Of a DNA stretch of 64,000 nucleotides, positions 1 through 64,000 are shown in pieces. The notes beneath the pieces are model-generated. The model saw only the letters and a program-made list of their open reading frames with translations. It was not told where the DNA came from and made no database searches. The DNA is from an uncultured Pelagibacteraceae bacterium (GTDB lineage: Bacteria; Pseudomonadota; Alphaproteobacteria; Pelagibacterales; Pelagibacteraceae), in NCBI GenBank assembly GCA_902522115.1, contig CABYUV010000002.1:1-64000 (forward strand), written 5' to 3'. A program made the position numbers and the translations under genes. How positions within the stretch are numbered: the first letter of the stretch is position 1; each line of letters opens with the position of its first letter.

Positions 1-2
1 AA

Positions 3-1262
3 GAAGTTTTATTAAAATTTGCTGAATTACTTAGAAAACATGGTGAAGAAAATTCAGTTTTAGAAAGTGTTGATACAGGTAAACTTATAACTGATTGTAT
101 TAATGAAGTTGCAAATGATGCCCCAATGCACTTTCAGTGGTATGGAGAATTAATTGATAAAGTATTTGGAAAAGTTGGTCCAACAGAACCATCTATTACA
201 AGTTTAATTGTTAAAGAACCAATTGGAGTTGTTGCTGGAATTGTTCCTTGGAACTTTCCTTTAATGATGGCAGTGTGGAAAATGGCACCAGCTCTTGCAG
301 CAGGTTGTTCGGTAATAATCAAACCAGCAGAGGACACTCCTCTTACCGCAATAAGAGTTGCTCAAATTGGAAAAGAAGCTGGCATACCAGATGGAGGTAA
401 AATGAAAATTGAACCTCATTATCAAAGAAGCTTATGCGCAGAACAAAAATGTGGTGAACAAGCTAACCAAGGACTTATAGCTTTGTGGACTAGTTCTACT
501 GCAAACTACGGTAACTTTGGCCCAGAATTAGCAATTTTCGATTTGCCATTTATTTTTAAATCTTTAGAGGATGCAAAAAGAATATCTGATGAATGGTTAG
601 CTGAAAGACAGTGTAAACTAGCTCTTGAGAATGCTGGTCACATTTGCCTTTCTGTATATTCAAGTGGAGGATTTAGACAGCTTGGAAATGCAACTAAACC
701 TGTTCATGAACCAGATGATATGAAAGGACTTAAATGGAGAACTACTAAAAGTCCAGTTGAGTTCATGCTAGTTAAAAATTGGGGTGCAACACCAACACCT
801 TATGACTGGAGTCAATTATACCAAGGTCTTCAATCAGGTGTAGTTGAAGGTCAGTATGTTGCTAGTCCATGGCAGCATGTAGCAAAACTTCATGAAGTTG
901 CGAAATATTTCACTGAGATCGGAGGAATGTGGTCTGGAAATATTTTAGCGATGGATGCTAAACAGTATAATGCTTTGACTGACCAACAAAGAAAATGGTT
1001 ACATGAAGCAGCTGATGCTTATGGAGAGAAAGTAAACGAGTTAGATAACGCTTGGATTAAAAATGGTGAAGATGCAATTAAAGCATCTGCTAAAGAGTGG
1101 TATGTACCAACAGAAGCGGAAATGACTAAGTGGAGAGCAGGTGCAATTGGTGCATGGCTAGACGCTAAGGGTACTTTTGAACCAGAGGTTGCTAAAAGAG
1201 TACTTCTAGAACAAGGTATGGATGGATTTGTAGCTCAGTTGGAAGCAGCTGGCGCTCTATAA
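3..1262 (+). CDS. Chimeric ORF, open at the left window edge: aldehyde dehydrogenase N-terminal part fused in frame to TRAP transporter solute-binding protein (DctP) lacking its N-terminus
   Basis: Frame is open from base 3 (EVLLKFAELLRKHGEENSVLESVDTGK...). ALDH motifs EPIGVVAGIVPWNFPLMMAVWKMAPALAAGCSVIIKPAEDTPLTA up to about nt 392; then DctP-like sequence GKMKIEPHYQRSL...DDMKGLKWR...WSQLYQGLQSGVVEGQ to 1262. Confidence 0.85.
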   Translation, partial: EVLLKFAELLRKHGEENSVLESVDTGKLITDCINEVANDAPMHFQWYGELIDKVFGKVGPTEPSITSLIVKEPIGVVAGIVPWNFPLMMAVWKMAPALAAGCSVIIKPAEDTPLTAIRVAQIGKEAGIPDGGKMKIEPHYQRSLCAEQKCGEQANQGLIALWTSSTANYGNFGPELAIFDLPFIFKSLEDAKRISDEWLAERQCKLALENAGHICLSVYSSGGFRQLGNATKPVHEPDDMKGLKWRTTKSPVEFMLVKNWGATPTPYDWSQLYQGLQSGVVEGQYVASPWQHVAKLHEVAKYFTEIGGMWSGNILAMDAKQYNALTDQQRKWLHEAADAYGEKVNELDNAWIKNGEDAIKASAKEWYVPTEAEMTKWRAGAIGAWLDAKGTFEPEVAKRVLLEQGMDGFVAQLEAAGAL

Positions 1263-1282
1263 TTCGTTTAAGAAAAAATTGT

Positions 1283-1322
1283 GTAAAGACCGTTTAATTC
1301 TAAAGAATTAGGTGGTCTTTAC
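1283..1322 (+). promoter_or_regulatory. Intercistronic stem-loop between DctP part and dctM
   Basis: gtaaagacc (1283-1291) pairs with ggtctttac (1314-1322); inner taattc/gaatta stem (1295-1300 / 1305-1310); no U-tract follows. Confidence 0.65.
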
Positions 1323-1351
1323 CTAAAACAAATCATAACTTATAAGTATTT

Positions 1352-2635
1352 ATGGAAAGTATTATTTTACTTGTAGTACTCCTTTTTCTAATTTTATTAG
1401 GTGCTCCAATTGGTTTTATATTAATACTGATTCCGTTTGTTTATATTCTTCTAACAGATGCTGTTCCTCTTGTTTTAATCCCTAGTCAAATGTTTACAGC
1501 CATTGACTCAGTTCCATTAACTGCAATCGCATTCTTCATGTTGACAGGTGAATTAATGACAAGTGCCACGATTACAGACCGGTTAGTAGCTTTGAGCAGG
1601 GCATTAATTGGACGTATACGAGGAGGATTAGCCCAAGTGAATGTTCTTGTGAGTATGTTTTTTGCTGGCATGAATGGTTCTGTAGTAGCTGATACAGCCA
1701 CAGTCGGAGCATTAGTTTTACCAGCAATGAAGAAAGCAGGTTATCCTGCTGCATTTTCTGCTGCGGTCACAGGGGTAAGTTCCACAATAGGGGGTATCAT
1801 TCCACCTAGTATCATGATGATTGTGCTTGCTAATGCAACTGAGATTTCAATTGCATCTTTATTTGCAGCTGGAATTATTCCAGGAATCTTGATTGGTGTT
1901 GTAATAATGTTAATCAACCATTATTTCGCAGTTAAATATAACTTTGAAAGAAGTGATGATCCGTTTTCAGTACGTCGAGCAGGAAAAGAATTATATAGAT
2001 CCTCATTTGCCCTTTTAATACCTTTAGTTTTAGTAGGTTCAGTTATGGGTGGGGTAGCATCAGTTGTTGAGGCTGGAGCTATTACGGCTTTGGTTGCGTT
2101 ATTTACAGGAGTGTTTGTTTATCGAACTATTAAATGGAAAGATTGTACAGGCGCTTTTCGTCGAGCATTTCGTAATTCAGCAATGGTTTTTATTATAATA
2201 GCTGCTTCAGGACCTTTCAGTTGGTTGCTTACATCTCTTGGTGCAATAGGTGATCTTGAAACTTGGCTTTTAGGTTTAGCAGATTCCCCTATATTATTTA
2301 TTTTAGCTTTAATACTATTCATTTTTCTTCTTGGAACAGTAATGGACTCCGCAGTTAATATTATCATTGTTGGTCCAGTATTAGTAAATGTTATGTCTCA
2401 AGCTGGATTTCCTGAAGTACAAGCGGCTATGGTCGTAATAGTTGGCTTCTTGATAGGATCAGTAACTCCTCCTGTTGGTGTTGCCTACTTTACCTCAGCA
2501 ACAATTGCACAAGTCCGTCTTGAAAAGGTTGCTATAGCGTTAATTCCTTATCTCGTTGGATTATTTTTACTTTTATTTTTTATTCTTATTGTACCAGAGT
2601 TAACAATGTTTCTTCCAAACTTATTGAGCAATTAA
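1352..2635 (+). CDS. dctM: TRAP transporter large permease subunit
   Basis: 427 aa, multi-TM, DctM motifs GAPIGF, NGSVVADTATVGALVLPAMKKAGYPAAFSAAVTGVSSTIGGIIPPSI. Confidence 0.9.
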   Translation: MESIILLVVLLFLILLGAPIGFILILIPFVYILLTDAVPLVLIPSQMFTAIDSVPLTAIAFFMLTGELMTSATITDRLVALSRALIGRIRGGLAQVNVLVSMFFAGMNGSVVADTATVGALVLPAMKKAGYPAAFSAAVTGVSSTIGGIIPPSIMMIVLANATEISIASLFAAGIIPGILIGVVIMLINHYFAVKYNFERSDDPFSVRRAGKELYRSSFALLIPLVLVGSVMGGVASVVEAGAITALVALFTGVFVYRTIKWKDCTGAFRRAFRNSAMVFIIIAASGPFSWLLTSLGAIGDLETWLLGLADSPILFILALILFIFLLGTVMDSAVNIIIVGPVLVNVMSQAGFPEVQAAMVVIVGFLIGSVTPPVGVAYFTSATIAQVRLEKVAIALIPYLVGLFLLLFFILIVPELTMFLPNLLSN

Positions 2636-2639
2636 TGAA

Positions 2640-3149
2640 ATGATAAGATTTTTAAACAGTATTGATCGTTTTATTCACCGTACGTTGGAAGCTATGTGCT
2701 CACTCTTGTTGGCTGCAATGGTTGGTTTTACTCTTTACAATGTTACAATGCGATATGTCTTTAATAACCCTCCTGTTTGGGGAGATTTGCTAACAGTATT
2801 AAGTAATATTTGGTTGATGTTTATTGCACTTTCTCTTACAGCAAGAGACAATGAACACGTAGCATTAAATTTAATTTATGAAAAATTACCAGAGAGAGTT
2901 TCATTATACATACGCCAGTTCTGGAAAATTATGATTATGATAATTGGTGTAGTCTTAATAATTTATGGAATTGAACTTGTAGAGGGTATGCGAGGAAAGT
3001 ATTGGGAAATGTGGTATTTAGAAATTAGCATGCAAGGTATTGAGTTCAAACCGAATTATATGCCCAAAAAATATGCAGTTGCTATCCTACCTTTAGCTGG
3101 ATTTTTAACTACCATTGGTGCTGCCATTGGTTTTATAAAGAAGGTCTAA
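2640..3149 (+). CDS. dctQ: TRAP transporter small permease subunit
   Basis: 169 aa, four TM, downstream of dctM; MRYVFNNPPVWGDLLT, LTARDNEHV motifs. Confidence 0.8.
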   Translation: MIRFLNSIDRFIHRTLEAMCSLLLAAMVGFTLYNVTMRYVFNNPPVWGDLLTVLSNIWLMFIALSLTARDNEHVALNLIYEKLPERVSLYIRQFWKIMIMIIGVVLIIYGIELVEGMRGKYWEMWYLEISMQGIEFKPNYMPKKYAVAILPLAGFLTTIGAAIGFIKKV

Positions 3150-3169
3150 TCTTATTATAATGTTTCCTA

Positions 3170-5095
3170 TTAACCTTTGCCTCTCCAAGGAATAGTTTTA
3201 TCTATTATTTTTCTTAATGTAATATCAAATAAAAGACCTAGTAGACCCATAATAATTATCGTTATCCAAATAACTTCCCACTGGAAGTATTTTTTTGCAA
3301 CATTTTCAACAAAACCAATACCAGTCGTACCTGCTAGAAACTCTGCAGCAACAAGTGTTCCCCAACACATACCAACAGCAACTCTAATTCCTGTAAGAAT
3401 TTCAGGAAGTGAATTTGGGAAAATTACATGTCTTAAAATTTGTTTTTTAGTAGCCCCTAATGAGTGTGCTGCATGGATTTTTGAGAGTTGTGTTCCTGAA
3501 GCACCGGCTCTTGCAGAAATAATCATAATAGATAACGAGACCATAAATAATAAAAACACTTTTCCAGAGTTATCAATTCCAAGCACAGAAATAATTAAAG
3601 GTGCCCATGCAAGAGGAGGGACCGGTCTATAAAGTTCAATTAACGGATCAAAGAAACCTTTGGCAAATCTGTTTAGACCCATAAATAATCCCAATGGAAC
3701 ACCAATAATAATTCCAAAAACTAATCCTAAAAACACCCTCATAAATGAGTCCCAGATATGTCCGTACGGAACGGGAACTTTCAGTAATTTAAAGTCACCT
3801 GTTACAAATTTTAAAACATTACTTTTAAAGTTTTCTTTTACAATCCCATCTTTTGTATGAACTGGATATTCACCAGGCAATATATCTGCTATCCAATCTG
3901 GTAAAATGAAGCCTATCATTTTACTGACATCAACCATTTCAATCCATAAAAGAGGAACATTTTTGTATCCAACACTTGGTTTTGATAGTTCCACAAATTT
4001 ATTAAATGTATCAGATGGTTTAGGCAGCCATCTACCTGAACCTTGCTCAGAACAAGTTGCTCCACTTGCTACAATTGTTCCTGAAGGAAACAAAAGGATA
4101 TCAATTAATCTTAATCCACCTTGTTCTTTTTTTTGCAATTCATCAAACTCTAAGATGGCTTCTTGCATTTCGTTTAATGCATTAGGAGGATAAATGCTTG
4201 CAAATTCTATTCTTCTTGCAATTTTAACGATATTTTTTGCATAGTCAGATGCTATCTCTTCACTATCATTTAAACTTTTTCTATAAGCTTTAATATCATC
4301 TTTTAATTGTTTTATTGTGCTTTTGAATAATGGATTGTGATTTCTTAATTTAAAAAACTTATCATTTATTAAACTTAGTTCTTTTGCCGCTGCATGAAAT
4401 TTTAAACCTTTAATAGTCTGAGGAGCAGTTGGTATCTCAATAGTGTTTTCTATTGAACCACTCCCAGAGTCTATTGTGACAATTCCCCAACCACCTTGTT
4501 CATCAACAAGTTTTTGTCTTTCAATTTTTTGAGCGTCTGTTTCAAAAGGATAATTTTCCTTTTGAAAATTAATACTGAGTTGCTTTATTTGCTCAGTCAT
4601 TTCTTGAATTTTTATTTTGGTATCTATTTCTATTAATTCTTCACTTGTTAACAATGGAATTAATTTAGAGGTTCTATCAATATAACTTACAAGGATTTTT
4701 TTTTGTTGATCGTTTAGATCTGTGGATCCTTTAATTTCATTTGCAATTTTTATAAGATTTTTATTTTCAATTTTTATAATTGAAGTACTTTTGAACTCTC
4801 TCTCCTCAATAGGAAATTGATATTTTAAGCCTAATAATGATTCATTTATTTTAGCAACTTGACACAATTCATTTGCAGATTTTGGATAAAAACCTCTTGC
4901 TATATCCCATGAATAATAAAGCCACAGCATTAATATTGCACTACTACCAACAATTACCCAGTGCGTTCCTCCTTTAGATCTTTCTGGATTACCAAATACA
5001 GCATCAACTTTTTCAGTTTTAATTAATCTTCTTCCATAAAGAATGCATCCAATAATAGATACTACAATTAGTATTGTTACAATTTGGGTTAGCAT
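3170..5095 (-). CDS. tauC: Taurine/nitrate-type ABC transporter permease with large N-terminal extension
   Basis: C-terminal about 220 aa is a TauC/SsuC-type permease (SLGATKKQILRHVIFPNSLPEILTGIRVAVGMCWGTLVAAE); N-terminal about 400 aa is not part of the usual family; adjacent to ATPase and binding protein. Confidence 0.8.
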   Translation of the reverse strand: MLTQIVTILIVVSIIGCILYGRRLIKTEKVDAVFGNPERSKGGTHWVIVGSSAILMLWLYYSWDIARGFYPKSANELCQVAKINESLLGLKYQFPIEEREFKSTSIIKIENKNLIKIANEIKGSTDLNDQQKKILVSYIDRTSKLIPLLTSEELIEIDTKIKIQEMTEQIKQLSINFQKENYPFETDAQKIERQKLVDEQGGWGIVTIDSGSGSIENTIEIPTAPQTIKGLKFHAAAKELSLINDKFFKLRNHNPLFKSTIKQLKDDIKAYRKSLNDSEEIASDYAKNIVKIARRIEFASIYPPNALNEMQEAILEFDELQKKEQGGLRLIDILLFPSGTIVASGATCSEQGSGRWLPKPSDTFNKFVELSKPSVGYKNVPLLWIEMVDVSKMIGFILPDWIADILPGEYPVHTKDGIVKENFKSNVLKFVTGDFKLLKVPVPYGHIWDSFMRVFLGLVFGIIIGVPLGLFMGLNRFAKGFFDPLIELYRPVPPLAWAPLIISVLGIDNSGKVFLLFMVSLSIMIISARAGASGTQLSKIHAAHSLGATKKQILRHVIFPNSLPEILTGIRVAVGMCWGTLVAAEFLAGTTGIGFVENVAKKYFQWEVIWITIIIMGLLGLLFDITLRKIIDKTIPWRGKG

Positions 5096-5892
5096 TAATT
5101 ATCTTTTCCCATTATTTCTTCTTCCATGTTCCAGATCATGGATAAAATTTCTTCTCTAGTAGATGAAAATTCTTTATTTTTTTTAATTTCTCTTAAATCT
5201 TGTGTAAGACCCATTTCTGCAAATGGAAGATTGTATTCTTTATGTATTCTTCCTGGTCTTGGTGCCATAACATATAATCTTTCACCAAGTAAGAGAGCTT
5301 CTTCCACGGAGTGAGTAATTAAAATAATAGTTTTTCCGGTTTCTTTCCAAATTTTTAAAACTAATGACTGCATCTTTTCTCTTGTTAATGCATCTAAAGC
5401 CCCTAATGGCTCATCCATTAAAATTAGATCAGGATCATTTATTAAACATCTTGCAAGAGCAACTCTTTGCTGCATACCACCTGACAATTGATAAGTAGGA
5501 GTGTTACCAAATCCTTTCAAACCAACTATATCTAACCATTCCTCAACTTTATTAGCTGTAACTTCAGGATCTTCTTTTTTCATCCTAAGTCCAAAATTTA
5601 CATTCTCAGCTACTGTTAACCATTCAAACAAAGCACCTTGTTGAAATACCATTCCTCTTTCAACACCAGGCCCATCAATTTCATTATTATTTAATATAAT
5701 TTTTCCTGAAGTAGGTCTTAAAAATCCGGCAGTAATGTTCAGTAAAGTTGTTTTTCCGCAACCAGAAGGACCAAGAACTGTAAGCAACTCCCCTTTTTTT
5801 AAAGTAAAACTTACATCCTTAAGCGCATGAACTGTTTCTCCTTTTGGAGTTTTAAAAATCATATTTAGATTTTGAGAAACAAGATCACTCAT
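5095..5892 (-). CDS. tauB: Taurine/nitrate-type ABC transporter ATP-binding protein
   Basis: Walker A GPSGCGKTT, signature LSGGMQQRVALAR, Walker B LILMDEPLGALD. Confidence 0.88.
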   Translation of the reverse strand: MSDLVSQNLNMIFKTPKGETVHALKDVSFTLKKGELLTVLGPSGCGKTTLLNITAGFLRPTSGKIILNNNEIDGPGVERGMVFQQGALFEWLTVAENVNFGLRMKKEDPEVTANKVEEWLDIVGLKGFGNTPTYQLSGGMQQRVALARCLINDPDLILMDEPLGALDALTREKMQSLVLKIWKETGKTIILITHSVEEALLLGERLYVMAPRPGRIHKEYNLPFAEMGLTQDLREIKKNKEFSSTREEILSMIWNMEEEIMGKDN

Positions 5893-5917
5893 AGTGCCCT
5901 TATATTTGAAATTTTTT

Positions 5918-5956
5918 AAAAAAAATAGGCACTAATTATTAAATCAGTGCCTATTT
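5918..5956 (-). terminator. Stem-loop with U-tract between tauA and tauB
   Basis: Perfect 11-bp stem aaataggcact (5923-5933) / agtgcctattt (5946-5956); on the minus strand followed by a T-run. Confidence 0.7.
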
Positions 5957-5978
5957 AAAAAGTTTTAAACCTTTAAAA

Positions 5979-6920
5979 TTATAAAGGTAAGAAACTTGTA
6001 TCTACGTTTCCTTTTGGTGTTCCCATTCCATCCAAGAAACCAGCTAGATTACCACTCTCCATAGATTTTTTAGTTTCTTCAGGAGTTAAGAATTTAAATC
6101 CATCTAAAGTACCCTTCATTTTTGATACCTCCATCGCAGATGCTTTAGACATAGAATTCATATCGCTTTTACCCGAATTATATCTTGCATTAGCTTCATG
6201 AGTAACTTCAACAAAAGTTCTTACCATACCTGGATTTTCATTCATAAACTTATTAGTTACAGAAGTAATATCTATACCTAGAATACCTCCAGCTCTAGCT
6301 TCCTCAACTGAAATTAATCTTGAACCAACTTCTGTAGCTGCTGCAATTGAATTACCACCAAATAAACATGCCATTGCAACATCACCACTTACTAAAGCTG
6401 CAGCTCCATCTTCTGGAACCATATCAATAACAGTCATTTTGCTTGGATCGGCACCAACAATTTCCATACTTGCAGTAAAAACATAATCAGCCATAGTACC
6501 TAATGGCACTGCAACTTTTTTACCCTCTAATTCACTAGCGTTTGCTTTTGTAATTCCAGAAGCATTAGATGTAACACATGTAGTTCCACCCATTCCGTAT
6601 TCCATTGCAATATCAATTAGTTTGATAGGTGCATTAGATTTTACAGCGTTGATAAAAGGCACTAAACCTTGTGAGTAAGAAATGTCAATATCTCCTGCTA
6701 GCATGGCCTCTGTCATTTCCACACCAGTATTGAAGCTTGTCCACTTGACTGGAACTCCTAAAGCTTTTGAGTAATTTTTCTTCATCATGTCCTCTAGGTT
6801 TGGACTTGGCCATTCTAGAAAGTATGCAACTCTAACCTCATTTGCAGCTGAATTAGCAACTGAAATTGATAGGTTAAGTGCAAAAATAGATCCTAGAATA
6901 AAACTTAGTATTTTTTTCAT
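5979..6920 (-). CDS. tauA: Taurine-type ABC transporter substrate-binding protein
   Basis: 313 aa with signal peptide; VRVAYFLEWPSPN, MLAGDIDISYSQGLVPFINAVKSN; first gene of the tau operon. Confidence 0.85.
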   Translation of the reverse strand: MKKILSFILGSIFALNLSISVANSAANEVRVAYFLEWPSPNLEDMMKKNYSKALGVPVKWTSFNTGVEMTEAMLAGDIDISYSQGLVPFINAVKSNAPIKLIDIAMEYGMGGTTCVTSNASGITKANASELEGKKVAVPLGTMADYVFTASMEIVGADPSKMTVIDMVPEDGAAALVSGDVAMACLFGGNSIAAATEVGSRLISVEEARAGGILGIDITSVTNKFMNENPGMVRTFVEVTHEANARYNSGKSDMNSMSKASAMEVSKMKGTLDGFKFLTPEETKKSMESGNLAGFLDGMGTPKGNVDTSFLPL

Positions 6921-7102
6921 TTATTCCCCTATGTTTAATTAATTAAATTATCGATATTTAAATTCAAATTGTGCCCGAAGTAAAACAAAAAAGAAAACTT
7001 ATACAATCACTGGTTGTGTCAATAATGTGGTAGTTAATCCATTTATTTTAGTCTAAAGAGGCCTTAAGATTAATTTTAAAATATATTTAGAAAGTAATTT
7101 TT

Positions 7103-8449
7103 ATGAGCACACAAAATAAAACAGCAATACCAAATTCTTTGAATGAACATTGGATGCCATTCACATCTAACAAGGATTTTAAAGAGAACCCAAGATTAAT
7201 TGTTGAAGCAAAAGGTGTGTATTTAAAAAACCATCAAGGACAAACTCAAATCGATGCAAGTTCAGGATTATTTTGTAATCCTTTAGGTCATGGTAGAGAA
7301 GAAATTATTGAGGCAATAACAAATCAATTAAAAACATTAGATTATTGTCAACCTTTCCAACAAGGATTTGGTGGATCATTTGAATTAGCTACAAGAATTT
7401 CAAAACATACGCCAGGTAATTTAAATAGAATGTTTTATACTATTTGTGGTTCAACAGCTGTTGAAACTGCAATTAAAATTGCAATTGCTTACCATAGAGC
7501 AAGAGGAGATAGTCAAAGATTTAGATTTGTTGGTAGAGAAAGAGGATACCACGGAATGAATATTGGAGCGACTTCTGTTGGAGGTATGGTTAACAACGTT
7601 AAAACTTTTGCAAGTGTTTTAATGCCAGGTGTTGTTCATATGAGGCATACACATTTACCAGAGCATAAATTTGTAAGTGGTCAACCAGAAACAGGTGTAG
7701 AGCTAGCAGAAGATTTAGAAAGAATTTGTATGAACTTTGGCGCTGAGAATATTGCAGCTTGTATTGTAGAACCTATTGCAGGATCAACAGGAACATTGGT
7801 ACCACCAAAAGGATACTTACAAAGATTAAGAGAGATTTGTGATAAACATGGAATACTTTTAATTTTTGATGAAGTAATTACAGGCTGGGGAAGAACTGGT
7901 TCGCCATTTGCATCACAAGAGTATGGAGTAACTCCAGATATGATGACAATGGCAAAAGCTACCACTAACGGTATTAGTCCAATGGGAGTAGTTGCTTGTA
8001 AGGAGGATATTTATGATGCTATTGCTGAAAATGCTCCAAAAGGAACTATAGAATTATTTCATGGGTATACTTATTCAGGTATTCCAATTTCAGTAGCTGC
8101 TGGATTAGCAGTACAAGATATTATTGAAAAAGATGATATTTTTAATAGAGCTAAAAATTTATCACCTTATTTCCAAGAGGGTTTAATGTCTTTAAAAGAT
8201 ATCGATGTCGTTGACAACATTAGAGGGTACGGAATGATGGGTGGTATTGATATTGTTATGGACAAAAAACCAGGTGCAGCAGGATTAACTTGCTTCAAAC
8301 ATTGTTACGAAGCTGGAGTTAATTTTAAAGCTACTGGAGATTGTTTAATTATTGCCCCAATGTTTATTTGTGAGAAAAAACACATAGATGAGATAATTGA
8401 AAAGCTTCGAACCGGGATAACAAATTACTCAAAAAGTAAAAAGAATTAA
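7103..8449 (+). CDS. Class III aminotransferase, omega-amino acid or taurine:pyruvate type
   Basis: LNEHWMPFTSNKDFKENPRLIVEAKGVYL, IFDEVITGWGRTGSPFA, PLP lysine region MTMAKATTNG; adjacent to tauABC and ald. Confidence 0.85.
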   Translation: MSTQNKTAIPNSLNEHWMPFTSNKDFKENPRLIVEAKGVYLKNHQGQTQIDASSGLFCNPLGHGREEIIEAITNQLKTLDYCQPFQQGFGGSFELATRISKHTPGNLNRMFYTICGSTAVETAIKIAIAYHRARGDSQRFRFVGRERGYHGMNIGATSVGGMVNNVKTFASVLMPGVVHMRHTHLPEHKFVSGQPETGVELAEDLERICMNFGAENIAACIVEPIAGSTGTLVPPKGYLQRLREICDKHGILLIFDEVITGWGRTGSPFASQEYGVTPDMMTMAKATTNGISPMGVVACKEDIYDAIAENAPKGTIELFHGYTYSGIPISVAAGLAVQDIIEKDDIFNRAKNLSPYFQEGLMSLKDIDVVDNIRGYGMMGGIDIVMDKKPGAAGLTCFKHCYEAGVNFKATGDCLIIAPMFICEKKHIDEIIEKLRTGITNYSKSKKN

Positions 8450-8458
8450 TTTTCATAT

Positions 8459-9577
8459 ATGAAAATTGGGGTTCCTAAAGAAATAAAACCACAAGAAAAT
8501 AGAATTGGTTTAACTCCAGAAAGTGTAAAAACTTTGGTTTCAGAAGGACATGAGGTTTTAGTTGAAAATAATGGTGGATTTGAAGCTGGTTTTGAAAATG
8601 ATCAATATTTAAAAGCCGGTGCTAAAATTGCTGATACAGCAGATGACATTTTTAATGATGCAGAAATAATTGTTAAGGTAAAAGAACCTCAAAAAGTAGA
8701 AGTTGATATGATTAGAGAAAACCAAATCGTCTATACTTATCTTCATTTAGCTGCCGCAAAAGAATTAACCGAGGGATTAATAAAATCTAAAAGCATTAAT
8801 ATTGCTTACGAGACTGTGACAGATGACAATGGAAGATTGCCTTTACTTGCACCAATGAGCGCTGTAGCTGGGAGAATGTCAGTACAAGCTGGAGCTCATT
8901 GTTTAGAAAAAAACCAAAGTGGTAGAGGTTTGCTTTTAGGAGGTGCACCAGGTGTAACAGGTGGAACAGTAGTTATATTGGGTGGAGGAGTTGTTGGAGA
9001 AAATGCTGCAGTGATTGCAACTGGTATGCAAGCAAAAGTTCATATTGTAGATAAATCTGAAGCAAGATTAAAACAACTTGTAGAAATATTTGGAGATAAA
9101 ATTGTACCAGAGCAAAGTGATAAAACAGATTTAGATAAATTAGTTGCTGAAGCAGATCTATTAGTTGGTGGAGTATTAATCCCAGGTGCAGAAGCACCAA
9201 AATTAATTACCAAAGAAATGATTAAAACAATGAAAAGAGGTTCTGTAATCGTTGACGTTGCTATAGATCAAGGAGGCTGTGTGGAAACTAGTAAACCCAC
9301 AACACACGGTGATCCAACCTATATAGTTGATGATGTAGTACATTATTGTGTTGCTAACATGCCTGGTGGTGTTCCTAGAACATCAACATTGGCATTAAAT
9401 AATGCAACCTTACCTTTCTTAGTTAAGCTTGCTAATAAAGGTTATCAAAAAGCACTTAGTGAAGATAAAAATTTTTTAGCAGGGTTAAATGTTCACAAAG
9501 GTCAAGTAACTTACAAAGCGGTTGCTGATGTTTTTGGGCATAATTATGTAGAACCTGGAGAAGCTATCAAACATTAA
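8459..9577 (+). CDS. ald: Alanine dehydrogenase
   Basis: MKIGVPKEIKPQENRIGLTPESV start; GGGVVGENAAVIATGMQAKVHIVD nucleotide-binding motif; 372 aa. Confidence 0.92.
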   Translation: MKIGVPKEIKPQENRIGLTPESVKTLVSEGHEVLVENNGGFEAGFENDQYLKAGAKIADTADDIFNDAEIIVKVKEPQKVEVDMIRENQIVYTYLHLAAAKELTEGLIKSKSINIAYETVTDDNGRLPLLAPMSAVAGRMSVQAGAHCLEKNQSGRGLLLGGAPGVTGGTVVILGGGVVGENAAVIATGMQAKVHIVDKSEARLKQLVEIFGDKIVPEQSDKTDLDKLVAEADLLVGGVLIPGAEAPKLITKEMIKTMKRGSVIVDVAIDQGGCVETSKPTTHGDPTYIVDDVVHYCVANMPGGVPRTSTLALNNATLPFLVKLANKGYQKALSEDKNFLAGLNVHKGQVTYKAVADVFGHNYVEPGEAIKH

Positions 9578-9579
9578 AG

Positions 9580-12021
9580 ATGGAAAAAAACTATCCGTCT
9601 AGTTCAAAAGTAGTTGTAATAGGTGGCGGTGTTATAGGATGTTCTGTCGCTTATCATCTAACTAAATTTGGTTGGAATGATGTGGTTTTATTAGAGAGAG
9701 ACCAGTTAACATCAGGAACCACATGGCACGCAGCAGGATTAGTAAGTCAACTAGGACCAACAGCCTCTGTAACAAAAATTAGAAAATATACTCTAGATCT
9801 TTATAAGAAGCTTGAAAAAGAAGTTGATCATTCTGCTGGCTTAAGATTAAACGGTGCACTTTCTATTGCTCAAACAGACGCAAGATGGCAAGAACTCAGA
9901 CGACAAGCTACTACAGCACAATTATACAATGTAGATGTAAAAATTTTAGATAAAGAAACTATTAAAAAAAATTATCCAATGATGCACACTGAAGATTTAA
10001 AAGGTGGTATTTTAATGCCAGGCGATGGAGCTGCTGACCCAAGTGGTGTTACACATATGCTAGCCAAAGCAGCAAGACAAGGTGGTGCTAAAATATTTGA
10101 ACATTCTTCAGTAGAAAAAATTTTAACAAAAAATGGAAAAGTTCATAGTGTTAGAGTTAATGAAAAAGAAATTGAGTGTGAATATGTTGTTTTAGCAACT
10201 GGTATGTGGTCAAGGCAAATAGGTGAAAAAATCGGTGTTAGTATTCCACTGTACCCTGCAGAACATTTTTATGTTATTACAGAACCAATTGAAAACCTTT
10301 CTAAATCACTCCCAGTGATAAGAGATTTCGATAGCAGTGTTTATTTTAAAGAGGATGCAGGTAAGCTTTTAATTGGAATTTTTGAAGGTAAATCTATTCC
10401 TGCATTTGATAAAACAAATAAAGTGCCAGAGGATTTTTCATTTGGTGAGTTTCCAGAAAACTTTGAACATTTTGAACCATATTTAGAAAAGTCAATGAAA
10501 AGATTTCCAATTTTAGAAAAAATAGGAATAAGAAAGTTTTTTGCAGGACCAGAATCTTTTACTCCTGATACCAATTCTCTATTAGGAGAAGTCCCAGAAA
10601 TTAAAAATTTATTTTTAAGTTGTGGATTAAATAGCGTAGGAATTGGTACTGGAGGAGGTGTTGGAAAAGTTACTGCTGAGTGGTTGATGACCGGTCATAT
10701 TAATGAAGATATTTTTAATTATGATATTAAAAGATTTCAAAATTTTCATTCAGAGTTAGGTTTTATAAAAAACCGAATTACGGAGTCATTAGGGGATTTA
10801 TATGGAATGCACTGGCCTTATAAACAACATGTAACTTCAAGGAATATTAAAACTTTACCACATCACGATTTACTTAAAGGATTTGGAGCATGTTTTGGCG
10901 TTTCTGCTGGTTATGAAAGACCAATGTGGTTTGCTCTCGATGGTGAAAAACCTCAATATGAATACAGTTATAACTATCAAAATTGGTATCCATCAGTTGA
11001 GTATGAAACCAACAATACAATGACCAATGTAGGTTTGTATGATTTAACTCCATTTTCAAAATTTGAAATTAATTCAAGTTCGGCTCATGAAGAGTTACAA
11101 AAAATGTGTACATCAAATATTAAACATGAAATTGGAAAATGTACTTATACTCAAATGTTAAATAAAGATGGGGGGATAGAAACAGATCTAACAGTAGTTT
11201 GTTTAGATGAAAATCATTTTAGAATTATAAGTTCAGCAGCAACTAGAGAAAGAGATAAATTTCATATTAAAAAACATTTGTCAGAAAAAACAGAGTTAAA
11301 TGATGTAACGGATGAATATTGTGTTTTTGGTGTATTTGGTCCTAAGAGCAGATTATTAATGCAGAGATTAAGCAAAGATGACTTTAGTAATGAAAATTTT
11401 AAATTTGCCACATCAAAATTTATAACAATCGATGAAAAAAGAATATGGGCTCAAAGATTATCTTATGTTGGTGAGCTGGGGTATGAGTTATATGTAAAAT
11501 CTTCAAATGCTAGGGATATTTATAAAAAAATTATAGAAGAGGGGAAAAATTTTAATATTTCTAATTGTGGAATGCATGCATTAGACACAATGAGAATGGA
11601 AAGTGGTTTTTTACATTGGGGACACGATATGTCTCCTGAAGAGAACCAGTATCAAGCTGGTCTTGATTTTACTATAAGTTATAAAAAACAAATTGATTTT
11701 ATTGGCAAAGATGTAATAAAAAAAATTAAAAATAAAAAACCAAATACTAGATTCGTAATGCTTTCTCTAAAAGAGAATAGTCCAGGAAAACCTTTACTTC
11801 TTCATGACGAACCTATTTATCTAGATAACGAAATTATAGGAAGAACAACATCTGGAAATTATTCATTTAATTTTAAAAGAAATCTGTCTTTTGGCTATAT
11901 TAAAAATATACCTTCTAATGAACTTAATCACAAAACTCTATATATAGAGGTTGAAAAAACCAAGTATGAGGCTAAAATACTCAGAGAACCATTAAAAATT
12001 AGACATTACAAAAATATTTAG
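9580..12021 (+). CDS. FAD-dependent oxidoreductase / GcvT-domain protein, dimethylglycine/sarcosine dehydrogenase-like
   Basis: VVVIGGGVIGCSVAYHL FAD motif, TTWHAAGL motif of the DMGDH/SarDH family, C-terminal aminomethyltransferase (GcvT) domain; 813 aa. Confidence 0.88.
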   Translation: MEKNYPSSSKVVVIGGGVIGCSVAYHLTKFGWNDVVLLERDQLTSGTTWHAAGLVSQLGPTASVTKIRKYTLDLYKKLEKEVDHSAGLRLNGALSIAQTDARWQELRRQATTAQLYNVDVKILDKETIKKNYPMMHTEDLKGGILMPGDGAADPSGVTHMLAKAARQGGAKIFEHSSVEKILTKNGKVHSVRVNEKEIECEYVVLATGMWSRQIGEKIGVSIPLYPAEHFYVITEPIENLSKSLPVIRDFDSSVYFKEDAGKLLIGIFEGKSIPAFDKTNKVPEDFSFGEFPENFEHFEPYLEKSMKRFPILEKIGIRKFFAGPESFTPDTNSLLGEVPEIKNLFLSCGLNSVGIGTGGGVGKVTAEWLMTGHINEDIFNYDIKRFQNFHSELGFIKNRITESLGDLYGMHWPYKQHVTSRNIKTLPHHDLLKGFGACFGVSAGYERPMWFALDGEKPQYEYSYNYQNWYPSVEYETNNTMTNVGLYDLTPFSKFEINSSSAHEELQKMCTSNIKHEIGKCTYTQMLNKDGGIETDLTVVCLDENHFRIISSAATRERDKFHIKKHLSEKTELNDVTDEYCVFGVFGPKSRLLMQRLSKDDFSNENFKFATSKFITIDEKRIWAQRLSYVGELGYELYVKSSNARDIYKKIIEEGKNFNISNCGMHALDTMRMESGFLHWGHDMSPEENQYQAGLDFTISYKKQIDFIGKDVIKKIKNKKPNTRFVMLSLKENSPGKPLLLHDEPIYLDNEIIGRTTSGNYSFNFKRNLSFGYIKNIPSNELNHKTLYIEVEKTKYEAKILREPLKIRHYKNI

Positions 12022-12071
12022 ATCTTTGTAAATAGTTTGAATTTTTCATTTTTACCTGTTTAAATATCGAT

Positions 12072-12275
12072 ATGAAAAATTACGATGAAGAAATTGCTTT
12101 AAAAACAAATTTTGTCGCAAAAAAAAATATTAAGTCAGAAAAAATTAAAACAACGAACATAAATATATTATTAAACAGAGTAAGGTTAGATAGAAAAAAA
12201 ACCTTACAAAAAAAAATCTTATTTACATTTTTTTTAGTTGTTACAGTAGGCTTAATAGGTATTTTTTCTATTTGA
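12072..12275 (+). CDS. Small basic protein with one C-terminal TM helix
   Basis: 67 aa ORF in its own intergenic slot with C-terminal hydrophobic segment ILFTFFLVVTVGLIGIFSI. Confidence 0.5.
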   Translation: MKNYDEEIALKTNFVAKKNIKSEKIKTTNINILLNRVRLDRKKTLQKKILFTFFLVVTVGLIGIFSI

Positions 12276-12374
12276 TTAACTAATTAGTACATTAAAAATT
12301 CCAATTGAATAATGAATTTAATCAAAACTTGTTTGCAACAAAATTTAAAGTAGTATAAACCAACAATTATTTAA

Positions 12375-12451
12375 GGCGGGGTAGCTCAGTTGGTTAGAGC
12401 GCGGGACTCATAAGCCCGAGGTCAGTGGTTCGATCCCACTTCCCGCTACCA
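12375..12451 (+). tRNA. tRNA-Met (anticodon CAU), elongator-type D arm
   Basis: 77 nt cloverleaf ggcgggg-ta-gctcagttggttagagc-g-cgggactcataagcccg-aggtc-agtggttcgatcccact-tcccgct-acca; encoded CCA. Confidence 0.93.
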
Positions 12452-12457
12452 TAAACT

Positions 12458-12976
12458 ATGAAAGATATTTACATAACTTGGGAGGATTATCATCAAAAGA
12501 TTGAGGAATTAGCTAAAAAAGTACATGAAGATAATTTAAAATTTAATCAAATTATTTGTATTGCAAAAGGTGGATTAAGAGTAGGTGATGTTTTTAGTAG
12601 ACTTTTTAATGTCCCATTAGCCATCTTATCTGTTGAGTCTTATCATGGTGATAGTGATGATATTAAAAACCAACAAGGACAGTTTACTTTTTCAAGAGAT
12701 TTAGCAAAAACTACTCCAAACTTAGGTTCACATGTTTTGCTACTTGATGATTTAGCAGATTCTGGGAAAACTTTAATAAAAAGTATTAAATGGTTAGAGC
12801 ATTTTTATGGATTTTATTTAGATGAAAAAATTAAAACTGCAGTCATATGGCACAAATCAACCTCAAAATTTAAACCTGATTACTCTGTAGATTTTTTAAA
12901 AGATTCTCCTTGGATACATATGCCTTTTGAGAAATATGAAACTACAAATATAAAAGATTTTAAGTTTGAAAAATAA
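12458..12976 (+). CDS. Phosphoribosyltransferase, xanthine/guanine-type
   Basis: PRPP motif VLLLDDLADSGKTL; 172 aa; next to guaC and apt. Confidence 0.8.
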   Translation: MKDIYITWEDYHQKIEELAKKVHEDNLKFNQIICIAKGGLRVGDVFSRLFNVPLAILSVESYHGDSDDIKNQQGQFTFSRDLAKTTPNLGSHVLLLDDLADSGKTLIKSIKWLEHFYGFYLDEKIKTAVIWHKSTSKFKPDYSVDFLKDSPWIHMPFEKYETTNIKDFKFEK

Positions 12977-12977
12977 A

Positions 12978-14012
12978 TTATTTAATTAAACTATCATTAA
13001 ACTGATTGGATACTCTAACAAATGTCGTACATTTGCTTAATTGTTTGAGAGAAGGTGCACCAACATAAGTACAACTACTTCTAACACCTCCTAAAATATT
13101 TAAAATTGTATCGTTAATTTTACCTCTATATTTAACTCTAACTTTTCTGCCTTCACTGCTACGATAATTTGATAATCCACCGTAATGTTTTTTGTTAGCT
13201 GTTTCAGAACTAGATCCATAAAACTCTATATATTTTTCTCCATTAATTTTAACAACTTTACCTTTTCCCTCGTCATGTCCAGCGAGCATTCCTCCAAGCA
13301 TTACAAAATCTGCACCACCTCCAAATCCTTTAGCAACATCACCGGGACATGTACATCCTCCATCTGCAATTACATGTGCACCAAGGCCGTGTGCTGCGTC
13401 AGCACATTCGATTACTGCACTTAATTGCGGATATCCAACTCCAGTTTGTATTCTTGTTGTACAAACACTTCCAGGTCCAATTCCAACTTTAACAATATCT
13501 GCACCACTTAAAACTAATTCTTGAGTCATATCAGCTGTTACTACGTTACCAGCAATTATTGTTTTAGTAGGGTATTTATCTCTTACTGATTTAATAAAAT
13601 TAGTAAAATGCTCTGTATATCCATTAGCAACATCAATACAAATGAATTTAAAAAAACTAAATTCTTTTAATACTTTATCTAAGTTTTTAAAATCTTCTTT
13701 TTTTATACCAACACTAAGTGCAATATTAGGATAAATTTTTTTAATATTTTTATTTTGTTTAATTTTTTTAACATCATGTTGTTTGGTTAAAGATGTAATC
13801 ATTCCAAATTCATTTAATTTTTCAGCAACACTTAACTCTCCAACACCATCCATATTTGACGCCATTATTGGTATACCTGACCATTCATTTTTGCTGTATT
13901 TAAATCTGTATGTTCTTAGAAGATTTACGTCTTTTCTGCTTTTTAGTGTACTTCTTTTAGGTCTAAAAAGTACATCTGAATAATCTAACTTAAGCTCTTC
14001 TTCAATTCTCAT
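12978..14012 (-). CDS. guaC: IMPDH/GMP reductase family protein, probable GMP reductase
   Basis: LDYSDVLFRPKRS, VKVGIGPGSVCTTRIQTGVGYPQLSAV, DGGCTCPGDVAKGFGGGADFVMLGGMLAGHDE; no CBS domains. Confidence 0.85.
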   Translation of the reverse strand: MRIEEELKLDYSDVLFRPKRSTLKSRKDVNLLRTYRFKYSKNEWSGIPIMASNMDGVGELSVAEKLNEFGMITSLTKQHDVKKIKQNKNIKKIYPNIALSVGIKKEDFKNLDKVLKEFSFFKFICIDVANGYTEHFTNFIKSVRDKYPTKTIIAGNVVTADMTQELVLSGADIVKVGIGPGSVCTTRIQTGVGYPQLSAVIECADAAHGLGAHVIADGGCTCPGDVAKGFGGGADFVMLGGMLAGHDEGKGKVVKINGEKYIEFYGSSSETANKKHYGGLSNYRSSEGRKVRVKYRGKINDTILNILGGVRSSCTYVGAPSLKQLSKCTTFVRVSNQFNDSLIK

Positions 14013-14083
14013 GAATAATTAAGTTATAACCATAGAAATTAATTTCAAATCAATATGTAGCCTGTGGATAAGTTTTTTATTTT

Positions 14084-14620
14084 CTAATGACCTGGAAATT
14101 CAATTAAATTCTCAACTTTATAGTTGTTTTTTATTAAATTATCTGACCCGCCTAAATCAAATAAGTTAATTACAAATATAAATCCTGCAACTTTGCCTTT
14201 AGAAATTTCAACCAATTTTGCTGCCGCTTCTGCTGTTCCGCCAGTAGCAATGAGATCGTCAATTATTAAAACTTCATCTTTTTCATTAATAGAGTCTTTA
14301 TGTACTTCAATTGTTGCATTTCCATACTCAAGCTTAAAATCTACCGAGTGAACATCTGCTGGCAATTTATTCTTTTTTCTGAGCATAATAAATGGTATTT
14401 TAAGCACAAACGAAACAGCTGAAGCAAAAACAAAACCTCTGGACTCTATGGCTGCAATTTTAGTAAAATTAAATTTTTTTGATCTTTCAATAATCTGATT
14501 AATTGTTTCAGCAAATGCCTTTTCATCTTTAATTAATGTAGTGATATCTCTAAATAAAATACCTTTTTTTGGATAATCAGGAATAGATCTAATATAGTCT
14601 TTTAAATTCATAATAGTCAA
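14084..14620 (-). CDS. apt: Adenine phosphoribosyltransferase
   Basis: IRSIPDYPKKGILFRDITTLI, AAIESRGFVFA, VLIIDDLIATGGTAEAA. Confidence 0.92.
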   Translation of the reverse strand: MTIMNLKDYIRSIPDYPKKGILFRDITTLIKDEKAFAETINQIIERSKKFNFTKIAAIESRGFVFASAVSFVLKIPFIMLRKKNKLPADVHSVDFKLEYGNATIEVHKDSINEKDEVLIIDDLIATGGTAEAAAKLVEISKGKVAGFIFVINLFDLGGSDNLIKNNYKVENLIEFPGH

Positions 14621-14652
14621 ATATAAAAGTATAAATAAATATATTTTAAATT

Positions 14653-15525
14653 ATGACAACAAATAAATTAGCAATCATTGGTGGTAGCGGTCTTTATGAT
14701 GTTGAGGAATTCAAAGATAGAGAATTACTTGATTTAAATACCCCTTGGGGCAAACCATCTGATCAGATTTTAAAAACTAAATACAATGGTAAGGAAGTTT
14801 ATTTTTTACCAAGACATGGAAGAGGGCATTTTATTTCTCCTTCTAATATTAATTTTAGAGCAAATATTGACTCACTCAAACAATTAGGAGTTACTGATAT
14901 TGTCTCTGTATCAGCTGTAGGATCTCTAAAAGAGAATTTACCGCCTGGAAAATTTGTAATTGTAGATCAATTTATTGATAGGACTTTTGCAAGAAATAAA
15001 ACTTTTTTTGATGACGAGATCGTTGCTCACGTATCAATGGCTCACCCAACTTCTAACGGATTAATGAATGCTTGCGAAGAAGCAATTAAAAAATCTAATA
15101 TAGATTATCAAAGAAATGGAACCTATGTTGTTATGGAAGGGCCACAATTTTCAACATTGGCAGAGTCTAATTTATATAGATCATGGAAAGCAGATGTAAT
15201 TGGAATGACTAATATGCCAGAGGCAAAATTAGCAAGAGAAGCTGAAATAAGATACGCATCTGTTTCTATGGTAACAGATTTTGATTGTTGGCATCCAGAC
15301 CATGAAAATGTTGACGTGCAACAAGTGATTAAAATATTATTAGGAAACGCTGAAAAAGCAAAACTTATGATTAAAAATTTAATTGATAATTTTGAAAATC
15401 ATATAGATCCAAATGACCCAACTAATAATTGCTTAGATGTGGCTATTATTACAGCCCCAGAAAAAAGAACACAAAAAACTAAAGATAAATTAAAAACAAT
15501 TGCAGGAAGGGTTTTAAATATATGA
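14653..15525 (+). CDS. mtnP: S-methyl-5'-thioadenosine phosphorylase
   Basis: LAIIGGSGLYDVEEF, FLPRHGRGHFISPSNINFRANI, VVMEGPQFSTLAES, IGMTNMPEAKLAREAEI. Confidence 0.92.
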   Translation: MTTNKLAIIGGSGLYDVEEFKDRELLDLNTPWGKPSDQILKTKYNGKEVYFLPRHGRGHFISPSNINFRANIDSLKQLGVTDIVSVSAVGSLKENLPPGKFVIVDQFIDRTFARNKTFFDDEIVAHVSMAHPTSNGLMNACEEAIKKSNIDYQRNGTYVVMEGPQFSTLAESNLYRSWKADVIGMTNMPEAKLAREAEIRYASVSMVTDFDCWHPDHENVDVQQVIKILLGNAEKAKLMIKNLIDNFENHIDPNDPTNNCLDVAIITAPEKRTQKTKDKLKTIAGRVLNI

Positions 15526-16460
15526 AGAAAATATTTTTAATTACATTATTTTTGATTATTTCAAATTACGCTTACGCTAATGGTAAAATTTTAAAAAGTG
15601 GATTTTTTACTAAATCAGCTTCAGTAAAGGAGGGTATGGACGTAAAAGATCCAAAAAACAAAATTATAATTATTTATAATCATGGTCAAAATTCAAATGA
15701 TAAAGCACACAAGAAAGAATGTATCTGGGTAAATCAAATAAGAAATCAAGCTTCATTAGTTGATGAGGAAATTAATGGTAAAAAAATTATGGTTTATAAT
15801 TTCTGCTCAAATGATTTTGCTGGTGACATGTCATTAAAAAAACACTGGTGGAAGTCCAAAACTTCTTATGTAGGTAAACATAAGTTAGACAAAAGGGTTG
15901 AAAAAAATTTAGAATTAGTTGAAAAATTTATAAGCATGGGAGTTCCAAGAAAACAAATTATAATATCAGGTCATTCATGTGGAGGTCTATTAACCCTAAT
16001 GTTGTTATCATCTCACCCTAAAAAAGTAGGTGGTGGTATATCATATATGCAAGCTTGCTTTGGTCAGCTTTCTAAAAGTTATAAAGTAAAAAAAGTAGGT
16101 CCTGAAAAGGCATTAGAAAAATTTGCTAAGAAATACCCAGGCCCTGCTGAATTAAGAGCAAGACAAATTAATAATATTAAAAATTCTGAAAATGTTCCTG
16201 TTCTAGCTTTTACGCATCCAAAAGATAAGTATGAAGGTCTGTTATCTGACTGGTTAGAAGAAGTCCCAGGAGTTAAAAGAATAGTTATTTCTGAAAATTA
16301 TAAAATAAACGGAAAATCTTGTGTTGTTAAAGGAGTTGATTGGCAAAATAATATCTCAGCTCAGAAAAATCCAGGTCATGAAATGAACCAGGCTGATTGT
16401 TTTCAATATTATAATCCAACAATTAAAGAATACATAGCATCACGTATAAATGAAAATTAA
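15522..16460 (+). CDS. Secreted alpha/beta-hydrolase-like protein, paralog 1
   Basis: Signal peptide; nucleophile elbow IIISGHSCGGLLTLMLLSSHPKK; 312 aa. Confidence 0.65.
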   Translation: MKKIFLITLFLIISNYAYANGKILKSGFFTKSASVKEGMDVKDPKNKIIIIYNHGQNSNDKAHKKECIWVNQIRNQASLVDEEINGKKIMVYNFCSNDFAGDMSLKKHWWKSKTSYVGKHKLDKRVEKNLELVEKFISMGVPRKQIIISGHSCGGLLTLMLLSSHPKKVGGGISYMQACFGQLSKSYKVKKVGPEKALEKFAKKYPGPAELRARQINNIKNSENVPVLAFTHPKDKYEGLLSDWLEEVPGVKRIVISENYKINGKSCVVKGVDWQNNISAQKNPGHEMNQADCFQYYNPTIKEYIASRINEN

Positions 16461-17388
16461 ATTAATATTAATTTTATTAATTTTTTTAAACAATTTTTCT
16501 TTTGCTCAAACTAAATCCGAAAAACGTTTTGAAAGAGATTTGAAGAAAATTTCAAAATTAAATTCTTTTGTAGATAACAAAGGCAATACTTATGAATTAG
16601 ACGAAAATATTAACAAAGATAAAACTATTATTTTAATTTATACCCATGGTCAGTGGGGTGGAAATCAAAAATTAAATGGATGTAATAGGCGATGGAGCAA
16701 GATACCTCCTGCAATCTATAAATTAGATGGAACTCAAATAAAAGATTTAACTATAAAAACATTTCAATTGTGTTCTGGTGTAAAAGGCTGGACTCAAAGT
16801 GAAGAAGATAAACTTTGGGAAATTTACGATAAAAATAATCAAGATGTAAACAGTGTATTAAATCTTAAAGATAAAAATGGAATTCTTTTAATAGATAAAT
16901 ATAAAGACTTTCAAAAAACAAAAGTAATGAAGTTAAAAATTGATGAATTTAAAAAAAAAGGTTTCAATAATATTGTATTATCTGGACATTCAGCAGGTGC
17001 GTATAGTTCATTTATATTAAAATCAAATTTTCCTAAAATAATAAATGGAGTAATTTCCTTACATATAGGATTTGGAGGTAAATTTGCAAAAGCAAAAAAT
17101 CCACATCGAGGTTGGATAAATTGGAGAAACTATAAAAAATCTCTTATAAATTGGTCTCAGATAGGTGACGTTATATTATTTACTCATGATAAAGATTGGG
17201 CTGATACAAGAAAGACTTTAAGTTTTTTGACAGAGTTTAATAATATTAAATTTTTTGATTTAAGTGATACACATTGTAAGAATAAAAAATTATTAGGCGA
17301 CTATCATGGAATAGCTTTAACAAAATGTTTTGCAGATGAGGATACAAGAAGTAATGAAATAATTAATTATTTAAATAAAATTTATTAA
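16450..17388 (+). CDS. Secreted alpha/beta-hydrolase-like protein, paralog 2
   Basis: Signal peptide; IVLSGHSAGAYSSFILKSNFPK; 312 aa; overlaps previous gene by 11 bp. Confidence 0.65.
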   Translation: MKIKLILILLIFLNNFSFAQTKSEKRFERDLKKISKLNSFVDNKGNTYELDENINKDKTIILIYTHGQWGGNQKLNGCNRRWSKIPPAIYKLDGTQIKDLTIKTFQLCSGVKGWTQSEEDKLWEIYDKNNQDVNSVLNLKDKNGILLIDKYKDFQKTKVMKLKIDEFKKKGFNNIVLSGHSAGAYSSFILKSNFPKIINGVISLHIGFGGKFAKAKNPHRGWINWRNYKKSLINWSQIGDVILFTHDKDWADTRKTLSFLTEFNNIKFFDLSDTHCKNKKLLGDYHGIALTKCFADEDTRSNEIINYLNKIY

Positions 17389-17389
17389 A

Positions 17390-18460
17390 ATGAAAATAGA
17401 AGGAAAAGAATATAGAACAATATGGTATGAGGAAAATGTAGTAAAAATAATTGATCAAACAAAACTTCCTCATAAATTTATTATTAAAGAACTAAAGACT
17501 GTAAAAGATGCAATCAATGCAATTAAAGTTATGGAAGTTAGAGGTGCTCCTTTAATAGGAGGAACAGCTGCTTACGGGATAGTATTAGCCATTCAAGAGA
17601 GCACTGATAAAGAATTTATTCACAAAAGTGCTGAAGAATTAATTAAATCAAGACCTACGGCAATTAATTTAAAATGGGCGGTAGATCGTATGATGAAAAA
17701 ATTATCAGGTATCAATAGCGATCAAATTTTAAATATTGCTTTAAAAGAGGCTAAAGAAATATGTGATGAAGATGAAAAGTTTTGCGAAAATATAGGTGTT
17801 AATGGATTAAGAATAATTGAAGAAATTTACGATAAGAAAAAAAGTACAGTAAATATTTTAACTCATTGCAACGCAGGATGGTTAGCAACCATTAATTGGG
17901 GAACTGCAACTTCACCTATTTATCATGCTCACAAAAAAGGAATTCCAGTCCATGTCTGGGTAGACGAAACAAGACCAAGAAATCAAGGTGCAAATCTAAC
18001 TTCATATGAGTTAAATGAAGAGGAAATACCTAACACTATTATTGCTGACAATACTGGAGGTATTTTAATGCAAAGAGGTGAAGTTGATATGTGCATTGTT
18101 GGAACTGACAGAACTTTATCCAATGGAGATGTATGTAATAAAATTGGAACTTATCTTAAAGCTTTAGCTGCATATGATAATGAAGTTCCTTTTTATGTAG
18201 CGTTACCAAGTTCAACAATTGATTGGAATATTAAAGATTCAAAAAATATCCCAATTGAGGAAAGAAACGCTGAGGAATTATCTCATGTCGAGGGTATTGA
18301 TGAAAATAATCAAGTTAAGAAAGTTTTGATCTACCCTGAGAAAAGTAAGGCTATGAATTTAGCTTTTGATGTAACACCTGCTAAATATGTAACTGGATTG
18401 ATCACTGAAAGAGGTATTTCCAAAGCTTCTTCAAAGGGATTAAAAAAATTATTTAAATAA
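17390..18460 (+). CDS. mtnA: S-methyl-5-thioribose-1-phosphate isomerase
   Basis: MEVRGAPLIGGTAAYGI, LTHCNAGWLATINWGTATSPIYHAHKKGIPVHVWVDETRPRNQGANLTSYEL, VDMCIVGTDRTLSNGDVCNKIGTY. Confidence 0.93.
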   Translation: MKIEGKEYRTIWYEENVVKIIDQTKLPHKFIIKELKTVKDAINAIKVMEVRGAPLIGGTAAYGIVLAIQESTDKEFIHKSAEELIKSRPTAINLKWAVDRMMKKLSGINSDQILNIALKEAKEICDEDEKFCENIGVNGLRIIEEIYDKKKSTVNILTHCNAGWLATINWGTATSPIYHAHKKGIPVHVWVDETRPRNQGANLTSYELNEEEIPNTIIADNTGGILMQRGEVDMCIVGTDRTLSNGDVCNKIGTYLKALAAYDNEVPFYVALPSSTIDWNIKDSKNIPIEERNAEELSHVEGIDENNQVKKVLIYPEKSKAMNLAFDVTPAKYVTGLITERGISKASSKGLKKLFK

Positions 18461-18461
18461 A

Positions 18462-20495
18462 TTATCTAAGAGAAGCTGCAATATTACCACCATCTACAGT
18501 CAAAACTGCACCAGTAGTTTTTTTTGAAACTGCTAAATGAAAAAATGCTTTAGCAACATCTTCAGCCTTAACTTCATTTAAAAGTAAGTTTCCTCTCATA
18601 TATTCATCAGTAGATACTTCTCTGGCTTTTGCACGAGATTTAATCATTCCATCATTAAGTAGGCCACTTCTAATCCTATCAGCATTTACACCATTTGATC
18701 TTATTCCAAAAGAACCATAATCTAGGGCATATTGTTTACATAAACTTAATAAAGCAGTTTTTGGAAGACCATAAGGACCAAAATTTTTTCCAGGATTTAC
18801 TGATTGTTTTGAAATATTAAATAATAAGCATCCTTGAATATTTTGTTTTTTCATTATTTTAATTGTTTCTGATGCGCAATTTTGGTGCGAGAAGAAATTA
18901 TCTTCAAAGCTTTCTCTTAAAATTTTATCATTCACTTCAGCAATCGATCCACCAATTGCAGTTCCAGCGTTGGAAATTAGAATATCAACACCACCATATA
19001 TTTCATTTATTTTTTTAAAAGCAGCTTTAACATTATTTTTATTTCGTACATCACAATGCAAACAAAGATCTGAAATTTTTCTTTGCATTTCTATAACTTT
19101 TTTTGCGTCATAATCTAGGAGAACAATTTCAGCTCCATAACTTTTAAAAAGTTTATAAGTTGCAGAACCAATTGCACCAAATCCTCCAGTAATTACAACA
19201 ATGTTTCCTTGAAGAATTTTTTTAGCTTTTTTAATTTTTGCTTGTTCTAAAGACCAATATTCAACATCAAATAAATCTTTTGCAGGAATAAACTTGTATT
19301 TTGTAGTTTCCTCTACAGATGAAATCACTCTTGCATTTGTTTCGGTTAAATCTCCAGCTATTTTAGATGCCTTAAGACTGTCTCCAACGCTAAACAAACC
19401 AACATTTTGTACCAAAATTACTCTCGGGGAAGTATCCAGCATAGTTTTCTTGCCTTTAACCTTTTTCTTATTGGTATCGAAATATCTCACATACTTTTTT
19501 CTATAATCATTAAAACTTTTCTCAGCTAGTTTTTTAAAATCTTCAATTGAAGAATTTTCTCTTGGGCTAATTACTAGCGGAAATGGTTTTACCCTAATAA
19601 CATGGTCAGGTGTTGCTGTTCCTATGCTAGAGTATCTTTTGACATCTTTACCATTAATAAAATAATTTAGATGTTTATTTGATCTATAATTTAAGATAAA
19701 TTTTTGATTTTTATTTTCTGATAATAATCCTCTTAAAATTGGTGCAATTTCATGAGGCTTGAATTTAAAATTATAATTTTGTATTTGTTTAATTTTTTTT
19801 CTCTTTAATTTTTTAATAGTTTTTTCAGCTATCGATACGTATTTGATCATTAAGTCATAAGATTTTTTGGCATCATCATCAAAAGTAAATATTCCGTGGT
19901 TCAATAAAATTAAGCAATTAATATTCGGATTTTTTTTGTAAACCTCATTTATCTTCTGAGCCAAACCAAATCCTGGCATTACATATGGCACAATACTTAC
20001 CTTTAATCCAAAAATTTTTTTGCAAAGATCTTTTCCATTTGGCCTATTTGTTATGTCCATAATTGCATCAGAATGAGTGTGATCAACAAATTTGAAAGGT
20101 AAAAATGCATGTAAAAAAGTTTCTACAGATGGGTTAGGTGACTTAATATCAATCAGGTTTCTTTTTTGATATGCAACCATATCTTCATCACTCAAGTATT
20201 TTTTATTTTTTAAAGCTAAAAGTGGGTTTAATTTTACAGCAGGTAAACCAGCTGGTTCTATTTCAGCCATGTCCCACCCACTTCCTTTAACACAGAGCAC
20301 GTCATAATGCTTGCCATCAATATCTTTAATTGAGGTTTTTACAGATGTATTTCCACCACCATGTAGAACAAGTTTACTATTTCTTCCTAATAGTCTGGTT
20401 GTATAAACTCTTAAAGCCATATCTTTCGAATGACCAAGTTTTGTATACTTTTTTATGTATTGTTTTGCTTCTAAATTTGACCAATTGTTTTTCAC
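18462..20495 (-). CDS. Bifunctional class II aldolase / short-chain dehydrogenase fusion
   Basis: N-terminal class II aldolase (HGGGNTSVK, DHTHSDAIMDITN, LLNHGIFTFDD) and C-terminal SDR (VVITGGFGAIGSA, LISNAGTAIGG, YGLPK, AVLTVDGG); 677 aa. Confidence 0.9.
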   Translation of the reverse strand: MKNNWSNLEAKQYIKKYTKLGHSKDMALRVYTTRLLGRNSKLVLHGGGNTSVKTSIKDIDGKHYDVLCVKGSGWDMAEIEPAGLPAVKLNPLLALKNKKYLSDEDMVAYQKRNLIDIKSPNPSVETFLHAFLPFKFVDHTHSDAIMDITNRPNGKDLCKKIFGLKVSIVPYVMPGFGLAQKINEVYKKNPNINCLILLNHGIFTFDDDAKKSYDLMIKYVSIAEKTIKKLKRKKIKQIQNYNFKFKPHEIAPILRGLLSENKNQKFILNYRSNKHLNYFINGKDVKRYSSIGTATPDHVIRVKPFPLVISPRENSSIEDFKKLAEKSFNDYRKKYVRYFDTNKKKVKGKKTMLDTSPRVILVQNVGLFSVGDSLKASKIAGDLTETNARVISSVEETTKYKFIPAKDLFDVEYWSLEQAKIKKAKKILQGNIVVITGGFGAIGSATYKLFKSYGAEIVLLDYDAKKVIEMQRKISDLCLHCDVRNKNNVKAAFKKINEIYGGVDILISNAGTAIGGSIAEVNDKILRESFEDNFFSHQNCASETIKIMKKQNIQGCLLFNISKQSVNPGKNFGPYGLPKTALLSLCKQYALDYGSFGIRSNGVNADRIRSGLLNDGMIKSRAKAREVSTDEYMRGNLLLNEVKAEDVAKAFFHLAVSKKTTGAVLTVDGGNIAASLR

Positions 20496-20580
20496 AGTTA
20501 CAACCTCAGCGAAGTATTATAATAGATTTTTGTTTGAAAGAAGCAAAAAATTTGATTAGTAAGGTTTCATAAAGCATATT

Positions 20581-21621
20581 ATGACAAAAGTTGGTGAACA
20601 TATTACTCTAGATATAATTGGAACCACTAAAGAATATGACCCTTCTATATTTGAAAAAGTAATTCATGATATTGCAAAAGCTGCGAAAGTAACAATCTTA
20701 AATATATCTAAATATAAGTTTGAACCTCAAGGTTTTACTATTATTGCATTACTGGCTGAAAGCCATATTAGTTTTCATACTTTTCCAGAAAAAGGAATTA
20801 TTAGCTTTGATTTCTTTACTTGTGGAAAAGTAAGTCCCTCTGTCGCGATAGACATTATTAAAAAAGAGTTTGAACACACAAGAATAGTTAAAAAGGAATT
20901 CAATAGAGATACTAAATCTCTTTATCATGACATTTATAGTTCACCAGGATTACAAAAATCATATGTAGTAAATGATGTTCTAGAGGACTTTAAATCTAAG
21001 GTAGGTCAACATATTGAAATTTTAGATTTAGAACAATTTGGAAAATCTTTATTTATTGATGGTGAAATACAAGTTGCTGCTACAGATGAGCATTTATACA
21101 GTTCTACATTTGTTGGCTCTGGTTTAGATCTCAATAAAGACAATGAAAGAGCTGCAATAATTGGTGGTGGAGATGGTGGAGTTGCAAGAGAGTGTATTTC
21201 TAAAAAATTTAACTTTATCGATTGGTATGAATTGGATCCCGAGGTTGTAGACGTTTGCAATAAACATCTTGGGGATATTGGAAAAAAAGCAACCGAAAAA
21301 AATTCTGTAAAATGTGTTTGGGGTGATGCATTTGAAAGCATTAAATCAGTAAGGGATGATACTTACGACCATATATTTGTAGATCTTAATGATGATCAAT
21401 TTTGTATAGATTTAGCTGCTAAAAATATGGAGTCATTAGTGAGAATTTTAAAACCAAAAGGAGTTATTACTGCTCAAGTAGGAAGTCAGGATAAAAAACC
21501 ACAACAGGTTGAAAATTGGCTAAAAGTATTTAATCAAAATTTTGGAAATGCAAAATTATCTAGAGTTTATATACCTAGTTTTGATTGTTCTTGGAACTTT
21601 TCTTCATCAATAAATCACTAA
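20581..21621 (+). CDS. speDE: S-adenosylmethionine decarboxylase - aminopropyltransferase fusion
   Basis: N-terminal SpeD motif LLAESHISFHTFPE and FDFFTCG; C-terminal spermidine-synthase fold GQHIEILDLEQFGKSLFIDGEIQVAATDEHLY, AAIIGGGDGGVARE, WYELDPEVVDVC. Confidence 0.88.
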   Translation: MTKVGEHITLDIIGTTKEYDPSIFEKVIHDIAKAAKVTILNISKYKFEPQGFTIIALLAESHISFHTFPEKGIISFDFFTCGKVSPSVAIDIIKKEFEHTRIVKKEFNRDTKSLYHDIYSSPGLQKSYVVNDVLEDFKSKVGQHIEILDLEQFGKSLFIDGEIQVAATDEHLYSSTFVGSGLDLNKDNERAAIIGGGDGGVARECISKKFNFIDWYELDPEVVDVCNKHLGDIGKKATEKNSVKCVWGDAFESIKSVRDDTYDHIFVDLNDDQFCIDLAAKNMESLVRILKPKGVITAQVGSQDKKPQQVENWLKVFNQNFGNAKLSRVYIPSFDCSWNFSSSINH

Positions 21622-21680
21622 TTTTTCTTTTTTCTTTTTTAATTTTGTGAAATAATTATTTCTTATTAAAGGAGAAAATA

Positions 21681-22532
21681 ATGAATATATTCAAAAAAAC
21701 TATATTAACAGTTCTCGCTTCTTTATTTATCATTGGAAATGTATCCGCTGAAAAAATAAAAATTGGAACTGAAGGCGCTTACCCTCCATGGAATTCAAAA
21801 GATGCATCAGGCAATCTTATTGGTTTTGAGGTAGAACTTGCTAAAGAACTTTGTACAATAATGAAATATGAGTGCACAATTGTTGAACAAGATTGGGATG
21901 GAATGATACCAGCTCTAGTTATGAGAAAATTTGATGCGATTATGGCTGGAATGTCTATTACTGCAGAAAGACAAAAAACAATTACATTTTCTCAAGGATA
22001 TGCTGACGAAGTAGCTTCACTTGCGGTAATGAAAGGTTCAAACTTAGAGGGCATGGATACACCAGAGGGTATTAATTTATCATTAGGTGGATCTGATGTT
22101 AAAAAAGCTCTTAAAACATTGACTGGTGCACTTGCAGGTAAAACGGTTTGTACTCAAACAGGAACAATTCACCAAAACTTTTTAGAGTCAGGTGATGTTG
22201 GAAGTGTAAATGTTAGAACTTATAAAACTCAAGATGAAGTTAACCTTGATCTAACTTCTGGAAGATGTGATGTTGCTTTAGCTGCAGCAGTAGCATTTAC
22301 AGATTATGCAGATAAATCAGGTGAAGCAGTCGTATTGGTTGGACCAACTTTTTCAGGCGGTGCATTTGGTAATGGTGTAGGTGTTGGTATTAGACAAGCT
22401 AGCGATAGTGCTATTGGAAAAAGAGATGCCAAAATCTTAAAAGATTTCAATAAAGCAATTGATAAAGCTAGAAAGAAAGGAATTATTAGCAAACTTGCTA
22501 TTAAACACTTTGGTTTCGACGCTTCTATGTAA
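21681..22532 (+). CDS. Polar amino acid ABC transporter substrate-binding protein
   Basis: Signal peptide; KIGTEGAYPPWNSKDASGNLIGFEVELAKEL, AIMAGMSITAERQKTITFSQGYA. Confidence 0.88.
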   Translation: MNIFKKTILTVLASLFIIGNVSAEKIKIGTEGAYPPWNSKDASGNLIGFEVELAKELCTIMKYECTIVEQDWDGMIPALVMRKFDAIMAGMSITAERQKTITFSQGYADEVASLAVMKGSNLEGMDTPEGINLSLGGSDVKKALKTLTGALAGKTVCTQTGTIHQNFLESGDVGSVNVRTYKTQDEVNLDLTSGRCDVALAAAVAFTDYADKSGEAVVLVGPTFSGGAFGNGVGVGIRQASDSAIGKRDAKILKDFNKAIDKARKKGIISKLAIKHFGFDASM

Positions 22533-22540
22533 TTCATTTC

Positions 22541-22574
22541 AGATTTGGCGACTATAATATATAGTCGCCAATCT
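22541..22574 (+). promoter_or_regulatory. Stem-loop abutting the permease start codon
   Basis: agatttggcgactata-ata-tatagtcgccaatct: 15 bp with one bulged T and a 3-nt loop; ATG of next gene at 22577. Confidence 0.75.
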
Positions 22575-22576
22575 AT

Positions 22577-23269
22577 ATGGAACTTCTAGCATTTGGCAAA
22601 ACTGGTTGGGGAGATGAGTTGTTTTATGCAACCTTAATGACAATTGCTGTATCAATTACAGCAATGCTAGTTGGTTTCGTCTTTGCTCTAATTTTTACTC
22701 CTTTAAAAATCTCAAAATATAAAACTTTGAATTTAGTTGGTAATTTTTACACAACTGTAATTCGTGGAGTACCCGAACTATTGGTAATTTATCTATTCTT
22801 TTTTGGAGGTAGCGGAGCAATAATGTATGTCGCCTCAATTTTTGGTTATTATGAATACATAGAAATAAATGCTTTTATTACAGGTTCAATGGCTATTGGA
22901 ATTATTTCTGGAGCCTATTCAACAGAGGTATTTAGAGGGGCAATTCAGTCAATAGACAAAGGTCAATTTGAGGCTGCAAAAGTTCTAGGAATAAATAAGT
23001 TTGGGCAATTTTATAAAATAATATTACCTCAAATGTTAAGATTAGCTATTCCAAATCTAAGTAATGTTTGGCAAATAACTCTGAAAGATACGTCTCTAAT
23101 TTCAGTGACAGGTTTAGTTGAAATAATGAGACAATCTTATGTTGCAGCTGGATCTACTAGAGATCCACTTTTCTTCTATTCTTTCGCAGCAGTTTTGTAT
23201 TTGTTGCTTACATACATAAGCATGAAGTTAATTAATAAGTTAGAAGTAAGATATAGCAGGGGGTATTAA
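22577..23269 (+). CDS. Amino acid ABC transporter permease (HisQ type)
   Basis: VIRGVPELLVIYLFFFG, EVFRGAIQSIDKGQFEAAKVLGINKFGQFYKIILPQMLRLAIPNLSN. Confidence 0.9.
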   Translation: MELLAFGKTGWGDELFYATLMTIAVSITAMLVGFVFALIFTPLKISKYKTLNLVGNFYTTVIRGVPELLVIYLFFFGGSGAIMYVASIFGYYEYIEINAFITGSMAIGIISGAYSTEVFRGAIQSIDKGQFEAAKVLGINKFGQFYKIILPQMLRLAIPNLSNVWQITLKDTSLISVTGLVEIMRQSYVAAGSTRDPLFFYSFAAVLYLLLTYISMKLINKLEVRYSRGY

Positions 23270-23943
23270 TGGATTTTGATTTAATGATAACAAGTTTCCC
23301 CAAACTCTTAGCAGCAACAGTAGTTACATTAAAATTATTATCTGCATCTTTATTTTTTGGACTGTTGCTAGGTCTTTTCTTTGCAATTTTAAGAATAAAT
23401 AAAAATATATTTATTAACAAATTTGCTTATGGCTATTCATATGTATTTAGAGGAACACCTTTATTAGTTCAGATTTTTATTATTTATTTTGGATTAGGAC
23501 AAATCGAATATTTAAGGACAACATTTCTATGGGTAATTTTAAAAGAACCATATTGGTGTGCAATAATAGCATTTACTTTAAATACAGGTGCATATACCTC
23601 TGAGATTTTAAGATCAGCTTTTCAAACAATAAAACCAGGTATTATTGAAGCTGGAAAAAGCTTAGGAATATCAAACAAAATAATTTTTTACAAAATCCAA
23701 ATTCCAATTGCCATCCGGCAATCACTCCCTGCATACGGAAATGAAATTATATTGATGATGAAAGGAACTTCTTTAGCAAGCACAGTAACTCTAATGGATT
23801 TAACTGGTGTTGCTAAATATATAATTTCAACAACTTTTAAACCAATTGAAGTTTTTATTGTTGCAGGTGGAATTTATTTATTCATGACTTTTATTATTCA
23901 TAATCTTATTAAATTTTTAGAAAAAAAGTATAGTTTTCAGTAA
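23269..23943 (+). CDS. Amino acid ABC transporter permease (HisM type)
   Basis: YVFRGTPLLVQIFIIYFG, EILRSAFQTIKPGIIEAGKSLGISNKIIFYKIQIPIAIRQSLPAYGNE. Confidence 0.9.
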   Translation: MDFDLMITSFPKLLAATVVTLKLLSASLFFGLLLGLFFAILRINKNIFINKFAYGYSYVFRGTPLLVQIFIIYFGLGQIEYLRTTFLWVILKEPYWCAIIAFTLNTGAYTSEILRSAFQTIKPGIIEAGKSLGISNKIIFYKIQIPIAIRQSLPAYGNEIILMMKGTSLASTVTLMDLTGVAKYIISTTFKPIEVFIVAGGIYLFMTFIIHNLIKFLEKKYSFQ

Positions 23944-23951
23944 TAAATAAA

Positions 23952-24740
23952 ATGTATTTATCTCAACAACAAATTAAAGAGTATCAAAATAATGGTGTGA
24001 TAATAATTAAGGATATATTTAAAGACTGGATTGAGCCACTTAGAAAAGGATTTCAAAAAGTTTTAGATAATCCAAGCAAATATGGAAGAGAAAATGTAAC
24101 TGATTATAAAGGAAGATTTTTTGAAGATTATTGTAACTGGGAGAGGATAAAAGAATTTAGGGATTGTTTATTTAATTCACCTGGAGCACAAATAGTTGCA
24201 GAAGCAACTAATTCTAAATCTATTCAAATTTTTCATGAGCATATTTTTATTAAAGATCCAGGTACTCACAAAGAAACACCCTTACACCAAGATATGCCGT
24301 ATTACTGTATTGATGGTAACGATACTGGAAGTTTTTGGATACCATTAGATGAGGTTGATAAGAAAAATAATATTAAATTGATTTTAGGTTCTCACAAATG
24401 GTTGAAGTTAATTAGACCCACAAAATGGTCAAATAATCAATCTTGGTATGATGATGATAGTTCTTTTATGGATTTACCTCAACAGGAAGAATTTGAAAAA
24501 AATATTTTAATTCCAGAACTAAGATTGGGTGATGCTGTTTTGTTTAACTTTAAAACTGTACATGGTTCAACAGGAAACAATACTTCTAAATCTCGAAGAG
24601 CATTTTCGATGAGATTTATAGGAGATGATATTAAGTATATTGATAGAGGAGGGCCAACCTCACCACCATTTGATGGGATCAATTTAAAAAATGGAGATCC
24701 GATGAGAGATGATTGGTTTCCTAAAGTTTTTAGTAGCTAG
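23952..24740 (+). CDS. Phytanoyl-CoA dioxygenase (PhyH) family protein
   Basis: PLHQDMPYYCIDG (HxD) ... VHGSTGNNTSKSRRAFSMRF; 262 aa. Confidence 0.82.
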   Translation: MYLSQQQIKEYQNNGVIIIKDIFKDWIEPLRKGFQKVLDNPSKYGRENVTDYKGRFFEDYCNWERIKEFRDCLFNSPGAQIVAEATNSKSIQIFHEHIFIKDPGTHKETPLHQDMPYYCIDGNDTGSFWIPLDEVDKKNNIKLILGSHKWLKLIRPTKWSNNQSWYDDDSSFMDLPQQEEFEKNILIPELRLGDAVLFNFKTVHGSTGNNTSKSRRAFSMRFIGDDIKYIDRGGPTSPPFDGINLKNGDPMRDDWFPKVFSS

Positions 24741-25119
24741 TATATTCTTTAATTTCTTTAATGCTTGATCCAGTGTGATTATTCATTTCTAGTTTAATTT
24801 TTGCTCTATCATCATTTAAAAAATGAACATCTCTTGATAATTTTATAAATTTTTCTCCAAAGTCCTTATTTTTTTCACAATCTCTTTTGTCGTCCTCTAT
24901 AACCCAAAGTTTGGCATTAATTTCTTTTAAATCCTCAAATAGTTTATCTAGTTTATCATCAGATTTCACATTTTTCTCCAACTGTTCTTTAAGAATCGAA
25001 TGTTCAGTCGATATAAATTTTAGTTTTTCAGGATCTTTAATTTTTTCTTTTTTAATTTCTAAGATTGAAATTTTGTCTAAAAGCTCACCTACAGATACTT
25101 CTACTATAATTTTATTCAT
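24730..25119 (-). CDS. Small coiled-coil protein, probably DUF6165
   Basis: IIVEVSVGELLDKISILEIKKEKI; 129 aa; next to LPS glycosyltransferase gene. Confidence 0.65.
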   Translation of the reverse strand: MNKIIVEVSVGELLDKISILEIKKEKIKDPEKLKFISTEHSILKEQLEKNVKSDDKLDKLFEDLKEINAKLWVIEDDKRDCEKNKDFGEKFIKLSRDVHFLNDDRAKIKLEMNNHTGSSIKEIKEYTSY

Positions 25120-25151
25120 TAAATTTTATACTATGTTAAATTGTTAAAAAT

Positions 25152-26090
25152 ATGTCTAATATTTTAATCATTAAACATGGATCTTTGGGTGATATAGCTC
25201 AAGCAAGTGGAGCAATTCAAGATATTTCTGAGAATCATAAAGAAGATGAAATTCATTTGCTTACAACTAAACCATATTTTGATTTATTTAAAAAAAATCC
25301 ACATATTTCTAATGTTATTTTAGATAAGCGATTATCAAGACTAAACCTAATTTATTTATATTCATTAATGAAAAATATAAAAAAATATAATTTTTCTAAA
25401 ATTTATGATCTTCAAAACTCAGGTAGAACAGCTTTTTATAAAAAAATTTTATTCCCAAAAGCATCAAAGGATACTTGGTCATCTACGGAAACCACTTTAC
25501 CAGATGGAACTACAAAACAAGATTTTGATAAAGATACTGTTTTGTCTAGATTTGATCATCAATTAAAAAGCTCGGGTATAAGCACAAATCATACATTGAG
25601 CCCTGATTTTTCATGGAGCACAACAGACATATCTCAAATAAAAAATTACCATCAATTAGATAAATATATTCTTCTTTTTCCTTTCTGCTCTCCTCATTTA
25701 ACTTCAAAGAAATGGCCTTATTATAATGAGTTAATTACTATGATTAATGAAAAGTCAGATAACAAATTTAAAGTAGTTATTGCACCTGGACCGAGTGAAA
25801 TTAAAGAAGCATCAAATATTAACGCACTTTGCGTTTTAGATAATGGTAAAGCTTTAGATATCTCTCAGCTAGCTGCATTGATTAAAGATAGTTCGTTCGT
25901 AGTTGCAAACGATACTGGACCAGCACATATGACAGCTCACTTGGGATCAAAAGGAATTGCTTTATTTGGATCTCATACAACTCCATTTAAAGTAAGTATT
26001 GAAAGAGAAAATTTTAAAGCAATTCAAGTAGAAGATTTGTCAAAACTTTCACCAGAAAAAGTATATGAAAGGTTGAAATCAATCCAATAA
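25152..26090 (+). CDS. Glycosyltransferase family 9 (heptosyltransferase-like)
   Basis: ILIIKHGSLGDIAQASGAIQDI; FVVANDTGPAHMTAHLGSKGIALFG. Confidence 0.88.
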   Translation: MSNILIIKHGSLGDIAQASGAIQDISENHKEDEIHLLTTKPYFDLFKKNPHISNVILDKRLSRLNLIYLYSLMKNIKKYNFSKIYDLQNSGRTAFYKKILFPKASKDTWSSTETTLPDGTTKQDFDKDTVLSRFDHQLKSSGISTNHTLSPDFSWSTTDISQIKNYHQLDKYILLFPFCSPHLTSKKWPYYNELITMINEKSDNKFKVVIAPGPSEIKEASNINALCVLDNGKALDISQLAALIKDSSFVVANDTGPAHMTAHLGSKGIALFGSHTTPFKVSIERENFKAIQVEDLSKLSPEKVYERLKSIQ

Positions 26091-26116
26091 TAAAATACTC
26101 ATTTATTAAATTTTAT

Positions 26117-26848
26117 ATGAAATATGTTGTAGTTATACCAGCTAGGTATAAGTCAAAAAGATTACCAGGAAAGCCTTTAGCAAATATTGGAGGATTACCA
26201 ATGATTGTTAGGACTTATAATCAATGTGCAAAAGTTGTAAACAAAGACAAAATTCTTGTAGCTACAGATAGTTTCAAAATTAAAAATGTGTGTAATAAGT
26301 ATAATATAAAAACTATTATTACTTCAAATAAATGTTTAACAGGAACTGATAGAGTTGCTGAAGTAGCAAAAAAAATTAAATGTAATTTCTATATAAATGT
26401 GCAAGGAGATGAACCATTTTTTAATCCAAATGATTTAAAAATGTTAATCAAAGAAGCTAAAAAAAAACCAAAAGAAGTAATAAATGGTTACACAGAAATC
26501 AAAGAAAAAAAATTATTTTTTAGTTCTTCAATACCAAAAGTAGTTTTTGATAAAAAAGGTTATCTTTTATACATGTCAAGAGGCCCTATACCTTCAAATA
26601 AAGCACTAGAATTTAAAAAAGCTTGGAGACAAGTTTGTGCATATTCTTTTCCAAGAGATGCATTGTTTGATTTTAATAAGACCAAAAATAAAACAAATAT
26701 TGAGTCTTTAGAGGATATTGAAATTCTAAGATTTTTAGAAAAGGGCTATAAAGTTAAAATGATTAAAATGTCAAATAAATCATTAGCTGTAGACAATAAT
26801 GAGGATTTAGAAAAAGCTAAAATTTATTTAAAATTTAAAAAACTTTAA
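26117..26848 (+). CDS. kdsB: 3-deoxy-manno-octulosonate cytidylyltransferase
   Basis: VVIPARYKSKRLPGKPLANIGGLPMIVRTY; CLTGTDRVAEVAKK; NVQGDEPFFNP. Confidence 0.92.
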   Translation: MKYVVVIPARYKSKRLPGKPLANIGGLPMIVRTYNQCAKVVNKDKILVATDSFKIKNVCNKYNIKTIITSNKCLTGTDRVAEVAKKIKCNFYINVQGDEPFFNPNDLKMLIKEAKKKPKEVINGYTEIKEKKLFFSSSIPKVVFDKKGYLLYMSRGPIPSNKALEFKKAWRQVCAYSFPRDALFDFNKTKNKTNIESLEDIEILRFLEKGYKVKMIKMSNKSLAVDNNEDLEKAKIYLKFKKL

Positions 26849-27921
26849 TTTTTATAATTTAAAATTTTCAAAACTACAGGAATTGTAATGAGAATAAAAA
26901 GTAATCTGATTATATGATGAAATGCTACAAACTCCGGATCTAAATCAAACGCGATTGCAATAACTGCTACTTCATAAATTCCACCAGGACTGAAAGATAG
27001 TATTAAGGTTAAAATATTTGTATCGACAAATAATGTTGCAACATAAGATGCAAATAACCCTAAGATAATCAAAACAGTTGTAGCTACAATACTATGAAGA
27101 GAATTATTAGCTATCTCTTTAACAGTTTTTTCAGCAAACCTACAACCAACTGAGGAACCAAGAATTAGTAGACAAAAATTTACTGTTTCATCTGGCAATT
27201 TATATGAGGCTATATCTGTAATTTGTAACAAACCACTAGCAAATAATGTTCCAGATAGTAAAGCTGCAGGAATTCTAATTTTATCAAAAATAAAAATAAA
27301 AAACAAAGACGCAATAATAAGTAAAATTAAATTTAAATGATTTTGAGCTATATAGTTAAAGTCATTATTTAATAAAATATTATTATCCGAATTATTGACT
27401 ATAATAAATGGAATGACAGTTATTATGATGATTAATCTAATTAAGTGTGAGGTTGCGACTTGAGATAGATCTGTTTTTTCATTTTCAGCTAAAATCATCA
27501 AAGGACCCAATGCACCAGGAGCTGCTGAAAATATCGAGGCTTTTTTTCCATAATTCGCAAATTTTTGAAGGTACTTAGCAACTATTAAAATACAAATAAT
27601 TATATAAATTAGCATAATTAGAGATGTCCAAATCCAATTAATCATTTGGTCAAATAGATTTTGATCTATGTAATTTCCAATATGCAAACCTAAAATTATT
27701 AAAATAAAGCTTAGCACAATTTTAGGCATCATGATTTTTAAACCTGATAAAGCAGCAATTGACGTGATAATCATAGGTCCTAAAAACCACGCTATAGGAA
27801 TATTTAAATATTCAGCAATAATTGCACCAGGAAAAGAAATTATTAAAACAGAAATAAATTTAATTGTTAATATTTGAGATAAATTATTTTTAAAATTTTT
27901 GATTAATAAATTCATTTTCAT
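26845..27921 (-). CDS. AbrB family membrane protein
   Basis: Multi-TM, PGAIIAEYLNIPIAWFLGPMIITS, FSAAPGALGPL, SFSPGGIYEVAVIAIAFDLDPEFVAFHHIIRL. Confidence 0.8.
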   Translation of the reverse strand: MKMNLLIKNFKNNLSQILTIKFISVLIISFPGAIIAEYLNIPIAWFLGPMIITSIAALSGLKIMMPKIVLSFILIILGLHIGNYIDQNLFDQMINWIWTSLIMLIYIIICILIVAKYLQKFANYGKKASIFSAAPGALGPLMILAENEKTDLSQVATSHLIRLIIIITVIPFIIVNNSDNNILLNNDFNYIAQNHLNLILLIIASLFFIFIFDKIRIPAALLSGTLFASGLLQITDIASYKLPDETVNFCLLILGSSVGCRFAEKTVKEIANNSLHSIVATTVLIILGLFASYVATLFVDTNILTLILSFSPGGIYEVAVIAIAFDLDPEFVAFHHIIRLLFILITIPVVLKILNYKN

Positions 27922-27995
27922 TTATCTATGTGATTGACTCTAATTTATATTAACTATTTAATACAAATTTAAAAATAAACAATAAGAGAGGTATA

Positions 27996-28976
27996 ATGAG
28001 TAATATTAAAAAATTATTTTCAGTACTATTCTCAGCAATCCTATTATTCTCAGCAACAACAACAAGCTCAGTAGCAATTGATAAATTGCACTTTGTAATC
28101 GGTGGTGGTGCTGGTGGTGGTTGGGATGGAACTGCTAGAGGTACTGGAGAAGCTTTAACAAAAGCTGGTATGTTAAAAAGTGCATCATTTGAAAATATGT
28201 CAGGTGGTGGAGGCGGTAAAGCACTTGCATACATGATTAATACTAAACCTGCTAATACAGTTTTAGTTCAATCTACACCGTTAGTACTAAGGTCAATTAC
28301 TAGACACAAAGGTTATGTAAAAGGTAATGGGACTTTATCTTATAAAGATGTTGTGCCGATTGCAGGTGTAATTGGTGATTACGGCGCTATTGCAGTTGCT
28401 AAAAGCTCATCTTTTAAAAATTTTCAAGATGTAGTTGATGCATATAAAAAAGATCCTAACTCAGTTAAAATGGCTGGTGGATCAGTAAGAGGAAGTATGG
28501 ATCATTTAATTGGTGCTTTAGCTTTCCAAGCTGCAGGTGCAGATCCAAATGCTGTTCAATATATTCCTTATGATGCTGGTGGAAAAGCTTTAGCTGGACT
28601 TTTATCTGGAGAAACTCAAATCATTTCAACTGGTTTAGGTGAATTGATGGGAGCAAGAGACCAAGTAAGAATTATTGGTATTACTGCTCCTTCAAGAGTT
28701 TCTGATGCACCAGATGCACCAACACTTAAAGAACAAGGCTATGATGTACAATTCGTTAACTGGAGAGGTTTCTTTGGTCCTCCAGGCATGAGCAATGCTG
28801 ATAAATCAGCTATTGCAAAAATGCTTGGCGATGTACAAAAAACTCCTGAATGGGAAACAGTAAGAGCAAGAAATGCTTGGGTTAATATTTATAATCCAGA
28901 AGGTAAGTTTGTTTCTTTCTTAGAAAAACAAACTGAAGAAATGACAGCTCTTATGAAAAAACTAGGAGTGATATAA
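27996..28976 (+). CDS. tctC: Tripartite tricarboxylate transporter substrate-binding protein
   Basis: Signal peptide; FVIGGGAGGGWDGTARGTGEAL; upstream of tctB/tctA. Confidence 0.85.
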   Translation: MSNIKKLFSVLFSAILLFSATTTSSVAIDKLHFVIGGGAGGGWDGTARGTGEALTKAGMLKSASFENMSGGGGGKALAYMINTKPANTVLVQSTPLVLRSITRHKGYVKGNGTLSYKDVVPIAGVIGDYGAIAVAKSSSFKNFQDVVDAYKKDPNSVKMAGGSVRGSMDHLIGALAFQAAGADPNAVQYIPYDAGGKALAGLLSGETQIISTGLGELMGARDQVRIIGITAPSRVSDAPDAPTLKEQGYDVQFVNWRGFFGPPGMSNADKSAIAKMLGDVQKTPEWETVRARNAWVNIYNPEGKFVSFLEKQTEEMTALMKKLGVI

Positions 28977-28996
28977 TCCTTAGGGTTATTTAAATT

Positions 28997-29044
28997 AGAG
29001 CAGTGAATATAAATACTACCAAAATTATATCACTGCTCTTTTTT
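28997..29044 (+). terminator. Intrinsic-terminator-like stem-loop overlapping the tctB start
   Basis: agagcagtga (28997-29006) / tcactgctct (29030-29039), perfect 10 bp, followed by T-run 29039-29044. Confidence 0.7.
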
Positions 29045-29473
29045 ATATTTTCAGCATTTTATTTATATACTGCTTACCAAATTCAAGTTTTTGCATTTGA
29101 CGAAAATGCACCATTTAATGCTCGATCATTTCCAATTTATTTAGGTTATGCAGGATTATTTTTTTCTGGATTAAAACTTATTTTACCAGACCCAAATACT
29201 ATTAAAGTTGATCACAAAAATTTAGAATATAAAAAAACAGGTATACTTATACTTATTGCTATTATTTATGGAGCAACAATTTTAAAAGTTGGTTATTTTT
29301 TAACTACTTCATTATTTTTATTTGCTTCATATTATTTTTTAGGAGAACGAAGGTGGATTTTAATGTTTTTATTATCCTTTCCATTTGTTGCTGCCTTTAT
29401 GTATTTGCTTCATGGTATTCTTGATATTTATTTAAGAGATCCATTCTTACAATCAATCGGAGTTATGGGATGA
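29003..29473 (+). CDS. tctB: Tripartite tricarboxylate transporter small membrane protein
   Basis: 156 aa, four TM, between tctC and tctA; GTG start assumed. Confidence 0.78.
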   Translation: MNINTTKIISLLFFIFSAFYLYTAYQIQVFAFDENAPFNARSFPIYLGYAGLFFSGLKLILPDPNTIKVDHKNLEYKKTGILILIAIIYGATILKVGYFLTTSLFLFASYYFLGERRWILMFLLSFPFVAAFMYLLHGILDIYLRDPFLQSIGVMG

Positions 29474-30969
29474 TTGAGGGTATATTAATTGGATTAACAA
29501 CAGCACTTACTTTCCAGAATGTATTAATGGTTATGGTTGGTTGTTTTTTTGGAACAATCATTGGAATGCTCCCTGGGCTTGGTCCGATGACTGCTATCGC
29601 ATTAATGATACCAATCACTTATGGTTTCGATCCTGCTACAGGATTGATTTTGATGGCTGGTGTTTATTATGGCGCAGTATTTGGTGGTTCTACTTCTTCT
29701 ATATTATTAAATGCACCTGGTGTTCCTGGAACTGTTGCAACTTCTTTCGATGGTTATCCTATGGCACAACAAGGTAAAGCAGGAAAAGCATTAGCTATTG
29801 CTGCTTGGAGTTCGTTTGCAGGTGGGACATTATCTGCAATTTATTTATTATTTATGGCACCAAGTTTATCAAAAGTAAGTTTATCTTTTAGATCACCAGA
29901 TTATTTTGCGTTAATGATTTTAGGTTTAACAGCAATTGCTGCTTTTTCATCTAAAGGACAATTTTTAAAAGCAATGATGATGGTAGTACTTGGCTTGATG
30001 CTAGCATCAGTTGGTCAAGATAGTTTGTCTGATATTACAAGATTTACATTTGATAATATGAACTTAACTGATGGAATTAGTTTTGTACTTGTCGTGATGG
30101 CAACATTTGCAATGAGTGAAGCTTTAACAATTATTTTAAAAAGAAATGATCCAACAAGTGCTGCTAAACAAGTTTCATTAACTGAATTAGGTTCTATTAA
30201 AATTAATAGAGAAGAGCGAACAAAGATGTATAAAACAATACCAAGATCATCAGTAATTGGATTTTTGATTGGAGTACTGCCAGGTGCAGGTGCAACAATT
30301 GCATCATTTTTAGCTTACGGAATGGAACGAAACGTAGTTAGCGATCAGGAGAAAGAAAAGTTTGGTAAAGGAAGTGTAAATGGTTTATCTGCACCAGAAA
30401 CTGCAAATAATGCAGCTTGTTCAGGTTCATTTGTTCCAATGCTAACTTTAGGTATACCTGGTAGCGGTACTACTGCTGTAATGTTAGGTGCGCTTCTAGG
30501 TTTTGGTGTTCAACCTGGACCAAGACTTTATATGACTAATCCAGAAATTTTTTGGTCAATAATCATGTCTATGTATATTGGAATGGTGATTTTACTTATA
30601 TTAAACTTACCACTTATACCCTATATTGCTAGAATTCTTGCGGTTCCTAAAAATTATTTAATTCCTTTAATTTTGTTTTTCTCTGTCACTGGGATTTACG
30701 TTATGTCATTTAATAACTTTGATATTTATTTGATGATTGGAATTGCTGTAGTGGCGACCTTTTTAAGATTGTATGATTTCCCAATGCCACCTTTGATATT
30801 AGCTTTTGTACTAGGCGGACTAATGGAAGAAAATCTTAGAAGATCTTTATTATTAAGTAACGGTTCTTGGGAATTTTTATGGGACAGAACTTTAACAGCA
30901 AGTATTTTAGCTACCACAATATTAATTGTAATTTGGCATATTTACAAAACTTTTACGAAGAAAAATTAA
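29470..30969 (+). CDS. tctA: Tripartite tricarboxylate transporter large permease
   Basis: GMLPGLGPMTAIALMIPITYGFDPATGLILMAGVYYGAVFGGSTSSILLNAPGVPG. Confidence 0.95.
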   Translation: MIEGILIGLTTALTFQNVLMVMVGCFFGTIIGMLPGLGPMTAIALMIPITYGFDPATGLILMAGVYYGAVFGGSTSSILLNAPGVPGTVATSFDGYPMAQQGKAGKALAIAAWSSFAGGTLSAIYLLFMAPSLSKVSLSFRSPDYFALMILGLTAIAAFSSKGQFLKAMMMVVLGLMLASVGQDSLSDITRFTFDNMNLTDGISFVLVVMATFAMSEALTIILKRNDPTSAAKQVSLTELGSIKINREERTKMYKTIPRSSVIGFLIGVLPGAGATIASFLAYGMERNVVSDQEKEKFGKGSVNGLSAPETANNAACSGSFVPMLTLGIPGSGTTAVMLGALLGFGVQPGPRLYMTNPEIFWSIIMSMYIGMVILLILNLPLIPYIARILAVPKNYLIPLILFFSVTGIYVMSFNNFDIYLMIGIAVVATFLRLYDFPMPPLILAFVLGGLMEENLRRSLLLSNGSWEFLWDRTLTASILATTILIVIWHIYKTFTKKN

Positions 30970-31856
30970 TTTTTAATATCTATACTTTTCCTAATTATCT
31001 CTTTTTCTAATTTCATTTCTCTATATGAAATAATTAAAACACCTAAAAAAATTATACTTGCACCAATCCATGTAAACAGATCAGGTGTTTCATTAAAGAC
31101 ATAGAATCCTATCAAAGATGCAAATACGAGACTTAGAAAGGAATAGGGTTGAGTCACGCTAACATCTACTAATTTGTAAGCGTGATTAATGCAAAGATGT
31201 AACAATGTACCAAATAAACCTCCAAAAAATAAATAAATCAAAGTGTGTAAACCAGGCGTTTGCCAATGAAATAATGCAATAATGAAACTAAAAATTGTCA
31301 TATACGTGTATCCATAAGATAAAATTGTGATTGAACTATCATCTTTTGCGATACTTTTTGTAATTATAATAACTACTGACCACATAAAAGAGGAGGCAAG
31401 TGCCATATAAACTCCAAGAGATATATCAATTATTCCTGGTCTTAAAATTATCAGCATACCAATAAATCCTAAAACTAGGGCAAAACTTCTGTATAAGTAA
31501 ATTTTTTCTCCAAGAAATAAAACAGCTAATATTGTTACTAAGAAAGGTACTACAAAAGAAATTGCTGTAGCTTTTTCAATCGGCATCATTACTAAAGCTG
31601 AGAAATATAAAAGCATAGAAGGTAAGTTTAAAAAAGCTCTAGCAAAATGTTTTTTATGATGAATTGTTTTAAATACTGTAAATTTGGATTTTAATATGTA
31701 AGGCAAAATAATTAGAAATCCGAACAAAAATCTAAAAAATCCCGCAACGTAAACGTTAACTTCTTCTTGAGCTAATTTTAAAAATGTAAGCATCAATGTT
31801 CCAAATAGTACTGAGGAAATAATTAAAAAAATTGCTAATTTGTTATTTGGTATCAA
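30966..31856 (-). CDS. EamA/DMT-superfamily permease
   Basis: 296 aa, ten TM pattern, EKATAISFVVPFLVTILAVLFLGEKI. Confidence 0.85.
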   Translation of the reverse strand: MIPNNKLAIFLIISSVLFGTLMLTFLKLAQEEVNVYVAGFFRFLFGFLIILPYILKSKFTVFKTIHHKKHFARAFLNLPSMLLYFSALVMMPIEKATAISFVVPFLVTILAVLFLGEKIYLYRSFALVLGFIGMLIILRPGIIDISLGVYMALASSFMWSVVIIITKSIAKDDSSITILSYGYTYMTIFSFIIALFHWQTPGLHTLIYLFFGGLFGTLLHLCINHAYKLVDVSVTQPYSFLSLVFASLIGFYVFNETPDLFTWIGASIIFLGVLIISYREMKLEKEIIRKSIDIKN

Positions 31857-32935
31857 TTTAATATTTTCTTGTATTCTTCAATTATTCTTGACCATTGAAA
31901 TTTATTGACGAATTCCTTTGCATTTTTCCCAAAATCTAAATATTTTTTATTCTCTAACATTGAACCAATTGAAGAATAAATGTCATCAAGATTGTTACCA
32001 TCGCATATTAAACCAGTTTTTTCATGATCAATAGCATCTGCAGCCCCACCATCTTTCCCACCAATTGATGGTATACCGTATTGAGCTGCCTCAACATATG
32101 CAATTCCAAAACCTTCAACAGATTTTTTATGAATTATGGATGGCATCACAAAAATATTTGATTTTGCAACAAGTGCATTTTTCAAATCATTACTAATATT
32201 CTTAAAAAACATAACTTGTGCTTCGAGATCGAGTTCTTTTACCAGTTTCTTAATATTTTCTTCTTCTTCTCCATATCCGATACAAATATAAACAATATCA
32301 GGATAAACTTGTTTCAAATTTCTCAAAGCCATAACTATTTTTTCGTGATTTTTACGCTTATCAAATCTTGAAACTGTAACTAGTCTAGGATTTTTTACTT
32401 TAAGTATACTTTCAACTTTATCTAATGTTTTTTTGTTTAATTCTTTCACTGGGTCAACACCTGGGTTTATTACAATTACTTTATTTCTATTTACACCGAG
32501 TTCTATAGCTAGATTTTTTGTAAACTGAGAATTTGCTATAACCTTCTCAACATTATTTAAAACACGGACCACTCTTTTATTTTGATTAGAATCTTTGGGA
32601 TAGTTAATTTCTTTACTATGAATTAAACAATATTTTTTCTTAGAAGATTTAATAAGCTCTAAACTTTTCCAATGATCAGCAATAATGCCATCTATTTTGT
32701 TTTCTTTAATAAATTCATTGATTAATTGTGCCTTTCTATATTTTCTAAGTAATTTTATTCCACCAACTCTCTCGATAGTAAATGAGGCTTGTTCATCAAA
32801 ATTTTCATGACCCTCTATATGATCTGCGAAAACTTTTATCATAAAGTTTTTTGATAGCTCTCTTGATAAACCCCACATTAAATTTTGCATACCACCAACT
32901 TCAGGTGGGAATGATCTAGTTACAATTAGATACAT
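31853..32935 (-). CDS. Glycosyltransferase group 1 (GT4)
   Basis: RSFPPEVGGMQNLMWGLSREL; NPGVDPV; FGIAYVEAAQYGIPSIGGKDGGAADAI. Confidence 0.88.
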   Translation of the reverse strand: MYLIVTRSFPPEVGGMQNLMWGLSRELSKNFMIKVFADHIEGHENFDEQASFTIERVGGIKLLRKYRKAQLINEFIKENKIDGIIADHWKSLELIKSSKKKYCLIHSKEINYPKDSNQNKRVVRVLNNVEKVIANSQFTKNLAIELGVNRNKVIVINPGVDPVKELNKKTLDKVESILKVKNPRLVTVSRFDKRKNHEKIVMALRNLKQVYPDIVYICIGYGEEEENIKKLVKELDLEAQVMFFKNISNDLKNALVAKSNIFVMPSIIHKKSVEGFGIAYVEAAQYGIPSIGGKDGGAADAIDHEKTGLICDGNNLDDIYSSIGSMLENKKYLDFGKNAKEFVNKFQWSRIIEEYKKILN

Positions 32936-33489
32936 TAATCATATTTCCATTTAATACCACAGCCTGCACTAGGTATTTGATTCTCAGGACCTTTTCCGGT
33001 TTGAGCTATTTGTTTCATAGCTGTTAGTAGATCACTTTCTCCATCTTTAACTGGAATAAACTTTTTAAGTTCTCTCAATCTTCCTCTATACTGAAGTTCT
33101 AAATCTTTATTATAGCCAAAGAAATCTGGGGTACACACAGCGTCATATGCTTTAGCAATTTCTTGAGTTTCATCATGCAGGTAAGGAAAATTAAAATGTT
33201 TTTTATTTGAAAATTTGATCATATTTTCAAATGAGTCTTCTGGGTAATTCACAGAATCGTTTGAGCATATAGCAACAGTGTTGATACCAATTTTTTTCAA
33301 TTCACTACAATCCTCAACTAATTCTTTTGTAATAGCTTTTACATATGGGCAATGATTACAAATGAACATTATTAAAGTTCCATTTTCACCTTTGATATCA
33401 TTTAAGGACAGAATTTTATTATCAGTAGATTTTAATTCAAATGGAATAGCTTTTTGACCAAAATCACATATTGGAGTTTGTATAGGCAT
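32935..33489 (-). CDS. Thioredoxin-fold peroxiredoxin-like protein
   Basis: MFICNHCPYVKAITKELVED (CxxC), PDFFGYNKDLELQYRGRL. Confidence 0.82.
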   Translation of the reverse strand: MPIQTPICDFGQKAIPFELKSTDNKILSLNDIKGENGTLIMFICNHCPYVKAITKELVEDCSELKKIGINTVAICSNDSVNYPEDSFENMIKFSNKKHFNFPYLHDETQEIAKAYDAVCTPDFFGYNKDLELQYRGRLRELKKFIPVKDGESDLLTAMKQIAQTGKGPENQIPSAGCGIKWKYD

Positions 33490-33508
33490 AATGTAAAATA
33501 TATAGATT

Positions 33509-34021
33509 ATGTTTTATGATTTAAAAGATAAAAAACCAAAAAACTCTGGCGAAAATTGGGTTGCCCCTAATGCTACAATAATAGGAGATGTTACTTTAGA
33601 AAAAAATACAAGTATTTGGTTTAATGCAGTTCTTAGAGGAGATATTGAAAATATTCATATTGGTGAAGGATCAAATGTACAAGATGGGAGTGTTTTACAC
33701 ACTGATCCAGGTTGCCCACTAAAAGTGGGAAAAAATGTTACTGTTGGGCATTTAGTTATGCTTCATGGATGTACCATTGGAGATAACAGTTTAATTGGAA
33801 TTGGAGCAGTCATCCTAAATAAAGCTAATATTGGAAAAAATTGTATTATCGGAGCTAAGGCCTTAATTACAGAAAATAAAGTTATACCTGACAATTCTTT
33901 GGTTGTAGGCTCTCCAGGTAAAGTTATTAGAGAAGTTTCAGAGGAAGAAAAAAAAGCAGTGTTTGAAAACACAAAACATTATCAAGATAATTGGAAAAAA
34001 TATTCGAAATCAATTTTTTAA
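33509..34021 (+). CDS. Gamma carbonic anhydrase family protein
   Basis: Left-handed beta-helix repeats; WFNAVLRGDIENIHIGEGSNVQDGSVLHTD, VTVGHLVMLHGCTIGDNSLIGIGAVIL. Confidence 0.88.
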   Translation: MFYDLKDKKPKNSGENWVAPNATIIGDVTLEKNTSIWFNAVLRGDIENIHIGEGSNVQDGSVLHTDPGCPLKVGKNVTVGHLVMLHGCTIGDNSLIGIGAVILNKANIGKNCIIGAKALITENKVIPDNSLVVGSPGKVIREVSEEEKKAVFENTKHYQDNWKKYSKSIF

Positions 34022-34030
34022 AGGAGTTAA

Positions 34031-34324
34031 ATGCCAGCAGGATATGTAATAGCACAATTGAAAATAACTAATCCTGAAAACTACAAAGAATATGTTGAAA
34101 AAGTTAATCCAATTGTAAAAAAATTTGGTGGAGAATTTTTGGTAAGAGCAGGTGAGTATCAAATATTTGATGGTGAGACAAATTTTCCAAGAATAATCAT
34201 TTTGAAATTTCCAAGTTATGAGAAGGCTTTGGAGTGGTATAATTCTGAAGAGTATAAGCCAATAAAACAAATTAGATTGGATAATTCAGAAGGCACGAAT
34301 ATAATAATTAAAGGTATTCAATAA
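34031..34324 (+). CDS. DUF1330 family protein
   Basis: AGYVIAQLKITNPENYKEYVEKV ... RIIILKFPSYEKALEWYNSEEYKPI. Confidence 0.85.
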   Translation: MPAGYVIAQLKITNPENYKEYVEKVNPIVKKFGGEFLVRAGEYQIFDGETNFPRIIILKFPSYEKALEWYNSEEYKPIKQIRLDNSEGTNIIIKGIQ

Positions 34325-34333
34325 ATTCTTACA

Positions 34334-35281
34334 ATGAGAAAACTATTTTTAATTTTAATACTATTCTTATTTAGCTTACCAACATTTGCATCTGATGAAA
34401 AACCAGGAAGATTTTTTGAAGATCAGCCCGATGTAAGTGATGATTATCAAATTCATTTTATTTACATGCTTACAGCTAGTGATAAAGATAACGAGTTAGA
34501 TATTAATGGTGAGATAGAGGAGTATGCTGACAAAATTAATGCTCTCGTTGAAAAGTTTAGTAAAAAAACAAAAGGATCTTCTGGTGCAAAAAAGTATAAG
34601 TATGATTATCGAAAAGATGGAAAATTAGATGTTACTTTCATAAGATTAGATAAAAAAAGAAAAGAACTTCACAAACATATAAATAACAATTATCGAGGCT
34701 ACCTTTGGTTAAATGGATTTAATAATCCTAAAAAAGTTTATTTTACCTTTGCTGATGTAACTAGCGTTGATGGAGGAGAAGGTGGAGTAGGAATGGCGTC
34801 AATGTTTCTTAAAAATAAACATAATAGAAATAAAAATAATATGGTTAAGACAGCAGTTCACGAAATACACCATGCAATGGGAGGAGGTTTTGCCTGTGTC
34901 CCAGGAATGAATAAAAAAGCTCATTTTTCAAGCGGTCAAGATACTGATGCAAAACATATGTTTTTTGGAAAAGCTTATGCCCATAATGTCGAAGGTTGTC
35001 CAAAAGGAGAAGACTCAGTTTATTTAACTCCTACGTCAAATGACCCATATGATCCATTCAAACTTATTTGTCTAAACGAGTGGGGAAAATATAACCACAA
35101 AAAACTTGTTAAACTTAGAGATAAACAGGCAAGTGATCTTAAAAAAGGTAAGTGGAATTATAGAAGCGGAGGATCTGGGTGCAAGTTTACTTATTGGGAC
35201 AGAAATGGTACCGGGGTTATGAAATTATTTAATAACGAACAAGCTTCTAGAGAGTATAATAGAAATCCAAAAGATCATTAA
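34334..35281 (+). CDS. Secreted protein with HExxHxxG zinc-metalloprotease-like motif
   Basis: Signal peptide; VKTAVHEIHHAMGGGFACVPG; 315 aa. Confidence 0.65.
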   Translation: MRKLFLILILFLFSLPTFASDEKPGRFFEDQPDVSDDYQIHFIYMLTASDKDNELDINGEIEEYADKINALVEKFSKKTKGSSGAKKYKYDYRKDGKLDVTFIRLDKKRKELHKHINNNYRGYLWLNGFNNPKKVYFTFADVTSVDGGEGGVGMASMFLKNKHNRNKNNMVKTAVHEIHHAMGGGFACVPGMNKKAHFSSGQDTDAKHMFFGKAYAHNVEGCPKGEDSVYLTPTSNDPYDPFKLICLNEWGKYNHKKLVKLRDKQASDLKKGKWNYRSGGSGCKFTYWDRNGTGVMKLFNNEQASREYNRNPKDH

Positions 35282-35288
35282 ATATTTA

Positions 35289-35873
35289 ATGAAAAAACTT
35301 TTAGTAATTTTGATAATTTCTTTAATTTCTCAATTATCTCAAGCAAACGAAAGATTTATACCACTTGAATTATTCACTGGTGGTGAAATTCGTGATGATA
35401 CAGAAATTAAATTTACAAAAGCTAATTTGGTCTTTGGAGAAAAGAAAAGAAAACAAATAGTAGGACCTGAAGATTGGAAAAATCCAAATACAGGTGAGAT
35501 AATTAAAGTTTATAAAAGAACAAGAAAAGGTCAAAGTGGAGTAAAAACCCAACTTTTTACTGTTACTAATGATGGACAATGTATTGGAAGAGTTTGGGAT
35601 AGTAGGCGTGGTGGAAGAATAATTGTAAATGGATGTAAATTTCCTTTAGGTGTTTGGAAAGAAGGTGAAAAAAGAACATTTAACGGATCCTCTGGAGGAA
35701 AGACAAGAAAAATTGAATTAACTATTTTAAAACTAGGAAAAAAACAAAAAGATAAAATAAAATTTAATTGGAAACTTTACGATGGAGCTGGAAAATTAAT
35801 GGATGACAATGATTATACATTTTCTGCTGGGAGAGCAATGACAAAGCTTAATGATAAAAAAATATCAAAATGA
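35289..35873 (+). CDS. Secreted hypothetical protein
   Basis: Signal peptide LLVILIISLISQLSQANE; 194 aa; 7 bp downstream of previous gene. Confidence 0.6.
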   Translation: MKKLLVILIISLISQLSQANERFIPLELFTGGEIRDDTEIKFTKANLVFGEKKRKQIVGPEDWKNPNTGEIIKVYKRTRKGQSGVKTQLFTVTNDGQCIGRVWDSRRGGRIIVNGCKFPLGVWKEGEKRTFNGSSGGKTRKIELTILKLGKKQKDKIKFNWKLYDGAGKLMDDNDYTFSAGRAMTKLNDKKISK

Positions 35874-35890
35874 AAAAAATAGTCAGTTAT

Positions 35891-36094
35891 TTAATTAAAT
35901 AATAGATCGTTAATCGAATAAACTATCAACCCTATAATAATAATTAATAGAATTAAAAAAGAAATTGTTCCACTTAATTGAGCTTTTATTCTTGTTTTTC
36001 CTTCTTTAAATTTTTTAAAGTGAATGCTCCCAAATCTCATTACAGCTAATCCTAAAATAATTAGAAATGCTGTAAATATATATCCAGTAACCAT
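35891..36094 (-). CDS. Small two-TM membrane protein
   Basis: 67 aa with two hydrophobic helices; abuts upstream gene. Confidence 0.55.
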   Translation of the reverse strand: MVTGYIFTAFLIILGLAVMRFGSIHFKKFKEGKTRIKAQLSGTISFLILLIIIIGLIVYSINDLLFN

Positions 36095-36700
36095 CTATGG
36101 AACCAACCAAGTATCTTTATTATTTTCTAAATTAAATTTTGCTCTTCGGTGGCCTTTAGCTGCTAAATAAAGCCATTCTATGGATTTGATTTTACATTGA
36201 ATAACAGTGAAGTTTTTATAACCCTCTTCACTTTGTTCTTTGGTGTAATCAAAATTATCTAATTCTGGTTTTAGGCCAGAGGTTGGTACATCTGACTCAG
36301 TTCCTGGACCATTATCAACCAAATAACATTTTCTACTAATATGTTGGGTTCTAGACCAAGACTCTTTTGTTACTTCATTATTATGATTAATTATGCATTC
36401 TACTTTTAATCTAACCTGTATTTTTTCATCTTTATCATAAAACAACATTGCAGCATTTTTATTTGCTCTCAATTTTTCAATTTTATCTGATCTGATATCA
36501 CTATGATATTGCACTAGATTATTTGATTGATCAGATTTTCTTAGAACAACAATTCTTCCATCTAGATCAGATTGATCTCCACAAATAAATACTGGTATTC
36601 GAAAAGGAGAACTTCTGTCTTTCACAGCATTGTCTAGCATTGACCAAATTTTCTTTTTGATCTCTGCAAAGTCCTCGTAATAAGGAACTGTATCCGTCAC
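36095..36700 (-). CDS. Pyridoxamine 5'-phosphate oxidase-like FMN-binding protein
   Basis: IVVLRKSDQSNNLVQYHSDIRSDKIEKLRANKNAAMLFYDKDEKIQVRLK; EWLYLAAKGHRRAKF. Confidence 0.78.
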   Translation of the reverse strand: MTDTVPYYEDFAEIKKKIWSMLDNAVKDRSSPFRIPVFICGDQSDLDGRIVVLRKSDQSNNLVQYHSDIRSDKIEKLRANKNAAMLFYDKDEKIQVRLKVECIINHNNEVTKESWSRTQHISRKCYLVDNGPGTESDVPTSGLKPELDNFDYTKEQSEEGYKNFTVIQCKIKSIEWLYLAAKGHRRAKFNLENNKDTWLVP

Positions 36701-36705
36701 AAATA

Positions 36706-37581
36706 TTATTTTTTCTTTTTTAATCGAGCAATCAAACCTGAGCTATCCCAACGATTTCCACCCATCTCTTGAACCTCAGCATAATAACCATCAATAATTT
36801 CTGTTATAGGAACAGGCGAGCCATTTTTTTTTGCTTCTTCAATTGCAATTTTAAGATCTTTTCTCATCCAATCGATAGCAAAACCATAATCAAACTTATC
36901 ATCTGTCATAGTTCGGTATCTATTTTCCATTTGCCAAGATTGTGCTGCACCTTTAGATATAGTTTCCATAACTTTATCCATATCTAAACCTGCATTAATT
37001 CCAAAATTGATTGCTTCAGATAAACCCTGGACTGTTCCAGCAATACAAATTTGGTTCATCATTTTTGTTAACTGGCCACTTCCACAAGGACCAATTAATT
37101 TAACCTTTTTACTATAACAATCAATTACAGGCTCAGCTTTTTTAAACACTTCTTCATCACCACCAACCATTACTGTTAGTATTCCACCTTCAGCTCCAGC
37201 TTGTCCTCCAGAAATTGGAGCATCTAAAAAACTAAACCCTTTATCATTTGCTTTTTTATTTAATTCTCTAGATACTTCTGCAGATACAGTTGAGTTATCA
37301 ATAAAAATTGAACCGGCTTTTGCTGTGTTAAACAATCCATTTTCCCCAGTTGCAACTTCTCTTAAATCATCGTCATTACCAACGCATGTAAAAATGAAAT
37401 CTGCACCATCTGCAGCCTCCGCAGGTGTATTTGCCATTTTACCTTTATATTCAGCTATCCATTTTTCAGCTTTTGATTTTGTTCTATTAAAAACAGTTAC
37501 ATTGTGTCCGGCTTTTGATATATAACCAGCCATTGGGTAGCCCATCACCCCAAGACCTATGAAAGCAACATTACAAGTCAT
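36706..37581 (-). CDS. 3-hydroxyisobutyrate dehydrogenase / tartronate semialdehyde reductase family
   Basis: VAFIGLGVMGYPMAGYISKAGHNVTVFNRT; FLDAPISGGQAGAEGGILTVMVGG. Confidence 0.9.
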   Translation of the reverse strand: MTCNVAFIGLGVMGYPMAGYISKAGHNVTVFNRTKSKAEKWIAEYKGKMANTPAEAADGADFIFTCVGNDDDLREVATGENGLFNTAKAGSIFIDNSTVSAEVSRELNKKANDKGFSFLDAPISGGQAGAEGGILTVMVGGDEEVFKKAEPVIDCYSKKVKLIGPCGSGQLTKMMNQICIAGTVQGLSEAINFGINAGLDMDKVMETISKGAAQSWQMENRYRTMTDDKFDYGFAIDWMRKDLKIAIEEAKKNGSPVPITEIIDGYYAEVQEMGGNRWDSSGLIARLKKKK

Positions 37582-37592
37582 AATTTTTTTCT

Positions 37593-38799
37593 ATGTTTAA
37601 AAGTTTAAGTTTAAAAGTAATTGTATTTGGATTTATTTTTACATTTTTTTCAAGCTTTGGACAGAGTTTTTTTCTTGGGCTTTTTAATTCTAGTATAAGA
37701 GATGCTTTATCAATTACACATGGACAATTTGGCTCAATTTATGCATCAGCAACTTTATTAAGTAGTATTGTTTTAGTTTGGATTGGAAAAAAAAATTGAT
37801 GATGTAAATATATTAAAATTTGCCTCTTATGTAATAATTTTTCTATCCGCTTCTTGTTTCATATTTTCAAAAATTTCATCTGTTATTTTTTTATTTGTAG
37901 GAATTTTCTTAATGCGTTTGGCTGGACAAGGCTTATCAAGTCATACAGCTACAACAACCATATCTCGTTTTTTTGAAAAAAACAGAGGCAGGGCTTTGAG
38001 CACAGGTTGGTTAGGATTGTCATTAGCTGAATTTATAATGCCTGTTTTAATTGTTTTTTTATTAACTTTTATAGAGTGGAGAGATATTTGGGTTTCAATT
38101 TCTATTTTAGTTATAATTGTATTACCTATAGCAACTTTTATTTTAGTTAAAGAGGTTAAACTTGATACTCGAGAAGAAACTAAAATAGAAGAGAAAAATA
38201 AAGAAATCAAACAATGGAAAAGAATAGAAGTTTTAAAAGATTATAGATTTTACATCATTTGTATGACGATGTTAGCCATGCCATGGATTGCAACAGGATC
38301 TTTTGTTTATCAGTCTTTTATTTCTTCTTCTAAGGAGTGGGGACCTTATGTGATTGCACAATCATTTATGGCTTACTCAATTTTTTCAGTGATTACTCTT
38401 TTCATTTCTGGTTTTTTAATTGATAAATTTTCAAGCAGAAAATTATTGATTTATATGAATATCCCACTTTTTTTTGGCACTATAGTTCTATTCTATTTTG
38501 ATGCACCTATATCTTCTTTTGTATTTTTTGGTTTAGTTGGAGTGACTAATGGTTTGGCAAATGTGCTTGGTTCTTCAACCTGGGCTGAGATTTATGGTGT
38601 TAAATATATTGGATCTATAAAAGCCTTAACAACAGCATTGATGGTATTTTCAACAGCATTTGGAACTGCTTTATTTGGTTTTCTTATTGATATTGGATTT
38701 TCTATTGAACAGATAGCCGTTGTTTCAGGAACTTATATTTTTGGCTCAATTATTCTTCTTTATTTAGTTAAAAATAAGCTAAATCCTAATTATTTATAA
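37593..38799 (+). pseudogene. MFS transporter interrupted by a frameshift at a 9-A homopolymer
   Basis: ORFs 37593-37799 and 37783-38799 are consecutive parts of one MFS protein; frame changes at A-run 37787-37795; eight A would restore WIGKKIDDVNILKFASY. Confidence 0.75.
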
Positions 38800-38842
38800 A
38801 ATACTCCTTGATTTTTAAAGACTCACTGTGTAGATACTCCGC

Positions 38843-39379
38843 ATGGCAAGAGTTACTGTAGAAGACTGTATAGATAAAGTAGAGAGCCCTTACGAGTTAG
38901 TATTAGTTGCTAAAGAAAGAGCTACTCAACTTAATGCAGGAATAGAACCAACAATTGATAGAGATAACGACAAAAATACTGTCATTTCACTACGAGAAAT
39001 TGCTGAAGAAAAAATTAAAGTTTCAGATCTAACTGATAGCGCTGTATACAAACTTAGAAAACATGTTGAACAAGTCGATGATACAGCTGAAGATGATGAA
39101 GATATAGGTGATGATTTTGAAAATCTATATAAAGGTGAAATTTCAAAAAGTGGTACCCCGATTTTACCTTCAAAAAGAGCAAGAAAAACTCCAGAAAAAA
39201 TTCAAGTAACGAAAGAAGATTTGGCTGAGCTATCTGAGACAGCTACAGCAGATGTTGATAATTCAGTGGGTGAAGAAACTATGAATGAGCAAGGTGAAGT
39301 TTCTTTAGATGAAGTATCAGAGTCAGAAAACCAAGAAGTGGACGTAACTTCAGACGACACCGAAGCTTCAAACTCTTAA
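38843..39379 (+). CDS. rpoZ: RNA polymerase omega subunit with long acidic C-terminal tail
   Basis: MARVTVEDCIDKVESPYELVLVAKERATQLNAG; then about 110 aa acidic tail. Confidence 0.88.
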   Translation: MARVTVEDCIDKVESPYELVLVAKERATQLNAGIEPTIDRDNDKNTVISLREIAEEKIKVSDLTDSAVYKLRKHVEQVDDTAEDDEDIGDDFENLYKGEISKSGTPILPSKRARKTPEKIQVTKEDLAELSETATADVDNSVGEETMNEQGEVSLDEVSESENQEVDVTSDDTEASNS

Positions 39380-39401
39380 AAAAATAATATAAAGTTATAT
39401 C

Positions 39402-40394
39402 ATGGATAGGAAAGTTTCAGTTGCTCCTATGATGGATTGTACAGATCGTCATGAAAGGTATTTTCTTAGATTAATATCTAAAAATACACTTCTTTATACC
39501 GAGATGATAGTCGATGAAGCTATAAATAGAGGAGATAAAAAAAAGTTATTAGAATTTAATATCAATGAGAAGCCTGTAGCACTTCAATTAGGTGGATCTT
39601 CTCCAAAACTTTTAGCTGAAGCAACTAAAGTAGGTGAAGATTTTGGTTATGATGAAATTAATCTAAACTTAGGTTGCCCTAGTAAGAAAGTTGAAAAAAA
39701 TAGATTTGGTGCATGTTTAATGAAAGAGCCAAATTTAGTTGCAGATTGTTTAAGTAAAATGCAATCAGTTACAAAACTACCAGTGACAATCAAAACAAGA
39801 ATTGGTTACGATGATGTGGAAGATTATGAAAATTTATACAGTTTTATTTCTACTCTAAAAGCAACTGGAGTTAAAACTTTCATCATTCATGCAAGAAAAG
39901 CAATGCTGGGTAAATTTACTCCAAAGCAAAATTTAAATATCCCACCTTTAAAATATGAGTACGTGTATAAATTAAAAGAAGATTTTCCGAATGAAGAGAT
40001 TATAATTAATGGAGGAATAACCTCAGTGGATGAAATAAAACCTCTTTTAGAAAAAACAGATGGTGTAATGATTGGACGAGCTGCATATCATACTCCTTAT
40101 TTACTTGCAGATATTGAAAGGGAAATATTTAATAATGACGATGTACCAACTAGACAAGATGTAATTGAACAACTTATTCCTTATGTGAAAGAAGAATTAA
40201 AAAAAGGAACAAGATTAAATCAAATCATGAGACACACTCTTGGATTATTTCATGGACAAACAGGTGCAAGTTATTGGAAAAGGTATTTAAGTGAAAACAT
40301 GTGTGTAAGAGATGCTGATGTGAAAAAAATTGACCACATTATGGATAAAATTAAATACAATAATGTTGACACTAGAGTAGGGTATTCTGCTTAA
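39402..40394 (+). CDS. dusA: tRNA-dihydrouridine synthase A
   Basis: VAPMMDCTDRHERYFLRLIS, NLNLGCPSKKVEKNRFGACLM, IIHARKAMLGKFTPKQN. Confidence 0.93.
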   Translation: MDRKVSVAPMMDCTDRHERYFLRLISKNTLLYTEMIVDEAINRGDKKKLLEFNINEKPVALQLGGSSPKLLAEATKVGEDFGYDEINLNLGCPSKKVEKNRFGACLMKEPNLVADCLSKMQSVTKLPVTIKTRIGYDDVEDYENLYSFISTLKATGVKTFIIHARKAMLGKFTPKQNLNIPPLKYEYVYKLKEDFPNEEIIINGGITSVDEIKPLLEKTDGVMIGRAAYHTPYLLADIEREIFNNDDVPTRQDVIEQLIPYVKEELKKGTRLNQIMRHTLGLFHGQTGASYWKRYLSENMCVRDADVKKIDHIMDKIKYNNVDTRVGYSA

Positions 40395-40428
40395 TTCAAT
40401 TTTAGCAAACGAATACAGTTATATTATT

Positions 40429-41220
40429 TTGTTAATGGTTTTAACAGCAATACCAGTTGGTTTTGTTGCTGGATTATTTGGTATTGGTGGAGGGTTAATA
40501 ACTGTTCCTTTTTTATATTTTATATTTGGTTCTTTAGAAATTGATCCTCAATATGTTATGCATCTTGCTGTCGGAACTTCCTTTGCAATTATAATACCAA
40601 CGTCTACAGTTTCAGTTTTAACACATCATAAATTTAAAGCTGTTGATTTTGATATTGTTAAGAATTACGGTCTTTTTGTTGTGCTGGGAGTTATCGTCGG
40701 CACTGCTTTTGCAGCATCTTTAAAAACTAAATCCTTGGTTTTATTTTTTTCAGTAATGATATTATTTTTAGGAATTTACTTACTTTTAATAAAAGAAAAG
40801 GAAAAGAATATAATTATTAAAATGAAATTACATCTAAAAGTAATTCTTGGTTTTCTTGTTGGTTTTATATCTGCCCCTATGGGCATAGGAGGGGCGGTAA
40901 TGAATGTGCCTATCCTCAAGTTTTTTGGCTATTCAATAAATAAAGCCATAGGAAGTGCTGCAGCTATAGGCTTTTTAATTGCTCTTTTTGGAGCAACAGG
41001 TTTTTTAATTTCTGGTAATTATTTAAATTCTAGTCTTCCATTAAGTATTGGTTTTATAAATATTCCTGCTTTTCTTATTTTTATACCAATCACAACTTTC
41101 ATGGCTAGAATAGGAGCAAAAACAGTTCACAGTATTGATAAAAACAAAATTAGTAAGTTTTTTGGAATATTTCTTCTAGTAGTTGCGATTAAATTTTTTT
41201 ACGAATATTTAAAAATTTAA
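40429..41220 (+). CDS. TauE/SafE family sulfite/sulfonate exporter-like membrane protein
   Basis: GLFGIGGGLITVPFLYF ... VGFISAPMGIGGAVMNVPIL. Confidence 0.85.
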   Translation: MLMVLTAIPVGFVAGLFGIGGGLITVPFLYFIFGSLEIDPQYVMHLAVGTSFAIIIPTSTVSVLTHHKFKAVDFDIVKNYGLFVVLGVIVGTAFAASLKTKSLVLFFSVMILFLGIYLLLIKEKEKNIIIKMKLHLKVILGFLVGFISAPMGIGGAVMNVPILKFFGYSINKAIGSAAAIGFLIALFGATGFLISGNYLNSSLPLSIGFINIPAFLIFIPITTFMARIGAKTVHSIDKNKISKFFGIFLLVVAIKFFYEYLKI

Positions 41221-41257
41221 AAAAAAAGAGGTGACTTCAGTCTCCCTCCATCACCTC
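41219..41257 (-). terminator. Intrinsic terminator downstream of the minus-strand phosphohexomutase gene
   Basis: gaggtga (41228-41234) / tcacctc (41251-41257); adjacent A-run 41219-41227 gives a U-tract on the minus strand. Confidence 0.6.
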
Positions 41258-41347
41258 ACGTATTCAGATTAGGTGATTCTTTACTTTTTTATGAACACTT
41301 ATTAGTTGAAAATGAACTTTGTTAACTATTAAATTTTTTGATCATAT

Positions 41348-42784
41348 TCACCAATTTTTCCAGTTTTTTTGGAGTAAATCATCAATAAAATCAAATATTT
41401 TTTTCTTTCTTTCATCCGATGTAGGACTTTCGGTTACAACTACTAAAGATGGTTTATTTGAGGAAGCTCTTATTAGCCCCCAAGAACCATCTTCGAATGA
41501 AAACCTAACTCCATTAACAGTTAAAATATCAGTAATAACTTGGCCATTTATCTCAGTTTTATTTTCTTTTAAATTTTTAATTTGTTTTACTAGCTCCTCA
41601 ACAACAATATACTTTTCTTCATCTTTGCAAAAAGGTGCCATTGTTGGTGTTTGAAACGTGTTCGGTAATTCGCTAATAATTTCACTAATTTTTTTATTTT
41701 GACTATCTAATAAATGGCAAACTTGAATTGCTGAATTTATACCATCATCATATCCAAAACCTAATGGCTGATTAAAGAAAAAATGTCCACTTTTTTCAAA
41801 TCCAGCTAAAGCTTTTTCCGTGTTTACTTTCCTTTTTATATGTGAGTGTCCAGTTTTCCAATAAATAGTCTCACAATTATTTTCTATTAATATTTTATCT
41901 TTTGAATATAAACCTGTCGATTTTACATCGACTACAAACTTAGAATTTTTATATTTATTTGATAGATTTCTAGCTATTAAAAGACCTATTTTATCAGAAA
42001 ATATTTCATTACCTTTATTATCAATAACACCAACTCTATCTCCATCACCATCAAATCCAAAACCTATATCTGCATTATTTTCTCTAACAACTTTAGCTAT
42101 TTGATGAAGCATTTGTAGATCCTCTGGATTTGGATTGTATTTGGGAAAATTCCAATCTAGGTTACAATCTAACTCAATCACTTCACATCCTATACCTCTT
42201 AGAATATCTGGAGCAAAAACGCCTGCTGTTCCATTTCCACAGGCAACTACAGCTTTTATTTTTTTCTTAATTTTATTTTTACTAATTAAGTCGTTTTTAT
42301 AAATTTTATCAAAATCTTTAATTTGTTTTTCATTTCCTTCTCCTTTAGAGAAATTTTCATTTAAGGTAATTTCTTTTAGTTCTTTCATTTCATCAGGTGC
42401 GTGAGTTAGTCCTTTTTTGATACCCATTTTCACACCCGTCCAACCATTTTCATTATGACTTGCTGTAACCATAGCAACCGCATCTGCATCTAAATTAAAT
42501 TGTGCAAAATAAACCATTGGAGATAATGACAGACCAATATCTTCTATATTGCAACCTGTAGACAATAATCCTTTTTTAAGAGCTGCTTTTATTTCCTCAC
42601 TATAAGAGCGATAATCATGGCCAACTATGATTCTCGGATTTTCTTTTTTAGTTTGAATTTTTATTTGTGTTCCAAGCCCTTTACCAAGATTCTCTATTCC
42701 AGCTGAATTTATGTCTTTCTCATACAACCAACGAGCGTCATATTCTCTGAACCCATAGGGATCTATTTTTATATTTTGGCTCAT
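41348..42784 (-). CDS. Phosphomannomutase/phosphoglucomutase
   Basis: VTASHNENGWTGVKMG (active-site Ser), FGFDGDGDRVGVID; 478 aa. Confidence 0.9.
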   Translation of the reverse strand: MSQNIKIDPYGFREYDARWLYEKDINSAGIENLGKGLGTQIKIQTKKENPRIIVGHDYRSYSEEIKAALKKGLLSTGCNIEDIGLSLSPMVYFAQFNLDADAVAMVTASHNENGWTGVKMGIKKGLTHAPDEMKELKEITLNENFSKGEGNEKQIKDFDKIYKNDLISKNKIKKKIKAVVACGNGTAGVFAPDILRGIGCEVIELDCNLDWNFPKYNPNPEDLQMLHQIAKVVRENNADIGFGFDGDGDRVGVIDNKGNEIFSDKIGLLIARNLSNKYKNSKFVVDVKSTGLYSKDKILIENNCETIYWKTGHSHIKRKVNTEKALAGFEKSGHFFFNQPLGFGYDDGINSAIQVCHLLDSQNKKISEIISELPNTFQTPTMAPFCKDEEKYIVVEELVKQIKNLKENKTEINGQVITDILTVNGVRFSFEDGSWGLIRASSNKPSLVVVTESPTSDERKKKIFDFIDDLLQKNWKNW

Positions 42785-42885
42785 TGGTTATTTACTTACT
42801 GTTTATTATGTTAATTTCTTGAAAAAAATTTAATTTTTTTATTGATTAACATATTGTCGCGTTCTATAAATGTTCTGTTGTTGAA

Positions 42886-42932
42886 ATACTTATTTAGTAT
42901 ATTTACAACAAACGCCTACAACATATAGTTGT
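42886..42932 (+). promoter_or_regulatory. Candidate tandem NrdR-box-like inverted repeats upstream of nrdA
   Basis: ATACT-TATTT-AGTAT (42886-42900) and ACAAC-ATATA-GTTGT (42918-42932), both perfect 5-5-5 palindromes, centres 32 bp apart. Confidence 0.55.
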
Positions 42933-42965
42933 TTTCGTATTAATAACAAAATATATTAAACTTTT

Positions 42966-44906
42966 ATGAATAAGATTCTTTCTCAGGCCCTCAAAAAAGC
43001 TGTCTCTGAATATAGCCCAGCAGTTAAAGAAGCTTCTAAAATAAATAAGCCTGATCTTTTTTCCTTAAATAATGAAACAGAATTATTTCAAAATGATAAA
43101 GGCATTATAATTAAAATTGACCGATCAAGAGATGCAAACCTTACTGACTTTGGTAAAGCAACTTTAAAAGATAGATATTTAGGTTTAAATGAATCTTACC
43201 AAGATTTGTTTGCAAGAGTAGCAAGTACATATGCAGATGATAATTTACACGCACAAAGAATTTATAATTACATAAGCAATCTTTGGTTCATGCCAGCAAC
43301 ACCAGTTTTGTCAAATGGTGGTACAAAAAGAGGTTTACCAATTTCATGTTTTTTAAATGAGGCATCTGATAGCTTAGGAGGCATTCTTGATTTATGGAGT
43401 GAGAATGTTTGGTTAGCAGCGAAGGGTGGAGGAATTGGAAGCTACTGGGGTAACTTAAGATCTATTGGTGAAAAAATAGGAAGAGTTGGAAAAACTTCTG
43501 GAATAATACCTTTTATAAAAGTTATGGATTCTTTGACTATGGCAATTAGCCAAGGGTCATTAAGAAGAGGTTCTGCTGCATGTTATCTTCCGATAGATCA
43601 TCCTGAGATAGAAGAGTTTATTGAAATGAGAAGACCAACAGGTGGTGATCCAAATAGAAAAGCATTAAATTTACATCATGGTGTTTTAGTTTCTGATGCA
43701 TTTATGAGAGCTGTAGAAACAGATGAACAATGGGCATTAAAAAGTCCTGCTGATGGAAGTGTTCAACAAACTATTTCTGCAAGAAATTTATGGATAAGAT
43801 TATTAACAGCAAGAATTGAAACTGGAGAACCATATATAATTTATATTGATACTGTTAACAGACAAATTCCACAACATCACAAGCTAGCAAATCTTACAGT
43901 TAAAACTTCTAACTTATGTAGTGAAATAACTTTGCCTACAGGAATTGATAAAGATGGAAGAGATAGAACAGCAGTATGTTGTTTGTCTTCGTTAAATTTA
44001 GAAAAATATGATGAATGGAAAGATGATCCAGATATGATTAGTGATGTGATGAGATTTTTAGATAATGTTTTATCCGATTTCATTAAAAAAGCACCAGATC
44101 AATTTAAAGATGCAAAATATTCTGCGGAAAGAGAAAGAAGCGTTGGATTAGGTGTGATGGGCTTTCACTCATTTTTACAAAAAAATAGAATTCCACTTGA
44201 GTCTGTAATGGCTAAGTCATGGAATAAGAAAATTTTTAAAAATATCCATGAAAAAGTTAATCAAGCTTCTAAAGATTTAGCTGAAGAAAGAGGAGCTTGT
44301 CCAGATGCAGCTGAGTATGGTTACAAAGAAAGATTTTCAAATAAAACAGCAATAGCACCAACTGCTTCAATCTCAATTATTTGTGGAGGTGCTTCACCTG
44401 GAGTAGAACCTATTGCTGCAAACAGCTATACACATAAAACTCTTTCAGGATCTTTTAATGTTAGAAATAGATATTTAGAAGAAATTCTTCAGTCACATGG
44501 TAAAAATGATGATGAAACATGGTCTACAATTACTACTAATCAGGGCTCAGTTAATCATCTAGATTTCTTAACTGATCTTGAAAAAGACGTATTTAAAACT
44601 GCATTTGAGCTTAACCAAAATTGGATAATTGAATTAAGTGGTGATAGAACTCCATTTATTTCTCAGGCACAGTCAGTAAATTTATTTTTGCCGGCAGATG
44701 TCCATAAGAAAGAACTACACAAAATTCATTTTGATGCCTGGAAGAAAGGTTTAAAGAGCCTTTATTACTGTAGATCAAAATCAATTCAAAGAGCTGAAAA
44801 TATTAATGATGCTAAATCAACTGATATTACGGCTAATGTTTATAAATCTAAAAATCAACCATCTAACCAAGAGCCAGAGTACGAGGAGTGTTTATCATGT
44901 CAGTAG
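42966..44906 (+). CDS. nrdA: Ribonucleoside-diphosphate reductase alpha subunit
   Basis: MPATPVLSNGGTKRGLPISCFLNEA, KGGGIGSYWGNLRS, GSLRRGSAACYLPIDHPEIEEF, C-terminal ECLSCQ. Confidence 0.93.
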   Translation: MNKILSQALKKAVSEYSPAVKEASKINKPDLFSLNNETELFQNDKGIIIKIDRSRDANLTDFGKATLKDRYLGLNESYQDLFARVASTYADDNLHAQRIYNYISNLWFMPATPVLSNGGTKRGLPISCFLNEASDSLGGILDLWSENVWLAAKGGGIGSYWGNLRSIGEKIGRVGKTSGIIPFIKVMDSLTMAISQGSLRRGSAACYLPIDHPEIEEFIEMRRPTGGDPNRKALNLHHGVLVSDAFMRAVETDEQWALKSPADGSVQQTISARNLWIRLLTARIETGEPYIIYIDTVNRQIPQHHKLANLTVKTSNLCSEITLPTGIDKDGRDRTAVCCLSSLNLEKYDEWKDDPDMISDVMRFLDNVLSDFIKKAPDQFKDAKYSAERERSVGLGVMGFHSFLQKNRIPLESVMAKSWNKKIFKNIHEKVNQASKDLAEERGACPDAAEYGYKERFSNKTAIAPTASISIICGGASPGVEPIAANSYTHKTLSGSFNVRNRYLEEILQSHGKNDDETWSTITTNQGSVNHLDFLTDLEKDVFKTAFELNQNWIIELSGDRTPFISQAQSVNLFLPADVHKKELHKIHFDAWKKGLKSLYYCRSKSIQRAENINDAKSTDITANVYKSKNQPSNQEPEYEECLSCQ

Positions 44907-45904
44907 CAGAAAAAATAAATAAAGAAATTATTCAACCAAAAAAAATGGGATTACTAGTTGAAAACCCTGTTTATAAACCTTTTAGATATCCTTGGTGCTA
45001 TGATGCTTGGTTAACTCAGCAAAGAATTCATTGGTTACCAGAAGAAGTTCCTCTTGGAGATGATGTTAGAGACTGGCAAAAAAATCTTTCACAACCAGAA
45101 AAAAATCTACTTACTCAAATTTTTAGGTTTTTTACTCAAGCTGATGTAGAGGTTAACAATTGTTATTTAAGACATTACACAACTGTATTTAAACCAACAG
45201 AGGTATTAATGATGATGACAGCATTTGCTGCAATGGAAACAGTCCATGTAGCTGCTTATTCTCATTTGTTGGATACCATCGGTATGCCTGAGTCAGAATA
45301 TTCAGCTTTTATGAAATACAAAGAGATGAAAGACAAGTACGATTATATGCAGGGCTTCAACGTAAATTCCAAAGAGGATATTGCAAAGACAGTTGCAGTG
45401 TTTAGTGCTTTTACAGAAGGATTACAGTTATTTGCAAGTTTTGCTATTTTGTTAAATTTTCCAAGACACAATAAAATGAAAGGAATGGGACAGATAGTTA
45501 CTTGGTCTGTAAGAGATGAAACACTTCATTGCAATTCTATGATCAGAATTTTTAAGGAGTTTATAAAAGAAAATCCTGAAATCTGGACACCTAAACTTAA
45601 AAAGGAACTTTATGAAGCTTGTAGAACAATTGTTGAGCATGAAGATGCCTTTATCGATTTAGCTTTTGAAATGGGTCCGATGGAAGGTTTAACTGCGCAA
45701 GAAGTTAAAGGTTATATTAGGTTCATTGCGAATAGACGACTTATTCAATTAGGATTAGAACCAATTTATGACATTCAAAAAAACCCACTAACTTGGCTTG
45801 ATACAATGCTTAACGCTGTTGAACACATGAACTTTTTTGAAGGCCGTGCAACAGAATACTCTAAAGCATCAACTCAAGGTACTTGGGCAGAGGCTTTTAG
45901 TTAA
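44897..45904 (+). CDS. nrdB: Ribonucleoside-diphosphate reductase beta subunit
   Basis: METVHVAAYSHLL (ligands and radical Tyr), VRDETLHCNSM; ATG at 44897 preceded by gaggag. Confidence 0.93.
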   Translation: MSVAEKINKEIIQPKKMGLLVENPVYKPFRYPWCYDAWLTQQRIHWLPEEVPLGDDVRDWQKNLSQPEKNLLTQIFRFFTQADVEVNNCYLRHYTTVFKPTEVLMMMTAFAAMETVHVAAYSHLLDTIGMPESEYSAFMKYKEMKDKYDYMQGFNVNSKEDIAKTVAVFSAFTEGLQLFASFAILLNFPRHNKMKGMGQIVTWSVRDETLHCNSMIRIFKEFIKENPEIWTPKLKKELYEACRTIVEHEDAFIDLAFEMGPMEGLTAQEVKGYIRFIANRRLIQLGLEPIYDIQKNPLTWLDTMLNAVEHMNFFEGRATEYSKASTQGTWAEAFS

Positions 45905-45912
45905 TAATAATA

Positions 45913-47037
45913 TTATCTTTGATTTAACTGCAATACTTTTCGGTGTTTACTACCTTTGTAACTCGCTAAAGGTCTGATAAGTTTATTTGCAGCATGTTGT
46001 TCCATTATATGTGCAGACCAACCAGTAATTCTTGAGATTACAAATATTGGGGTAAAAAAATCTGTTTCAAATCCCATCAAATGATAAGTAGGTCCTGTTG
46101 GATAATCTACGTTAGGATATATATTTTTTTCTTTAATCATTACCTTCTCAACAATATCGTAAATTTTTTCAAATTTTTTGTCTTTCTTAATTTTTGCTAC
46201 TTTTGCAAAATATTTCCTCATTGTAGGAACTCTTGAATCTCCTGACTTATAAACCCTATGTCCAAATCCCATAACCACCTCTTTGTTTTTAAGTGCGTTA
46301 TTAATCCATTTTAGTGCATTTTCTGGTTTTTTTATTTTATTCATCATATGCATAACCTCTTCGTTCGCGCCACCATGAAGAGGACCTTTTAAACTAGCAA
46401 TCGCGCCCGTAATTGCACCATGTATATCAGAAAGACTACTAGTAATGGTTCTGGCAGTGAAGGTTGAAACATTAAAACTATGTTCGGCATATAAAATTAG
46501 AGACACGTCAAAAGCCTTAACTATTTCTTTTTGTGGTACTTTCCCAAAACACATATAGAAAAAATTTTCAGCAAAGGTTAATGATTTCTTAGGTTTAATA
46601 ATTTTTTTTCCTTTTCTTATTCTATAAAAAGCAGCCAGCGCAGTAGGAGTTTTCGCAAAAATCCTTAATGCCTTTCTCATATTTGCTTCAGGTGAAGAGT
46701 CAGTTGTTTCCTTGTCCTCTAACCCCATAACACTTACAGCAGTTCTTGCAACATCCATAGGATGAGATCGTTTAGGCATATGCTTAATTATTTCATATAA
46801 ATTTTTAGTGAGTTCTCGATTATTTTTTTCTTCTTTTTCAAATTGTCTAAGCTGAATAGTGTTTGGTAAATCTTTATTTAAAATAAGATAAGCAACCTCC
46901 TCAAATCTACAATATTCACACAAATCTTGAGCAGCATAACCTCTATAAGTGAGAGAATTAATTTCTGGCATTACCTTTGAAACTTCTGTCTCATCCACAA
47001 CTATGCCAAGCAAACCTTTTTTAATATCGTCACTCAT
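45913..47037 (-). CDS. prpC: 2-methylcitrate synthase / citrate synthase
   Basis: LTYRGYAAQDLCEYCRFEEVAYLIL, LHGGANEEVMHM, VVMGFGHRVYKSGDSRV; next to prpB and prpD. Confidence 0.9.
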   Translation of the reverse strand: MSDDIKKGLLGIVVDETEVSKVMPEINSLTYRGYAAQDLCEYCRFEEVAYLILNKDLPNTIQLRQFEKEEKNNRELTKNLYEIIKHMPKRSHPMDVARTAVSVMGLEDKETTDSSPEANMRKALRIFAKTPTALAAFYRIRKGKKIIKPKKSLTFAENFFYMCFGKVPQKEIVKAFDVSLILYAEHSFNVSTFTARTITSSLSDIHGAITGAIASLKGPLHGGANEEVMHMMNKIKKPENALKWINNALKNKEVVMGFGHRVYKSGDSRVPTMRKYFAKVAKIKKDKKFEKIYDIVEKVMIKEKNIYPNVDYPTGPTYHLMGFETDFFTPIFVISRITGWSAHIMEQHAANKLIRPLASYKGSKHRKVLQLNQR

Positions 47038-47933
47038 TATTCATGTCCTTCATCACTAAAATTAAATATCTTTTCATCCAATGAATTATATTTTTCATAA
47101 TCAACTAATTCATAAAGTCTCTTTCTAGTTTGCATTTTATCAATTATGTTATTCTGATGTCCATTTGTATAAATGTCTCTCAATCCATCTTCAACATTTT
47201 TCATCGCCAATCTTTGTGTGGTTACAGGATAAATCACTATGTTATATCCAAAATTTTCTAATTCTTTATAATTAAATAATTTTGATTTACCAAATTCCGT
47301 CATATTAGCCAATAAATAACCCGATAATTCTTTGCGCACTTTTTCAAAATCTTTTTCATCATGTAAGGCTTCAGGGAAAATTATTTCTGCTCCAGCATCA
47401 ATATATGCTTTGCATCTTTCAATCATTTTATTTATTCCTTCCACACTGTTAGCATCTGAGCGTGCAATTATTTTAAAATTTTGATCCTTTCTAGCATTGA
47501 TGCATTCTTTAATTTTTTTAACCATTTTATCAGTTGAAATTAGTTCTTTATTTTCTAAATGCCCGCATCTTTTTCGCTCAATTTGGTCTTCCAAATGAAC
47601 ACCTGTTATTCCAAATTCCTCAAATGTTTCAACTGTTTCTTTACAAGATTTAAATCCTGTATCGATATCAACTATTGTTGGTAAATTTGTTGCTCTAGAA
47701 ATTAAATAAGATCTTGTACTTACATCTTGTAAAGTTGTTAAACCTATGTCAGGAAAACCAAGATCGTTTGCCATAACGCCACCTGATACATAGACAGCAT
47801 CATATCCTATTTCCTCAATTAATTTTGCTGTCAATGGGCTGTATGCTCCTGGAACTCTTAATATTTTATTTGACCTTAGTTTTTGATCAAAATCTATTCT
47901 TTTTTGACTCGGTTCTTTCTCTATAAAGTGCAT
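47037..47933 (-). CDS. prpB: Methylisocitrate lyase
   Basis: YVSGGVMANDLGFPDIGLTTL, GVHLEDQIERKRCGHLENKELIS. Confidence 0.92.
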   Translation of the reverse strand: MHFIEKEPSQKRIDFDQKLRSNKILRVPGAYSPLTAKLIEEIGYDAVYVSGGVMANDLGFPDIGLTTLQDVSTRSYLISRATNLPTIVDIDTGFKSCKETVETFEEFGITGVHLEDQIERKRCGHLENKELISTDKMVKKIKECINARKDQNFKIIARSDANSVEGINKMIERCKAYIDAGAEIIFPEALHDEKDFEKVRKELSGYLLANMTEFGKSKLFNYKELENFGYNIVIYPVTTQRLAMKNVEDGLRDIYTNGHQNNIIDKMQTRKRLYELVDYEKYNSLDEKIFNFSDEGHE

Positions 47934-49435
47934 TAAAAAATTCCTTTTTTACTATTTTGTTTTATTTTACTTTTTCTTACTTCAATATTCAATTTATGTA
48001 GTTGACCTGATTTCAATTGTCTTAAATTTTGTACTGTTTTTAAAAATCGATCACTCTCTTTTGAGCCTATGATGCCCTCAGTTAAGATTAAAAACTTATT
48101 TATATAATTTTCTCTTTTAAATGGTCTAGCTCCATAAGGGTGGGCATCAGCTCTATCCAATTCTTGTATTATTTTTTTACCAGTTTTTAATGTTACAACA
48201 ACTTTGGCACCAAATGACTTATTTCTTGGATTTGGGTCATGATATTTCTTTGTCCATTTTTTATCCTCAAATGTTTTTATCGATCTCCAAAGCTTAATTG
48301 TGCTTTTTCTTTTAGCTCTTGATTTTGTATATGATTTAACATGATGCCAATCACCATCTTCTAATGCAACAGCAAAAATATACATTATAGAATGATCTAG
48401 AGTTTCTCTGCTGGCATTAGGATCCATTTTTTGAGGATCATTAGCCCCAGAACCTATAACGTAATGTGTGTGATGACTAGTAAAAATATCAACTTTTTTT
48501 ATTTGATTTAAATTAGGAATTTTAGTTTTCAGTTTTTTTGCAAGATCTATCAATGCTTGTGATTGATATTCAGCAGAATATTCTTTTGTATAAGTTTCTA
48601 AAATAGCTTTCTTAGTCTCGCCTTTTTTCGGTAGGGGAACTTTATAAATAGCTTTTTTACCATCAAGTATTCTTGCAATTACACTGTCTTCACCTTCATA
48701 AATTGGACTTGGAGCACCTTCACCTCTCATAGCTCTATCCACAGCTTCTATAGCAAGTTTTCCAGCGTGAGCAGGGGCATAAGCTTTCCAACTTGAAATT
48801 TCCCCTTTTCTTGATTGTCTTGTTGAAATGGTTGTATGTAAGGATTGTTGAACAGCCTGATAAATTGTTTCTGTATTTAATTTAAGCATTGCACCTAATC
48901 CAGCAGCCACACTAGGTCCTAAATGGGCAATATGATCAACTTTATGTTTATGTAAACAAATACCTTTAACCAAATTTACCTGAACTTCGTATGCAGTAAT
49001 TATACCTCTTAAAAGATCTAAACCACTTTTTTTGTTTTGCTGTGCTACACTTATCAAAGGAGGTATATTATCGCCTGGATGACTATAATCTGCAGCTAAA
49101 AATGTATCATGAAAGTCTAATTCTCTAACAGCTGTTCCATTTGACCATGCAGCCCATTCACAATCAAATTTTAATTTTGAATTAATACCAAATAGAGTTG
49201 CACCATTTTTTCGTGAATGTTTTAAAGCCATCTCTCTAGATGAGATTACTGGCTTTCTATTTAAGGATGCGATAGCAACTGATGCATTATCAATTATTCT
49301 ATTAATAACCATTTCAATTGAGTCTTTATTTAATTTGGCATTATCACTTGCGATTTCAGCTATTTTCCAAGCAAGCTGTTTTTTCTTTTGAAGATTAACT
49401 TTTGATGGATATACTTTAACTGTATGTAAAAACAA
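47933..49435 (-). CDS. prpD: 2-methylcitrate dehydratase
   Basis: [37 protein letters not shown]; MmgE/PrpD family; 500 aa. Confidence 0.92.
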
Positions 49436-49488
49436 AATAACTCCTAACTTGTGATTTTGTTTTAATAGTTAAAATAAATTAATCAATA

Positions 49489-50154
49489 TTAAATATATTC
49501 AGATACTATTTTCTCAATACCCACAAAGTCTTTAATTATGTGATTGTGATAAATTTCTTCAGATCTTTTTTCTGTATATCCATATTTCAGTAAAATTATT
49601 GGAATCTGAGCAGCCTTAGCAGCATTAGCATCTGTCTCACTGTCACCGATCATAATTGATTTGTTTTTATCACCATCTAAAATTTCTAACACAGTTGTTA
49701 AATGTCGAGGATCTGGTTTACAATATTCAAAAGTATTAAATCCCGCAACATATTCAAAATAATTATAAATTCCAATTTTTTTTAAAAGATCAACCGCCAA
49801 GTGTTCAGTTTTATTAGTGCATACTGCCATAGAAATATTTTCATTTTTACACCAATTTAAGAATTCTTTTACTCCATTAATTAATTTACTTTCATGTAAA
49901 ATATTTTTTCCATAAAAAGATAGAAATTCATCAGTCATTTTATTTTGAATTTTTTCATCAAACCATTTCCATTGACCATTAGCCTTTGCCATCATAGCTT
50001 TTGCACCTTTGCCAACAGCATTTTTTAGTTCTCCCAAAGTTTTAGTTGGGTAACCAAATTTTTTCATTACATGATTATGAGCTCGAATTAAATCTGGCGC
50101 TGTATCTACCAAAGTACCATCTAAATCAAACAATATTGTAAATTTTTGTTTCAT
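49489..50154 (-). CDS. gph: Phosphoglycolate phosphatase-like HAD hydrolase
   Basis: ILFDLDGTLVDTAPDL; VCTNKTEHLAVDLL; MIGDSETDANAAKAA. Confidence 0.87.
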   Translation of the reverse strand: MKQKFTILFDLDGTLVDTAPDLIRAHNHVMKKFGYPTKTLGELKNAVGKGAKAMMAKANGQWKWFDEKIQNKMTDEFLSFYGKNILHESKLINGVKEFLNWCKNENISMAVCTNKTEHLAVDLLKKIGIYNYFEYVAGFNTFEYCKPDPRHLTTVLEILDGDKNKSIMIGDSETDANAAKAAQIPIILLKYGYTEKRSEEIYHNHIIKDFVGIEKIVSEYI

Positions 50155-50223
50155 TTTAAAAGTATTTTAAAGAAATAAATTGTGAATTAATCAAGGTATA
50201 TACTTAATGTAAATAAATTCCAA

Positions 50224-50835
50224 ATGAAAGATTCTGATCAAATAAAATTAAGAAAAAAATTTATTAAATTGGGTGTAAAAATGCTGGGACCTGAAACTAT
50301 TTTTTTTTCAAAGGATACAAAGATTGGAGATAACGTAACCATAGAACCTTATGTTGTCATTGGCTCTAAAGTTAAAATTGGAAACAATGTAATTATCAAA
50401 TCTTTTTCACATTTAGAGTCTTGTAAGATTGAAAATAAAGTTGAGATTGGTCCATATGCAAGAATAAGACCTAATACAATTTTAAAAGAAGGATCTAAAA
50501 TAGGTAATTTTGTAGAGATTAAAAAAAGTATTTTGGGAATCAAATCTAAAGTTAATCATTTATCTTATGTGGGAGATGCTCAAATTGGAAAATCAGTAAA
50601 TATTGGAGCAGGCACAATTACTTGTAATTATGATGGAGTAAAAAAGAACAAGACAAAAATTAGAGATAAAGTATTTATAGGTTCAAACTCTTCTTTAGTT
50701 GCTCCAGTTACATTAAATGACGATAGCATTATTGGAGCTGGATCAGTAATAACAAAGAATGTTAAAAAAAAATCTTTAGCAATAACAAGAACGCAACAAT
50801 TAGAAATTAAGAATTACAAAAGAAAGAAAAAATAA
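50224..50835 (+). CDS. Stand-alone GlmU-type left-handed beta-helix acetyltransferase domain
   Basis: LGPETIFFSKDTKIGDNVTIEPYVVIG ... NIGAGTITCNYDGVKKNKTKIRDKVFIGSNSSLVAPVTL; no uridyltransferase domain; 203 aa. Confidence 0.82.
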   Translation: MKDSDQIKLRKKFIKLGVKMLGPETIFFSKDTKIGDNVTIEPYVVIGSKVKIGNNVIIKSFSHLESCKIENKVEIGPYARIRPNTILKEGSKIGNFVEIKKSILGIKSKVNHLSYVGDAQIGKSVNIGAGTITCNYDGVKKNKTKIRDKVFIGSNSSLVAPVTLNDDSIIGAGSVITKNVKKKSLAITRTQQLEIKNYKRKKK

Positions 50836-50838
50836 AAT

Positions 50839-52659
50839 ATGTGTGGAATTATTGGAATATCAAGCAACAAATCTGTTTCAGCAAATATAATTAATTCTTT
50901 AAAAAAATTAGAATACAGGGGTTACGACTCAGCTGGTATCGCTACACTTTCAGATGGTGAAATCTACGAAGTAAAATCAGAGGGTAGAGTAGATAATCTA
51001 GAAAGTAATTTTGATTTAAAAAATTTGAAAGGAAATATTGGAATTGGACATGTAAGATGGGCAACTCATGGGATTCCTAATAGTATAAATGCTCATCCAC
51101 ATTCCTCTCATAACGTATCAGTAGTTCATAATGGAATTATTGAAAATTCTACAATACTAAAAAAATATTTAATTAACAAAGGGCACAACTTCAAATCTCA
51201 GACAGACACAGAGGTAATCGTTCATTTAATAACAGAACATCTCAAAACCTCAGAACTAGAAGAAGCTATAACAAAAACATTAAAACAACTCCACGGTAGT
51301 TTTGCACTTGGAATTGTATTCAAGGATATGCCAGAATTAATAGTTGGTGCAAGAAGAGGATCGCCTTTAGCAGTTGGTTATGGTCCGAATGAAAATTATC
51401 TAGGTTCAGACTCTTATGCTTTAAAATCAATGACAAATAAAATCACTTATCTAGATGATGGAGAATTTTGTGTAATTAAAAAAGATCAAGTTCTATTTTT
51501 TAATGATGAAGGTAAAAAAGTTAATAAAAAAATATTAGAATTATCATCAGACGAGGCTAGTTATGACAAAGGTGATTTTAAACATTTCATGGCTAAAGAA
51601 ATTGAAGAACAACCGACAACAATTAAAACTGGAATTAAAGAATATATAGATAACGTAAATAATGAGATAAATATCTATAATTTTCCGTGGAAAATTGAAG
51701 AAATTAAATCAATAACTTTAGTAGGTTGTGGAACTGCATATCATTCTTGTTTGATGGCAAAATATTGGTTTGAGGAACTTACTTCTTTAGATATAAATAT
51801 AGATATAGCCTCAGAGTTTAGATATAGAAAAAATAGATTTAAAAGTGACACTTTGTATATTTTTGTTTCACAATCTGGAGAAACTGCAGATACATATGCA
51901 GCATTAGATCTTTGTAATAAAAATAATATGAAAACTTGCGCTATTGTTAATGTAATTGAAAGTTCAATAGCTAGAGACTCTAATTTTGTATTACCAATTC
52001 ATTGTGGTCCTGAAATAGGAGTAGCTTCAACAAAAGCATTTTTAGGTCAAATACTTGTTTTGTATATTTTAGCTTTAAAACTTGGATCATTAAGAAAGGA
52101 AATTGAGAAAAAAGAATATCAAAATAAAATTAAAGACCTAAAAGATTTACCAAAATTGATACAAAAAACATTATTGCATGACAATGATATTCAAGCAATA
52201 TCCTCAACATTTAATGAGGCAAAAGGTTCAATGTTTTTAGGTAGAGGTTACTCATACCCGATAGCTTTAGAAGGTGCATTAAAACTTAAAGAACTTTCAT
52301 ATGTTCATGCAGAGGGATATCCAGCAGGTGAAATGAAACATGGACCATTAGCATTAATTGAAGAGGGTATGCCTGTAGTAGTTTTGGCACCGAGAGATAA
52401 TTATTATAAAAAGACAATTTCAAATATGCAGGAAGTAATAGCAAGAGGAGCAAAAGTATTATTAATAACTAGTAAAAGTAAAGACGAAGTTATCTCAGAA
52501 AATATTTGGGAGACTATAGAAGTAGAAAATACAAATGATGATTTGCTTCCATTTCTTCTAACTATTCCACTACAAAAACTTGCTTATTACTCTGCACTTA
52601 AAAAAGGTTATGACATTGATAAGCCAAGGAATTTAGCTAAATCTGTAACGGTAGAATAA
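50839..52659 (+). CDS. glmS: Glutamine--fructose-6-phosphate aminotransferase
   Basis: MCGIIGISSNK, LEYRGYDSAGIAT, C-terminal DKPRNLAKSVTVE; 606 aa. Confidence 0.96.
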   Translation: MCGIIGISSNKSVSANIINSLKKLEYRGYDSAGIATLSDGEIYEVKSEGRVDNLESNFDLKNLKGNIGIGHVRWATHGIPNSINAHPHSSHNVSVVHNGIIENSTILKKYLINKGHNFKSQTDTEVIVHLITEHLKTSELEEAITKTLKQLHGSFALGIVFKDMPELIVGARRGSPLAVGYGPNENYLGSDSYALKSMTNKITYLDDGEFCVIKKDQVLFFNDEGKKVNKKILELSSDEASYDKGDFKHFMAKEIEEQPTTIKTGIKEYIDNVNNEINIYNFPWKIEEIKSITLVGCGTAYHSCLMAKYWFEELTSLDINIDIASEFRYRKNRFKSDTLYIFVSQSGETADTYAALDLCNKNNMKTCAIVNVIESSIARDSNFVLPIHCGPEIGVASTKAFLGQILVLYILALKLGSLRKEIEKKEYQNKIKDLKDLPKLIQKTLLHDNDIQAISSTFNEAKGSMFLGRGYSYPIALEGALKLKELSYVHAEGYPAGEMKHGPLALIEEGMPVVVLAPRDNYYKKTISNMQEVIARGAKVLLITSKSKDEVISENIWETIEVENTNDDLLPFLLTIPLQKLAYYSALKKGYDIDKPRNLAKSVTVE

Positions 52660-52690
52660 ATAATTTATTATTTTAAAATAAATTAAATTA

Positions 52691-54133
52691 TTATTTAATT
52701 GATAAAAGATCTTTCTTTATTTTTTTGATAATTGTATCCCAATCTCCTTTTTTGGTCTGTCTATAAAGTTTTGCCGTAGGAAACCATGGACTATCATCTC
52801 TATTTAATAACCACCTATGGTCTGATGTAAAAGGTAACATATTCCAAAATTGTTTACCCAGGGCACCAGTTAATTGCACAATACCAGTATCAACACTAAT
52901 CACTAAATTCATTGACTCAATTAAACCTGCGGTGTTATCTAAACCTATTATATGATCTTTATGACAAAAAAGATTTGGAATGTTTTGCATTATTTTTTTA
53001 TCTTCATCTGAATATTCTATATGTAAAGAATGATACTCATATGGTAATTCAAATAATGGTTTAAGCTTTTCTAAAGACATACTTCTGTTTTTGTCATCTT
53101 TATATTTTGGATTTCCAGACCATTTTAAACCAATTTTAATTTTATTATTATTAAGTTTCTTGTTCCAAAAAATTTTTTTCTCTTTTGGTGTAAATAAGTA
53201 TGGTATTTTGTTTGGTATAGTGTCGATTGTTGTATTAAAAGCTAAGGGCAAACTTGCTAATGAGCAATAATAATCAATTTTTATTTTTTTGGCATCATTT
53301 ATATGAATATAACTGAAATTCATATTATCTATCATAATTTTAAGTGGCTCAGGTGGATCTAAAATTACTTTTGCACCCATTTTCTCAATTAAAGGAAAAT
53401 ACCGACAGTATTGAATATAATCACCTAAGGCCTGTTCTTTTCTAATATAAATAACTTTATTATTTAAATCTTGTTCACCAAACCATTCAACTTCATTATT
53501 TGAAAAGTGGTATTTTTTAAAACTAGACCTTTTTTTTCTCCATTCATAATGCTTCCATCCTTCAAGGTAATTACTTTTTAAAAGCTTAATTAATGATAAA
53601 TTATAATTTGCTTCTACAAAATCAGGTTTTAATTTAATTGCTTTATTATAAAGTTTTTCTGCATTATCAAAATTATTTATTTCATAAAAACAAATTGCTC
53701 TATTATAAATTGCATCAATAAAATTTGGTTCTAAGCTAAGTGCTTTTTTATAATATTTTAGCGCTTCTTCATATATACCCATTAATTTTAGACAATTAGC
53801 TTTATTATTTATTGCTTTTAAAAAATTAGGTTTTATGTCTAAAACTTTATCGTACTGTTTTAATGCTTCTTCAAACCTATTTAAACCAACTAAAGCAATA
53901 CCTTTATTGTTTAATGCATCACCAAAATCAGGCTGGTCAATTAAAACATTGTTTAAAATAACTAGTGCTTCTTCATATTTCTTTTTTAAATTGAAAATAG
54001 ATGCCAGGTTATTGTTTACCAATACATTTTTTGGATCAAATTTTAGGATTTTTTTATAGTTTAATTCTGCTTTTTCTATTCTACCTTGAACGTGATACTT
54101 GACCGCTTTGTTAATTAAAAAATTTAAATCCAT
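52691..54133 (-). CDS. TPR-repeat protein with C-terminal glycosyltransferase-9-like domain
   Basis: Tandem TPR units (ALKYYKKALSLEPNFIDAIYNRAICFYEINNFDNAEKLYNKAIKLKPDF); C-terminal NLVISVDTGIVQLTGALGKQFWNMLPF. Confidence 0.85.
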   Translation of the reverse strand: MDLNFLINKAVKYHVQGRIEKAELNYKKILKFDPKNVLVNNNLASIFNLKKKYEEALVILNNVLIDQPDFGDALNNKGIALVGLNRFEEALKQYDKVLDIKPNFLKAINNKANCLKLMGIYEEALKYYKKALSLEPNFIDAIYNRAICFYEINNFDNAEKLYNKAIKLKPDFVEANYNLSLIKLLKSNYLEGWKHYEWRKKRSSFKKYHFSNNEVEWFGEQDLNNKVIYIRKEQALGDYIQYCRYFPLIEKMGAKVILDPPEPLKIMIDNMNFSYIHINDAKKIKIDYYCSLASLPLAFNTTIDTIPNKIPYLFTPKEKKIFWNKKLNNNKIKIGLKWSGNPKYKDDKNRSMSLEKLKPLFELPYEYHSLHIEYSDEDKKIMQNIPNLFCHKDHIIGLDNTAGLIESMNLVISVDTGIVQLTGALGKQFWNMLPFTSDHRWLLNRDDSPWFPTAKLYRQTKKGDWDTIIKKIKKDLLSIK

Positions 54134-54220
54134 AATTTTTTAAGCAAATTTAAGGGTAAAAGTAAATTCTATCATAGTTGAATATATTATAAACTCTGCT
54201 AAAACAATTCCAAGTTGAAT

Positions 54221-55600
54221 ATGAAAAATTGGAAAAAAAATAGTTGGAGAAAGTATCCGGTTAAACACATACCAGATTATCCAGATAAAAAAGAATTGGA
54301 TAAGGTTTTAGATAAGATAGGAACATTTCCTCCATTAGTCTTTGCAGGGGAAACAAGACATCTTAAAAGTCAGTTATCTGAAGTTGTTGATGGTAAAGCA
54401 TTTTTACTTCAAGGTGGAGACTGTGCTGAAAGTTTTGCAGAATTTAACCCAGATAATATTAGAGATACATTTAAACTTATGTTGCAAATGTCATTAGTTT
54501 TGACTTATTCAGCATCCTTACCAGTTGTTAAAGTTGGAAGAATAGCAGGACAGTTTTCAAAACCCAGAAGTGCTCCAACAGAAATTAAAGATGGTGTAGA
54601 ACTACCAAGCTACTTAGGTGATAATATAAATGCAATGGAATTTACAGAAAAAGCAAGAGTTCCAGATCCTAAAAGATTATTTAAAGCTTATTCACAATCA
54701 GCTGCAACTCTTAATCTTATTAGAGCTTTCTCCAAAGGAGGTTTTGCAGATTTAAACAAAGTCCACTTATGGAATTTAGATTATATTAAACAAAGCTCAC
54801 AAGCTAAAAAATTTAAGGATCTTGAGGACAAAATTGCTGATGCTATAGCTTTTATGAGAGCATGTGGAATTACCTCAGATTTTAATAATCGATTGTATAC
54901 TGTAAATTTTTGGACATCACATGAAGCTTTACTATTACCTTTCGAGGAGTCAATGACTAGAACAGATTCCACCACTGGTGAAAATCATGATACTTCAGCT
55001 CATTTTGTTTGGATTGGAGATAGAACTAGACAATTAGATGGTGGACATGTTGAATTTTGCCGGGGTATAGAAAATCCAATTGGAATTAAATGCGGACCAA
55101 CTTTAAAAGCTGATGATTTGATTAATCTTTGTAATAAAATTAATCCAAAAAATGAAAAAGGTAAAATTACTTTAATATCAAGATTTGGTGCAGATAATGT
55201 ATCAAAATTTTTACCAAAATTAATTAGAGCAATAAAAAAAGAGGGATTAAATGTGATTTGGTCGTGTGATCCTTGTCATGGAAACACAATTAAAGCAGCT
55301 ACAGGTTTCAAAACAAGACCATTCAATAGTGTTTTAAAAGAAGTAAAAGAAGTTTTTGCATGCCATCAAAGCGAGGGAAGTTATGCAGGTGGTCTACATA
55401 TAGAATTAACTGGTCAAGATGTAACTGAATGTATAGGTGGTGCTCAAAAGATATCAGAAAAAGATTTATCTTCTAGATATCATACTCATTGCGATCCAAG
55501 ACTTAATGGAAATCAAGCATTAGAGCTAGCATTTTTGATCTCTGATGAGATTAAAAAGAATAGCTCATATTCAAAAAATGCAGACAGAGCGGCATCTTAA
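54221..55600 (+). CDS. aroG: Class II 3-deoxy-D-arabino-heptulosonate 7-phosphate synthase
   Basis: LLQGGDCAESFAEF, KVGRIAGQFSKPRSAPTE, WSCDPCHGNT. Confidence 0.93.
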   Translation: MKNWKKNSWRKYPVKHIPDYPDKKELDKVLDKIGTFPPLVFAGETRHLKSQLSEVVDGKAFLLQGGDCAESFAEFNPDNIRDTFKLMLQMSLVLTYSASLPVVKVGRIAGQFSKPRSAPTEIKDGVELPSYLGDNINAMEFTEKARVPDPKRLFKAYSQSAATLNLIRAFSKGGFADLNKVHLWNLDYIKQSSQAKKFKDLEDKIADAIAFMRACGITSDFNNRLYTVNFWTSHEALLLPFEESMTRTDSTTGENHDTSAHFVWIGDRTRQLDGGHVEFCRGIENPIGIKCGPTLKADDLINLCNKINPKNEKGKITLISRFGADNVSKFLPKLIRAIKKEGLNVIWSCDPCHGNTIKAATGFKTRPFNSVLKEVKEVFACHQSEGSYAGGLHIELTGQDVTECIGGAQKISEKDLSSRYHTHCDPRLNGNQALELAFLISDEIKKNSSYSKNADRAAS

Positions 55601-55638
55601 TACATTGTAAAATCACAGATAATAAATAATCTAATAAT

Positions 55639-56376
55639 ATGCAACCCTCTGAAAAAGTAAAATTTATCTCTAATTGGATTAAAGATTATGTAAAAAATAT
55701 GCCAACAAAGGCAGAATCATTAGTAATAGGAATTTCTGGAGGAATCGACTCATCAGTATCAAGTACACTTAGTGCAATGACTGGTTTAAAAACGATTGTT
55801 TTATCAATGCCAATAAAACAAAAATCTCATCAACATGATTTGAGTTTAAAACATCAAGATTGGTTAATTAAAAATTTCAAAAATGTTGAAGCCCATACAA
55901 TTAATTTAGATGAATTATTTTTAGCATTTAACGCTAGTTTATCAAAATTTGATAGTGAACATGGTATGGCTAATTCAAGAGCAAGACTTAGAATGACTAC
56001 TCTTTACCAAGTAGCTGCTGCCAACAAAGGAATTGTTGTGGGAACAGGTAATAAAGTGGAGGATTTTGGAGTAGGGTTTTATACAAAGTATGGTGATGGA
56101 GGCGTAGATATTTCACCAATAGCTGATTGTAATAAAACTCAAGTATGGGAATTAGGAAAAGAGCTTGGAATTTTAAAGGAGATTATTGATGCACCTCCAA
56201 CTGATGGATTATGGGATGATGGTAGAACTGATGAAGGTCAACTTGGATTAAAATATAATGAATTAGAAGAGGCTATGGAGAATCCAAATTCTCCGAATCG
56301 TAATAAATACGAAAATATTAGAAAACAAAATATGCATAAAATGGAGCCAATTCCTGTATGCATAATTCCAAATTAA
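55639..56376 (+). CDS. nadE: NH3-dependent NAD+ synthetase
   Basis: GISGGIDSSVSSTL; VGTGNKVEDFGVGFYTKYGDGGVDISPIADCNKTQVWELGKELGI. Confidence 0.92.
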   Translation: MQPSEKVKFISNWIKDYVKNMPTKAESLVIGISGGIDSSVSSTLSAMTGLKTIVLSMPIKQKSHQHDLSLKHQDWLIKNFKNVEAHTINLDELFLAFNASLSKFDSEHGMANSRARLRMTTLYQVAAANKGIVVGTGNKVEDFGVGFYTKYGDGGVDISPIADCNKTQVWELGKELGILKEIIDAPPTDGLWDDGRTDEGQLGLKYNELEEAMENPNSPNRNKYENIRKQNMHKMEPIPVCIIPN

Positions 56377-56421
56377 TCAAATAGATTCACAAATCTATAA
56401 TTTAAGTATATCTCTTCAAAT

Positions 56422-57777
56422 ATGAGTTTGGATATTTTTTTAACAAATAATCTTACTAAAAAAAAAGAAAAATTTATTCCTCAGGATAAAAATAATGTGA
56501 GAATGTACGTTTGTGGTCCAACAGTTTATGATGATCCACATATTGGTAATGCTAGACCAGTAGTTATATTTGATATTTTATTTAAAATTTTAAAAAAAGA
56601 ATATCCAAATGTAACTTATGTGAGAAATATAACAGATGTAGACGATAAAATAATTAAATCTGCAAAGGAAAATAAAATTACCATTTTAGATCTTACAAAA
56701 AAAATTACTCAAAACTTTAATGAAGATTGTATTTATCTAAATTGTGAAAAACCAAGTCATGAGCCTAAAGCTACTGAGCATATTTCTGAGATGATAGAAA
56801 TGATCTCTGAATTAGTTAAAAAAGGATTTGCATACGAAAATAAGAACCATGTTTATTTTGAAGTCAAAAAATTTAAAGATTATGGACAGTTATCAAATAA
56901 AAAATTAGATGAATTAGTTGCAGGATCAAGAATTGAAGTAAGTGATAATAAAAAAAATCCTGAAGATTTTGTTCTGTGGAAACCATCACAACTTGAGGAA
57001 CCATCATGGGATTCACCTTGGGGAAAAGGAAGACCTGGTTGGCATTTAGAATGCTCAGCTATGTCAAAAAAATATTTAGGAAAAGAATTTGATATTCATG
57101 GAGGAGGTATTGATTTGTTATTTCCTCATCATGAAAATGAAATCGCCCAATCTAGATGTGCAAATGATAGCAAGGTATTTGCAAATTATTGGTTACATAA
57201 CGCCTTCATCACAATGTCCAATGAAAAAATGGCAAAATCTCAAGGTAATATTTTAAAAATTAAAGATTTTAGAAATAATAAAAGTGGTCAAGTTTTAAGA
57301 TTGGCTTTAATGAGCGCACATTACCGACAACCACTTGATTGGAATGATAAGCTCTTGGAGGATTGTGAAAATACAATTAGTAAATGGTATAATGTTTATT
57401 TAAATAATGAATCAAATGTAAAAATTTCATATCAAATTCTTAAACCCCTTTTTGATGACCTTAACACACCAGGCTACATTGCCAATTTACATAAATTATA
57501 TGATGAAGCATCAAGAGGGTCTGATGAAGATAAGAGATCATTTGTTTCGGCATGTAATTTTGTTGGATTATTGAATGAAACTAAAGAGGATTGGCTTAAA
57601 TTTAAGAAAAGCAATGCATCAATTTCTGAAAATGAAATTTTAATAAAAATTAATAAGAGAAATCAAGCCAGATTAGATAAAAAATATAAGGAAGCTGATA
57701 AAATAAGAGATGAGCTGTTAGACAAAGGTGTTTTAATAGAAGATAAAGATGGTAAAACGATCTGGAAATTTAAATGA
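56422..57777 (+). CDS. cysS: Cysteinyl-tRNA synthetase
   Basis: MYVCGPTVYDDPHIGNARP (HIGN); ECSAMSKKYLG; DIHGGGIDLLFPHHENEIAQS; KMAKSQGN. Confidence 0.96.
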   Translation: MSLDIFLTNNLTKKKEKFIPQDKNNVRMYVCGPTVYDDPHIGNARPVVIFDILFKILKKEYPNVTYVRNITDVDDKIIKSAKENKITILDLTKKITQNFNEDCIYLNCEKPSHEPKATEHISEMIEMISELVKKGFAYENKNHVYFEVKKFKDYGQLSNKKLDELVAGSRIEVSDNKKNPEDFVLWKPSQLEEPSWDSPWGKGRPGWHLECSAMSKKYLGKEFDIHGGGIDLLFPHHENEIAQSRCANDSKVFANYWLHNAFITMSNEKMAKSQGNILKIKDFRNNKSGQVLRLALMSAHYRQPLDWNDKLLEDCENTISKWYNVYLNNESNVKISYQILKPLFDDLNTPGYIANLHKLYDEASRGSDEDKRSFVSACNFVGLLNETKEDWLKFKKSNASISENEILIKINKRNQARLDKKYKEADKIRDELLDKGVLIEDKDGKTIWKFK

Positions 57778-59375
57778 GTAAAGATCGCTTATATATATTT
57801 GATACAACACTACGTGATGGTGCACAAACTCAAGGAGTAGACTTTTCACTTGATGATAAAGAAAAAATATCATCATCTCTTGATACTTTAGGTGTTGATT
57901 ATATTGAGGGTGGATGGCCTGGAGCAAATCTTACAGATACTGAATTTTTTAATAAGGATCATAATTTTAAATCTGCAAAATTAACATCATTTGGCATGAC
58001 AAAAAAAACTGAACATAGTGCTGATAATGATCCAATGCTTTCTGCATTAATAAATTCAAAAAGTTCATCAGTTTGTTTGTTTGGTAAATCATGGGATTTT
58101 CAAGTAGATGTTGCCCTAGGTATTTCAAATGATCAAAATCTCTCAAATATTAGTGAAAGTGCAAAACATATAGTTAAATCTGGAAAAGAGTTCATGTTTG
58201 ATGCAGAACATTTCTTTGATGGGTACAAATCTAATCCTGAATATGCAATTTCTTGTTTAAAAGCAGCATATGGTAATGGTGCTAGATGGATTATTTTATG
58301 TGATACTAATGGTGGGACTCTTCCTCATGAAGTAGATGAAATTGTTAAAGAAGTGATTAAACATATTCCTGGTAAAAATTTAGGTATTCATGCCCATAAT
58401 GATACTGAAAATGCAGTAGCCAATAGTTTAGTTGCTGTCCAAGCTGGAGTAAGACAAGTTCAGGGTACATTAAATGGATTAGGAGAGAGATGTGGAAATG
58501 CAAATTTAGTATCACTTATTCCAACGTTTTTTTTAAAAAAAGATTTTTACGAAAAATATGAACTAAATATCAAACGTGAAAATTTAAAAAATCTAACTCA
58601 ATGTTCTAGGTTATTAGATGAACTATTAAATAGAAAACCAAATAAGCACCTCCCTTATGTTGGCGCTTCTGCTTTTTCACACAAAGGAGGCATGCATGTT
58701 TCTGCAGTTCAAAAAGATCCAAAAACTTATGAACATGTTAATCCTGAGGAAGTCGGAAATTCACGAAATATAGTTGTTTCAGATCAATCTGGACAATCAA
58801 ACATTATGTCTAGATTAAATCTTATAGGAATAAACGTTGAAAAAAGTGATCCAAAAATTAAAAAACTTTTAGATGAAGTTAAAGATAGAGAATTTATTGG
58901 TTATAGTTATGATGGTGCTGACGCCTCTTTTGAGTTATTGGCTCGAAGATTAATGGGAGACATTCCAAGATATATTTCAATTAATGAATATGATGTTTCA
59001 GTAAAGAAAGATAATGCAGGAGAAATTGTTTCTTACGCAAAAGCTCAATTGGAAGTAGATGGAAATAAAATTCTGTGTGAGGGACAGGGAAACGGACCTG
59101 TAAATGCTTTGGATAATGCAATTCGAAAGAATGTTAATAAACTTGCTAAATACTCAGAATATTTAAAAGATTTAAGACTAGTTGATTACAAGGTAAGAAT
59201 TTTAAATACTGGTACAGAAGCTGTTACAAGAGTTAGTATTGAAAGCACAGACTCAAAGGGTGTTAATTGGTTTACTATTGGAGTGTCACCAAATATTATT
59301 GATGCTTCTTTCAAAGCTCTAGTTGATAGTTTAGATTATAAGTTATTTAAGGATAAAGCTCCTGGAAGTTTGTAA
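57774..59375 (+). CDS. cimA: (R)-citramalate synthase
   Basis: LYIFDTTLRDGAQTQGVDFSLDDK; GIHAHNDTENAVANSLVAVQAGVRQVQGTLNGLGERCGNANL; C-terminal LeuA dimer domain. Confidence 0.9.
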   Translation: MSKDRLYIFDTTLRDGAQTQGVDFSLDDKEKISSSLDTLGVDYIEGGWPGANLTDTEFFNKDHNFKSAKLTSFGMTKKTEHSADNDPMLSALINSKSSSVCLFGKSWDFQVDVALGISNDQNLSNISESAKHIVKSGKEFMFDAEHFFDGYKSNPEYAISCLKAAYGNGARWIILCDTNGGTLPHEVDEIVKEVIKHIPGKNLGIHAHNDTENAVANSLVAVQAGVRQVQGTLNGLGERCGNANLVSLIPTFFLKKDFYEKYELNIKRENLKNLTQCSRLLDELLNRKPNKHLPYVGASAFSHKGGMHVSAVQKDPKTYEHVNPEEVGNSRNIVVSDQSGQSNIMSRLNLIGINVEKSDPKIKKLLDEVKDREFIGYSYDGADASFELLARRLMGDIPRYISINEYDVSVKKDNAGEIVSYAKAQLEVDGNKILCEGQGNGPVNALDNAIRKNVNKLAKYSEYLKDLRLVDYKVRILNTGTEAVTRVSIESTDSKGVNWFTIGVSPNIIDASFKALVDSLDYKLFKDKAPGSL

Positions 59376-59377
59376 AA

Positions 59378-60241
59378 ATGAAAATTAAAAAATTTTCAGA
59401 AAAGCCATCTGACTTTAATAGTAGAGTAGGGGCAAAACCAATAGTTTGTTATCCAAATACTAATATTGAAGAAAAAAATCTAAGTATTTTACATTCTGCC
59501 AGAGAACACTTGGTTAAAAAAGATGAGGTTATAATACCTCCAAGAGATGCAAAAACGTTTGAAGTTAAATTTGGTGAGTTTTTTAGAATTGAGAGTTTAG
59601 ATGGGCCTCAAGTAGGAGATTTAAATTTATTTAATTTAAATAATTTAGAAGAAAAATTTTATTCAGGAAAAACGAGAGCAATTTATGGAACGCATCTTTC
59701 GGTTGGAGATAAAATGTTTAGCAGCTTTCCATATCTTAGATCCTTAGCAACAATAACATGGGATACCTTAGATTGGTATGATTATGATAAAGATGGTGGA
59801 TCCGTTCATGATGTAATTGGCACTCGTTGTGATCCTTATACATCAAAACTTTTGAGTGATACTGATTATCATTATTGTTGTCATTCAAATTTAACAAGAG
59901 CTTTAGTAAAAGAAAAAAATGTTGAATTAGAGCATGCAGAAAAAATAGTTCATGATGTACTAAATGTTTTTATGTTAACTGGATTTACTAATGATACTAA
60001 GCAATACTTTATGAAAGCAAGTCCTGTTAGACCTGGTGATTATTTGGAGTTTTTTGCTGAAACGGATTTATTAGGTGCTCTTTCCGCTTGTCCAGGGGGT
60101 GATTGTGGATCTGAACATTCATCTGACGTTGCAAAATGTTATCCATTAAAAGTTTCTATTTGGACAGTAGATCCAAAATATTTAAATGATATTAAACCAT
60201 CAGCCATTTCCAATTATAACAGAAATCATGGCATAGATTAA
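59378..60241 (+). CDS. DUF1989 (urea carboxylase-associated) family protein
   Basis: Conserved CPGGDCGSEHSSDVAKCYPLKVSIW and DLNLFN motifs; 287 aa. Confidence 0.75.
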   Translation: MKIKKFSEKPSDFNSRVGAKPIVCYPNTNIEEKNLSILHSAREHLVKKDEVIIPPRDAKTFEVKFGEFFRIESLDGPQVGDLNLFNLNNLEEKFYSGKTRAIYGTHLSVGDKMFSSFPYLRSLATITWDTLDWYDYDKDGGSVHDVIGTRCDPYTSKLLSDTDYHYCCHSNLTRALVKEKNVELEHAEKIVHDVLNVFMLTGFTNDTKQYFMKASPVRPGDYLEFFAETDLLGALSACPGGDCGSEHSSDVAKCYPLKVSIWTVDPKYLNDIKPSAISNYNRNHGID

Positions 60242-60954
60242 TGTCTGTAAATAATATTTCTTTCATTTTACACAAACCTCAACTTTCAGAAAATATTGGA
60301 GCATGTGCACGAGGAATGAAAAATTTTAATTTTAATAAACTTACTGTTATTGATCCCAAACCAATATTTCCTAATGATAAAATTTTAGCAACCTCAGTAG
60401 GTGCAAAAAACATAATCAACAAAGCAAAGAATTTTGAAAGTTTAGAAAAATCCTTAAAGAATATCGATATTGTAATTGCAACATCTGTACGTTTTAGAAA
60501 TAAAAATATCAAACATATACAGTTGGAAGATTTAAAAAAACTCAATTATAGAAAAAAAGTGGCTTTTTTATTTGGATCAGAAGCATCAGGCTTATCTAAT
60601 AATGAGATAAGTTATGCCAATTACACTCTTCAAATTCCAACTAATCCTGATTTTAAGTCGTTAAATTTATCTCACAGTTTAATAATAATTGCGCAATATG
60701 TATCTAGTATAATTAATTCAAAAATATCTTCTTTTAAAAAATCAAATAAAGTTAAATCAGCATCTAAAAAAGAGATAGTTTCTATGGCAAATCTGTGTAT
60801 TCAAAATCTTGAAGAGATTAATTTCTTTAAATCAAAAGAGAAGAAGCCAATAATGCTCGAAAACTTGAGGAATATTTTTTATAGGATGGAATTATCAACC
60901 AAAGAAATTCGTATTTTATCAGGGGTATTTGCAAGGTTAGGTAAAAAACGTTGA
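60241..60954 (+). CDS. trmJ: SPOUT RNA methyltransferase, TrmJ type
   Basis: ISFILHKPQLSENIGACARGMKNF; VAFLFGSEASGLSNNEI; LNLSHSLIIIAQY. Confidence 0.88.
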   Translation: MSVNNISFILHKPQLSENIGACARGMKNFNFNKLTVIDPKPIFPNDKILATSVGAKNIINKAKNFESLEKSLKNIDIVIATSVRFRNKNIKHIQLEDLKKLNYRKKVAFLFGSEASGLSNNEISYANYTLQIPTNPDFKSLNLSHSLIIIAQYVSSIINSKISSFKKSNKVKSASKKEIVSMANLCIQNLEEINFFKSKEKKPIMLENLRNIFYRMELSTKEIRILSGVFARLGKKR

Positions 60955-60982
60955 TTGACAAAATGATGAGTAAGTTTATAAA
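60955..60982 (+). promoter_or_regulatory. Sigma-70-like promoter immediately upstream of rpsD
   Basis: TTGACA (60955-60960), 16-bp spacer, TATAAA (60977-60982); rpsD ATG at 60995. Confidence 0.7.
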
Positions 60983-60994
60983 GCCCACTATCAA

Positions 60995-61612
60995 ATGACT
61001 AAAAGATTAAACTCTAAACACAAAGTTGACAGAAGATTAAAAGTAAATTTATGGGGAAGACCCAAAAGTCCTTTTAACACTAGAGCTTACGGACCAGGAC
61101 AACATGGTCAAACAAAAACATCTAAGCCATCCGATTATGGAATTCAGCTTCAAGCTAAACAAAAATTAAAAGCTTATTACGGAAATATTAATGAGAGACA
61201 ATTTAGAAATATTTATAAAAAAGCTGTTATGCTTAAAGGTGATACTGGAGAAAATTTAATTGGTCTACTTGAAAGAAGACTAGATGCTGTGATCTATAGA
61301 GCAAAATTTGCAACTACAATTTTTTCAGCAAGACAATTAATTAATCATGGTCATGTGAAAGTAAATGGTAAAAAAGTAAACATTGGAAGTTATCTAGTTA
61401 GAGAAGAGGATTCAATTGAGATAAGAGATAAATCTAAACAATTAGCTATAATTGATATCGCTTTAGCAAATAAAGAAAGAGAAACTCCAGAATATATTCA
61501 AATGGACGAAAAAAATAGAAAATTAAAATTTGTTAGAATTCCAAAATTTGCTGAAGTTCCATATCCAATCGTCATGGAACCTAATTTAGTAATTGAATAT
61601 TATTCTAGATAA
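60995..61612 (+). CDS. rpsD: 30S ribosomal protein S4
   Basis: [49 protein letters not shown]. Confidence 0.96.
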
Positions 61613-61951
61613 TTAACTCTTAGCTTTAAAATTTATATTCTTGCTTTCAAAAAGTTTTGCTAGCTCACCACTCTCATACATTTCTTTAACAATATCACAT
61701 CCACCAACAAATTCATTTTTAACATAAAGTTGAGGTATTGTTGGCCAATCACTAAATACTTTTATACCTTCTCTTAGATTTTGATTTTCTAAAACATTTA
61801 TTCCTTTAAAATTTACTTCAAGAACTTTTAAAATGTTAGAAGTAGCCATTGAAAATCCACATTGTGGAGCATCAGGCGTACCTTTCATAAATAAACAAAC
61901 TTCGTTGTTTTCAATTTCGTTTTTAATTAAATCATTTGTTTGTTGATCCAT
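61613..61951 (-). CDS. grxD: Monothiol glutaredoxin, Grx4 type
   Basis: [20 protein letters not shown] (CGFS); [24 protein letters not shown]. Confidence 0.94.
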
Positions 61952-62182
61952 TTAACTCTCCTTTGTTTTAATTGCTAATGCGTGAAGTTCGTTACCCATT
62001 CTACCTTTTAATGAGTTATAAACCATTTTATGTTGCTCAATTTTACTTTTTCCAGAAAATTTAGACGAAGTAACGGTAGCAGAATAATGATTTCCATCAC
62101 CTGCTAAATCTTGTATTTCAACAATTGCATCTGGCATTGCCTCTTTTATAAAATTCTCAATTTCTTTTAAGTCCATTGCCAT
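61952..62182 (-). CDS. BolA family protein
   Basis: 76 aa; VEIQDLAGDGNHYSATVTSSKFSGKSKIEQHKMVYNSL; adjacent to grxD. Confidence 0.92.
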   Translation of the reverse strand: MAMDLKEIENFIKEAMPDAIVEIQDLAGDGNHYSATVTSSKFSGKSKIEQHKMVYNSLKGRMGNELHALAIKTKES

Positions 62183-64000
62183 TATTTATTCATATAGTTT
62201 TTAAGCCAATTTTTATTAGAAGTTGATAATTCGTCAATTGTAACTTTTGTCTTATCATTAATATACAGTTCATTTTCAATAATTGTACCTAGTTCATCAT
62301 AATGGACTGCATTTTTATTTAATATATCAGCTACTTTTTTTAAATCTTTTTTGTTTATTTCTATTATATATCTTCCTTGATCTTCAGCGAAGAAGTACTC
62401 TATTTCATTGATTAGATATTTTGGTTTTTTAATATTTATTCCTTTTTTTCCTTTAACACACATTTTTGCTACTGCAGTAATTATGCCACCTAAAGAAACA
62501 TCGTGAGCACTTTTTATTAAATTATTATTAATCAATTTGAGTAATGTTTCTCCATTATTTTTTTCATTAAATAAGTTTACTTCAGGTGGAGGTCCATTTT
62601 TTTCATCTAAAATAGTTCTTGCAAATAAACTTTGATCAATATGTCCCTCAGTTTTTCCAATTACTAATACTAAGTTATTAACTTCTTTAAAATTCATAGT
62701 AACCATATTTTTATAATCACTGATTAACCCAACACCACCAATAGCAGGTGTAGGTTTTATACCTTGGTCTTTTGTTTGGTTATAGAAAGATACATTTCCA
62801 GAAACTACTGGGAACTTTAAATAATCACTTGCTTCACCAATTCCTTGAACACATTCAACAAACTCTCCCATGTTTTCCTCATTTTCAGGACTACCAAAAT
62901 TTAAACAATTCGTGATAGCAATTGGTTTTGCACCAACAGATATAAGATTTCTAAAACTTTCACAAACTACTTGCTTTCCACCAGTTAAAGGGTGAGCCCA
63001 ACAATAAACTGCAGAAGAGTCAACACAAGCAGCAACAGCTTTATCTGTACCATGAACTCTTACAACACCTGCGTCTCCACCTGGCTTTTGTATAGTATCT
63101 CCCATTACGGTATGATCATACTGTTGCCAAATCCATTCTTTGCTGCATACATTTGGATTAGCTAAAGTTTTCTTTAAAACATCAATAATTTTTAAGTGTT
63201 TAATGTCGTCTTTTTTAATTCTATTCTTTTTTGGAAGTTTTGCTTTTTTCCATTTACGATCATACATAGGAGAATTTTCAACTAAGGTATTAACTGGAAT
63301 GTCTGCAACTTTTTCTTCATCAAAATAAAGTTCTATTTTTTTTGACTTAGTAGTTTTCCCAATTACTGCAAAATCTAAATTCCATTTATCAAATATTTTT
63401 TTTGCATGTTCTTCTTTGCCATTTTCTAAAATAATCAACATTCTTTCTTGGCTTTCTGAGAGCATTATCTCATAAGGGGTCATTTTGGCTTCTCTGCAAG
63501 GTACTTTATTCAAATTAATTTCTATTCCAAGGTTTCCTTTCGAAGCCATTTCAATACTTGAAGAAGTTAATCCGGCAGCACCCATGTCTTGTATAGCTAT
63601 AATTGAATCTCCAGCCATTAACTCCAAACAAGCTTCAAGTAAAAGTTTTTCAGTAAATGGGTCTCCAACTTGAACTGTTGGTTTTTTTTCCTCAATTTTT
63701 TCATCGAAACTAGCTGAAGCCATGCTTGCACCATGTATTCCATCTCTTCCAGTTTTAGACCCAACATAAATTACTGGTTTATTTAAGCCTGCAGCTTTGG
63801 AGTAAAAAATCTTATCCTTTTTGACCAATCCCAATGTCATTGCATTAACTAAAATATTTCCATTATAGGAGCTATCAAAACTTGTTTGCCCAGCAATTGT
63901 AGGAACACCCATACAGTTCCCGTAACCACCTATGCCATGCACAACACCTCTTAATAAATTTTTTGTTTTTTTATGTTGCGGTGATCCAAAATGTATTGAG
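62182..64000 (-). CDS. purL: Phosphoribosylformylglycinamidine synthase II, truncated by the right window edge
   Basis: SIHFGSPQHKKTKNLLRGVVHGIGGYGNCMGVPTIAGQTSFDSSYNGN...; the frame stays open to base 64000, so the listed start at 63942 (GTG) is internal. Confidence 0.94.
   Translation of the reverse strand, partial: SIHFGSPQHKKTKNLLRGVVHGIGGYGNCMGVPTIAGQTSFDSSYNGNILVNAMTLGLVKKDKIFYSKAAGLNKPVIYVGSKTGRDGIHGASMASASFDEKIEEKKPTVQVGDPFTEKLLLEACLELMAGDSIIAIQDMGAAGLTSSSIEMASKGNLGIEINLNKVPCREAKMTPYEIMLSESQERMLIILENGKEEHAKKIFDKWNLDFAVIGKTTKSKKIELYFDEEKVADIPVNTLVENSPMYDRKWKKAKLPKKNRIKKDDIKHLKIIDVLKKTLANPNVCSKEWIWQQYDHTVMGDTIQKPGGDAGVVRVHGTDKAVAACVDSSAVYCWAHPLTGGKQVVCESFRNLISVGAKPIAITNCLNFGSPENEENMGEFVECVQGIGEASDYLKFPVVSGNVSFYNQTKDQGIKPTPAIGGVGLISDYKNMVTMNFKEVNNLVLVIGKTEGHIDQSLFARTILDEKNGPPPEVNLFNEKNNGETLLKLINNNLIKSAHDVSLGGIITAVAKMCVKGKKGINIKKPKYLINEIEYFFAEDQGRYIIEINKKDLKKVADILNKNAVHYDELGTIIENELYINDKTKVTIDELSTSNKNWLKNYMNK

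Follow-up and report, generated by a model that had tools for sequence, protein, structure and literature searches.

An aldolase-dehydrogenase fusion as the probable aldolase of a DHAP shunt beside mtnA in SAR11 bacteria

SAR11 bacteria, which rank among the ocean's most abundant groups, depend on reduced sulfur compounds. The DNA analysed here (the window, 64,000 nucleotides from an uncultured Pelagibacteraceae bacterium, belonging to a 1.18 Mb draft assembly of 42 contigs that is 87% complete) carries genes for polyamine synthesis and MTA salvage together with a gene for a class II aldolase fused to a short-chain dehydrogenase (SDR). The question that this locus raises is what such a protein does beside mtnA. 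The only characterised enzyme of the same architecture is RhaEW, a bifunctional rhamnulose-1-phosphate aldolase/lactaldehyde dehydrogenase (PMC3870299).

An earlier note on this DNA had proposed an MtnP-MtnA-aldolase route coupled to speDE and apt. This route was supported by mutual exclusion of two aldolases at one slot, by aldolase swaps between close relatives and by class-wide linkage of the fusion to mtnA. Considering these results together with the distinctness of rhamnose-type fusions and the absence of MtnB and MtnD, it is very probable that the fusion is a DHAP shunt aldolase that acts as a non-orthologous substitute for Ald2/DrdA, with an SDR that is more likely to be oxidising. We infer its substrate, its reaction and the direction of the SDR.

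The locus and the fusion protein

The earlier note placed apt, mtnP, mtnA, the aldolase-SDR fusion and a speD-speE fusion within 7.5 kb. An ORF check found all five genes intact at the positions given there, and the curated NCBIfam and Pfam models agreed with their assignments (Table 1). The gene guaC, a purine-salvage neighbour of apt, was retained in relatives frequently, though not invariably. In the SpeD-SpeE protein, AdoMet decarboxylase occupies residues 4-109 and aminopropyltransferase residues 114-340; SpeD-SpeE fusions in Pelagibacter are already known.

Table 1. Features of the locus, with positions in the window and the supporting model matches
Feature	Position	Strand	Match
ORF with phosphoribosyltransferase domain, adjoining guaC and apt	12458-12976	+	below every NCBIfam cut-off
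guaC, GMP reductase	12978-14012	-	NF003470, 538 bits (cut-off 397)
apt, adenine phosphoribosyltransferase	14084-14620	-	TIGR01090, 196 bits (over cut-off)
mtnP, MTA phosphorylase (by family also 5'-deoxyadenosine)	14653-15525	+	NF006492, 443 bits (cut-off 437)
Two 312-aa ORFs with signal-peptide-like starts, between mtnP and mtnA	15522-17388	+	
mtnA, methylthioribose-1-phosphate isomerase	17390-18460	+	TIGR00512, 421 bits (cut-off 279)
Aldolase-SDR fusion, 677 aa	18462-20495	-	NF006192, 896 bits (cut-off 639); Pfam Aldolase_II, adh_short
speD-speE fusion	20581-21621	+	SpeD TIGR03330, 97 bits (cut-off 76); PF01564 (Spermine_synth) and PF17284 over cut-off

The earlier note had mentioned neither the two 312-aa ORFs nor the strand of the fusion, which is opposite to that of mtnA and speDE. 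The first of these ORFs gave a weak alpha/beta-hydrolase match (Pfam Abhydrolase_2, 24.9 bits), and the second gave none. Neighbourhood comparison demonstrated that the mtnP-mtnA interval differs in relatives or holds nothing, and this ORF pair is probably variable cargo outside the pathway. Other cargo was observed in relatives both in this interval and between mtnA and the aldolase gene, such as a TRAP/sulfatase-like cassette or a pair of genes for 453-aa and 364-aa proteins, TrpB-like by eye; the stretch from mtnP to speDE looks like an insertion hotspot.

The fusion matched NF006192, a "bifunctional aldolase/short-chain dehydrogenase" family that has no assigned substrate, over its full length (residues 1-677 aligned to model positions 1-685). 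Its class II aldolase domain (approximately residues 23-229) contains E125, H139, H141 and H200 along with GGGNTS and KGSG motifs, and its SDR domain (approximately residues 428-673) contains the tetrad N533/S562/Y575/K579 and the NAD-type D461. In an alignment of 56 family members, the catalytic residues were invariant except for one Thr at S562; the catalytic Glu at E125, which corresponds to FucA E73 and DrdA E76, was found in 56/56 NF006192 proteins, and Asp461 was invariant in the family members aligned. When the fusion was compared with a public genome collection, its best matches all came from Pelagibacteraceae, with identity of up to 97%, which places it in SAR11; the nearest PDB sequence was that of an uncharacterised protein, 3m4r, not DrdA. 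An AlphaFold model was built on a shallow alignment, whose 27 rows had 79-97% identity to the window protein; with a mean pLDDT of 63, it was judged unusable.

Exchange of two aldolases at one chromosomal slot

When the surroundings of 33 SAR11 loci were compared, either the fusion or a stand-alone aldolase of approximately 218 aa was seen to occupy the slot that separates mtnA from speDE. The latter was FucA-like, with E. coli FucA as its best PDB match, followed by others including the DrdA structure 6btd (E 2.7e-38 for the Pelagibacter protein). This aldolase sits at the place expected for mtnB; it was rejected as MtnB because it scored at most 72 bits against a cut-off of 137 and was clearly FucA-like.

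The contents of the slot were surveyed in 73 Pelagibacter genomes, of which 53 had mtnA and 20 lacked it. The fusion was found in 12 genomes and the stand-alone aldolase in 41, and no genome had both (Fisher p = 3e-10 for mutual exclusion, relatedness ignored). Exactly one aldolase type was present in 51 of the 53 genomes with mtnA, and an aldolase of either kind was present in those 51 compared with 2 of the 20 genomes without mtnA. A class II aldolase is genetically tied to mtnA. In the genome from which the window was taken, no match of the stand-alone Ald2/DrdA-type aldolase was found, and the slot was occupied by the fusion.

Because the Fisher counts ignore relatedness, changes of aldolase type were counted on trees. 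The mtnA, mtnP and speDE trees required 8, 7 and 6 changes, respectively, and well-supported branches forced no fewer than 4, 4 and 3 of these. Two close pairs of genomes differed by such a change within flanks that were 86-93% identical on both sides. The genomes of the first pair (G004/G054) were collinear over approximately 16 kb at 87-91% identity, a common accessory cassette included, save for one segment, which was 0.67 kb long with the stand-alone aldolase and 2.1 kb long with the fusion. The second pair (G039/G013) also displayed a single-gene aldolase swap, with flanks at 87-93% identity; G039 had an additional ORF between mtnP and mtnA. Two non-orthologous aldolases repeatedly exchanged at one chromosomal slot amount to a natural complementation experiment. 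This repeated one-for-one exchange is the strongest evidence presented here that the fusion and the FucA-like aldolase do the same job.

Conservation of the mtnA/fusion/speDE neighbourhood, which had been put forward as a check, was then apparent in 80 further Pelagibacter fusion loci. In these loci, mtnA lay at most 5.3 kb from the fusion in 66 cases and speDE at most 300 bp from it in 77, and no stand-alone aldolase was found. Because it recurs in this set, the arrangement is not due to chance. Some of the 14 loci with no mtnA within 5.3 kb were contig ends, and others are likely to contain long insertions. In G063 and G023, mtnA was located on the contig of the fusion, 9-15 kb away.

Proposed route and direction of the dehydrogenase

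Universal methionine salvage (MtnA-B-C-D-E) has MtnP and MtnA in common with the window locus and differs from it in having MtnB and MtnD. Neither MtnB (TIGR03328, over cut-off) nor MtnD/ARD (PF03079) was found in any of 121 SAR11-order genomes. The window itself indeed lacks mtnB, mtnC, mtnD and mtnE, as the earlier note had stated, and for MtnB and MtnD this statement could be extended genome-wide. A full salvage set elsewhere, which had been named as an argument against the proposed route, was not encountered, and the absence of classical methionine salvage is supported by these two enzymes.

In the proposed route, SpeD-SpeE would make MTA, and MtnP would phosphorolyse MTA, and probably 5'-deoxyadenosine too, to adenine and methylthioribose-1-phosphate (or 5-deoxyribose-1-phosphate). 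Apt would reclaim the adenine, and MtnA would isomerise the sugar to methylthioribulose-1-phosphate (or 5-deoxyribulose-1-phosphate). The aldolase domain of the fusion would cleave this ketose-1-phosphate, yielding DHAP together with methylthioacetaldehyde (or acetaldehyde), in place of the stand-alone aldolase of the Ald2/DrdA type that relatives have in this slot. The NAD-dependent SDR that is part of this polypeptide would consume the aldehyde, and it is more likely to oxidise it to methylthioacetate (or acetate) than to reduce it. It counts against this explanation that the fusion is antisense to mtnA and speDE in the window and, therefore, is not co-transcribed with mtnA.

A cluster of MtnP, MtnA and a FucA-like aldolase constitutes the published DHAP shunt (PMC6079011; PMC10986504), the aldolase of which is Ald2/DrdA (PMC6079011; PMC10986504; PMC6302742). 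The MtnP variant of this shunt in Rhodospirillum rubrum and Rhodopseudomonas palustris (MtnP-MtnA-Ald2) resembles the window locus in MtnP, MtnA, adenine recovery, the absence of MtnB and MtnD and a class II aldolase expected to yield DHAP and methylthioacetaldehyde. However, it uses the FucA-like Ald2, whereas the window has a distant class II aldolase that is fused to an SDR and adjacent to speDE. DrdA, the 5-deoxyribulose-1-phosphate aldolase of Bacillus thuringiensis (6btd/6btg), is similar to the fusion in its expected reaction and its Glu/His3 metal site. In a literature search that covered papers readable without subscription, no aldolase-SDR fusion was found to be described in MTA or 5'-deoxyadenosine salvage. 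The DHAP shunt itself is known; what is new, as far as this literature shows, is an aldolase-dehydrogenase fusion in the probable role of its aldolase, the wide occurrence of this fusion among Alphaproteobacteria and the repeated replacement of one aldolase by the other in SAR11.

The earlier note had the SDR reducing methylthioacetaldehyde to 2-methylthioethanol with release of this volatile compound, and in this respect it was not supported. RhaEW of C. aurantiacus oxidised lactaldehyde with NAD+ and was inactive with NADH, and its net aldolase cleavage needed NAD+ (PMC3870299). Because of this behaviour of RhaEW, oxidation to methylthioacetate (acetate from 5'-deoxyadenosine) appears to be favoured over reduction, with the caveat that the direction is taken from one distant characterised relative and that the SDR tetrad differs between the NF006192 and rhamnose groups. 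There is about an even chance that a widespread alphaproteobacterial polypeptide carries out an "oxidative DHAP shunt", in which methylthioribulose-1-phosphate (and 5-deoxyribulose-1-phosphate) and NAD+ would be converted to DHAP and methylthioacetate (and acetate).

It is possible, though somewhat unlikely, that the same aldolase step is followed by reduction of methylthioacetaldehyde to 2-methylthioethanol, which would leave the cell. Measurements in E. coli identified this alcohol as the end product of the DHAP shunt, and Rhodospirillum and Rhodopseudomonas have it as an intermediate (PMC10986504); the chemistry need not match that of RhaEW, since the N-S-Y-K tetrad is complete here and its Asn is missing from rhamnose-type fusions. 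The cofactor dependence of RhaEW and the invariance of the NAD-type Asp461 speak against reduction, and oxidation rather than reduction would presumably benefit an aerobic oligotroph.

A further alternative concerns the substrate. If the main substrate were 5-deoxyribulose-1-phosphate derived from the 5'-deoxyadenosine of radical-SAM enzymes, as for DrdA in Bacillus thuringiensis, MTA would be secondary. MtnP, MtnA and Ald2/DrdA are known to act on both series (PMC6079011; PMC10986504), which is compatible with this reading; however, polyamine synthesis yields MTA, and the close proximity of speDE to the fusion in nearly all of the 80 further Pelagibacter loci makes it an improbable one.

If the fusion does act as the DHAP shunt aldolase, SAR11 would split MTA for carbon and adenine and would not return it to methionine by the classical route, and the methylthio group would exit as a small organosulfur compound, either an acid or a volatile alcohol. 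In the case of oxidation, methylthioacetate, an ionised organosulfur acid, would be an unrecognised product of polyamine synthesis in SAR11, and an organism dependent on reduced sulfur would lose it or hand it to other cells. A substrate would also be gained for a large unassigned family whose members are now often presumed to be rhamnose enzymes.

The fusion family across Alphaproteobacteria

Within the order, mtnA was found in 2 of 48 genomes of the sister family, and these 2 alone had the fusion, arranged as apt-mtnP-mtnA-fusion. Among 385 genomes of the class, 69 contained an NF006192 protein over the cut-off. The mtnA gene was present in 66 of these 69 genomes compared with 123 of the other 316 (Fisher p = 7e-20, relatedness ignored). 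MtnP was found in 63 of 68 fusion-bearing genomes and a strong MtnD match in just 7 of 68; a FucA-like aldolase (E < 1e-25) was present in 5. In loci fetched from 37 separate genomes of the class, mtnP, apt, mtnA or mtnK lay beside the fusion in 23, and 14 had no neighbouring mtn gene, which counts against the proposed role. Operons of mtnP, apt, mtnA and the fusion occurred in other Alphaproteobacteria, and on a Ruegeria plasmid mtnA was immediately upstream of the fusion. In all five plasmid loci from Rhizobiaceae and Devosiaceae, mtnK and mtnA accompanied the fusion, as did a sugar ABC transporter. Therefore, the special relevance to sulfur-limited marine cells that the locus had been given is too narrow. 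From sequence, most of the NF006192 family appears to be linked to MTA/5'-deoxyadenosine salvage, with polyol exceptions.

On four of the five plasmids (L206, L207, L209 and L210), split transketolase-like genes and a gene for a RuBisCO-like protein came after mtnK-mtnA, next to the fusion; a single plasmid cluster may here offer methylthioribulose-1-phosphate two alternative fates.

Rhamnose-type fusions served as controls. RhaEW/TIGR02632 proteins are like the window protein in carrying an aldolase and an SDR in one polypeptide with GGGNTS/KGSG, three His and the NAD-type Asp, but they share only approximately 28-31% identity with it and form a separate distant clade on a very long branch. 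They had Asp in place of the catalytic Glu in 4/4 proteins seen and lacked the SDR tetrad Asn (533), which was confined to the NF006192 group. The surroundings of the sub-cut-off fusions in G190, G284 and G379 were rhamnose-type, with rhaI as well as kinase and transporter genes; the fusion of R. johnstonii 3841 likewise lay in a rhamnose-type locus, and mtnA was found in just 1 of 11 genomes with a rhamnose-type fusion. The window protein scored 437 bits against the rhamnose equivalog TIGR02632, below its cut-off of 567.75. No rhaI or rhaK homologue was called in the 80 Pelagibacter fusion loci, in agreement with the earlier remark that no rhamnose genes lie nearby, and no adjacent sugar pathway using the fusion was found in Pelagibacter relatives. 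The RhaA family (PF06134) was absent from the window's genome and from 11 other fusion-bearing SAR11-order genomes, in a search of limited sensitivity, since just 3 of 11 Rha-type genomes yielded the isomerase in it; its 3 matches among 80 genomes each adjoined a rhamnose-type fusion. The identity of the fusion as a rhamnose enzyme was rejected on the model score, the RhaA result, the Asp/Glu difference and the distant clade. More generally, an aldolase for rhamnulose-1-phosphate or another sugar or polyol phosphate that stands beside mtnA by accident, although it would explain the RhaEW-like architecture and the members found in polyol loci, is largely refuted by these findings, by the same-slot exchange with the FucA-like aldolase and by the class-wide association with mtnA, and is very improbable.

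Some members of the family were found outside mtn loci. Fusions of R. etli p42a (L253) and R. leguminosarum Vaf-108 (L254) grouped with that of G232, in which mtnA and mtnP were not found. In L254, the fusion had genes for a UgpC-type ABC transporter, glpD, sn-glycerol-1-phosphate dehydrogenase and a HAD phosphatase as neighbours and thus lay in a glycerol-phosphate/polyol locus; loci of this type may encode a second DHAP-yielding pathway, as yet unassigned. In G150, a single-contig genome of 1.4 Mb, the fusion lay beside an ABC transporter gene (locus L232) and mtnA and mtnP were not found; a change of function is likely for this protein. A separate FucA-like aldolase was located 15 kb from it. 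Considering the polyol-locus branch and the fusions of G150 and G232, which also count against the proposed role, it may be concluded that the NF006192 family can change substrate and that membership alone does not fix the substrate, whereas for the Pelagibacter fusions it is fixed by the context.

On plasmid pAMI4 of Paracoccus aminophilus (L257:8001-9242), a 413-aa protein was found that is homologous to the aldolase part of the fusion and has no SDR. Its gene stands at the end of an lsr locus for AI-2 uptake, which includes genes for LsrK and the Lsr transporter, and the protein may substitute for LsrF in the processing of phospho-AI-2.
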